Source: Clostridiales bacterium (lineage in GTDB: Bacteria; Bacillota; Clostridia; Lachnospirales; Lachnospiraceae). From it: a stretch of 37,417 bases of DNA. A program made the position numbers and the translations under genes. The stretch lies in the NCBI GenBank assembly GCA_020860565.1, contig JAJBUA010000094.1, positions 1 to 37,417 on the forward strand. The letters are read 5' to 3'. Positions 1 through 37,417 of the stretch are shown in pieces (within the stretch, counting starts at the first letter, position 1; each line of letters starts with the position of its first letter). The notes under the pieces were generated by a model, which did not search any database, was not told the origin of the DNA, and saw only the letters and a list, made by a program, of their open reading frames with translations.

Positions 1-51
1 GCGGGCCGGGTGCGGCATAAGCCGCAAAATTCCTTACCCGGCCCTGCGCAT
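1..51 (-). repeat. Hairpin repeat module P, copy A
   Basis: Outer arms GGGCCGGGT and ACCCGGCCC enclose an inner hairpin GCGGC-ATAA-GCCGC and a one-sided bulge AAAATTCCTT (plus-strand reading). TGCGCA follows and leads into the T-tract of the typA terminator. The same architecture recurs at 11920-12054 and 29575-29625, with different but still complementary arms. The window edge may cut off further modules on the left. I recognise no named repeat family. Confidence 0.75.
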
Positions 52-98
52 AAAAAAAACGACAGATCCCGCAGTTATCCATCTGCAACATCTGCCGT
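52..98 (-). terminator. Intrinsic terminator of typA
   Basis: On the minus strand the arms ACGGCAGAT (98-90) and ATCTGTCGT (67-59) pair, with one G-U. Eight T residues (59-52) follow directly. It sits about 28 bases past the typA stop codon. The hairpin repeat begins right after the T-tract. Confidence 0.8.
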
Positions 99-125
99 TT
101 CTCTTTTAACTTCAATTTCCGATCA

Positions 126-1967
126 TCAGTCATTTTTTGTCTTATGGAAGGAAGCGCGTTTTCTCAGCATGGGATCCAGGATCTTTTTCCGGATTCTCAG
201 TGACTGAGGCGTTACCTCAAGGAGTTCATCCGTATCAATGAATTCCAGACATTGTTCCAGGCTCATCAGTTTTTTGGGTACCAGACGCAAAGCTTCATCC
301 GAACTGGAGTCCCGCGTATTGGTCAGTTTCTTGGTCTTACAGACATTCACTTCAATATCTTCCGCCTTTGGATTCTGGCCGATCACCATACCGGAATAAA
401 CTTTTTCCCCCGGACCCACAAAGAGCAGTCCCCTTTCCTGCGCATTAAACAGGCCGTAGGTGATCGTCTCACCGCTCTCATAGGCAATCAGGGAGCCGGT
501 CTTGCGGTAAGTCAGGTCTCCTTTATATGGGCCATAACCGTCAAAAATCGTATTGAGAATGCCGTTTCCCTTTGTATCCGTCATAAATTCCCCGCGATAA
601 CCAATCAATCCACGGGACGGAATCGAAAACTCAAGCCGGGTATAGCCGCCGTTCGTCTGGCTCATGCCCAAAAGTTCACCCTTACGCGTCGTCAGCTTCT
701 GGATAACCGTTCCGCTGAATTCTTCCGGGACATCGACATAGGCGATTTCCATCGGTTCCTGCTTCTGGTTCTTTTCATTAAACTTATACAGGACCTCCGC
801 CTTGCTGACCGCAAATTCATATCCTTCCCGGCGCATCGTTTCTATCAGGACAGACAGATGAAGTTCTCCCCGCCCGGATACCTTAAAGCAATCCGGAGAA
901 TCCGTCTCCTCCACTCTCAGGCTGACATCGGTATTTAACTCGCGAAACAGTCGGTCACGGATATGGCGCGAGGTCACATACTTCCCTTCTGTACCTGCCA
1001 GAGGGCTGTCGTTTACCATGAAATTCATCGCGATCGTCGGTTCTGAGATCTTCTGAAAGGGAATCGCCTGCGGATTTTCCAACGCGCAGATCGTATCTCC
1101 GATATGAATATCTGTGATACCGGACACCGCAACAATATCGCCGATCGTGGCTTCTGCTACTTCCACACGCTTCAGGCCCTCAAACTGATACAGCTTACCG
1201 ATCTTGACCTGCCGCAGCTTATCCGGATCATGATGATTGACAATCACACACTGCTGATTAACCTTCAGCGTTCCGTTTTCGATCTTTCCGATCCCGATCC
1301 TGCCGACATATTCATTATAATCAATCGTGCTGATCAGCATCTGCGTATCTGCTTCCGGATCTCCTTCCGGCGCCGGAATCGATTCAATAATCGTCTCAAA
1401 GAGAGGAGTCATGTCGATCTCCGGATCATCCAGATTTTTCTTGGCAAATCCTGCGCGGGCAGACGCAAACACAAACGGGCAGTCCAGCTGCTCGTCCGAC
1501 GCATCCAGATCCATAAAGAGCTCAAGCGTCTCATCAATTACTTCCTCCGGTCTGGCTTCCGGACGGTCAACCTTATTGATACATACGATAACCGAGAGAT
1601 CCAGCTCCAGAGCTTTCTGAAGCACAAATTTTGTCTGAGGCATCGGACCCTCATAGGCATCCACCACAAGGATGACTCCGTTTACCATCTTTAATACCCG
1701 TTCCACTTCACCGCCAAAATCCGCATGTCCCGGGGTATCGATAATGTTGATTTTGGTCCCTTTATAAAATACAGCGGTATTTTTCGAAAGAATGGTAATG
1801 CCGCGTTCCCGTTCCAGATCATTGGAATCCATCACGCGTTCTGCTACCTCCTGATTTTCCCGGAATATCCCGCTCTGCTTTAAAAGATCGTCGACCAGCG
1901 TTGTCTTGCCGTGATCCACGTGAGCGATAATCGCTACATTACGAACGTCTTCTCTTTTTGTTCTCAT
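126..1967 (-). CDS. typA: Ribosome-associated GTPase TypA/BipA
   Basis: This is a translational GTPase of the EF-G-like family that binds the 70S ribosome and supports 50S assembly and growth under stress (family knowledge). At 613 residues it is the usual length. The G domain shows the P-loop AHVDHGKTT at residues 15-23, DTPGH at 77-81 and NKVD at 131-134, followed by EF-G-like domains and the BipA-specific C-terminus. AAGGAAG lies 8 bases before the ATG. It is transcribed alone from a good vegetative promoter at 2010-2038 and ends at a clear terminator. The upstream yigZ ends within two bases of this promoter with no terminator between them, so read-through from yigZ is possible. Confidence 0.97.
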
Positions 1968-2009
1968 AATACGAACTTCCTTTTTCCCTGTTTTTCATTA
2001 TCGGTGTTT

Positions 2010-2038
2010 ACTATAGCATTAGTTTTCAGGGAATGCAA
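2010..2038 (-). promoter_or_regulatory. Sigma-A type promoter of typA
   Basis: -35 TTGCAT (2038-2033), 17-base spacer, -10 TATAGT (2015-2010), about 43 bases before the typA start codon. It lies directly after the yigZ stop codon. Confidence 0.7.
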
Positions 2039-2039
2039 G

Positions 2040-2690
2040 TTAAAAAAGGATAATATCGTCCTCCCTCACGGCAAAGGTCACCTCTCCAAGCAGTGTGACA
2101 CGGGCACGGGCACTGGTTTTTTCCGTGATCTGTTTTTGCAGGGAAACGTTCTGCGCAGCAGGGACCAACAGTACCATCGTCACCTGATCCGTATAACTGG
2201 TATCCAGAATCGGTATATCAGACTGTGCCAGCAGATACTGAAGCCTGCCAAAATCCGTATAATCACTTTCGATCTGCAGACGGCACCCCGGAATTTTCTC
2301 CAGCACAACACTCGCCTCCAGGCCTTTGGCCGCCGCCTGTGAATAAGCACGCACCAGACCGCCCGTACCGAGAAGCGTCCCTCCAAAATACCTGGTTACG
2401 ACAATACAGACATCCCGTACTTCAGAGCCCAGAAGAACATCCAGCATCGGACGCCCGGCGGTCTGCGGCGGCTCGCCGTCATCACTGCAGCGTGCGATCT
2501 GCCCTCTCGGTCCGATCACATAAGCCGAACAATGATGACGAGCATCCCAGTATTTTTTTCTCATTTCTTCGATAAAAGCAGCCGCTTCCTCTTCTGTCTT
2601 TACCGGCCGGGTCGTTGCGATAAAGCGTGACCGTTTTTCTGTAATCTCATCTTCTCCGCCCTGATACAGGATCTTATATTTCTCTGTCAT
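2040..2690 (-). CDS. yigZ: YigZ/IMPACT family protein
   Basis: 216 residues. The N-terminal half carries the IMPACT (UPF0029) signature: EKRSRFIA near the start, then ARHHCSAYVIG, SDDGEPPQTAGRP and VTRYFGGTLLGTGGLVRAY. The C-terminal half fits the DUF1949 domain. The family is conserved and its bacterial function is not settled; the yeast and mammalian relatives regulate the kinase Gcn2. An upstream in-frame ATG at 2759 exists, but AAGGGA stands 8 bases before the ATG at 2690 and the family begins near this point, so I place the start there. It is divergent from spoVAD and has a near-perfect promoter. Confidence 0.92.
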   Translation of the reverse strand: MTEKYKILYQGGEDEITEKRSRFIATTRPVKTEEEAAAFIEEMRKKYWDARHHCSAYVIGPRGQIARCSDDGEPPQTAGRPMLDVLLGSEVRDVCIVVTRYFGGTLLGTGGLVRAYSQAAAKGLEASVVLEKIPGCRLQIESDYTDFGRLQYLLAQSDIPILDTSYTDQVTMVLLVPAAQNVSLQKQITEKTSARARVTLLGEVTFAVREDDIILF

Positions 2691-2783
2691 GAAAGCTTTC
2701 CCTTCTTTTCCTGATCCATCTATTCTAAAACCATGTGATATCTGAGTCGTGCTATTCATTATCTTTTAACTCTGGTATCACCA

Positions 2784-2813
2784 TTATATCGGCACTCTGT
2801 CGTATGTGTCAAA
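2784..2813 (-). promoter_or_regulatory. Consensus sigma-A promoter of yigZ
   Basis: Exact -35 TTGACA (2813-2808) and exact -10 TATAAT (2789-2784), with an 18-base spacer. It reads towards yigZ and lies in the 212-base divergent gap before spoVAD. Confidence 0.8.
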
Positions 2814-2902
2814 CAGATTGTCTGAATTCGTAATCCGTATATTTTTCTGCTGCCTGGGAAATATGAAAAACAGAAATGGAATATTCAACAAGGAGGATTA
2901 TT

Positions 2903-3928
2903 ATGCAGAAAGGAAAAGCCAGTCTCTGGTTTGACCGCCCCTCGTACCTCATGGAAACGGCCTGTATCGCCGGAAAGAAAGAAGGAGACGGACCGCTTGG
3001 CAGCGTAGTTGACCAGATCGAGCAGGATGCCACATTCGGCGCGCCGTCCTGGGAAGAGGCAGAAAGTGTGATGCAGAAACGAACCGCGGCTCTGGCACTG
3101 GAAAAAAACGGTCTTTGCAGCACCGATATCCGCTATCTCTTTGCCGGAGATCTTCTGGGACAGCTCATCGCCACCTCTTTCGGAACCGCCGGACTCAGGA
3201 TTCCCATGTTTGGTCTTTATGGAGCATGCTCCAGCATCGCGGAAGCGCTCAGCCTGGGCAGTATGAGCATTGACGCCGGACATGCCGACCGGGTCATGGC
3301 CCTGGCTTCCAGCCACTACGCCAGCGCAGAAAAAGAATTTCGTTTTCCGCTGGGATACGGCAACCAGCGTCCGTCATCAACAACCTGGACAGTCACTGGC
3401 TGCGGAGCTCTGATCCTGTCTTTTTCAAAAGGGAAAAGTAAAGTAAAGATATCCGGCATCACTACCGGACGCGCCATCGATCCCGGTGTCCGGGATTCTA
3501 TGAATATGGGAGCTGCCATGGCTCCCGCCGCCTGGGATACTATCCGGCAGAATTTTGAGGATTTCCATGTGGATGACAGCTGGTACGATCAGATTATCAC
3601 CGGAGATCTGGGACAAGTCGGCACACAGATTCTTTTTGATTTTATGTCCGGATCCGGCTGCGATATCCGGGATAAGCATACGGACTGTGGTCTCGTCATC
3701 TATAACAATGATGCGCAGGATACCCATTCCGGCGGCAGTGGCTGTGGATGCGCTGCCGTTGTACTTTGTTCTTATATCCTTCCGCGTCTTGCTGACGGAA
3801 CCTGGCGGCGGGTTCTTTTTCTCCCCACCGGAGCCCTGCTCTCTGCCGTCAGTTATAATGAAGGACAAAACATCCCCGGAATCTGCCATGGGGTTATCCT
3901 GGAGTCTGCAGGAGGTGATGAATCATGA
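2903..3928 (+). CDS. spoVAD: Stage V sporulation protein AD
   Basis: SpoVAD is a thiolase/KAS III-like protein of the SpoVA channel. It binds dipicolinic acid and is needed for its movement into the forespore and its release at germination (family knowledge). 341 residues, normal for the family. It starts KGKASLWFDRPSYLMETACI and keeps the KAS-like stretch FGLYGACSSIAEALSLG and the C-terminal GAL(L/M)S-type motif. AGGAGG lies 6 bases before the ATG at 2903; an in-frame ATG at 2876 has no ribosome site. spoVAE overlaps its stop codon by four bases. The usual partner spoVAC is not upstream; the divergent neighbour is yigZ. I could not identify a convincing sigma-G promoter. Confidence 0.95.
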   Translation: MQKGKASLWFDRPSYLMETACIAGKKEGDGPLGSVVDQIEQDATFGAPSWEEAESVMQKRTAALALEKNGLCSTDIRYLFAGDLLGQLIATSFGTAGLRIPMFGLYGACSSIAEALSLGSMSIDAGHADRVMALASSHYASAEKEFRFPLGYGNQRPSSTTWTVTGCGALILSFSKGKSKVKISGITTGRAIDPGVRDSMNMGAAMAPAAWDTIRQNFEDFHVDDSWYDQIITGDLGQVGTQILFDFMSGSGCDIRDKHTDCGLVIYNNDAQDTHSGGSGCGCAAVVLCSYILPRLADGTWRRVLFLPTGALLSAVSYNEGQNIPGICHGVILESAGGDES

Positions 3929-4284
3929 TCGAACTATTGAAAGCCTTTATCATCGGAGGCCTTATCTGCGCTCTGGTGCAGATTTTACTTGACCGCACAA
4001 AGATGATGCCCGGCCGGGTAATGGTTACCCTCGTCGTCACCGGAGCCATCCTGGGATGGCTCGGCCTCTATGAGCCTTTCAGCGAATGGGCCGGAGCAGG
4101 AGCATCCGTCCCACTCCTCGGCTTTGGAAACACTCTCTGGAAGGGCGTGGCAGAAAGCATCGGAAAAGAGGGCTTTCTGGGCATCTTTAAGGGCGGGTTC
4201 ACCGCGGCCTCAGCGGGAATTGCCGGAGCGTTGATTTTCGGCTATCTTGGAGCCCTGATTTTTTCTCCAAAAATGAAAAAATAA
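3925..4284 (+). CDS. spoVAE: Stage V sporulation protein AE (AEb type)
   Basis: A 119-residue integral membrane protein of the SpoVA dipicolinate channel, made of hydrophobic helices with the conserved GRVMVTLVVTGAILGWLGLY and FGNTLWKG segments. It overlaps the spoVAD stop codon (ATGA), and a full GGAGGTGAT ribosome site sits just before its start, so the two are translationally coupled. It ends only nine bases from the stop of the convergent penicillin-binding protein gene, with no terminator between them. Confidence 0.93.
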   Translation: MIELLKAFIIGGLICALVQILLDRTKMMPGRVMVTLVVTGAILGWLGLYEPFSEWAGAGASVPLLGFGNTLWKGVAESIGKEGFLGIFKGGFTAASAGIAGALIFGYLGALIFSPKMKK

Positions 4285-4293
4285 TTGTCTGAT

Positions 4294-7026
4294 CTAATGT
4301 GCCGCAGTCGGCGCCGTTACCGATTTTGACGCCGCTGTCGGCTTTTCGACAGAATTCTCCTGCGTACTCCCCCGACTGTTTCCGCTCGACGACGAACTAC
4401 TGCTGCTTCCCGGCGATACATATCCGGGGCCGGTCGTGCTGACACCTGGCGCCGTTCTTTCTACCGTCTCGCCCTCTCCCGCGCTTGGACTCAGAATCAC
4501 ACTGGTATGACCGGAGCATGTCCGATACGGTATCGCGTAACTCGAATCATCGGTATTTCCCTCCGCATCCGATGGTATCGCAATGCAGATTGCCGTAGTC
4601 CGTTCACAATCCTGAGCCGGGATCAGACCGGTTTCCGCACAGACGGTAACACGCACATGCTTATCGCAAACCTCCTCCGGTACATTATCTGTCGCAAAAT
4701 ATTCCGTGTAAATGGCATTTCCCCGCGGATCCGCGCTGCAAATACCTGACACGCCGATCTTGCCGGACTTGCGGCAGATTTCCGCTGTCGTAACACTGTC
4801 CGGTACCGCAAATCCCGGATCGGAGAGTCCCTCATGCACACGGGTCATGATCTTTTTCCAGATATTCTTGTGAAACGAAGTGCCGCCGTTTTGCGATGTC
4901 AGCTTCTGGTTATTGTCGCAACCGCCCCATACACCTGCGGTATAATAGGGCGTAAAGCCTACAAACCAGATGTCATTATTATTGGAAGTCGTTCCACTTT
5001 TGCCCGCGCACGACATATCAGAAAGTTTTGCACCCGTACTGGTCGAACTGACATTATAGCCGCTGCTTGCCCATTTATGATTACTGATCATGGAATCTTT
5101 CATCGCGTCTGTCAGAAGAAATGCTGTCGACTCCTTCAATACACGATGCGTCTTTGGTTCATTGTCGATCAGGATTTTTCCGTCATGGTCATAGATCTTA
5201 GTAAAGAACAGCGGTTTTGTATAAACGCCGCCGTTTGCGATGGCCGCATAGGCACCGGTCAGTTCCAGATTGGTCACTCCGTCCGTGATGCCTCCCAGCG
5301 CCAACGCCGCATTCATATCCGTATCGGTCAGCGTTGTAATCCCAAAGTTACGGGCATACTCCACGCCAAGCTGCGGCGTCACCGTCTCCATCAGGCAGCG
5401 GACCGCGACAATGTTCATGGAGTAAATAATACCGTCCCGGATACTGGAATATCCAAAAAAGCCCTGACTGTACCAGTTGCTGAAGGTCTTGGTCCCCACC
5501 GTATAAGGCGCGTCATAATACACTGTACCCAGCGTCGCACCACAGGTATCCAGCGCCGGAGCGAAAGCCGTGACCACCTTAAACGTAGATCCCGGCTGCC
5601 GCGTAGCATTGGTTGCCCGGTTTAACGTCAGGCTGGCAGTCTTTTCCCCGCGCCCACCGCTGATCGCTTTTACCTCTCCGGTCTTCTGATCCATAATCAC
5701 AAAGGATGCCTGAGGCTGGAGCGTCATCGTTACCGTCTCACCGATGATCTCATCCCCTTCCTGCAGAAGCTGCGCCTTATAGGCGTCGATATCCGCCTGC
5801 GCTTCCTCCTGACTGTCATAAAGGCCGTCAAAACTGTCTTTCAGAATATTCTCATGCCAGCTGCTGATATTTTTTTCCGAATAATGCGTCGTCTCCCCCT
5901 GGGCATCTGTCACCGAGAGACGATATTCCACGGAATAACGCGCTGCTGAATAATTATCCGGATCACTGATTTCCTCATCGACAATTGCCTGAATCGTCGG
6001 ATCCTGAGTCGTATAAATCTTCAGGCCCCCGCTGTAAAGCAGATTATGCGCCTGTGTCTCCGTATATCCCAGTTCTTCCATCAGGGTTTCTTTCACCTGG
6101 CTGGTCAGTTCATCGGTAAAATAACTGTACGGAGTTGAGGTCTCTCTGGATACGGAATCTACATTCTGAATCCGTTCATAAACATCGTCCGCAAGTGCCT
6201 CTTCCTGTTCCTCCTTGGTAATATAACCCTGCTCATACATATACTGAAGAATGACTTTCCGTTTTTCCTCATTCTTCTCACGGCCGGTAATTGGATTGAG
6301 ATGCGCCGGATTCTGCGTGATCCCGGCAATCACCGCGCACTCAGACAACGTCAGTTCGGATAAATCTTTATTAAAATACCGCCGTGCCGCGACCTTGACC
6401 CCCAGCGTATTATTGCCGAGATTGATGGTGTTCAGATAATTGGTCAGGATCTGTTTGCGGTCCATCGATTTGGTCAGCTGCACCGCAAGATACTGATCCT
6501 GCAGTTTTCTCTCCAGCTTCGCCCCGAAGCTGGTCTCCATCCCTCCGTTAAACACATTATTTTTGATCAGCTGCTGCGTGATCGTACTGCCGCCGCCGCT
6601 GTAATCTCCGCTCAGCACACCAACTGCCGCACGGATGATTGAACGCAGGTCGATGCCGTTATGAGTCCAGAAACGAGAATCCTCAATCGCGACAAACGCA
6701 TTGATCAGATCTTCCGGCAGTTCATCGTAAGTAGCCTCTTCACGGTTGGAACCGGCCGTCACCAGCGTATCTGTCAGGTTTCCTTCACAGTCATACACCG
6801 TTGTGGCATAACCAGACGGAACAATACTTTCTACATTAATCTCAGGTGCATTGTCAATCACACCCTTTGCGGCGCCAATTCCTACCGCAGCAATCACGGC
6901 CAGAACAATCAGACAAAACACCATGCCGATCTTAAAAACCAGCAGGACGATGCCGGAAGCATATTTATTTCTGTCAGATCCAACGGATTTGATCTTACTT
7001 TCGACCGATGCCCTTCCATAATTCAT
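4294..7026 (-). CDS. Class A penicillin-binding protein (transglycosylase/transpeptidase)
   Basis: A bifunctional cell-wall enzyme that polymerises lipid II glycan strands and cross-links peptides outside the membrane. 910 residues. A cytoplasmic tail is followed by one membrane segment (about residues 25-55). The GT51 domain has EDSRFWTHNGID, GGSTITQQLIKN and the KLQDQYLAVQL...QILTNYLN block. The transpeptidase domain has STFK (about residue 475), YSMN as the SxN motif, and KSGTT. The C-terminal tail is rich in Ser, Thr and Pro with a run of seven Ser, typical of wall-spanning tails. AAAGGAG lies 8 bases before the ATG at 7026; a TTG seven codons upstream is less likely because it precedes that site. 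It is transcribed from the promoter at 7075-7103. Confidence 0.95.
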   Translation of the reverse strand: MNYGRASVESKIKSVGSDRNKYASGIVLLVFKIGMVFCLIVLAVIAAVGIGAAKGVIDNAPEINVESIVPSGYATTVYDCEGNLTDTLVTAGSNREEATYDELPEDLINAFVAIEDSRFWTHNGIDLRSIIRAAVGVLSGDYSGGGSTITQQLIKNNVFNGGMETSFGAKLERKLQDQYLAVQLTKSMDRKQILTNYLNTINLGNNTLGVKVAARRYFNKDLSELTLSECAVIAGITQNPAHLNPITGREKNEEKRKVILQYMYEQGYITKEEQEEALADDVYERIQNVDSVSRETSTPYSYFTDELTSQVKETLMEELGYTETQAHNLLYSGGLKIYTTQDPTIQAIVDEEISDPDNYSAARYSVEYRLSVTDAQGETTHYSEKNISSWHENILKDSFDGLYDSQEEAQADIDAYKAQLLQEGDEIIGETVTMTLQPQASFVIMDQKTGEVKAISGGRGEKTASLTLNRATNATRQPGSTFKVVTAFAPALDTCGATLGTVYYDAPYTVGTKTFSNWYSQGFFGYSSIRDGIIYSMNIVAVRCLMETVTPQLGVEYARNFGITTLTDTDMNAALALGGITDGVTNLELTGAYAAIANGGVYTKPLFFTKIYDHDGKILIDNEPKTHRVLKESTAFLLTDAMKDSMISNHKWASSGYNVSSTSTGAKLSDMSCAGKSGTTSNNNDIWFVGFTPYYTAGVWGGCDNNQKLTSQNGGTSFHKNIWKKIMTRVHEGLSDPGFAVPDSVTTAEICRKSGKIGVSGICSADPRGNAIYTEYFATDNVPEEVCDKHVRVTVCAETGLIPAQDCERTTAICIAIPSDAEGNTDDSSYAIPYRTCSGHTSVILSPSAGEGETVERTAPGVSTTGPGYVSPGSSSSSSSSGNSRGSTQENSVEKPTAASKSVTAPTAAH

Positions 7027-7074
7027 GGGCGGTTCTCCTTTCGCCAAAAAGTGTTTTTCAACTTTTAACGATTT

Positions 7075-7103
7075 ATTATATCAAATCTGTAAAGACAATT
7101 CAA
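7075..7103 (-). promoter_or_regulatory. Sigma-A promoter of the class A PBP gene
   Basis: -35 TTGAAT (7103-7098), 17-base spacer, exact -10 TATAAT (7080-7075), about 49 bases before the ATG. Confidence 0.65.
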
Positions 7104-7171
7104 GGCATTGGTCCGAAGAATCCCCACTGTAAAAAATCCCCTCTGCAGGACCTGCCGCCGGCAAACGCAAA

Positions 7172-7217
7172 TCAGGCACAGCGAACGAATGTCTTTCCCA
7201 TCCTCTTCTGTGCCTGA
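7172..7217 (-). terminator. Possible weak terminator after the M14-like gene pair
   Basis: Perfect 10-base arms TCAGGCACAG and CTGTGCCTGA are separated by about 26 bases, 24 bases past the stop at 7241. On the minus strand only ATTTGCGTTTG follows, a poor T-tract. The 7104-7240 gap holds nothing else I can name. Confidence 0.4.
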
Positions 7218-7240
7218 CAATCAAACGACTGCTTTCAAGC

Positions 7241-8176
7241 CTATTCGTGCAGTCTGCGTATAATCTTAAAAATTACCGTTCCTTCCATGACAAGCGGAGA
7301 CCGATGCGCAAAAAAGACAATCCCATCGGTCGGCGAAAGTACCTGACTGATCTCCTCGCCTTCCAGCGGGTCAGTAATTGTAGCCAGAACCTGTCCGCGC
7401 CGCACCTCTTCCCCCGGATCCACCAGACGGCGATAAATACCCGGAACATCGTTTTTTACCGGATTTAAGTCCTCCTCATGCAGTACACTGGCAATATATC
7501 CGCTGTGGCTCGTATACCGCAGGATCCCCATCCTGGTCAGGAACCGGAGTACCGAAGCAACCGCCATTCGCGCGGATTTTTCATCAATCTGACTCGTATT
7601 GCTGGTATAAACAGAAAAGGCGTTGCTGTTCCAGATCTGCCAGTTGTAATTCAGCGTCGTCGTATCATACGGCCTCGGCTTACGGATCACCACATAAGGA
7701 AGTCCAAAAAGATTTGCCAGACTCGCATTCTGAAAACCCGTATCCATCATTCTCACATGCGGGACAAATTCTCCCTCCATGTAAAAGCTGGGGAAATGAA
7801 TCCCATAGCTGTAATCCTTGATCGCCTGGAAGACACCGTCCGCGATCCGCTGCGTCGTCTCGCCCAGATGGTATCCCGGAAACATACGATTGATATCCGT
7901 GTTATCGGTCGCCCAGAAGCGTTTGCCTACGTTCATGGAACTGTGGTTCACCGACGGGATCACCAGAATCTCGTTATGTGCCACAATCGTTCCCTTTTTT
8001 TCCAGTTCCTTCAGTGTTTTTACCAGCTTCGAGCAGATATAAAGCTGCTGCACTTCATTGCCGCGCATGGCTCCCACAATACAGGCGGACTTTTCTCCTT
8101 TCCCGAAACGGTATCCATAGATATTCATATCATCCCGGTAGCAATTCTTTAAAGAATAAATACATTCTTTTTTCAT
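7241..8176 (-). CDS. Aspartoacylase/succinylglutamate desuccinylase-like protein, degenerate active site
   Basis: 311 residues, colinear with its upstream neighbour and clearly a member of the AspA/AstE branch of M14 carboxypeptidases. Those enzymes use zinc to cut N-acyl or amide bonds. The fold signatures remain: GAMRGNE at residues 35-41, DINRMFPG at 94-101, GIH at 125-127, and a C-terminal beta-barrel segment (PLEGEEISQVLSPTDGIVFF). The first zinc ligand His is Arg38. The Glu that acts as general base in the neighbour (E191) aligns with Thr191. I infer a catalytically weak or dead partner, perhaps of a heterodimer. It starts one base inside the stop of the upstream gene (TGATG), so the two are coupled. 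It is the last gene of the ATP-grasp operon. Confidence 0.88.
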   Translation of the reverse strand: MKKECIYSLKNCYRDDMNIYGYRFGKGEKSACIVGAMRGNEVQQLYICSKLVKTLKELEKKGTIVAHNEILVIPSVNHSSMNVGKRFWATDNTDINRMFPGYHLGETTQRIADGVFQAIKDYSYGIHFPSFYMEGEFVPHVRMMDTGFQNASLANLFGLPYVVIRKPRPYDTTTLNYNWQIWNSNAFSVYTSNTSQIDEKSARMAVASVLRFLTRMGILRYTSHSGYIASVLHEEDLNPVKNDVPGIYRRLVDPGEEVRRGQVLATITDPLEGEEISQVLSPTDGIVFFAHRSPLVMEGTVIFKIIRRLHE

Positions 8177-9111
8177 CAGAAGCCACCTCCCAGAATTCTC
8201 GCAATCAATGACCCGCAGGAAACTACGGGATACTCACGCAGAGTAAATACCATGCCCGCGAGCGGAGCGCGGTTCTCTTCCATCACAGTCCCGTCGAGCG
8301 GATTCAGAATGCGTCCGACCAGCTCGCCCTTTTCCACCATCCGCGTATGTTTTACTACCGGCACAAAGATGCCCGGAGCATTCGCATTGATAAAGCCGAC
8401 TTCGCCGTCATTGGAAACCACGGGAGTTTTCGGCGTGATTACCTCGCCATCCCAGATCCCCATATCTTTCATGACGCAGAAAATCCCGTCGGTCAGCTGA
8501 TGGCAGTACTCCTCCGTGATGCGCATGCCTACTCCCATTTCCACCACGACCGTCGGCACCCCGATTGAGTTCAGGCTGTGCGCAAGCGTGGATTCCAGAA
8601 CCGTTGCCGCCGCATGAATCCACACAAAATCCAGATTCAGCCGTCTGGCAAAGGGGAGAAGTGTTTCAGCCGTGTTGATATTAATCCTCGCCTGAGGAAT
8701 TTCCCGCAGGAAAATATTACTCGCATGAATATCGATGCACAGATCCGCCCCTGAGATACTCTGGATCACCTTCGCCGCTACATGCTCAGCTACCGCGCCG
8801 TCCTCATTTCCCGGAAAAATACGATTCATATCCAGATCAAACATGGGAATGCCGCGGGAAATGGTATCGACGCCGAGAGGATTTAACGCCGGATATATTT
8901 CCACGATCCCCTTCAGGTTTTCTTTCTGCTCCCGGATAATCCGGTTAATCTCATAACAGACATACTGGCCCTCCAGTTCGTCACCGTGCGTGCCAGTCAC
9001 GATACAAATCCGCTTTTCCTTTCCCGAAACCGTCTCCGGGGTAATCACGTTTTTTACAATTCTCAGGCTTTCATCTACCGCAAGACCGACAGATACTACC
9101 TTCTTTATCAT
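8176..9111 (-). CDS. Aspartoacylase/succinylglutamate desuccinylase family zinc hydrolase
   Basis: 311 residues with an intact M14/AspA active site: GTHGDE with zinc ligands His42 and Glu45, DLDMNRIFPG with Asn96 and Arg97, DIHAS with ligand His129, and VVVEMG with the likely general base Glu191. A C-terminal biotinyl/lipoyl-like barrel follows (from about residue 225). It probably removes an acyl or amino-acyl group from a small peptide or amino-acid conjugate in the cytoplasm; the substrate cannot be read from sequence. It overlaps the transglutaminase-like gene by four bases (ATGA) and is itself coupled to the degenerate paralogue downstream. That suggests the product of the ATP-grasp system is made and then trimmed or turned over by the same operon. 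Confidence 0.9.
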   Translation of the reverse strand: MIKKVVSVGLAVDESLRIVKNVITPETVSGKEKRICIVTGTHGDELEGQYVCYEINRIIREQKENLKGIVEIYPALNPLGVDTISRGIPMFDLDMNRIFPGNEDGAVAEHVAAKVIQSISGADLCIDIHASNIFLREIPQARININTAETLLPFARRLNLDFVWIHAAATVLESTLAHSLNSIGVPTVVVEMGVGMRITEEYCHQLTDGIFCVMKDMGIWDGEVITPKTPVVSNDGEVGFINANAPGIFVPVVKHTRMVEKGELVGRILNPLDGTVMEENRAPLAGMVFTLREYPVVSCGSLIARILGGGF

Positions 9112-9890
9112 GATCGTTCTTCCACCTTTACATGTATTATCTCATTCTGGCTGGCAAATCCGAGAAAGCATCCCCGGTCTAACGTCCCATCCTCAAAATC
9201 ACGACCGTGGGTCAGCTTAATATAAGTATCGTCCACCATCTGGTTATTGGTCGGATCCATGCCGATCCAGGCACCGTCATGCCAGACTTCCACCCAGGCA
9301 TGGGACGCGCCTTCCCCGATCATCATACCCGCCGTATACCTTGCCGGTACTCCCTGCAGTCTCATCAGGCTGATCAGAATATGCGCATAATCCTGACAGA
9401 CCCCACGCCCGCCGGCAAGCGCAGCAGACGCCGTCGTCCTGGTTGTCGTAATCCCCGGCTCATAGACAAACCGGCTGTACAGATCATTCATCAGAGCCCG
9501 ATAACCGGCCATGTCACAGAACTCCGACCCGTAATTCTTTTGCGCATCCGAAAGAAATGCCCGAATATTATCCTCGGGCATTGTATGGGGAGACGGAAAC
9601 CGGTACATGGGATGGCAGGCCTCATGAACCCCTCCCGCACGTACACGTACCAGCCCTTCCGCACTCATCTGTACCTGACGATGCGGCTCACGGATCATAA
9701 CCGCATAACCACGGTTTCCAAAACCATCCTCCACCTCGTCGATGGTATCTGCCGGTGTCACACGGAACGAAAGACTGCCACAATGCTGATTTTCATTTTC
9801 CATGGGCTTGCACCTCATCAGAAAATGGTGCTCCCTTACGTCTCCACTTAGTTCCAGTTGCATCTCATACCGGAAATGCAGTTGTTTCAA
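9108..9890 (-). CDS. Transglutaminase-like cysteine protease family protein
   Basis: 260 residues. An N-terminal beta-rich region (bacterial transglutaminase N-terminal type, about 1-100) is followed by the papain-like transglutaminase core with the full triad: Cys165 in GRGVCQDYAH, His197 in SHAWVEVW and Asp212 in GMDPTNN. Proteins of this type sit beside alpha-E and circularly permuted ATP-grasp genes in many bacteria and are predicted to act as peptidases or amide-exchange enzymes on the ligation product (family context, not proven). The start is TTG, chosen because GAGGTGAT stands 5 bases upstream. No transmembrane segment is evident. It overlaps the next gene by ATGA. Confidence 0.9.
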   Translation of the reverse strand: MKQLHFRYEMQLELSGDVREHHFLMRCKPMENENQHCGSLSFRVTPADTIDEVEDGFGNRGYAVMIREPHRQVQMSAEGLVRVRAGGVHEACHPMYRFPSPHTMPEDNIRAFLSDAQKNYGSEFCDMAGYRALMNDLYSRFVYEPGITTTRTTASAALAGGRGVCQDYAHILISLMRLQGVPARYTAGMMIGEGASHAWVEVWHDGAWIGMDPTNNQMVDDTYIKLTHGRDFEDGTLDRGCFLGFASQNEIIHVKVEERS

Positions 9891-9912
9891 ATTGTATCAC
9901 CTCAGTTATCTG

Positions 9913-10521
9913 TCAAAATATGTTCCACAGGGCGTTGAGGGCATCCTGCCTTCTGGCTTCCCAGCCTTCCCCGAGACCGATGATCTCACCCAGCTTATCC
10001 ACCTCTGAGAGATTATACCCGATCCGTACGCGTTGCAGGCGGTTGAGGAATTTGCTGTACTCTTTCTGAATCGAGCGGATATTATATCCCAGACGCATAT
10101 ACAGATCCACCCGTTCCAGATACCTTCCGCATTTGATAATATTGCGGCTTTCCTCATCCTCCACCCGGTCATCCAGACAGCCCCAGAACGCGTAGATATA
10201 ATCCTTAACCGGCTGGAGCTGATATGCCAGTCCCTGATCCTTGACACTATGCTCCATAACATTTAAAGACAGCTGTATGTAGGACAGGGAGATGCTGCTC
10301 ACCTCATCACGAAGCACAATACCATTATCATAAGCGCGGATCAGGTTGCTGATCACAGAATTGGGATCGTCCTTGGAAAACAGATAGTTATCAATAAAAT
10401 CATCCATATCGCTGTAAATCATCGGAATCGCCAGCTTCTCACAATAAGGGATGTATGCCGAGTTATCCTCATCGAGCATCTTGTCAAAATACTTAAAAAA
10501 CGCATCCAGGGTCGTAAACAC
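9913..10521 (-). CDS. Alpha-E domain protein (start codon apparently lost)
   Basis: An all-helical alpha-E (DUF403) protein, the constant companion of circularly permuted ATP-grasp enzymes; its biochemical role is unknown. With the GTG at 10521 it has 202 residues. The reading frame stays open upstream and encodes GIISIEKADRLFWLGRYTER, which is the conserved family N-terminus. No ATG, GTG or TTG lies in frame there: the codon where the family Met should be is AAG (10584-10582), and a TAA lies four codons further upstream. Full-length translation would give 223 residues. Options are inefficient ATT initiation just downstream, use of the GTG with loss of helix 1, or a sequencing error. The rest looks intact, so any loss is recent. 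Confidence 0.8.
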   Translation of the reverse strand: MFTTLDAFFKYFDKMLDEDNSAYIPYCEKLAIPMIYSDMDDFIDNYLFSKDDPNSVISNLIRAYDNGIVLRDEVSSISLSYIQLSLNVMEHSVKDQGLAYQLQPVKDYIYAFWGCLDDRVEDEESRNIIKCGRYLERVDLYMRLGYNIRSIQKEYSKFLNRLQRVRIGYNLSEVDKLGEIIGLGEGWEARRQDALNALWNIF

Positions 10522-10565
10522 CCTCTCTGTATACCGTCCCAGCCAGAACAGCCGGTCTGCTTTTT

Positions 10566-11879
10566 CTATCGAGATAATACCCTTGTGTCTTTAAATCCTC
10601 CTCCCTGAGATGAATTTACTACAAACGAATCCGGATTTCTTGAAAAACGGGTCAGGCCGCTTGGCCAGACCTTGGTGGTATCGCCGCTGAGGACAAATGC
10701 ACGCAGATCTGCTTTTCTCGGAACCATCTGATCTCCTTCGACAATATCCAGATCGATAAAATCAATGACTTCCTGCGCAATAAAACGGCGTGGTTCATTC
10801 TTAATAATCGTTCTCCACTTTTCCAGTTCCTCCGCCGTCATATCCTTGCCGAATACCACTCCGTATCCGCCTGCTTCCGACACATCCTTAACCACCAGCC
10901 TCTCCAGATGATCCAGAATCAGCTTCCGGTCTTCCTCATAAAAAGCCAGGTACGTCGGCGCATTTTTCAGGATCGGTTCTTCGCCCAGGTAGTATTTTAT
11001 CATATGAGGTACAAAATAGTAAATACCCTTATCATCAGCAACACCATTACCCGGAGCATTGACCAGCGCCACATTGCCTGCCCGATATACATCCATAATC
11101 CCCGGTACGCCAATCAAAGACTCCGGTACAAAGCACATCGGATCCAGATACTCATCTGAGATTCTGCGATATACCGTGCCGACCTGCATCGGCTTGCCCT
11201 CATACTGACGATAATAAAGCTTATTTCCCTCCACATAAAGATCCTGCGGCATCGCCAGGATCGAACCGGTAAGCTCTGCCAGATAGGAATGCTCAAAAAA
11301 TGCCGCATTATAACGTCCCGGCGTCAGGATCACATTGATGCCGCCGGTATTGACCGCATCCATAACACCCTTCAGCATCTGGGCATAATTCCGGTTATCC
11401 ACCACGTCATTTTCCATAAAAGTGCGCGGCGCGGCCTGCCGTGTAAGATCTCTGGCAATCAGCGGATATGACGCTCCGGACGGAATCCTCAGGTTATCCT
11501 CCAGAATATACCAGTTCTTATCCTTTCCCTGAACCAGATCAATCCCGGAAATATGGCTGTAGATTTTCTTAGGAGGAGTAATTCCCTCGCACTGAGGCAG
11601 ATATCCCTTGGAAGAAAAGATAAAATCCTCCGGAATGATCTTATCCGCCACAATTTTTTTATCTCCGTAAATATCCGCCAGAAACAGATTCAATGCGTCC
11701 ACCCGCTGAACCAGTCCCCTGTTTAAATACTCAAACTCCTCCGCCGGAATAACTCTCGGCACAGGATCAAATGGAAAAAGCTGCTCATGGAATTCCCCAT
11801 TCTTATAAATGCCGAACTTCACACCATACCGTTCCAGCAGACGGTTGATGCCATCCTTGTGCTCTAACAGATTCTTCAT
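10566..11879 (-). CDS. Circularly permuted ATP-grasp type 2 protein
   Basis: 437 residues of the COG2308 (DUF404/DUF407) family. These are predicted amide-bond ligases that couple a carboxylate to an amine with ATP, probably building a small peptide. Signatures in order: VDALNLFLADIYG, ILEDNLRIPSGASYP, DPMCFVPESLIGVPG, LVNAPGNGVADDKG, LVVKDVSEAGGYGVVFG, RKADLRAFVLSG, PSGLTRFSRNP and NSSQGGGFKDTRVL. The last motif normally ends KDTWVL; Trp is Arg433 here. The start at 11879 has GAGGGAC just upstream and matches the expected N-terminus. It is the first gene of the operon, which continues into alpha-E, transglutaminase-like and two M14-like genes. Its C-terminal codons overlap the alpha-E frame. 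Confidence 0.92.
   Translation of the reverse strand: MKNLLEHKDGINRLLERYGVKFGIYKNGEFHEQLFPFDPVPRVIPAEEFEYLNRGLVQRVDALNLFLADIYGDKKIVADKIIPEDFIFSSKGYLPQCEGITPPKKIYSHISGIDLVQGKDKNWYILEDNLRIPSGASYPLIARDLTRQAAPRTFMENDVVDNRNYAQMLKGVMDAVNTGGINVILTPGRYNAAFFEHSYLAELTGSILAMPQDLYVEGNKLYYRQYEGKPMQVGTVYRRISDEYLDPMCFVPESLIGVPGIMDVYRAGNVALVNAPGNGVADDKGIYYFVPHMIKYYLGEEPILKNAPTYLAFYEEDRKLILDHLERLVVKDVSEAGGYGVVFGKDMTAEELEKWRTIIKNEPRRFIAQEVIDFIDLDIVEGDQMVPRKADLRAFVLSGDTTKVWPSGLTRFSRNPDSFVVNSSQGGGFKDTRVLSR
10582..10584 (-). other. Presumed mutated start codon of the alpha-E gene (AAG for ATG)
   Basis: Minus-strand context is ACACAAGGGTATTATC. Changing plus-strand base 10583 from T to A would give ACATGGGT. That would restore ATG-GGT-ATT-ATC (MGII) for the alpha-E frame and, in the overlapping ATP-grasp frame, turn KDTRVL into the family-typical KDTWVL. 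One base therefore explains both anomalies. GGGAGGAGG stands about 12 bases before the codon. Confidence 0.6.
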
Positions 11880-11919
11880 CGTCCCTCAACCCCTTCACAA
11901 ATTGAACTTTCTTTCGCGC

Positions 11920-12054
11920 GAGCCGGGTGCGGCGCAAGCCGCAAAATTCCTTACCCGGCTCTGTGATCGAGTAGGAGGCGGCTTTTTGCCTCATACTCGC
12001 TGCGCCGGGCGGATGCAGCGTCAGCTGCAAAATTTCCTTATCCGCCCGTGTGCA
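11920..12054 (-). repeat. Hairpin repeat array, copy B (modules P1, S, P2)
   Basis: Three hairpins in tandem. P1 (11920-11961): arms GAGCCGGGT and ACCCGGCTC, inner GCGGC-GCAA-GCCGC, bulge AAAATTCCTT. S (11968-11999): arms CGAGTA and TACTCG with inner GAGGC and GCCTC. P2 (12006-12048): arms CGGGCGGAT and ATCCGCCCG, inner GCAGC-GTCA-GCTGC, bulge AAAATTTCCTT. P1 and P2 differ in both arms yet stay fully paired. The array ends in TGTGCA next to the T-tract of the terminator at 12056-12088. It fills most of the gap before the ATP-grasp gene. Confidence 0.85.
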
Positions 12055-12055
12055 T

Positions 12056-12088
12056 AAAAATGGGCGCTCGAATAATCTTCAAGCGCCC
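12056..12088 (-). terminator. Intrinsic terminator or attenuator ahead of the ATP-grasp operon
   Basis: On the minus strand GGGCGCT and AGCGCCC pair, extended by TGAA with TTCG, closing on GATTA. ATTTTTA follows. It is about 150 bases past the stop of the PLP-dependent gene at 12241 and could end that operon. However, a good promoter at 12104-12132 fires just upstream of it, so it would also form near the 5' end of the ATP-grasp transcript. Confidence 0.75.
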
Positions 12089-12103
12089 TTACTTCATTAA
12101 GAT

Positions 12104-12132
12104 ATGATACAATACCTGATCATATTTGTCAA
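12104..12132 (-). promoter_or_regulatory. Sigma-A promoter, probably of the ATP-grasp operon
   Basis: Exact -35 TTGACA (12132-12127), 17-base spacer, -10 TATCAT (12109-12104). Predicted transcription start is near 12097, giving a leader of about 220 bases that contains the terminator hairpin and the whole repeat array. I see no other promoter between here and the ATP-grasp start at 11879. Confidence 0.65.
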
Positions 12133-12240
12133 TTTATTATGATCAATTTTTTCATTTTTCTTTATAATCTTAGCTTATTAGTCCGTAGAAACACAGGAAA
12201 AGCAAAAATCCCACACCCATATCCAAATACATGCAGGCAG

Positions 12241-13527
12241 TTATGACGGCAGTGACGCCAGCCCTTCGGACACCAGATTTTCGAGGGATTTTAAAATTCC
12301 CAGTTTTGCATGATACCAGGTAAGCCCTCCCTGAAAATAGGCGGCATAAGGGGGCTTCAGCGGCCCGTCCGCACTCAGCTCAATCGAGGATCCCTGCACA
12401 AAGGCTCCGGCGGCCATAATAACCGGAGCGTCATACCCCGGCATATCCCAGGGTTCCGGCGTCACAAAACTGTCCACCGGAGCTGCGGCCTGAATCCCCT
12501 TACAGAACGCAATCAGCCCCTCCGGCTTGCCAAAGGCGACCATCTGGATGATATCGTGGCGGGACTCCGAGCCGTTCGGAACCACATCAAAGCCTAACCG
12601 CTCATAAACATTCGCCGCAAAGATCGCACCCTTTAACGCTCCGGCCACGACGACCGGCGACAGGAAAAATCCCTGAAGGAAGGACTGGTTCAGTCCCAGA
12701 CTGGCTCCGACCTCCTTGCCCAGTCCGGGCGCGCTCAGCCGAAATGATGCCCGCTCAATACAGTCTGTCCGCCCCGCGATATAGCCGCCAATCGGAGCAA
12801 GCCCGCCGCCCGGATTTTTAATGAGTGACCCCACAATCATATCAGCACCGACATCAAGCGGCTCTGTCCGCTCAACAAATTCCCCGTAACAATTATCAAC
12901 CATACAGATGAGATCCGGCCGGATGTTCTTGACAAACGCAATCAGTTCACCGATCCGCTTTACGGACAGAGTCGGCCGTGAATCATAGCCCTTCGAGCGT
13001 TGGATCGTAACGAGCCGTGTCTTGTCAGTAATTGCCGCACGGATCCCGTCATAATCAAAGGAACCGTCTTCTTTCAGATCCACCTGACGATAGGAAACCC
13101 CATATTCCCGCAGAGAACCGCAGGACGGACGAATGCCGATCACTTCCTCCAGCGTATCATACGGTTTCCCCACCGGAGACAGGAGTTCATCGCCTGGCCG
13201 CAGATTACCCGAAAGAGCAATATGGAGCGCATGGGTACCGCTGATCAGCTGCGGCCGCACCAGCGCACTCTCCGCATGAAACGCACGGGCATATACCTCT
13301 TCCACTGTATCGCGGCCAAGATCATTATAACCATAACCGGTCGTCGCAGCGAAATGGACATCGCTGACTCTGGCCTCCTGCATGGCCTTTAATACCTTCA
13401 GCTGGTTATACTCAGCCGTCCGGTCGATCTCCTCAAAGCGGGATTTCAGGTCCTTCTCAATGCTGCTGCCATAATCATACACGTTACGGCTGATTCCTAA
13501 TTTCTCATAAATATCATAATCTTCCAT
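12241..13527 (-). CDS. PLP-dependent methionine gamma-lyase/aluminium-resistance family protein
   Basis: 428 residues, COG4100 type, related to cystathionine beta-lyases. The PLP lysine is in SLIKNPGGG (about residue 236). Also conserved are ATTGYGYNDLGRDT, the ARAFHAESALVRPQLISGTHA segment and MVDNCYGEF. Its true substrate is unsettled; the 'aluminium resistance' name comes from an early gene report. In Clostridia and Bacilli it often follows miaA (family context). The ATG at 13527 lies 14 bases inside miaA. Longer frames upstream run through miaA coding sequence and are not family-like, so I chose the internal ATG that starts MEDYDIYEKLGIS. Confidence 0.9.
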   Translation of the reverse strand: MEDYDIYEKLGISRNVYDYGSSIEKDLKSRFEEIDRTAEYNQLKVLKAMQEARVSDVHFAATTGYGYNDLGRDTVEEVYARAFHAESALVRPQLISGTHALHIALSGNLRPGDELLSPVGKPYDTLEEVIGIRPSCGSLREYGVSYRQVDLKEDGSFDYDGIRAAITDKTRLVTIQRSKGYDSRPTLSVKRIGELIAFVKNIRPDLICMVDNCYGEFVERTEPLDVGADMIVGSLIKNPGGGLAPIGGYIAGRTDCIERASFRLSAPGLGKEVGASLGLNQSFLQGFFLSPVVVAGALKGAIFAANVYERLGFDVVPNGSESRHDIIQMVAFGKPEGLIAFCKGIQAAAPVDSFVTPEPWDMPGYDAPVIMAAGAFVQGSSIELSADGPLKPPYAAYFQGGLTWYHAKLGILKSLENLVSEGLASLPS

Positions 13528-14470
13528 TTGATTCCATTCCCTTTCGAAATTCCTCGCAGATATGCCGCACAATCTTTTCACGGTCATACCCGAAATCTTC
13601 CAGATACAGCCAGCGGACATCCCGTTCTCTCTTAAACCAGGTGATCTGACGTTTGGCGAAATGTCTGGTATCCCGTTTCAGGATCGACACTGCCTCCCCC
13701 AGAGAACAGATTCCGTCGAGATAATCCAGGATTTCCTTATATCCCAGTCCCTGCATGGATACCATGCCGCGCCGACATCCTATTTCTTTTAAACGGCGCA
13801 CTTCTTCAACCAGTCCGGCGTCAAGCATCTGATCCACCCGCTGTTCGATCCTCTGATAAAGCCGCGCACGGTCGCAGGTAAGCACATAATAATAAAACTG
13901 ATAGGGGGATTCTTTCTCCCGCTCCGTCTGATTATGTTCGGAAATCTTCTGCCCGGTGAGGCGGTAGTATTCAATCGCACGGATCACCCGTTTGCGGTTA
14001 TTCGCATGAATTGCCTGCGCGGATTCCGGATCAATCTGGCGGAGCAGACCGTGAAGATATTCATTCCCCCGTTCTTCGCCCAGAGCCTCCAGTTCTCTGC
14101 GAATCTCAAAATGATTGCCGTCTTCCTCAAAATTAACATCATAAAGCAGTGCCTGGATATAGAAACCGGTTCCGCCCGCAATAACAGGAATATGTCCTCT
14201 TTCATAAATCCCGGCCAGCGCTTCCTTTGCCATTGTCTGGAAGCGGGCAACATTAAAATTCTCTCTCGGATCAAGCACATCGATCAGATGATGTGGGACA
14301 CCGTCCATTTCTTCTTTTGTTACCTTCGCTGAACCGATATCCATATACCGATATACCTGCATCGAATCCGCGCTGATGATCTCGCCCCCCAGTTCCTGGG
14401 CAACTCGAATAGAGACCGCCGTTTTTCCTACCGCAGTTGGTCCGGTCAATAGTATCAGACTTTTTTTCAT
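13514..14470 (-). CDS. miaA: tRNA dimethylallyltransferase
   Basis: Adds a dimethylallyl group to N6 of A37 in tRNAs reading UNN codons, the step before MiaB methylthiolation. 318 residues. P-loop GPTAVGKT at residues 10-17, substrate motif ISADSMQVYRYMDIGSAK, PHHLID, the GTGFYIQALLYD segment, and RQITWFKRERDVRW near the C-terminus. It lies 21 bases after mutL and overlaps the next gene by 14 bases. Having miaA and miaB in one operon with mutSL is coherent: the two enzymes make ms2i6A in sequence. Confidence 0.96.
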   Translation of the reverse strand: MKKSLILLTGPTAVGKTAVSIRVAQELGGEIISADSMQVYRYMDIGSAKVTKEEMDGVPHHLIDVLDPRENFNVARFQTMAKEALAGIYERGHIPVIAGGTGFYIQALLYDVNFEEDGNHFEIRRELEALGEERGNEYLHGLLRQIDPESAQAIHANNRKRVIRAIEYYRLTGQKISEHNQTEREKESPYQFYYYVLTCDRARLYQRIEQRVDQMLDAGLVEEVRRLKEIGCRRGMVSMQGLGYKEILDYLDGICSLGEAVSILKRDTRHFAKRQITWFKRERDVRWLYLEDFGYDREKIVRHICEEFRKGMESNGRL

Positions 14471-14491
14471 GCAACCCTCCCGGAATGGCTG

Positions 14492-16399
14492 TTATATAAT
14501 CCGTTTAAACTTTTTTTCCAACTCGTATCTGCTCATGGAGATGATGGTCGGGCGGCCATGAGGACAGGCGTATGGATTTTCAAGATCCAGCAGCAGATCA
14601 ATCAGGCGATCGGCCTCCGCAAAGCTCATCTTATGTTTTCCCTTGACCGCTGCCTTACACGACATGGAGGCAACCTTTTCACAGATCATCGAAGGATTGC
14701 CGGAAAAGGTATCTTCGGAAAGCTCATCCAGCATCTCCGTCAGCAGAGGCTTCTCGGCCAGTGCGAAGAGATTATCCGGCACGCCGCGGACCGCCCACTC
14801 CCGGCCGCCGAAGGATTCGATCTGAAAACCCAGATCCGTAAAATACTTCAGGTGATCCCGCAATAAAGCTTCCTGCCTGGCATCCAGCGACAGGATGACC
14901 GGAGGCTCCAGCATCTGACTGGTATGTTCCCGCTTTTGGTATGCTGCCATTGTCTGCTCATAAAGCACCTTTTCATGTGCCGCGTGCTGATCGATGATAT
15001 AAAGCTGATCCTCAAATTCCACCATCCAGTACGTATCGAACAGCTGGCCGATCAGGCGGTGCCGGCTGCGGTTTTTCGGCTCAAGGAGTTTTTCCTCAAA
15101 CAGGTCCATCTGATGGGAGCTTTCCGGCTTTGGCAGCGGAGAGTTCTTACAGTCTTTCGGCTCAGATACCGGTAACGTCTTCGCTCCGGAGGCTGAATAC
15201 GGCACACTGGTTTCCCGGATCCTGTCCGGCATATTCCGAGTCTCTGCCGGCTGACTGATTACTTTCTTTGGCTCTTCCGGGATCACCCGCTCAAGCCGTT
15301 TTTTCTCAAAAGGTTCCGGCCGCTGAGCATTCGTTTTCTGTATCAGTCTGCGGATCTCGCGGTCTTCTTTTTTCTGCTCCTTTTCATCAAGCTGCACCTG
15401 CGGGATCAGTTCGCGCTCTTTCAGCCCTTCCGTCACCGCATCACGAACCAGACGGAACATGGTTTCATTATCCTGAAAACGCAGTTCCATCTTGGTCGGA
15501 TGGACATTTACATCCAGAAGCTCCGGTTCTATGGTAAGCTGCAGCATCGTAAAAGGATATTTATGCTGCATCATAAAAGGCCGATAAGCTTCTTCCAGCG
15601 CCTTGCCAATCAGCGGGCTTTTAATATAACGTCCGTTGATAAAATAATTCTCGAAAGCCCGGTTGCTTCTGGTAATCACCGGTTTCCCGATAAAACCGCC
15701 GATGGTAACTGCGTCGTAAACACGATGAAGCGGAATCAGATTTGATGTGATCTCCCGCCCATATATTGTATAAATAATATCCTTCAGGCTGTGGTTGCCC
15801 GAAGTAAACAGTTTATTCTGTTGATTCAGGATAAAGCGAAACGAAATCTCCGGATGCGAAAGAGCAATCTTTTCCACCAGATCCGCGACATGCGCCGCCT
15901 CCGTCATCGCTGTTTTTAAAAACTTGCGCCTTACCGGCGTATTAAAGAAAAGATTGCGCACGATAAAAGTCGTTCCTTCGGGCGCACCGATTTCTTCCAG
16001 ACTCTTTTCGTTCCCTCCCTCGATCTGATACCGGCTTGCCGTAAGAGAATCTCTGGTCCGGGTAATCACTTCAACCTGGGCTACGGAAGCGATACTGGCT
16101 AACGCTTCGCCGCGAAATCCCAGAGACGAGATCATAAAAAGATCCTCCACCGAACGGATCTTACTGGTCGAATGGCGCAAAAAAGCCAGGGAAAGTTCAT
16201 CCTTTGGGATCCCGCAGCCATTGTCGGTCACACGGATAAAACCAATTCCCCCCTCCCGGATCTCTACGGTTACTGCCGTCGCTTTTGCATCGATTGCATT
16301 TTCCAGCAGTTCCTTCACCACAGAAGCCGGACGTTCGATTACCTCTCCGGCCGCTATTTTATTGACGGTATTCTGATCAAGTATCTGAATATTCGGCAT
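14492..16399 (-). CDS. mutL: DNA mismatch repair protein MutL
   Basis: 635 residues. The GHKL ATPase domain has ELLENAIDAKA, DNGCGI, FLRHSTSKI and GFRGEALASI. A variable linker (about 340-440) is followed by the dimerisation and endonuclease domain with DQHAAHEKVLYE (about residues 467-478), matching the DQHAx2Ex4E nicking motif. SCKAAVKGK and CPHGRPT complete the metal site. This is therefore an endonuclease-type MutL, as expected for an organism without MutH. It is 26 bases downstream of mutS. Confidence 0.97.
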   Translation of the reverse strand: MPNIQILDQNTVNKIAAGEVIERPASVVKELLENAIDAKATAVTVEIREGGIGFIRVTDNGCGIPKDELSLAFLRHSTSKIRSVEDLFMISSLGFRGEALASIASVAQVEVITRTRDSLTASRYQIEGGNEKSLEEIGAPEGTTFIVRNLFFNTPVRRKFLKTAMTEAAHVADLVEKIALSHPEISFRFILNQQNKLFTSGNHSLKDIIYTIYGREITSNLIPLHRVYDAVTIGGFIGKPVITRSNRAFENYFINGRYIKSPLIGKALEEAYRPFMMQHKYPFTMLQLTIEPELLDVNVHPTKMELRFQDNETMFRLVRDAVTEGLKERELIPQVQLDEKEQKKEDREIRRLIQKTNAQRPEPFEKKRLERVIPEEPKKVISQPAETRNMPDRIRETSVPYSASGAKTLPVSEPKDCKNSPLPKPESSHQMDLFEEKLLEPKNRSRHRLIGQLFDTYWMVEFEDQLYIIDQHAAHEKVLYEQTMAAYQKREHTSQMLEPPVILSLDARQEALLRDHLKYFTDLGFQIESFGGREWAVRGVPDNLFALAEKPLLTEMLDELSEDTFSGNPSMICEKVASMSCKAAVKGKHKMSFAEADRLIDLLLDLENPYACPHGRPTIISMSRYELEKKFKRII

Positions 16400-16425
16400 A
16401 CCCTTTTATCCTCCATTATGGCCGG

Positions 16426-19095
16426 TCATGTTCCGTCCCAGCGGTTTTTCAGCTTTGTCTGGATGCGGTACAGCGTATTCAATGCGTCAATCGGAGTCAT
16501 CTGCGTCAGATCCATATCATGGATTTCTTTCATGATTTCTTCTTCTTTCACTGTCTCAAAAAGTGTGAGCTGAGTCATTTCCAGATCATCCGGCTTCGGC
16601 ACTGACTTGTGCGCGGCAGGAACCGCGCCTGACTGGGCAATTTCTCTTGTCCTTGATGCCAGATCAGAACTTACCAGTTCTTCTACCAGTTCCTTGGCTC
16701 GCTGGATCACCGAATCCGGCACACCTGCCAGCTTTGCAACCTGGATCCCATAGCTTTTATCCGCGCCGCCCTTCACGATCTTGCGCAGGAATACAATATC
16801 ATCTCCCTGCTCCTTTACCGCAATGCAATAATTATTCACGCCGCTCATGATGCCTTCAAGCTCCGTCAGCTCATGATAATGCGTCGCAAAGAGAGTTTTT
16901 GCGCCAAGCAGACGGGGATTGCTGATATGCTCAATCACCGCCCATGCGATGCTCAGACCGTCAAACGTACTCGTCCCTCGTCCGATCTCGTCCAGGATCA
17001 GCAGGCTGTTTTTCGTGGCGTTGCGCAGAATATTGGCGACCTCTGTCATTTCCACCATAAAAGTACTCTGTCCGGACGCCAGATCATCCGAAGCCCCTAC
17101 ACGCGTAAAAATACGGTCGCAGATACCGATATTTGCCTGATCTGCCGGGACAAAGGAACCAATCTGCGCCATCAGTACGATCAAAGCCGTCTGACGCATA
17201 TAGGTTGATTTTCCCGCCATATTAGGCCCTGTAATGATGGATATCCGTTTCTTCCCGTTATCAAGATATGTGTCATTTGCCACAAACATATCGTTGCGCA
17301 GCATTTTTTCTACAACCGGATGCCGGCCTCCCCGGATTTGGATAATGCCGCGTTCGTTAATCGACGGTTTGACATAATTATTGCGGGTAGCAACCGAAGA
17401 AAGCGACACATAGACATCAATCGCTGCAATCGCTCTCGCTGTTTTCTGAATCCGCACAACCTGAGCCGCCACCTGATCCCTTACCTGACAGAACAGGTCA
17501 TATTCCAGAGAAACCAGTTTATCCTCCGCACCAAGGATCACGTCTTCCAGATTTTTCAGCTCGTCCGTCGTATAACGCTCCGCGTTTGTCAGCGTCTGCT
17601 TACGGATATAATAATCCGGTACCATATCCTTAAAGGAATTGGTTACCTCCAGATAATAGCCAAACACTTTATTGAATTTAATGCGAAGATTTTTAATGCC
17701 GGTTTTTTCCTTTTCCCGTACTTCCAGATCCGCCAGCCAATCTTTCCCCTCGGTACTCGCATGACGCAGACGGTCGGCCTCCTCATCAAATCCCTCGCGA
17801 ATCAGACCTCCCTCCCGCAGCGTAATCGGCGGCTCTTCAACGATCGCCCGTTCAATCAGGTCGTGAACATCCTCCAGAGTATCCAGTTCCTCTTCCAGAG
17901 ATTTCAGTTCTTTGCAGGTAAATTCCCTTAAGATATTTTTGATATGCGGAATCATCGCCAGAGAATTACGAAAAGCCAGCAGATCTCTGGCATTTGCCGT
18001 CTTATAACTGATCCGCCCGATCAGCCGTTCCAGATCATAGATCGGATTCAGGTACTCTCCCAGTTCTTCCCGGCTGATGTAATTCATATTTAATTCTTCA
18101 ATCGCATTCTGACGTTCCAGAATCGATGCCTTCTCAATCAACGGCTGTTCGATCCAGGTTCGCAGCATCCGGGCTCCCATCGCCGTATGCGTCCGGTCAA
18201 GTACCCAGAGCAGGCTTCCCCGCTTCTGTTTTTCCCGCATCGTCTCTAACAGTTCCAGATTACGCCGCGTCGAAGAGTCAATCACCATATAGTTGCCGGA
18301 GGAATACGGTGTAATCGTTGTCATATGGTCAAGCGTGCTTTTCTGCGTTTCATACAGATATCCCAGCACCGCTCCGGCTGCAAGGACTCCGCAATCATAA
18401 TCAGCCAGGCCCAGTCCCTCCAGACTGTTCACATGAAAATGCTCCCGCAGAAGCCTGACGCATGTTTCCTCCTGAAAGTATCGCGCATCTGCTGCGGACG
18501 AGGTAAACGTATGCCGGTTCTTTAGCTCTTCCAGGTCGATTCCTGACATGGCAAAAGCGTCGTTATAAATAATCTCTGACGGTGAAAATTTATTGATCTC
18601 CTCCAGAAGAGACCGTGCCGACGACACTTCAGTTACAAGATAAGCGCCGGTACTGATATCGGCTGCTGAGATCCCGATCTTCTTATCGCCGAGATAGACA
18701 ATCCCCATCAGATAATTATTGCGGGTCTCATCCAGAGCCGCAGAGCTTGTAATAGTTCCCGGAGTGACGACCCGGATCACTTCACGTTTCACCAGCCCTT
18801 TTGCCAGCTTCGGATCCTCCATCTGCTCAGCGATTGCCACTTTATAACCCTTTTGTACCAGACGGCTCAGATAATTATCTACAGCATGATAAGGAACGCC
18901 ACACATCGGTGCGCGTTCCTCCAATCCGCATTCCTTTCCCGTCAGGGTGAGTTCCAGTTCCCGCGACACAGTCTTCGCGTCGTCAAAAAACATCTCATAG
19001 AAGTCACCCAGACGATAAAAGAGAATGCAGTCTTTATATTGTTTTTTCGTCTCCATATACTGGAGCATCATTGGTGATAACCCGGTTCCTGCCAC
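16426..19095 (-). CDS. mutS: DNA mismatch recognition protein MutS
   Basis: 889 residues, a normal MutS1. The mismatch-binding wedge appears in FYRLGDFYEMFFDDA near residue 32. Connector, lever and clamp regions follow, then the ABC ATPase with GPNMAGKSTYM (about 625), the signature region STFMVEMTE, LILDEIGRGTSTFDG and ATHYHEL. The C-terminal tail with the short beta-clamp/MutL contact region is present (MTQLTLFE). It lies 26 bases downstream of the L,D-transpeptidase gene and is probably transcribed from the miaB promoter. Confidence 0.98.
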   Translation of the reverse strand: MAGTGLSPMMLQYMETKKQYKDCILFYRLGDFYEMFFDDAKTVSRELELTLTGKECGLEERAPMCGVPYHAVDNYLSRLVQKGYKVAIAEQMEDPKLAKGLVKREVIRVVTPGTITSSAALDETRNNYLMGIVYLGDKKIGISAADISTGAYLVTEVSSARSLLEEINKFSPSEIIYNDAFAMSGIDLEELKNRHTFTSSAADARYFQEETCVRLLREHFHVNSLEGLGLADYDCGVLAAGAVLGYLYETQKSTLDHMTTITPYSSGNYMVIDSSTRRNLELLETMREKQKRGSLLWVLDRTHTAMGARMLRTWIEQPLIEKASILERQNAIEELNMNYISREELGEYLNPIYDLERLIGRISYKTANARDLLAFRNSLAMIPHIKNILREFTCKELKSLEEELDTLEDVHDLIERAIVEEPPITLREGGLIREGFDEEADRLRHASTEGKDWLADLEVREKEKTGIKNLRIKFNKVFGYYLEVTNSFKDMVPDYYIRKQTLTNAERYTTDELKNLEDVILGAEDKLVSLEYDLFCQVRDQVAAQVVRIQKTARAIAAIDVYVSLSSVATRNNYVKPSINERGIIQIRGGRHPVVEKMLRNDMFVANDTYLDNGKKRISIITGPNMAGKSTYMRQTALIVLMAQIGSFVPADQANIGICDRIFTRVGASDDLASGQSTFMVEMTEVANILRNATKNSLLILDEIGRGTSTFDGLSIAWAVIEHISNPRLLGAKTLFATHYHELTELEGIMSGVNNYCIAVKEQGDDIVFLRKIVKGGADKSYGIQVAKLAGVPDSVIQRAKELVEELVSSDLASRTREIAQSGAVPAAHKSVPKPDDLEMTQLTLFETVKEEEIMKEIHDMDLTQMTPIDALNTLYRIQTKLKNRWDGT

Positions 19096-19121
19096 GTTAT
19101 AAACTCCTTTTTCCTATATCC

Positions 19122-20531
19122 TTACATATCGGCGCAGGCCGGATCGGTCGGATCCCAGGTCTGATCCTCGGGAATCCATTTCTGATAAGGTTTAAAAAAC
19201 GGTCCGGGTACCTCTGAATCATTATACACTTCGACCGCTGTGCCGAGCGCGCAGTTGTCATAAAGCCACTTTGCGTTCGCACAGGTCAGGCGGACACATC
19301 CGTGCGACCGGGTCACGCCGAGCATATTATAACCATAGGTAATCAGATCAGTCGGACTTGTCGACGCATACGTAATCGAATGGAACAGCACCCCGCCGTT
19401 AATCCGGGTCGCATACTGTGTCCAGGTATCATTAATCATAAATCTCCAGCGATATTTCTCCGGAGTATAAAAGGTACCGATCGGCGTATCGTCACCGGTG
19501 GAGGTGAGCATCGATTTAACCGGAATAATATAACCATTGTCTCCATCCGGTGCATACACCGTCGCGCAGTTCAGTTCTTTATTGACCTTAATGATATAAC
19601 TGCTCTGCTTTCCGATGATATCATCTACATCCATAATCAGCGCGCCGGAATTATTGAAGTAGAATTTAAGCCCGTCAATATACTGCCAACCGGTCACAGC
19701 CTGTCCGTTCAGGAAATAATACCGTGCACGGTCGTGATCCACCCAGCCGGTATAATTATTGGCATAAGTCGAACCGTCATCAGAAATATGGATATATTCA
19801 CTGTGATTGGAATAAAATCTGCCCGTATAATCGCCCGGAGCCCCGGAATCCTTGGGAACCAGAACGACTTCCAGATTTGTCAGATAGTCACCGCGGTCAA
19901 CCGTGCCCATCAATTCTTCATTGCAGGCCCAGCCATGCTGCCCGGCATTTGCCGAAACACCCCGGTAATAGACATCATACGTTTTGCCGGCATCCCCCGT
20001 CAGCGCGATCTGAATTGCTTCCACATGAGTGCTGTCTTCCGTACCTCCCGCGAGAATACCGTCTGCCTGCCAGGGAAGATATCCGCCGTTATTGACATAC
20101 ACTCCATAGGTAATGGTGCCCTTGATATCATTTAATACCATGCCGACACGAAGAAGTTCTCCATTTGAACCATACTCCGGAAGAAGTGTAACCGCATTTT
20201 CAACCGCGTTTTGTGCCGGCTCCGCAGATACCAGCGGCATACTGCTGCTCCCGCTGCTGCCGCCGCTGACTACCGCAGCTGTCGGCGCCTGTACCGCAGT
20301 GGATGTCTCAGTTTCTGTCTGTGCCGCAGACGGTGACACCCCATCCACAACAGTCACCGAAGCAGACGGCGCAACCGTAACGGCCGTGCTGGAAGATCCC
20401 GGTCCGGACGTCGATGCGTCCTCTTTCGACTGCCCCGCGACAATCACATCTGCCATCGCGCTCCCCGCTCCCGCGGCAGATGCCGCCAGGCTCAATGCCA
20501 AAATCATCGCGAGTTTTCTGTAGTTTCTCAT
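19122..20531 (-). CDS. Secreted L,D-transpeptidase with ChW and wall-binding repeats
   Basis: 469 residues. An N-terminal signal peptide (about 1-27, ending SAMA) is followed by a Ser/Thr/Ala-rich linker to about residue 110. Two ChW-like repeats (Clostridial hydrophobic with conserved Trp) follow, seen as LPWQADGILAGGTEDSTHVEAI-like and GQHGWACNEELMG-like blocks. One choline-binding-type repeat contains GWQYIDGLKFYFNNSGAL. The C-terminal YkuD domain has the catalytic HGCVRL near residue 410 and an upstream VLFHSITY. Such enzymes form 3-3 cross-links in peptidoglycan. The start overlaps the miaB stop by ATGA, so a cell-wall enzyme is translationally coupled to a tRNA-modification gene. Confidence 0.92.
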   Translation of the reverse strand: MRNYRKLAMILALSLAASAAGAGSAMADVIVAGQSKEDASTSGPGSSSTAVTVAPSASVTVVDGVSPSAAQTETETSTAVQAPTAAVVSGGSSGSSSMPLVSAEPAQNAVENAVTLLPEYGSNGELLRVGMVLNDIKGTITYGVYVNNGGYLPWQADGILAGGTEDSTHVEAIQIALTGDAGKTYDVYYRGVSANAGQHGWACNEELMGTVDRGDYLTNLEVVLVPKDSGAPGDYTGRFYSNHSEYIHISDDGSTYANNYTGWVDHDRARYYFLNGQAVTGWQYIDGLKFYFNNSGALIMDVDDIIGKQSSYIIKVNKELNCATVYAPDGDNGYIIPVKSMLTSTGDDTPIGTFYTPEKYRWRFMINDTWTQYATRINGGVLFHSITYASTSPTDLITYGYNMLGVTRSHGCVRLTCANAKWLYDNCALGTAVEVYNDSEVPGPFFKPYQKWIPEDQTWDPTDPACADM

Positions 20532-21985
20532 TGCTGAACCTCCATGTTTTTTTCGGGCATTCCCATATAATAAAATCCCTTTGATTCGATCAGCCTGACC
20601 GGTACAATCTTACCAATCAGCGAATCATCTCCGGGAAAATGCACTAAATAATTACCGCTCGTCCGTCCGGTTACATATCCCTGCTGATGATCATTCCGAC
20701 ACTCCACCAGCACATCCTGCACAGCTCCGTCATACCGTCCGCAGACTTCACCGGCTGTCCGCTGCACTTCCTTTAACAGACGGTTAAACCGGTCCTTTGC
20801 CACCTCTTCCGGCACCTGATCCGGCATACCGGCAGCCGGAGTTCCCTGGCGTTTGGAATAAAGGAAGGTAAATGCACTGTCATAGCGGACTCTGCGCACG
20901 ACATCCAGCGTCTCTTCAAAGTCCTCCTCCGTCTCGCCCGGAAATCCAACGATAATATCCGTTGTCAGCGCAATATCCGGAATCGCCGCGCGAATCCGGT
21001 CAACCAACGCAAGATATTGTTCTTTGGTGTATCTTCGATTCATGATCTTTAACAGCCGGCTGCTCCCGGACTGAACCGGCAGATGCAGATGACGGCACAC
21101 CTTATCGCACTCACGCATCGCAGCGATCAGATCATCCGAAAGATCCTTTGGATGGGAAGTCATAAAACGGATCCGCTGCAGGCCATCGACTTCGTTCACC
21201 TGCCGCAGCAACTCCGCAAAGGATATCGGTTTCTCCAGATTCTTACCATAGGAATTAACATTCTGTCCCAGCAGCATAATCTCAATCACGCCCTGCGAAA
21301 CCAGTCTGCGGATCTCAGCAAGAATATCCTCCGGTTTCCGGCTGCGCTCACGTCCCCGCACATAGGGGACAATACAATAGCTGCAGAAATTATCACAGCC
21401 AAACATAATATTGACGCCGGATTTAAACGGGTATTTCCGTTCAACAGGAAGTTCCTCCACAATATCTCCCGCTGAATCCCAGACATCCACAACCATATCT
21501 TTCTCCGTTGCCTGCCTGTACATCAGCTCTGCCAGCTTATAGATATTGTGTGTTCCGAAAATAATATCTACAAAACGATAACTTTTTTTTATTTTTTCTA
21601 CTGCCGATGTCTCCTGCATCATACATCCGCAGAGTGCAATCACCATCTCCGGGTTCTTTTTTTTGATCGAAACAAGCTGCCCCAGATGGCCGTAAACCTT
21701 CTGATCCGCATTATCACGAACCGTACAGGTATTATAAAGGACAAAATCCGCGTTTTCCGAATCCGACTCCTGGTAGCCCATCTGTTTCAGAATGCCAAGA
21801 AGCTTCTCTGAATCTCTCGCATTCATCTGACAGCCGAATGTCTGAATCCGACAGGTAAGCGGGCGCCCAAGCGACTCTTCCCGCTGCCGGGTCAGTTCCC
21901 TCATCTTTTTCATGAAAGCATACTGTCGTTCCGGCTCGGCCGCCGGTATCTGCTCTGAGCATATCGTTTCCGATAACTGATTCAT
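20528..21985 (-). CDS. miaB: tRNA-2-methylthio-N6-dimethylallyladenosine synthase
   Basis: A radical SAM methylthiotransferase that converts i6A37 to ms2i6A37. 485 residues. The N-terminal UPF0004 domain has TFGCQMNARDSEK, NTCTVRDNADQKV and CGCMMQE, carrying the three Cys of the second iron-sulfur cluster. The radical SAM CxxxCxxC lies in GCDNFCSYC near residue 200. The C-terminal TRAM domain (about 420-480) binds tRNA. GGAGG precedes the ATG. It leads the operon miaB, L,D-transpeptidase, mutS, mutL, miaA, PLP-protein. Confidence 0.97.
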   Translation of the reverse strand: MNQLSETICSEQIPAAEPERQYAFMKKMRELTRQREESLGRPLTCRIQTFGCQMNARDSEKLLGILKQMGYQESDSENADFVLYNTCTVRDNADQKVYGHLGQLVSIKKKNPEMVIALCGCMMQETSAVEKIKKSYRFVDIIFGTHNIYKLAELMYRQATEKDMVVDVWDSAGDIVEELPVERKYPFKSGVNIMFGCDNFCSYCIVPYVRGRERSRKPEDILAEIRRLVSQGVIEIMLLGQNVNSYGKNLEKPISFAELLRQVNEVDGLQRIRFMTSHPKDLSDDLIAAMRECDKVCRHLHLPVQSGSSRLLKIMNRRYTKEQYLALVDRIRAAIPDIALTTDIIVGFPGETEEDFEETLDVVRRVRYDSAFTFLYSKRQGTPAAGMPDQVPEEVAKDRFNRLLKEVQRTAGEVCGRYDGAVQDVLVECRNDHQQGYVTGRTSGNYLVHFPGDDSLIGKIVPVRLIESKGFYYMGMPEKNMEVQQ

Positions 21986-22024
21986 AAAATAGGTCTCCCT
22001 CCTGCCTTTGCAGAATCCTTTACC

Positions 22025-22053
22025 ATTATATACATAAAGAAATAAAAATGCAA
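22025..22053 (-). promoter_or_regulatory. Sigma-A promoter of the miaB-mutSL operon
   Basis: -35 TTGCAT (22053-22048), 17-base AT-rich spacer, exact -10 TATAAT (22030-22025), 39 bases before the miaB ATG. It sits in the 111-base gap after the cyclo-ligase gene, where I see no terminator, so read-through may add to expression. Confidence 0.75.
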
Positions 22054-22096
22054 TCGGTGTTTCAAATCGACAGATTTCCGTAAAATTTGTGCCGGT

Positions 22097-22720
22097 TCAC
22101 TCAGAAGACAGCTTATCCGCAGCTTCCTCCTTCCCTGCGTCGATCAGTTCGTCCGGTGTCATAATCCAGTCAGCTCTGCGGTCATCCGCTTCCCGCGGGC
22201 TCGAATCCAGAATCTGAAAAGGATACGCAAGCGCCAGTGTCGGATGATCTGGTTCTCCGGCAAGAAAACGATCGTAATATCCGCCGCCATACCCCAGCCG
22301 GTCTCCTGCACGCGTAAACGCAAGTCCAGGCAAAATCACCAGTGCATCCGGATTCTCTGCCGGCGGGCACGTCTCCACCGGCTCCAGAATTCCCCTGTAA
22401 CCGGGGCTGACATCCGACAAGGCACCGATCTGGTAAAAATGAATCTCTCTTCCGGTTACTCTGGGCACCGCCACAGTTTTCGATGAGTCTAAAAAAGTTC
22501 TTACCAGTCCGGATGTGTCAATCTCACTGCCAAAGGACAGATAACAGTACACGATCCGGCTCTTACTGACCAGATCCAGGCTACAAACGTTATCATAAAT
22601 CTGACGATCCCAAAGTTCTTTTTGCTCTGCCAGAAGTGCGGCCCTCTGCACCTTCATCTGTCTGCGGAGATCCTTTTTGGCACTCGTCAGATCCTTATGA
22701 TCGAATATCACTGATGCCAC
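22097..22720 (-). CDS. 5-formyltetrahydrofolate cyclo-ligase
   Basis: Recycles 5-formyl-THF to 5,10-methenyl-THF with ATP. About 207 residues. The family N-terminus KKDLRRQMKVQRAAL, the substrate region IVYCYLSFGSEIDT, LPGLAFT and the signature RLGYGGGYYDRFL are all present. The start is uncertain: ATG at 22720 and GTG at 22708 both precede the conserved KKDLRR, and both overlap the end of the DUF896 gene. I use the ATG. It is the last gene of the FAD-oxidoreductase/proB operon. Confidence 0.93.
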   Translation of the reverse strand: MASVIFDHKDLTSAKKDLRRQMKVQRAALLAEQKELWDRQIYDNVCSLDLVSKSRIVYCYLSFGSEIDTSGLVRTFLDSSKTVAVPRVTGREIHFYQIGALSDVSPGYRGILEPVETCPPAENPDALVILPGLAFTRAGDRLGYGGGYYDRFLAGEPDHPTLALAYPFQILDSSPREADDRRADWIMTPDELIDAGKEEAADKLSSE

Positions 22721-22928
22721 CATGCTTTTTGCCAAGATCTGTGATCGTGCCATCCGGTTCCAGAATCGAGATCTGATTCAGATTTGCCCTCATATTTGCA
22801 CGAAATACAGCGATAAATTCCTTTCTCAGCCGTGCCTGCTCTTCCTTTTCCGCTTCAGTCAGTCCTTCCGCTTTTGATTTATGATATAATTCATTAATAC
22901 GATCAAGCCTTTTCTGACTCTCGTCCAT
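22695..22928 (-). CDS. DUF896 (YnzC-type) small protein
   Basis: 77 residues, helical and charged, with the family pattern RINELYHKSKAEGLTEAEKEEQARLRKEFI and RANLNQI. Function unknown; in Bacillus subtilis the relative YnzC is linked to the SOS response. GGAGG lies 10 bases before the ATG. The gene is 18 bases after proB, and its 3' end overlaps the cyclo-ligase start, so the three look co-translated. Confidence 0.9.
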   Translation of the reverse strand: MDESQKRLDRINELYHKSKAEGLTEAEKEEQARLRKEFIAVFRANMRANLNQISILEPDGTITDLGKKHGGISDIRS

Positions 22929-22946
22929 GTCGTCTTTTCCTCCGGT

Positions 22947-23816
22947 TCAATAGCTTGTATGGATATATTCCATCAAATCAAAATCATAATTTTCATGTGC
23001 CATAAACAATGTCCCGATATCTTCTCCCTGAATGATATCATGGATAATCTCAATCCTGTCCGCATTTGCAATCACCATGTCCGAACCGCTGTCCGTAGCA
23101 ATACGGGCTGCCATCAGCTTTGTCGACATCCCTCCGGTGCCAACGGAGCTGCCGGACGAATCCTTTCCCATCTCCATCAGTTCCGGGGTAATCGTCTCCA
23201 CATAGCTGATAAACCTCGCATCCGGATTTTTCCGCGGATCGTCAGAATAAAGGCCGTCAATATCAGACAACAGAAGAAGCAGATCCGCGCCAACCAGGGC
23301 CGCAACAATCGCTGACAGGCGGTCATTATCACCAAACTGAATCTCATGAGTAGAAACCGTATCATTTTCATTCACAATCGGAATCGTACCAAGCCGCAGC
23401 AGCTCATCGAACGTATTCTGCGCGTTATAACGTGAGATGTCCCGAATCATCGTATCTTTGGTCATCAGGATCTGAGCGGCGACCTGATTGTACTCCGAAA
23501 AAATCTTCTGATAAACCATCATCAGGCGCGCCTGTCCGACCGCAGCATACGCCTGTTTTTCCGATATGGACTTTGGCCGTTCTCCTCCCAGTGCCTGGCG
23601 TCCGGCGGCAATCGCCCCCGAGGATACCAGAATTACCTCTTTTCCTTCTCCCTTCAGATCACAGATAATACGAATCAGTTTTTCAATCTTGTACAAATTC
23701 AGCTCCCCGGTCTCCCGGTGAGTCAGAGAGGAAGAACCGATCTTAATGACGATCCGTTTTTTATCTTTTAAATTTTCCCGTTCATTGATCATACTCTTTA
23801 TCCTTTTATCTTCCAT
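22947..23816 (-). CDS. proB: Glutamate 5-kinase (lacking PUA domain)
   Basis: First step of proline synthesis: ATP-dependent phosphorylation of glutamate to gamma-glutamyl phosphate. 289 residues. It consists of the amino-acid kinase domain only: KIGSSSLTHRETGELN, VSSGAIAAGR, the PIVNENDTVS segment, LSDIDGLY and GTGGMSTKLMAA. The C-terminal PUA domain of many homologues is absent. A GAGGTGAT site stands 9 bases before the ATG at 23816; an internal ATG at 23792 also has AAAGGA and cannot be excluded. proA, the usual next gene, is not here; DUF896 follows instead. Confidence 0.94.
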   Translation of the reverse strand: MEDKRIKSMINERENLKDKKRIVIKIGSSSLTHRETGELNLYKIEKLIRIICDLKGEGKEVILVSSGAIAAGRQALGGERPKSISEKQAYAAVGQARLMMVYQKIFSEYNQVAAQILMTKDTMIRDISRYNAQNTFDELLRLGTIPIVNENDTVSTHEIQFGDNDRLSAIVAALVGADLLLLLSDIDGLYSDDPRKNPDARFISYVETITPELMEMGKDSSGSSVGTGGMSTKLMAARIATDSGSDMVIANADRIEIIHDIIQGEDIGTLFMAHENYDFDLMEYIHTSY

Positions 23817-23826
23817 AATCTCAGGA

Positions 23827-25452
23827 TCACCTCACAGCTCCGTCCGTCAGCCGCGGCGAATACCGCGATGCGATCGCCTCCGCGACACGAATGCCGTCCA
23901 TGGCTGCCGATGTAATACCTCCCGCATATCCGGCTCCCTCCCCGCAGGGATATAATCCCTTCCACTCACTCTCAAAACGTTCATCTCTCAGAATACGTAC
24001 CGGTGATGAGGTACGGCTCTCAATCCCGGCCAGAACCGCATCCGACCGGTCAAATCCCCGGATCTTTCTGCCAAAAACATCCATTCCTTCCATAAAAGCG
24101 GCAGACAACTCATCCGGAAGCACTTCCCGCAGATTACCATATGTCCACGCTCCCCGGACCTCCGGCCGGATTCCGCCCATCGACGTACTGATACGATTTT
24201 GGCAAAAATCCCTGTAAAGCTGGAGCGGGATCTTTCCTCCTCCCGCCTGAAAGGCCCGTTCTTCTAGCCTGCGCTGCCATGCGATTCCGGCAAGCGGAGA
24301 TGAATCCGCAAAATCATCAGGATTAACCGTCACAATCAAAGCGCTGTTTGCATTCACACCAGCCCGGTCATGGTAGCTCATACCATTAATCGCAAGACGC
24401 CCCGGTTCCGATGAGGCATTGACCACATATCCGCCCGGACACATGCAAAAAGAATAAACGCCCCTGCCGAAAGAAGTCTGTGCCGTTACTTTATAACTGG
24501 CAGGTCCCAGAAGACGGACACACTCCCGGCCATACTGCGCATCATTGATCATGGACTGCGGATGCTGAATCCGCAATCCCACAGCAAATGCCTTTGCAGC
24601 CATCGGAATATCTGCGCGGGACAACATCTCAAACGTATCTCTCGCGCTGTGGCCAATTGCGAGCACCAGTACCTGCGTCGGAATCGTAATCTCGCATCCG
24701 TTTTTCCAATCCTTCACAACGATCCCGCTGATACGCCCCTTCTCCTGGCAGAGTTTCGTCATCTGACTGGCAAAACGCACCTCTCCCCCAATCCGGATGA
24801 TCTCTTCCCGCATATTTTTTACAATCCCGCTCAGGACATCGGTACCGATATGTGGTTTGCTGTCATAAAGAATGGATTCATCCGCTCCAAAGTGATGAAA
24901 GGTTTCAAGCACCAGATGATTTCTCTGAGCCGGATCCTTTACCAGAGTATTGAGCTTCCCGTCCGAAAACGTCCCAGCTCCGCCCTCCCCAAACTGGACA
25001 TTGCACTGCGGATCAAGTTCTCCTCCCGACCAGAAGCTGTCCACTTTTTTACGCCGCGTATCTACATCCTCGCCGCGTTCCAGAATCAACGGCTCATATC
25101 CATATTTTGCCAGCATATATCCGCAAAAGAGACCGGCCGGTCCCGTTCCGATAATCACGGGACGCTCGTGGAGACGCTCCTCTCCGGATTCCGGGAAATG
25201 ATATTCTGTCTCCCTATGAAGCAGTATCTGAGGATGATTTGCTTTATGTACCAGCCGTTTTTCATTTACTGCCGTGACATCAACCACATAGCTAAAATAA
25301 AGTTCCGGCTTTTTCCGCGCATCGAGAGATCTTCTCCGTATTTTAATATTCGAAAGATTTTGCGGTGCGGTATGAAGCAGTTTTGATATTTTTTCCTTTA
25401 TAGCCTCCGGCTCATGATCAACCGGAAGCTTTATCTGATTAATTCTTATCAT
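23827..25452 (-). CDS. FAD-dependent oxidoreductase, COG2509 type
   Basis: 541 residues. After an N-terminal extension of about 95 residues (MIRINQIKLPVDH start, typical of the family), a Rossmann dinucleotide site IGTGPAGLFCGYMLAKYG (101-118) binds FAD, and FGEGGAGTFSDGKLNT is the family signature. The C-terminus PCGEGAGYAGGITSAAMDG closes the FAD site. The physiological substrate is unknown; these proteins are often just called FAD-dependent dehydrogenases. It ends ten bases before proB and appears to head that operon. The promoter I find ends only eight bases before its ATG. Confidence 0.9.
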   Translation of the reverse strand: MIRINQIKLPVDHEPEAIKEKISKLLHTAPQNLSNIKIRRRSLDARKKPELYFSYVVDVTAVNEKRLVHKANHPQILLHRETEYHFPESGEERLHERPVIIGTGPAGLFCGYMLAKYGYEPLILERGEDVDTRRKKVDSFWSGGELDPQCNVQFGEGGAGTFSDGKLNTLVKDPAQRNHLVLETFHHFGADESILYDSKPHIGTDVLSGIVKNMREEIIRIGGEVRFASQMTKLCQEKGRISGIVVKDWKNGCEITIPTQVLVLAIGHSARDTFEMLSRADIPMAAKAFAVGLRIQHPQSMINDAQYGRECVRLLGPASYKVTAQTSFGRGVYSFCMCPGGYVVNASSEPGRLAINGMSYHDRAGVNANSALIVTVNPDDFADSSPLAGIAWQRRLEERAFQAGGGKIPLQLYRDFCQNRISTSMGGIRPEVRGAWTYGNLREVLPDELSAAFMEGMDVFGRKIRGFDRSDAVLAGIESRTSSPVRILRDERFESEWKGLYPCGEGAGYAGGITSAAMDGIRVAEAIASRYSPRLTDGAVR

Positions 25453-25460
25453 ACTTTCCT

Positions 25461-25489
25461 ATTGTATCCACTTTGGCTTTGCTTTTCAA
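25461..25489 (-). promoter_or_regulatory. Sigma-A-like promoter close to the FAD-oxidoreductase start
   Basis: -35 TTGAAA (25489-25484), 17-base spacer, -10 TACAAT (25466-25461). The ATG is eight bases after the -10 box, so an mRNA from it would be leaderless or nearly so. AGGAAAG lies in that interval. The start codon matches the family. Confidence 0.5.
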
Positions 25490-25505
25490 CTGATTTTTCA
25501 TCTCA

Positions 25506-25540
25506 TAAAAAGGAAATCTCTCATAAGAAAAGAATTTCCT
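25506..25540 (-). terminator. Intrinsic terminator of the BofC-like gene
   Basis: On the minus strand AGGAAAT (25540-25534) and ATTTCCT (25517-25511) pair around a 16-base loop. TTTTTA follows. It lies 28 bases past the gene's stop codon. Confidence 0.6.
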
Positions 25541-25567
25541 CTCTGCCGGATTCGTAAAACCCGTTTC

Positions 25568-25993
25568 TTAGCTTGTGTACGATTCCAGATAGTGAAGTAC
25601 CTCCAGCATACTGGAAAATCCGATTCCGCTCTGAAGTTTTTCCTGCTCTGCTTCCGGAAAATCTGAGGCCGGAATATGAGTATAGAGGCAGATCGTTTCC
25701 CGGTCTTTTTGAAATACCAGCAAAAATCCGTTCCTGCATACAAGATAATATTCTTCTGATTTTCCACCAATACCACTTTCCTCTGTTTCTTCCGTTTCAT
25801 AAGCAACCTGCTCCTGATTTGCCGCAGGATAACCATCAGGCAGACTGCTTTCCGTTCCCTCCGGAACCGAAGGCTCACGTCCTGCAGATGAAAGCTTCTC
25901 CATGCGCTGATCATGTGCCAACGAAAACCCGGTCATTATGCAGACAATACTGACCGCGATAAATATAAATAAGCAGATAAGATACCTTTTCAT
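25568..25993 (-). CDS. BofC C-terminal-like exported or membrane-anchored protein
   Basis: 141 residues. An N-terminal hydrophobic segment (about 4-24) acts as membrane anchor or signal. A low-complexity acidic Ser/Glu/Pro linker follows, then a C-terminal domain (about 80-141) reading EYYLVCRNGFLLVFQKDRE to LHYLESYTS. That resembles the BofC C-terminal domain; in Bacillus subtilis BofC is a forespore-made intermembrane-space inhibitor of SpoIVB. The assignment is by pattern only. GGAGG lies 9 bases before the ATG at 25993; a TTG three codons upstream is weaker. A sigma-G-like promoter (26014-26042) fits forespore expression. Confidence 0.7.
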   Translation of the reverse strand: MKRYLICLFIFIAVSIVCIMTGFSLAHDQRMEKLSSAGREPSVPEGTESSLPDGYPAANQEQVAYETEETEESGIGGKSEEYYLVCRNGFLLVFQKDRETICLYTHIPASDFPEAEQEKLQSGIGFSSMLEVLHYLESYTS

Positions 25994-26013
25994 GAGCAAC
26001 AACCTCCAACAGG

Positions 26014-26042
26014 TATTATCTGCACATTTTGGAAAAGTATAC
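26014..26042 (-). promoter_or_regulatory. Possible sigma-G (or sigma-F) promoter of the BofC-like gene
   Basis: -35 GTATA (26042-26038) and -10 GATAATA (26020-26014) are separated by 17 bases. This fits the forespore pattern GNATR and CATNNTA at six of seven -10 positions, 21 bases before the ATG. Suggestive only. Confidence 0.4.
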
Positions 26043-26057
26043 GTTTTATGAATCTAC

Positions 26058-26102
26058 GATCGAGTATAAGGCGTTTTTTCACCTCATATCCGCCCGTGCA
26101 CA
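26058..26102 (-). repeat. Hairpin repeat, copy D, deletion remnant
   Basis: Starts with a decayed S module (CGATCGAGTATAAGGCG, TTTTTTCACCTCATA) and jumps directly to the end of a P module (TCCGCCCGTGCACAT). Against copy B, the sequence from the end of S through most of P2 is missing. It abuts the terminator at 26104-26137 just as the other copies abut theirs. Confidence 0.65.
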
Positions 26103-26103
26103 T

Positions 26104-26137
26104 AAAAAAAGAAGAGAACCCCTGAAAGATTCTCTCC
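26104..26137 (-). terminator. Intrinsic terminator of the coiled-coil gene
   Basis: On the minus strand GGAGAGAA (26137-26130) pairs with TTCTCTTC (26118-26111), one G-U included. Seven T residues (26110-26104) follow. It lies 16 bases past the stop codon. Confidence 0.65.
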
Positions 26138-26152
26138 TGTTCTGATATGTAT

Positions 26153-26593
26153 TTAAGCTGACTGCAGCAGCCTGACATCCCGTTCGAGCTGATCTACTTT
26201 ATTGATCACATAGCGTATCTGGATATCATGCAGGTCCTGTTTATCCACCAACGGAATCGCCGCATTCACTTTCTCTATCACATTCATATGATTTTCGGCC
26301 AGTATATGAATATCCCTCTTTACTTCATTCTCGATCATCAGTTCCAGATCGGTCACTTTTTGCTGGAGGTTATTCATATCCTGTTTCAAATCGGTTATCT
26401 CTTGTTTTATTTCAACGATTTCTTCTGTAATTTCCTGTTTGAATTCAATCATCTCTTGCTTGAATCCGATCATATCTTGTTTGAATTCGGTCATTTCTTG
26501 TTTGAACTCAGTCATGTCACTTTCAACATGAATCAGACGATCATTCATAGACAGCATGAGATGATACATCTCGGTAAACAATTCGTCATTCAT
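26153..26593 (-). CDS. Small coiled-coil protein with heptad repeats, function unknown
   Basis: 146 residues, no signal peptide or membrane segment. The centre (residues 27-72) is a run of seven-residue units of the type MTEFKQE, MTEFKQD, MIGFKQE, MIEFKQE, ITEEIVE, IKQEITD, LKQDMNN, predicting a long coiled coil. A second helical stretch (about 95-146) ends VINKVDQLERDVRLLQ. It is not a family I can name. AAAGGAG lies 10 bases before the ATG. It stands alone between the tRNA cluster and the BofC-like gene, with its own extended -10 promoter and terminator. Confidence 0.8.
   Translation of the reverse strand: MNDELFTEMYHLMLSMNDRLIHVESDMTEFKQEMTEFKQDMIGFKQEMIEFKQEITEEIVEIKQEITDLKQDMNNLQQKVTDLELMIENEVKRDIHILAENHMNVIEKVNAAIPLVDKQDLHDIQIRYVINKVDQLERDVRLLQSA
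26378..26515 (-). repeat. 21-base tandem repeat inside the coiled-coil gene
   Basis: About six to seven 21-base units encode the heptads of residues 27-72. The first four share the core TTCAAACAAGA-like stretch almost unchanged and the later ones diverge. Length change by slippage would keep the frame and the heptad phase. Confidence 0.7.
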
Positions 26594-26643
26594 AAGTAAT
26601 AATCTCCTTTCTTGAATTTTTGCAGGTCATGCAGACCTCTTTT

Positions 26644-26649
26644 ACTATA
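26644..26649 (-). promoter_or_regulatory. Extended -10 promoter element of the coiled-coil gene
   Basis: TATAGT preceded by TG and one base (TGTTATAGT), 50 bases before the ATG. The -35 region (TAGATT at 17 bases) is poor. Confidence 0.45.
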
Positions 26650-26688
26650 ACACATAACCGATAAAAAATCTATTTAATACGACAAAAA

Positions 26689-26762
26689 TCGGGGCAACAA
26701 GATTTGAACTTGCGAACTCTCGCACCCCAGCCGACCGCGATACCAAGCTACGCAATACACCG
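26689..26762 (-). pseudogene. Decayed tRNA-Pro-like gene (anticodon GGG)
   Basis: 74 bases fold as a tRNA: D-arm with AGCTTGGTA loop, anticodon loop CTGGGGT (GGG), intact T-arm GCAAG-TTCAAAT-CTTGT, and 3' acceptor TGCCCCG plus A. The 5' acceptor CGGTGTA mispairs with it at one position and has a wobble. The D stem lacks its fourth pair. The anticodon stem GTCGG/GCGAG keeps only three central pairs. The normal family acceptor start would be CGGGG. It follows tRNA-Ala in the same cluster. I judge it a pseudogene or poorly functional. Confidence 0.6.
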
Positions 26763-26789
26763 AAATCAGAAATATATGACATGAATAAT

Positions 26790-26822
26790 TTATCTCATAA
26801 GAGACCTGTCCTTATGAGATAA
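26790..26822 (-). other. 12-base perfect inverted repeat between tRNA-Ala and the Pro-like gene
   Basis: Arms TTATCTCATAAG and CTTATGAGATAA with a 9-base loop, two bases past the 3' end of tRNA-Ala. On the minus strand AATTATT follows, too mixed for a strong terminator. It may be a processing or termination signal that separates the functional tRNAs from the decayed one. Confidence 0.55.
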
Positions 26823-26824
26823 GA

Positions 26825-26897
26825 TGGAGATGACGGGATTCGAACCCGCGGTCTCAGCGTTGCGAACGCTGCGCTTTCCCAGCTAAGCTACATCCCC
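26825..26897 (-). tRNA. tRNA-Ala (anticodon CGC)
   Basis: 73 bases: GGGGATG acceptor pairing with CATCTCC, D-arm GCTT-AGCTGGGA-AAGC, anticodon stem CAGCG/CGCTG with loop TTCGCAA (anticodon CGC), T-arm GCGGG-TTCGAAT-CCCGT. The G3-U70 pair, the identity element for alanyl-tRNA synthetase, is present. No CCA is encoded. Confidence 0.95.
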
Positions 26898-26908
26898 AGA
26901 GAACTAAA

Positions 26909-26981
26909 TGGAGACGACAGGGTTCGAACCTGCGACCCCATGCGTGTGATGCATGTGCTCTCCCGGCTGAGCTACGCCTCC
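26909..26981 (-). tRNA. tRNA-Val (anticodon CAC)
   Basis: 73 bases: GGAGGCG acceptor pairing with CGTCTCC, D-arm with AGCCGGGA loop, anticodon stem CATGC/GCATG with loop ATCACAC (anticodon CAC), T-arm GCAGG-TTCGAAC-CCTGT. First of the cluster, 11 bases before tRNA-Ala. No CCA is encoded. Position 32 is A, slightly unusual. Confidence 0.94.
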
Positions 26982-26988
26982 GCACATT

Positions 26989-27016
26989 ATTCTATCACGA
27001 TTTTTGAAAATTGCAA
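26989..27016 (-). promoter_or_regulatory. Promoter of the tRNA cluster
   Basis: -35 TTGCAA (27016-27011), 16-base spacer, -10 TAGAAT (26994-26989), ending eight bases before tRNA-Val. Confidence 0.6.
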
Positions 27017-27127
27017 CCTTTATTTTTCATTTCCGTAAAAATTATGATACCGGGGAATAGAGGAATCAACCTTCTCTGTTTCCCTTTCCGGCTGCAAAAA
27101 CCATACGCACAGTCCTGTATCCATTCA

Positions 27128-27161
27128 CCAGCCCCTCAAGCCTGAGGGGCTGGCAGATTTT
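27128..27161 (+). terminator. Strong hairpin with T-tract on the plus strand
   Basis: Perfect 11-base arms CCAGCCCCTCA and TGAGGGGCTGG around AGCC. A run of T follows on the plus strand (27157-27161) and only TGAATGG on the minus strand. It lies just past the minus-strand SDR gene, so it may still serve that gene, but its T-tract faces the other way. No plus-strand gene precedes it. Confidence 0.5.
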
Positions 27162-27177
27162 TCATTATGCTTTTTTC

Positions 27178-27990
27178 TTACGCGTTTCCGGAAGGCTGCT
27201 TACCGATATAAGCCTGAATGCCTCCATCAACATAGATAATCTGACCATTTACAAAATTGGAAGCATCGGATGCAAGGAATACTGCCGGTCCTCCAAGGTC
27301 GGAAGCTTCGCCCCAACGGCCTGCCGGGGTCTTCGATACGATGAACTGGTCAAACGGATGTCTGGAACCGTCCGGCTGAATCTCACGAAGCGGTGCTGTC
27401 TGCGGGGTCGCGATGTAACCAGGTCCAATGCCGTTGCACTGAATGTTATACTCGCCATACTCAGAGCAGATATTTCTCGTAAGCATCTTTAAGCCGCCCT
27501 TTGCTGCCGCATAAGCGGAAACAGTCTCACGGCCAAACTCAGACATCATGGAGCAGATGTTGATAATCTTGCCGTGACCCTTCTTAATCATGCTCGGAAT
27601 TACTGCCTTCGCAACAATAAACGGAGCATTCAGGTCAACATCGATAACCTGACGGAACTCCGCCGCGGTCATCTCGATCATCGGGATTCTCTTGATAATG
27701 CCTGCGTTATTTACCAGGATGTCAATTACCCCAACTTCCTTTTCCACCTGAGCAACAAACGCATTTACCGCATCCTCATCACAAACATTGCATACATAAC
27801 CATGTGCCTCAATACCGGCCTCTTTATAAGCAGCAAGACCTTTATCTACAAGATCCTGTCTGAGGTCGTTAAACACAATCGTTGCACCCGCGCCCGCCAA
27901 TGCATTCGCAATCGCAAAACCGATTCCATAAGAAGCACCGGTAACCAGGGCAACCTTCCCCTTCAGCGAGTAATTCTGAATGTAATCCAT
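27178..27990 (-). CDS. SDR-family dehydrogenase, gluconate 5-dehydrogenase type
   Basis: 270 residues. A classical short-chain dehydrogenase: cofactor motif TGASYGIG at 17-24, NNAG at 94-97, catalytic Ser147, Tyr160 and Lys164 (SAYAAAK), and GPGYIATPQT. Overall resemblance is to gluconate 5-dehydrogenases, which interconvert 5-keto-gluconate and gluconate with NAD(P); some relatives act on other sugar acids such as 2-keto-3-deoxygluconate. No sugar-acid kinase or transporter lies nearby to settle the substrate. AAGGAG stands 8 bases before the ATG at 27990; a start three codons upstream precedes that site less well. It is monocistronic, with its own promoter. Confidence 0.88.
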   Translation of the reverse strand: MDYIQNYSLKGKVALVTGASYGIGFAIANALAGAGATIVFNDLRQDLVDKGLAAYKEAGIEAHGYVCNVCDEDAVNAFVAQVEKEVGVIDILVNNAGIIKRIPMIEMTAAEFRQVIDVDLNAPFIVAKAVIPSMIKKGHGKIINICSMMSEFGRETVSAYAAAKGGLKMLTRNICSEYGEYNIQCNGIGPGYIATPQTAPLREIQPDGSRHPFDQFIVSKTPAGRWGEASDLGGPAVFLASDASNFVNGQIIYVDGGIQAYIGKQPSGNA

Positions 27991-28049
27991 AGTAAACACT
28001 CCTTCTCATTTATTCACATTGCAAAGAAATTGCAAACGTGTTCGATATC

Positions 28050-28078
28050 AATATACCACAATTTCCCTGAAAATTCAA
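28050..28078 (-). promoter_or_regulatory. Sigma-A promoter of the SDR dehydrogenase gene
   Basis: -35 TTGAAT (28078-28073), 17-base spacer, -10 TATATT (28055-28050). Downstream of the -10, at about 28019-28045, lie TTGCAAAGAAATTGCAA and an imperfect palindrome around ACGT. They are possible operator sequences for a LacI/GntR-type regulator, unproven. Confidence 0.6.
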
Positions 28079-28145
28079 TGCGATATTCCTATATGAGAAA
28101 GTTAGTTTGAAAAATCATTCATTTTAAATAATTTTGTTCGTAAAT

Positions 28146-28748
28146 TTACGATTTTTTATCGAATGCCGGATTGAAGTCGTAAAAATTACGTGAATCCAGA
28201 TGATCCTGAACGTCACGCAGCGCTTCGCCAAAACGCTGAAAGTGAACAATTTCCCTTTGACGCAGATAGCGAATCGGATCGCAGACTTCCTGATCTGTCA
28301 CAACACGGAGAATGTTATCGTAAGTGGATCTGGCTTTCTGTTCCGCGGCGAGATCTTCAAACAGATCCGTAATCGGATCTCCTTTCGACTGGAACTCTGT
28401 CGCCTGAAACGGAACTCCTCCCGCCGCCTGAGGCCAGATCCCCACAGCGTGATCGATATAATACGGTGCCAGCCCGGAATCCTTGATTTCCTGCGCGGTC
28501 AGTCCTTTCGTCAGCTGATGAATGATCGCCGCAACGATCTCCAGATGTGCCAGTTCTTCCGTACCGACATCTGTCAGAACCGCTTTTGCCATATTGTAAG
28601 GCATCGCATAGCGCTGGGAGAGATAACGCATGGATGCACCCATCTCACCGTCCGGTCCTCCATACTGACTGGCGATAAATAACGCCATCTGAGCGTTTGG
28701 CTGCGATATTTTTACCGGATACTGCAGTCGCTTTTCATATTTCCACAT
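28146..28748 (-). CDS. cotJC: Spore coat protein CotJC (manganese-catalase-like)
   Basis: 200 residues. The CotJC family has the manganese catalase fold; it coats the spore interior layers and may remove peroxide. Metal-site helices are visible in DGEMGASMRYLSQRY and GTEELAHLEIVAAIIHQL. The ATG at 28748 (MWKYEKRLQYPVKI) has AAGGAG 9 bases upstream and lies 14 bases inside cotJB; the longer frame upstream is not family-like. A palindrome TCGTAAATTTACGA overlaps the stop codon but has no T-tract. Confidence 0.95.
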   Translation of the reverse strand: MWKYEKRLQYPVKISQPNAQMALFIASQYGGPDGEMGASMRYLSQRYAMPYNMAKAVLTDVGTEELAHLEIVAAIIHQLTKGLTAQEIKDSGLAPYYIDHAVGIWPQAAGGVPFQATEFQSKGDPITDLFEDLAAEQKARSTYDNILRVVTDQEVCDPIRYLRQREIVHFQRFGEALRDVQDHLDSRNFYDFNPAFDKKS

Positions 28749-29016
28749 ACGATTGTTCTCCTTCCCAGGGCCATGGACCGCTGATCCAGTTCCATACATC
28801 CTCGCTTTCCTGATCATAAGTCAGGGGACCAAACATAGATTCATACTCGTTCACGGCGTCCTTATATGCCTTCTGCACACACCGAAAATATTCGATCGCA
28901 TGCCGGTCATCCGGATGAGTATCCAGATACAGTAAGATATCATCCATCGCAAAGCCATACTGATCTATCTGATTTAAAAGTTCCTCTTTCTTCTTCTGGT
29001 CACTCGTCATCATCAT
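28735..29016 (-). CDS. cotJB: Spore coat protein CotJB
   Basis: 93 residues with the family pattern LLNQIDQYGFAMDDILLYLDTHPDDRHAIEYF and a C-terminal GPLTYDQE...WNWISGPWPWEG. It works with CotJA and CotJC in the spore coat of the mother cell. Three ATG codons in a row (29016, 29013, 29010) follow GGAGGT by about 10 bases; I use the first, which overlaps the cotJA stop as ATGA. Confidence 0.93.
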   Translation of the reverse strand: MMMTSDQKKKEELLNQIDQYGFAMDDILLYLDTHPDDRHAIEYFRCVQKAYKDAVNEYESMFGPLTYDQESEDVWNWISGPWPWEGEQSYVEI

Positions 29017-29399
29017 AATGATCTGCACCTCCCTGTCAGAAATGGGCGGTCAAGCTCCGGGAAAATAGTTCCCCGATCAAGCCCCTGTGCAGGCGGATAA
29101 GTCTGTCCCCAGCGCTGCTTCGGCACATACCCCATGGCAAGAGAGGCATATGCGTCCTCTGCCTTCTGCGGCTGATATCCATGCACCGGCAGCCCATTCT
29201 CCCGTCTGTTCATTTCCACCGGCCGGGTCATCTGTCCGGCAGCCGGCATCTGTACCGGCGGCTGTGTCTGCGGCGGCCGGATTGGAATCGGATTAGAGCA
29301 ATATCCACATTCTTCTCCCATACAGGGAGGAGCCGGACGTTTTGGACGGCTTATGCTACTTCCCATTGTCCGGGGTGTTCTTATACAATGATCATCCAT
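29013..29399 (-). CDS. cotJA: Spore coat-associated protein CotJA
   Basis: 128 residues. The conserved core is C-terminal (about 85-122): SLAMGYVPKQRWGQTYPPAQGLDRGTIFPELDRPF, which is the CotJA signature. The N-terminal 80 residues are a Pro/Gln/Met-rich low-complexity extension with Cys at about 5, 26, 31 and 34, longer than in Bacillus. AAAGGA lies 10 bases before the ATG. First gene of cotJA-cotJB-cotJC; normally under mother-cell sigma-E, but I could not find a clear sigma-E promoter. Confidence 0.88.
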   Translation of the reverse strand: MDDHCIRTPRTMGSSISRPKRPAPPCMGEECGYCSNPIPIRPPQTQPPVQMPAAGQMTRPVEMNRRENGLPVHGYQPQKAEDAYASLAMGYVPKQRWGQTYPPAQGLDRGTIFPELDRPFLTGRCRSL

Positions 29400-29490
29400 T
29401 TTGGAAATATCCTTTTATTTTGTTATCTGTAATGTAATATTATGAGAAGCCATTTCATTTTGTTCCTGATTCCATATCCAGCTGTGCGAT

Positions 29491-29625
29491 CGAGCAGGAG
29501 GCGGTTTTGCCTCATACTCGCTGCGCGGCGCTGGATGTCCGGTGGACATCCGTTTAGCGCCGACCAAAGCGGAGCGCAGATCCGGGTGCAGCGTCAGCTG
29601 CAAAATACCCTGCCCGGCTCTGCGC
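29491..29625 (-). repeat. Hairpin repeat array, copy C (modules S, Q, P)
   Basis: S (29491-29520) matches copy B's S with CGAGCA for CGAGTA. Q (29526-29562) is a hairpin not seen elsewhere: arms CGGCGCT and AGCGCCG with an inner GGATGTCC-GGT-GGACATCC and a GTTT bulge. P (29574-29625) has arms GCGCAGA-CCGGG and CCCGG-TCTGCGC, inner GCAGC-GTCA-GCTGC and bulge AAAATACCCT. It lies between the spoIIQ-like terminator and cotJA. The open frame across it (29415-29663) is not a gene. The 29400-29490 stretch must hold the cotJ promoter, not identified. Confidence 0.8.
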
Positions 29626-29630
29626 ATGAC

Positions 29631-29669
29631 AAAAAAAGGCATCGGACATTTATTTTGTCCCATGCCTTT
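29631..29669 (-). terminator. Intrinsic terminator of the spoIIQ-like gene
   Basis: On the minus strand AAAGGCATGGGACA (29669-29656) pairs with TGTCCGATGCCTTT (29648-29635), with one mismatch. A run of T follows to 29631. It lies about 20 bases past the stop codon. Confidence 0.85.
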
Positions 29670-29690
29670 CTCGGTAATTGTGTCCAGCCC

Positions 29691-30506
29691 TCATTCCATA
29701 TAATCCAGCGGATCGATGGTTTCTCCCTCATGTCTCATTTCAAAATACAGGTTGCTTCCTTCTACGGTATAGTATTTGGTTGGCTCTGCGACATATCCCA
29801 AGATCTGTCCCTTTTCCAGATACTCACCTTCCGACACGCTGACTTCTTTTAACTGTCCGCATATTGCAGTATAGCCATTTCCAAAATCCAGTAACAGATA
29901 ATTCCCGATTTCTTCATTGCTCCCTTTTTCCAGGACACGGGCATTGGCCGGAGCGCTGACCGGTTCGCTTACCTCTCCCTGAATGACAATCGCGGGATTG
30001 CATTTATACTGATCCAGGGTTGGAAAATAGATCGTCGTATCCATGCTGTAATCCAACAGAACATTGCCCCGGACCGGCCAGTCGAGCCGGCTGGTATCCG
30101 CAAAATCCAGCACAAATGCAGTCGCCGCATTCAGGCCGCTTCCGGCCGCCAGCGCATCCTCCTGCGCTGGTTTTCCGGCGGTATCGGCAAGTTCCTGTTC
30201 TGCCGGCTCATAAGTATCCTCACGGATTACCGTATCCGGATTCTCTCTGTTTGACGCTGTATTAGCCGTTTTTGTCTCCTGACCCGCGGACTGCGCGTTC
30301 GATTCCCCGGCGATCTCGTCAGCGGCATTCCGCGGCTCATTCTCAGCCAGCAGACTGTCTCCGTCTTCCATCTCCATGTACGGGGGTTCTCCGCCGCTTC
30401 TCCTCAGTGTCATCACACCCGCTGCAGCTACAATTGTCAGCAGGCCCAGTACAAGCATGACAAGAAATAATTTGTCCTTGATCATTTCACTTACTTTGTT
30501 TTTCAC
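29691..30506 (-). CDS. spoIIQ: SpoIIQ-like protein with degenerate LytM (M23) domain
   Basis: 271 residues. One membrane segment (about 13-35) is followed by a Glu/Ala/Thr-rich linker, then a LytM-like domain (about 140-271). In sporulation the forespore SpoIIQ pairs with mother-cell SpoIIIAH to form the channel across the two membranes. The metal-binding positions of active LytM are gone: the HxxxD region reads NPAIVIQ, the YxHL region reads YTAICGQL, and HxH reads LYFEM. So it should be structural. The start is GTG with GAGGTGAT 6 bases upstream. It follows spoIID by 42 bases and has its own forespore promoter overlapping the spoIID stop. Confidence 0.85.
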   Translation of the reverse strand: MKNKVSEMIKDKLFLVMLVLGLLTIVAAAGVMTLRRSGGEPPYMEMEDGDSLLAENEPRNAADEIAGESNAQSAGQETKTANTASNRENPDTVIREDTYEPAEQELADTAGKPAQEDALAAGSGLNAATAFVLDFADTSRLDWPVRGNVLLDYSMDTTIYFPTLDQYKCNPAIVIQGEVSEPVSAPANARVLEKGSNEEIGNYLLLDFGNGYTAICGQLKEVSVSEGEYLEKGQILGYVAEPTKYYTVEGSNLYFEMRHEGETIDPLDYME

Positions 30507-30525
30507 AGTTTTATCACCTCGGTAG

Positions 30526-30555
30526 TAGTTTTACCAAAGGCCGTGTCCTTATTCA
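30526..30555 (-). promoter_or_regulatory. Sigma-F (forespore) promoter of the spoIIQ-like gene
   Basis: -10 GGTAAAACTA (30535-30526) fits the sigma-F consensus GGNRANAMTA at every position. -35 TGAATA (30555-30550) is 14 bases upstream and spans the spoIID stop codon. It lies 19 bases before the GTG. The Bacillus subtilis spoIIQ gene is also sigma-F dependent. Confidence 0.7.
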
Positions 30556-31538
30556 AAAATCAAAGTAATATTTTTATAATAATAAGACAGGATCTCCTCA
30601 TATCCCCATCCCTTCCGCGCCAGGCTGTCCGCGCCAGACTGGCTGAGGCCATAACCATGTCCGCGGCCCCGCACGATCACACGGATCTCATCACCATCTT
30701 CCTCCACCTGAAAGCATGGGGACGGCAGTCTCAATGAATATCGCACTTCATCCCCCGTATAAGTCCCTGTCCCGATCTTGATCTCATCCACATACCCAGC
30801 CTCATCCTTTTTTATCATCTGTACTCCAGAGAGCAGATCTGCCGGCTGTACGGAAGCCGCATCCGTGACCCGGCTGATTTTTTCAGCAAATTCCTTTTTC
30901 CCGAAAATAAATTTCTGCAGATAACCATCCCGTTCCGTATCAAAACTGCTGTCAACCGATGAAAGGTACGGAAACTGTTCTCCTCCCGCACGGGTCCTTC
31001 CGGCACTCATCTCATGAAACATCGGCAGGATATATTGCTCATTTTCTTTCATCACAATCCCTTCTGTTGCTTTAACGGATGTTTCTGCCAGAGCAAGCTT
31101 ACGCAGCGTCTGCGTCTGATCCGTCACCGACAGGCCTTTTGTTTCCCCCAGATAATCCAGATCCAGTTCTTCCTCATCAATCTCCGTTCTCCGCTGCATC
31201 AGATTGCAGATATAGGTTCTCGCGATAATTGCCTGACATTTCCACACCTCCGGGTCGTATTCTCCCCCATCGATCTCATCCGGCATCTGACATGCCACGA
31301 CACCCGGCAGGAAATCTTCCAATCTCCGGTAAAGTACCTTGTCCCCCTGATCAATCCGTATCACCCGTTCCATCTTTGCTGACATATCTGACTGATCGGT
31401 GCCCCTGTTTTCCTGCATCACTGCCTGTTCGATCTCGTCCCGCGTTTCCCTGACTTCTCCCCTGGCCTGCGTCCAGAAAAATGAAATGATCCACGGCACC
31501 AGCAGAAGAATCACCGTCATCACCGCCCGTTTGCGCAT
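30549..31538 (-). CDS. spoIID: Stage II sporulation protein D, with Gln at the catalytic Glu position
   Basis: 329 residues. SpoIID is the mother-cell lytic transglycosylase that, with SpoIIM and SpoIIP, drives engulfment. One N-terminal membrane segment (about 7-24) is followed by the SpoIID domain: LEDFLPGVVACQMP (73-86), KCQAIIARTY, FHEMSAGRT and the C-terminal GRGHGYGLSQSGADSLA. The Glu of the usual VVAxEMP motif (E88 in B. subtilis) is Gln84 here. The start at 31538 has GGAGG 5 bases upstream. An inverted repeat (31540-31577) covers that ribosome site, and a sigma-E-like promoter overlaps it. Confidence 0.93.
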   Translation of the reverse strand: MRKRAVMTVILLLVPWIISFFWTQARGEVRETRDEIEQAVMQENRGTDQSDMSAKMERVIRIDQGDKVLYRRLEDFLPGVVACQMPDEIDGGEYDPEVWKCQAIIARTYICNLMQRRTEIDEEELDLDYLGETKGLSVTDQTQTLRKLALAETSVKATEGIVMKENEQYILPMFHEMSAGRTRAGGEQFPYLSSVDSSFDTERDGYLQKFIFGKKEFAEKISRVTDAASVQPADLLSGVQMIKKDEAGYVDEIKIGTGTYTGDEVRYSLRLPSPCFQVEEDGDEIRVIVRGRGHGYGLSQSGADSLARKGWGYEEILSYYYKNITLIFE

Positions 31539-31539
31539 A

Positions 31540-31577
31540 AACCCCTCCATAAACCAATAGTAGTCTATGAAGGGGTT
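31540..31577 (-). repeat. Inverted repeat covering the spoIID ribosome site
   Basis: On the minus strand AACCCCTTCATA (31577-31566) can pair with TATGGAGGGGTT (31551-31540): 12 pairs with one G-U and a 14-base loop. The right arm contains the GGAGG of spoIID. In RNA reading through from glgP this would hide the ribosome site. No T-tract follows on the minus strand, so it is not an ordinary glgP terminator. Confidence 0.65.
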
Positions 31578-31590
31578 CTTTTGTTCATGA
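31562..31590 (-). promoter_or_regulatory. Possible sigma-E promoter of spoIID
   Basis: -10 CATAGACT (31569-31562) matches the sigma-E consensus CATACAMT at seven of eight positions. -35 TCATGAA lies 14 bases upstream and is a partial match. RNA from here would start inside the loop of the inverted repeat and lack its left arm. Confidence 0.45.
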
Positions 31591-31619
31591 CAAATGATTC
31601 ACTTTTTAATAAACAGCAA

Positions 31620-34073
31620 TTACAATTCTACCTTTACCCGATCCAGATGCCAGATATCCTTTACATACTCCTCAATCGTACGGTCAGACGAAAACTTGCC
31701 GGAGCAGGCCGTATTCAGCTTTGCGGTCTTTGCCCACCATTTCTGATCGCGGTACTTCTCATCAATCTTCCTCTGTGCCTCTGCATAGGATGGCAGATCC
31801 TTCAGGATAAAGTACATATCTGCACGGTCGCTGGACTGTGTATTCAACAGAGAGTTATAAATATCACGGAACAGTTCCGTATCATTCGGTGAGTAATAAC
31901 CATTGATCAGCTGCATCAACACACGGCGGATCTCATAGTTATTATTGAAAATATCCTGCGGATAGTACTGGCGATTCTTTTCAAGCGCAATGATCTCATC
32001 CGAAGACGCGCCGAAAATAAACATATTCTCTTTGCCTACTTCCTCAGCCATCTCTACATTCGCGCCATCCATCGTACCGATTGTCAGAGCTCCGTTCAGC
32101 ATAAACTTCATATTACCGGTTCCGGACGCCTCTTTGCTGGCAGTGGAAATCTGCTCGCTGACATCCGCTGCCGCGATAATGATCTCCGCATTGGACACCC
32201 GGTAATCCTCGATAAAGACGACCTTGATCTTGCCATTAATGCTCGCGTCGTTATTAATCACATCCGCAACGGAATTGATCAGTTTGATCGTCAGCTTCGC
32301 GCGCTTATAGCCGGCTGCCGCCTTCGCACCAAAGATAAAGGTTCTCGGCACCATATCCATCTCCGGATGATCCTTTAACTGGTTATACAGATACATCACA
32401 TGGAGAATGTTCATCAGCTGACGCTTATATTCATGAAGTCTCTTGACCTGCACATCGAAGATCGAGCGCGGGTCGACGTCAATACCATTGTGTTCCTTGA
32501 TGTATTTTGCCAGACGAAGCTTATTCTGATACTTGATATTCATAAACTCATGCTGACATCTCTCATCATCCACATACAGTTTCAGCTTGCTGATCGCCGA
32601 CAGATCCGTGATCCACTCACTTCCGATCTTATCGGTAATCCAGTTCGACAGGAGCGGATTTGCATGCAGCAGGAACCGCCTCTGGGTGATACCGTTGGTC
32701 TTGTTATTGAATTTTTCCGGGAACATCTCATAAAAATCATGCAGCTCCTGGTTTTTCAGGATCTCAGTGTGAAGCTGTGCAACACCGTTGACGGAAAAAC
32801 CGGCGCAGATTGCCATATTGGCCATACGGATCTGACCGTCGTAAATCACGGACATCTTCGCAATCTTATTGTGATCGTTCGGATATTTCTCATTGATCTG
32901 GCGCTGGAAACGGCGGTTAATCTCCTCCACGATCTGATACACACGGGGCAGCAGACGTGAGAACAGCTCAATCGGCCACTTTTCCAGAGCTTCTGCCATG
33001 ATGGTATGGTTGGTGTAAGCACAGGTATGAGTCGTAATATACCAGGCCTCATCCCACTCCAGATTGTAATCATCCAGAAGAACCCTCATCAGCTCCGCTA
33101 CCGCTACCGTAGGATGGGTATCATTCAACTGGAAAACATTCTTTTCATGGAATCTCCGGATATCATCATGCTTTTCCATATATTTCGCAACAGCCCGCTG
33201 TACGCTCGCAGACACGAAGAAATACTGCTGTTTTAATCTCAGTTCCTTGCCCGCCATATGGTTATCGTTGGGATAGAGAACCTCGCAGATATTTCTTGCC
33301 AGATTTTCCTCTTCCACGGCTTTCTTGTAATCACCGCGGTCAAAGTCATCCAGATGGAACGAATTTTTCGGTTGTGCATCCCAGATACGCAGAGTATTGA
33401 CGACATTATTGCCGTATCCGACAATCGGCATATCATACGGAACCGCCATCACGGACTGATAACCTTCCTGGACATAACGATTCCGGCCGTTTTCATAAAT
33501 GGTCTTTACATAGCCGCCAAACTTCACCTCAGTTGCGTACTCCATACGGCGCACCTCAAACGGGTTGCCGTCCTTCAGCCAGTTATCCGGCACCTCGACC
33601 TGGAAGCCGTTCTCAATCTTCTGCTTGAACATACCATAACGATAACGGATCCCGCAGCCATATGCCGGGTAGCCCAGCGTAGCCAGCGAATCCAGGAAGC
33701 ACGCTGCCAGACGTCCGAGTCCGCCATTGCCAAGCGCCGCATCCGGCTCCTGATCCTCGATCACATTCAGATCAAGGCCGAGTTCATCCAGCGCCTCTTT
33801 AATTTCCTTCTGCGCCATGATATTGATAATGTTATTTCCCAGCGCTCGGCCCATCAGGAACTCCATGGACATATAGTACAGAGTCTTCGCGTCGTCCTTT
33901 TCATACTGCTTATGGGTCGCGATCCACTCGTCAATGATGATGTCCTTTACCGCCAGAGCAACAGCCTGATAGATCTGCTGCTGGCTGGCATCCTCAATCG
34001 TCTTACGGGAAACGTTTTTAACGTTGTCAACTACCGCTTTCTTAAATGTTTCCTTGCTAAATGCCTGTTTCAT
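31620..34073 (-). CDS. glgP: Glycogen/starch/maltodextrin phosphorylase
   Basis: 817 residues, full length for family GT35. It releases glucose 1-phosphate from the ends of alpha-1,4-glucans using phosphate and PLP. Visible signatures are NGGLGRLAACFLDSLATLGYPAYG, LNDTHPTVAVAELMRV, the ISTASKEASGTGNMKFMLNG motif whose Lys carries PLP, and TIGTMDGANVEM. The start MKQAFSKETFKK has AGAGGAG about 12 bases upstream. It lies 39 bases after ileS with no terminator between, so part of its transcription may come from the ileS promoter. No other glycogen genes are in the window. Confidence 0.96.
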   Translation of the reverse strand: MKQAFSKETFKKAVVDNVKNVSRKTIEDASQQQIYQAVALAVKDIIIDEWIATHKQYEKDDAKTLYYMSMEFLMGRALGNNIINIMAQKEIKEALDELGLDLNVIEDQEPDAALGNGGLGRLAACFLDSLATLGYPAYGCGIRYRYGMFKQKIENGFQVEVPDNWLKDGNPFEVRRMEYATEVKFGGYVKTIYENGRNRYVQEGYQSVMAVPYDMPIVGYGNNVVNTLRIWDAQPKNSFHLDDFDRGDYKKAVEEENLARNICEVLYPNDNHMAGKELRLKQQYFFVSASVQRAVAKYMEKHDDIRRFHEKNVFQLNDTHPTVAVAELMRVLLDDYNLEWDEAWYITTHTCAYTNHTIMAEALEKWPIELFSRLLPRVYQIVEEINRRFQRQINEKYPNDHNKIAKMSVIYDGQIRMANMAICAGFSVNGVAQLHTEILKNQELHDFYEMFPEKFNNKTNGITQRRFLLHANPLLSNWITDKIGSEWITDLSAISKLKLYVDDERCQHEFMNIKYQNKLRLAKYIKEHNGIDVDPRSIFDVQVKRLHEYKRQLMNILHVMYLYNQLKDHPEMDMVPRTFIFGAKAAAGYKRAKLTIKLINSVADVINNDASINGKIKVVFIEDYRVSNAEIIIAAADVSEQISTASKEASGTGNMKFMLNGALTIGTMDGANVEMAEEVGKENMFIFGASSDEIIALEKNRQYYPQDIFNNNYEIRRVLMQLINGYYSPNDTELFRDIYNSLLNTQSSDRADMYFILKDLPSYAEAQRKIDEKYRDQKWWAKTAKLNTACSGKFSSDRTIEEYVKDIWHLDRVKVEL

Positions 34074-34112
34074 GAATTATCTCTTCTCCTCTCGTCCGCA
34101 CGATATTTCCGC

Positions 34113-37100
34113 TCATGCGTTTTTCTCAACTCCTAAGGTTACCTTTTCACCGTTGATATTCCATTCTTTGACATAACCGGCCGTCTGCCGCAGAATCACC
34201 TGATCGGCAAGTACTTCCCCGAGCACCTCATCCATATGCGCCGTGAGGATCCCGGCAATCTTTTCATTGCCGTCCTGATACACCTTAATATGGTCGGTCA
34301 CTTCAAATCCGGCTTCCTTGCGCATCGTCTGAATCTTGCTGACCAGCTCGCGCACAAAGCCCTCTTCCACCAGTTCCGGTGTCAGGTTGGTATCGATCGC
34401 AACCGTAATATAGTTATCGCCCTCGGAAACGTACCCTTCCGCCTGCGCCATATCAATCAGTAAATCATCTTCGGTCAGAACAACTTCCGTATCGCCAAAG
34501 GTAAACTTCAGTGCGCCGTCCGCCTTTAAGCGGTCCATCGCCTCATTGCCGTCAACCTCAGACAGGGCCTTGCGGATATTGCCCAGCTGCCTGCCATACT
34601 TCGGACCTACCGTGCGAAGCTGAGGTTTAAAGCTGTAGGAGGTGAACCGGCGGACATCATGGACAAACTCCACTTTCTTGACATTCAGTTCGTCTTCAAT
34701 AATCTCAATATAATAATCTGACAGTACGTTATCTGCCTTGACATACATCATACCGATCGGCTGACGGTTCTTAATATTGGCAGTATTGCGCGCTGCCCGT
34801 CCAAACACCACGACCTTCAGAACTTCATCCATATTCTTTTCAAGTTCCGTATCGATATGTTCTGCATCCACTGCCGGGAAGTCGCACAGATGCACCGACT
34901 CCGGCGCCTGCGGGTCAATACTGCAGACCAGATTCCGGTAGATATCCTCAGTCATGAACGGGATCATCGGAGCCGCTGCCTTTGCGGTTGTAACCAGGGC
35001 CGTGTAAAGCGTCATGTAAGCGTTGATCTTATCCTGCTCCATGCCCTTTGCCCAGAAACGTTCTCTGCTCCGCCTTACATACCAGTTGCTCATATCATCA
35101 ACAAATGCTTCCAGTGCACGCGCCGCCTCCGGGATCCGATAGTTGTCGAGATCCTCATCGACTGCCTTCACCATCGAATTCATCTTGGACAGCAGCCACT
35201 TGTCCATCACAGAAAGCTTATCATATTCCAGCGTATATTTTGTCGCGTCAAATTCATCGATATTCGCGTACAGCACAAAGAAAGCATAGGTATTCCACAG
35301 TGTACCCATAAATTTGCGCTGTCCTTCCTGCACGGCTTTGCCATGGAAGCGGTTCGGCAGCCACGGGGCACTGTTGATATAAAAATACCAGCGGATCGCA
35401 TCTGCGCCATAGGTCTCCAGAGCCTCAAACGGATCTACCGCATTCCCCTTGGATTTACTCATCTTCTGGCCGTTTTCATCCTGAACGTGGCCAAGTACGA
35501 TTACGTTTTCATACGGAGAGCGGTTAAAGAGGAGCGTCGACTCGGCGAGCAGGGAATAAAACCATCCGCGGGTCTGGTCAACCGCCTCAGAAATAAACTG
35601 GGCCGGGAACTGCTGTTTGAACAGTTCCTGATTTTCAAACGGATAGTGATGCTGGGCAAACGGCATCGCTCCGGAATCAAACCAGCAGTCAATCACTTCC
35701 GGCACACGGTGCATCGTCTTTCCGCATTTCGGACATGGGAATGTAATCTCATCAATATAGGGACGGTGCAGCTCGACGGTCTTCGCCTTTTCATTGCCGC
35801 TCATCTCAAAAAGTTCCTGACGGCTGCCAATCGAATGCATATGTCCGCACTCACACTCCCAGATATTAAGCGGAGTACCCCAGTAACGGTTTCTCGAAAT
35901 GCCCCAGTCCTGGACATTTTCCAGCCAGTCGCCGAAACGTCCCTTGCCGATACTCTCCGGAATCCAGTTGATCGTATTGTTATTGCGGATCAGGTCGTCC
36001 TTCACCGCTGTCATACGGATAAACCAGGATTCGCGCGCATAATAAATGAGCGGCGTGTCGCAGCGCCAGCAATGCGGATAGTCATGCTCAAACTTCGGCG
36101 CGTCAAAAAGACATCCTCTTGCATCCAGATCCTTGAGCACTTCCGGATCTGCGCTGACCGCCGGCGGATTTTTCTTTAATTCCGCCTCCGACGGCTTGGT
36201 ACGCATGCCGGCAAACGGTGTCTCCGCTGTCATACAGCCTTTTTCATCCACAAATTTTACCAGCGGCAAGTCATATTTTCTGCCGACCTGCGCATCGTCT
36301 TCACCAAACGCAGGCGCAATATGGACAATCCCGGTACCGTCAGACATCGTGACATAGTTATCACATACCACATAATGCGCTTTTTTATGCTGCTTTGCCG
36401 CCTCAACGGCCGCTGCCTCATATAACGCCTCATATTCTTTATATTCCAGATCTTTACCGGTATATGTCTCCAGAATCTCATAAGCCGGAGCACTCTCAGT
36501 CGCCAGCTTGCCAAGCACCTGATCCAGCAGAGCTTCTCCCAGATAATACACCTTTCCGTCTGCGGCCTTAACCTTCACATAGGTTTCATCCGGGTTAACG
36601 CACAGTGCGACATTGGACGGCAGCGTCCATGGAGTTGTCGTCCAGGCAAGAATATAGGCATCCTCATCCTTCACTTTAAAACGCACGACAGCCGAGCGTT
36701 CCTTAATCGTCTTATAGCCCTGGGCTACTTCCTGTGCCGAAAGCGGCGTACCGCAACGCGGGCAGTACGGAACAATCTTAAAACCCTTATATAAGAGTCT
36801 CTTCTCCCAGATCTGCTTCAGCGCCCACCATTCGGATTCGATATAATCATCATGGTAAGTGACGTAAGGGTGCTCCATATCCGCCCAGAAACCGACCGTA
36901 CCGGAGAAATCCTCCCACATGCCTTTATACTTCCAGACACTTTCCTTACATTTATCAATAAAGGGGATCAGGCCGTACTGCTCAATCTGTTCCTTGCCGT
37001 CCAGCCCCAGCATCCGCTCAACCTCCAGCTCTACCGGAAGCCCATGCGTATCCCATCCTGCCTTACGCGGAACCATATAGCCCTTCATCGTACGGTAACG

Positions 37101-37307
37101 GGGAATCATATCCTTGATCACGCGGGTCAGAACATGACCGATATGTGGTTTTCCGTTCGCGGTGGGCGGTCCGTCATAAAAAGTATAAACGGGTCCCTCT
37201 TTCCTGCTGTCCATACTCTTCTGGAAAATCTGATGATCCTCCCAGAATTTCTTGGTTTTTTTCTCACGCTCTACAAATTTAAGATCTGTAGAAACCTTCT
37301 CATACAT
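34113..37307 (-). CDS. ileS: Isoleucyl-tRNA synthetase, long (IleS2-like) type
   Basis: Charges tRNA-Ile. 1064 residues, longer than the roughly 920-940 of the IleS1 type and like the eukaryote-type enzymes common in Clostridia. HIGH at residues 55-58 (GKPHIGH), Zn-type pairs CPRCGTPLS and CWRCDTPL, the editing (CP1) domain with GTGIVHIAPAFGEDDA, CPKCGK, KMSKS near residue 615, and a long anticodon-binding C-terminus without the IleS1 terminal zinc finger. IleS2-type enzymes tend to resist mupirocin (family knowledge, untested here). GGAGG lies 9 bases before the ATG at 37307; an upstream ATG at 37385 falls inside the promoter and is rejected. Confidence 0.97.
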   Translation of the reverse strand: MYEKVSTDLKFVEREKKTKKFWEDHQIFQKSMDSRKEGPVYTFYDGPPTANGKPHIGHVLTRVIKDMIPRYRTMKGYMVPRKAGWDTHGLPVELEVERMLGLDGKEQIEQYGLIPFIDKCKESVWKYKGMWEDFSGTVGFWADMEHPYVTYHDDYIESEWWALKQIWEKRLLYKGFKIVPYCPRCGTPLSAQEVAQGYKTIKERSAVVRFKVKDEDAYILAWTTTPWTLPSNVALCVNPDETYVKVKAADGKVYYLGEALLDQVLGKLATESAPAYEILETYTGKDLEYKEYEALYEAAAVEAAKQHKKAHYVVCDNYVTMSDGTGIVHIAPAFGEDDAQVGRKYDLPLVKFVDEKGCMTAETPFAGMRTKPSEAELKKNPPAVSADPEVLKDLDARGCLFDAPKFEHDYPHCWRCDTPLIYYARESWFIRMTAVKDDLIRNNNTINWIPESIGKGRFGDWLENVQDWGISRNRYWGTPLNIWECECGHMHSIGSRQELFEMSGNEKAKTVELHRPYIDEITFPCPKCGKTMHRVPEVIDCWFDSGAMPFAQHHYPFENQELFKQQFPAQFISEAVDQTRGWFYSLLAESTLLFNRSPYENVIVLGHVQDENGQKMSKSKGNAVDPFEALETYGADAIRWYFYINSAPWLPNRFHGKAVQEGQRKFMGTLWNTYAFFVLYANIDEFDATKYTLEYDKLSVMDKWLLSKMNSMVKAVDEDLDNYRIPEAARALEAFVDDMSNWYVRRSRERFWAKGMEQDKINAYMTLYTALVTTAKAAAPMIPFMTEDIYRNLVCSIDPQAPESVHLCDFPAVDAEHIDTELEKNMDEVLKVVVFGRAARNTANIKNRQPIGMMYVKADNVLSDYYIEIIEDELNVKKVEFVHDVRRFTSYSFKPQLRTVGPKYGRQLGNIRKALSEVDGNEAMDRLKADGALKFTFGDTEVVLTEDDLLIDMAQAEGYVSEGDNYITVAIDTNLTPELVEEGFVRELVSKIQTMRKEAGFEVTDHIKVYQDGNEKIAGILTAHMDEVLGEVLADQVILRQTAGYVKEWNINGEKVTLGVEKNA

Positions 37308-37356
37308 ACTTTTCTGCCTCCGAATTTCCTTGCATCTGTTGCGCACATTCCTTCTT

Positions 37357-37385
37357 AGTGTATTTATTTGGGAAAGAATTGTCAA
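37357..37385 (-). promoter_or_regulatory. Sigma-A promoter of ileS
   Basis: Exact -35 TTGACA (37385-37380), 17-base spacer, -10 TACACT (37362-37357). The leader would be only about 45 bases, with no room for a T-box between promoter and start codon. An additional promoter beyond the window end cannot be excluded. Confidence 0.75.
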
Positions 37386-37417
37386 GTGCTCTTTTCAAAC
37401 TTGAGCCGAAGTTCTCA

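Follow-up and report, generated by a model that had tools for sequence, protein, structure and literature searches.

A mobile two-hairpin repeat found beside transcription terminators in Lachnospiraceae

The window analyzed here is a stretch of 37,417 nucleotides (contig JAJBUA010000094.1, assembly GCA_020860565.1) from a Clostridiales bacterium of the family Lachnospiraceae, whose draft assembly (G000 below) spans 2.8 Mb and is 95% complete. The original prediction described a dispersed hairpin, module P, at positions 1-51, 11920-11961, 12006-12048 and 29574-29625, and all four copies were found where it placed them. P is built of an outer stem, an inner stem and a 3' bulge AAAATTTCCTT. However, the element is wider than had been claimed. 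P forms the right half of a larger unit that runs hairpin Q, CYGCGC, P and then TGYGCAT, and the prediction missed both hairpin Q on the 5' side and a terminator-like repeat on the 3' side. Its observation is partly confirmed and its interpretation partly supported; the bipartite, mobile and terminator-tied character of the element had escaped it. In the family, Q takes the form ATCGAG...CTCG, with arms ATCGAGTAGGAGGC...GCCTCATACTCG. The copies in the window have the following features.

1-52, plus strand: module P with right end TGCGCAT; matched at 1-52 by covariance model R1 with 55 bits
11920-11961, plus strand: upstream P of a P-Q-P array; outer arms GAGCCGGGT/ACCCGGCTC, inner stem GCGGC/GCCGC, bulge AAAATTCCTT
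11966-11999, plus strand: hairpin Q, CGAGTA-G-GAGGC...GCCTC-A-TACTCG, with left end ATCGAG
12006-12048, plus strand: module P proper; outer arms CGGGCGGAT/ATCCGCCCG, inner stem GCAGC/GCTGC, loop GTCA, bulge AAAATTTCCTT
12049-12055, plus strand: fixed right end TGTGCAT (TGYGCAT in the family)
12056-12088, minus strand: A-tract and inverted repeat, abutted by the right end
29489-29520, plus strand: hairpin Q belonging to the second full copy of the unit
29527-29578, plus strand: module R, an extra bulged hairpin GGCGCTGGATGTCC..GGACATCCGTTTAGCGCC and a linker, in the 5' outer arm of P
29579-29627, plus strand: P within the Q-R-P copy, with 7/9 outer-arm pairs intact and right end TGCGCAT

The stretch at 11920-12055 is a direct tandem, P-Q-P, that holds one complete unit, and the unit at 11966-12056 folds as DNA with -30.5 kcal/mol (z -6.8). 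Its right end abuts what is likely the intrinsic terminator of the minus-strand gene 12241-13620, with the T-tract on the minus strand (12056-12088). A terminator-like repeat also lies directly 3' of the Q-R-P copy. The copy at 1-51 lacks its upstream part because the end of the contig cuts through it. It is located past the 3' end of the minus-strand gene 126-1967, which presumably encodes a TypA/BipA-like GTPase. Elsewhere in the window, the minus-strand reading frame 26153-26593 contains 21-bp direct repeats at 26376-26534 that encode heptad-like EFKQEMT repeats, perhaps a coiled coil.

How well do the four copies keep their structure? The inner stems change jointly between GCGGC/GCCGC and GCAGC/GCTGC, just as had been noted. 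The claim that the outer arms always keep a full complement holds for the copies at 1-51, 11920-11961 and 12006-12048. In the fourth copy, the arms GATCCGGGT (29579-29587) and GCCCGGCTC (29612-29620) have two of nine Watson-Crick pairs broken, so full complementarity is not kept in every copy. Similarly, the bulge, said to be nearly constant, retains a TTCC core (plus strand) in most of the other genomes viewed, but reads AAAATACCCT in the fourth copy (29579-29620). Module R, with a linker like GACCGAAGCGGAGCGTAGACC, occurs at 11 places in G000, always in the 5' outer arm of P (window 29527-29578; L010, L022, L024, L032, two in L036, L037, L038, L040 and L042). One to four of P's nine outer pairs are broken at these places, and at L037 the module is reduced to its end.

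The repeat is abundant in its own genome and patchy elsewhere. A blastn search with a 151-base query found 52 places in the draft genome. We built R1 on 29 copies chosen by flanking sequence rather than by P pairing, having dropped seven of 36 flank-pattern matches (five that were not P, one truncated P tail and one with the wrong right border). R1 matched the draft genome 77 times (E ≤ 0.01) and, at E ≤ 0.001, matched 16 of 61 genomes including this one, with 10 of 24 congeners and 6 of 37 genomes from outside the genus. Only three of the 24 genomes of the genus (G000, G012 and G019) had at least 67 matches; in this survey the counts for these three are lower bounds, and weak matches were inspected in part. 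By eye, the weak matches in G027 and G034 appear genuine. Given the fold energy, the genome-wide blastn hits and the covariance-model matches, the repeat is not a product of chance.

A pattern scan of named genomes returned 106 stretches. Among the 80 listed, 16 were scored with R1 and 15 were viewed; many of the others come from Proteobacteria or Actinobacteria, in which matches by chance are to be expected. Thirteen of the 16 gave an R1 match, and the titles of their records name Lachnospiraceae, Eubacterium, Eubacteriaceae or Clostridium; the longest array, in L222, has four tandem units. R1 did not match the remaining three, one from Lachnospiraceae (L253) and two from Bacteroidales (L220 and L282). 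The 91-base unit had no match in the plasmid or phage collections, and four pattern matches in viral contigs scored at best 17.4 bits with R1 (E 0.047).

The stems covary strongly, which agrees with the constraint on pairing that the original prediction had proposed. Among the 29 copies from one genome (A1), 95.3% of cells pair and both sides have changed in 14 of 30 pairs. These changes amount to 81 double-change cells, compared with 27.7 in shuffled alignments (0/500 reach 81) and a maximum of 6 when the partner was slid. A second alignment of 38 matches, 37 of them distinct, from G000, G019 and other genomes (A3) has changes on both sides in 22 of 30 pairs and 186 double-change cells (58.3 shuffled, at most 32 slid), although A3 was fitted to the model and leans toward it. 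With the same leaning, 93.5% of its cells are paired, and the free loss of pairing in copies elsewhere that would have counted against the prediction was not seen. The outermost pair is mostly unpaired in A1 and A3 alike. In G000 and G019 together, the outer arms of P occur in 13 distinct fully complementary versions, are fully paired in 41 of 95 copies and have at most one mismatch in 66 of 95; because P was parsed so as to maximize pairing, these counts lean toward structure.

Is the selected molecule RNA or DNA? A functional one-strand RNA should tolerate G-U but not A-C. Setting aside heavily mismatched pairs (those with more than six G-T or A-C cells), we counted similar numbers of G-T and A-C cells, 50/46 in A2, 29/21 in A3 and 18/11 in A1; unfiltered, the counts were 126/121, 43/45 and 32/24, respectively. 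DNA hairpins therefore fit better than a one-strand RNA, and the symmetry of the mismatches fits DNA hairpins whose copies decay neutrally once inserted. The prediction had left the choice between RNA and a DNA hairpin open, and the DNA half of it fares better. Its statement that no named RNA family applies holds for Rfam 15. In the window and 15 further loci, only tRNA, T-box and molybdenum riboswitch models scored above threshold, and none of these fell on the element. Rfam families were rejected as an identity, since the scores on the element stay below threshold; the best raw scores include naRNA4 at 18.8 (threshold 59.5) and a group II intron at 15.6 (threshold 40). A covarying structure is what one would expect of a functional cis-acting RNA, such as a 3'-UTR or intercistronic element or a read-through control, maintained in many genes by selection. 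However, the near equality of G-T and A-C cells, the patchy distribution and the lack of an Rfam match at threshold all count against this explanation. On mismatch symmetry, we rejected a one-strand cis-acting RNA as the main explanation.

The position of the repeat is as distinctive as its structure. We took 95 of 106 R1 matches forward for the analysis of ends. For right ends, 10 of the 95 were dropped since another unit follows, and one inner unit (L027) is still included among the remaining 85. In G000 and G019, a terminator hairpin begins 0-13 nt past the right end (TGYGCATA) in 63 of 85 copies, and the same criterion is satisfied at 5 of 85 left ends. The asymmetry recurs in other genomes, where a hairpin lies 0-13 nt beyond 18 of 24 right ends versus 2 of 24 left ends (29 A3 matches outside G000 and G019, less five inner tandem units). 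A hairpin scoring at least 18 occurs within 70 nt of 64/85 right ends, and is accompanied by an A-tract at 47/85. The corresponding counts are 19/85 and 6/85 for left ends, 37/425 and 7/425 for base-shuffled right flanks, and 77/400 and 15/400 for random places. Read on the minus strand, the order is terminator hairpin, T-tract, element. No scored hairpin lies within 13 nt of the other 22 right ends, seven of which face a ribosome-binding site and start codon by eye. The strands of the neighboring genes, approximate because the ORF call was naive, were -- in 51, +- in 17, ++ in 13 and -+ in 10 of 91 cases. A location mostly beside terminators and less often beside ribosome-binding sites would also suit a cis-acting RNA.

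The two ends of the repeat behave differently. The right end TGYGCAT is nearly invariant. For left ends, 10 of the 95 copies were dropped because a unit lies upstream or a contig end is near. In 37 of the remaining 85, the leftmost unit starts sharply at ATCGAG with no matching P tail, a class that includes at least one P remnant with a different junction (L158 13980). Another 11 have two to three matching P-tail bases, with a similar case at L028, and 37 carry 5-60 nt of a truncated upstream P. A match of 5 nt or more to the P tail was reached by 5 of 300 random controls. Thus, the right end is fixed, and on the left a copy starts either at the boundary of its own unit or somewhere within the preceding tandem unit.

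Does the repeat move? We compared 16 sites base by base between G000 and its sister species G019, whose aligned flanks are about 84-95% identical; some sites were picked for a length gap, so the sample is not random. Eight of the 16 are occupied in one species and empty in the other (L158 5426, L158 13981, L169 2560, L171 11073, L171 6485, L171 2517, L173 5705 and L145 10017). Another four carry the repeat in both species, with different modules or numbers of units, namely the window site, where G019 has a partial P and then other hairpins, L024 12599, L024 2964-3144 (two units versus one) and L159 597. L170, L173 11919 and L145 2617 gave no clear assignment, and L159 17077 had no placement. 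The repeat has inserted recently at orthologous sites. These presence/absence or module differences at 12 of 16 orthologous sites weigh further against a cis-acting RNA, although five more G000 sites (L010, L011, L031, L034 and L150) are occupied in both species and align straight through, as such an RNA would predict. On balance, we consider this explanation improbable.

No target duplication was seen at the five sites where both junctions are readable (L158 13981, L169 and three in L171), where a duplication of A's only, within the tract, would be invisible. The numbers of target bases missing at these sites are 0, 9, 0, 18 and 5. At L171 6485, the left junction and the target have TCCTTA in common, and L173 5705 is ambiguous because its target carries ATCGAGGAGG. 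At L158 5426, a second, unrelated repeat came along with the element. This repeat, GTGAACCAGCCGTTCCTGAGAGG... ACATCCGGTTCGTTAAGTGCCGACGTGAA, is found at two places (L158 ~5195-5330 and L010 ~6130), and L158 is the one sister-species site where it was co-inserted. The repeat under study is small, dispersed, palindromic and non-coding, like an ordinary MITE moved by a DDE transposase. However, its ends, ATCGAG and TGYGCAT, are not mutual inverted repeats, it leaves no target duplication at the five readable sites and its left end varies. We rejected a DDE-type MITE because inverted ends and visible duplication are both lacking, and we give this explanation almost no weight.

To our knowledge, the spread of small palindromic repeats in bacteria is largely unsolved, and REP elements with their RAYT transposases are the main worked model. 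According to passages of one source (PMC3733652), REP/BIME elements are short intergenic hairpins with subfamilies that carry alternative complementary stem bases, and RAYTs act on single-stranded REP DNA. The repeat described here resembles them in being short, intergenic and hairpin-forming, with subfamilies of compensated stems, but differs in its large one-sided bulge and in forming direct rather than inverted dimers. Inverted dimers are not predominant, and the tandem arrays seen repeat directly as Q-P-Q-P. The GTAG/CGTC tag at the hairpin end is absent. P is flanked by GCGC and TGYG in nearly all copies, and GTAG is present only within the Q stem.

A related explanation is a REP-like single-stranded DNA element moved by an HUH transposase, either Y1 or an IS91/Helitron-type Y2, that recognizes the P and Q hairpins. 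A fixed right end, a variable left end and tandem units would then result from one-ended rolling-circle events. The hairpins with their conserved bulge, the direct tandems, the combination of fixed and variable ends and the lack of visible duplication all agree with this explanation. The Y1 enzyme does not. A profile search of G000 found no REP transposase, and the only sign of a RAYT (Y1_Tnp, PF01797) gene is a fragment in a 60-aa frame (31 bits); as the draft is 95% complete, a gene may have been missed, and its absence proves little. The PF01797 copies in G019 are broken by stops. Among 24 other genomes searched, PF01797 matched 12 of 14 carriers and 7 of 10 non-carriers, so Y1 does not track the repeat. 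R1 (E ≤ 1) matched near 3 of 25 Y1 loci (L087, L066 and L067), and the latter two matches do not abut or are weak. At L087, a copy of an IS200-like element directly adjoins an R1 match of 38.5 bits, which favors the HUH explanation. We nonetheless think this explanation doubtful, though it is the most probable of the rivals considered here.

The IS200-like element of G019 has two copies (L087 1149-1228 and L078 ~1190-1230), each starting right beside a palindrome, which is an R1-like unit at L087 and a simple hairpin at L078. We rejected a link between the repeat and IS200 ends at L087 as mere abutment, since the counterpart at L078 has no R1 match. The end hairpins of IS200/IS605 elements were also rejected as an identity because, by eye, the IS200 stretches carry neither Q nor P at their ends.

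Other repeats offer partial parallels. As described in passages of PMC3049150, the BOX elements of Streptococcus pneumoniae are small, modular, non-coding folded repeats with variable internal modules, clustered, non-autonomous and spread in a burst, and the SPRITE elements of the same species are terminator-like and enriched near the 3' ends of genes. Compared by description only, our repeat is modular, folded and non-autonomous like BOX, but BOX has terminal inverted repeats and our repeat has none. Moreover, SPRITE is itself terminator-like, whereas our repeat abuts the separate terminator of a neighboring gene. The double-hairpin elements of mitochondrial DNA are likewise mobile hairpin repeats, but belong to organelle genomes, and we know of no terminator targeting by them.

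Group IIC introns reportedly insert after intrinsic terminators, an observation credited to Robart in 2007. Passages of PMC7161350 likewise place their target just 3' of a terminator hairpin and T-tract. We found the same preference here (63/85 and 18/24), which is behavior in common and not membership. In contrast to these introns, the repeat is about 90 bp long and has a variable far end, and the Rfam model found no group II ribozyme domains in it (15.6 bits versus a threshold of 40). Of the features that define REP elements, MITEs and group II introns and that we tested, the repeat has only the terminator target. We place it among small mobile palindromic repeats. New in this work are its adjacency to terminators, the occupied and empty sites without duplication, the fixed right and variable left ends and the symmetry of mismatches. 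The literature searched yielded no description of this Q-P repeat, and the passages covered, including those of PMC12306157, PMC3049150, PMC3733652 and PMC7161350, describe no mobility of the kind proposed below for a small bacterial repeat.

How might the repeat spread? We infer that one-ended, target-primed copying at the T-tract of terminators is likely. The 3' end of the T-tract on the minus strand would prime copying of a single-stranded DNA or RNA template of the element, probably multimeric or circular. Copying would begin at TGYGCAT and either stop on reaching the left end of that unit (ATCGAG) or run on for a variable distance into the next unit. The copy would then be rejoined to the target through a few bases of microhomology, with small deletions of the target. 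In this proposal, the copying enzyme would recognize the hairpins and the conserved bulge, and the stems covary for that reason. As a whole, the reading that we favor is a non-autonomous mobile DNA repeat of ~87-91 bp, made of a Q hairpin and a bulged P hairpin, single or in direct tandem, that moves by T-tract-primed copying. We hold it tentatively, with slightly less than even confidence. The four sites with module differences in both species also fit recombination between elements, and an enzyme recognizing both ends could likewise account for the sharp left end of many copies.

Could copying occur with no dedicated enzyme? Replication might stall at a terminator hairpin and switch template, the 3' end of the T-tract annealing to the A-tract beside an existing copy, copying it and jumping back through microhomology. 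The A-rich tract that adjoins most copies, the microhomology, small deletions and tandem units, and the different modules found between near-identical flanks are all consistent with template switching. However, the sharp ATCGAG left end (37/85) and strong covariation with a conserved bulge suggest specific recognition, and a high copy number in only 3 of 24 congeners suggests a factor that comes and goes. We consider template switching distinctly unlikely.

For T-tract-primed copying, a reverse transcriptase may be considered. G000 encodes one RVT_1 protein, which shares 23% identity with the G019 protein over 143 aa, so the reverse transcriptases of the two species are only distantly alike. 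RVT_1 occurs in 5/5 carriers and 6/10 non-carriers tested. The repeat may even be a bacterial SINE-like element, that is, a short, gene-less structured nucleic acid that a polymerase inserts by target priming at terminator T-tracts, with its 3' end fixed and its 5' end truncated to varying extents, which we regard as possible but unlikely. Because the T-tract target, the fixed-right and ragged-left polarity and a sister species with empty sites can all be read here, both the mechanism and the enzyme are testable. Priming at terminators, if it occurs, would make the ends of genes in these bacteria landing sites that tolerate insertion.

A second family of repeats occupies similar terminator sites (L111 955-1115; L145 just below 2617 on the minus strand; L013 ~4753). 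Its hairpins are GAATTTCGCAAAGCGAAATTC or GAATCCTGCAAAGCAGGATTC and a P-like CTGCGGCGG..CCGCCGCAG with a TTCC bulge, and it also has a TTTTT-flanked palindrome around AGGACG-ACTTTCCT. Finally, the terminator-adjacent intergenic flank at L024 12450-12600 is almost unchanged between the two species while neighboring stretches differ by about 10%, and is possibly an unannotated small RNA.
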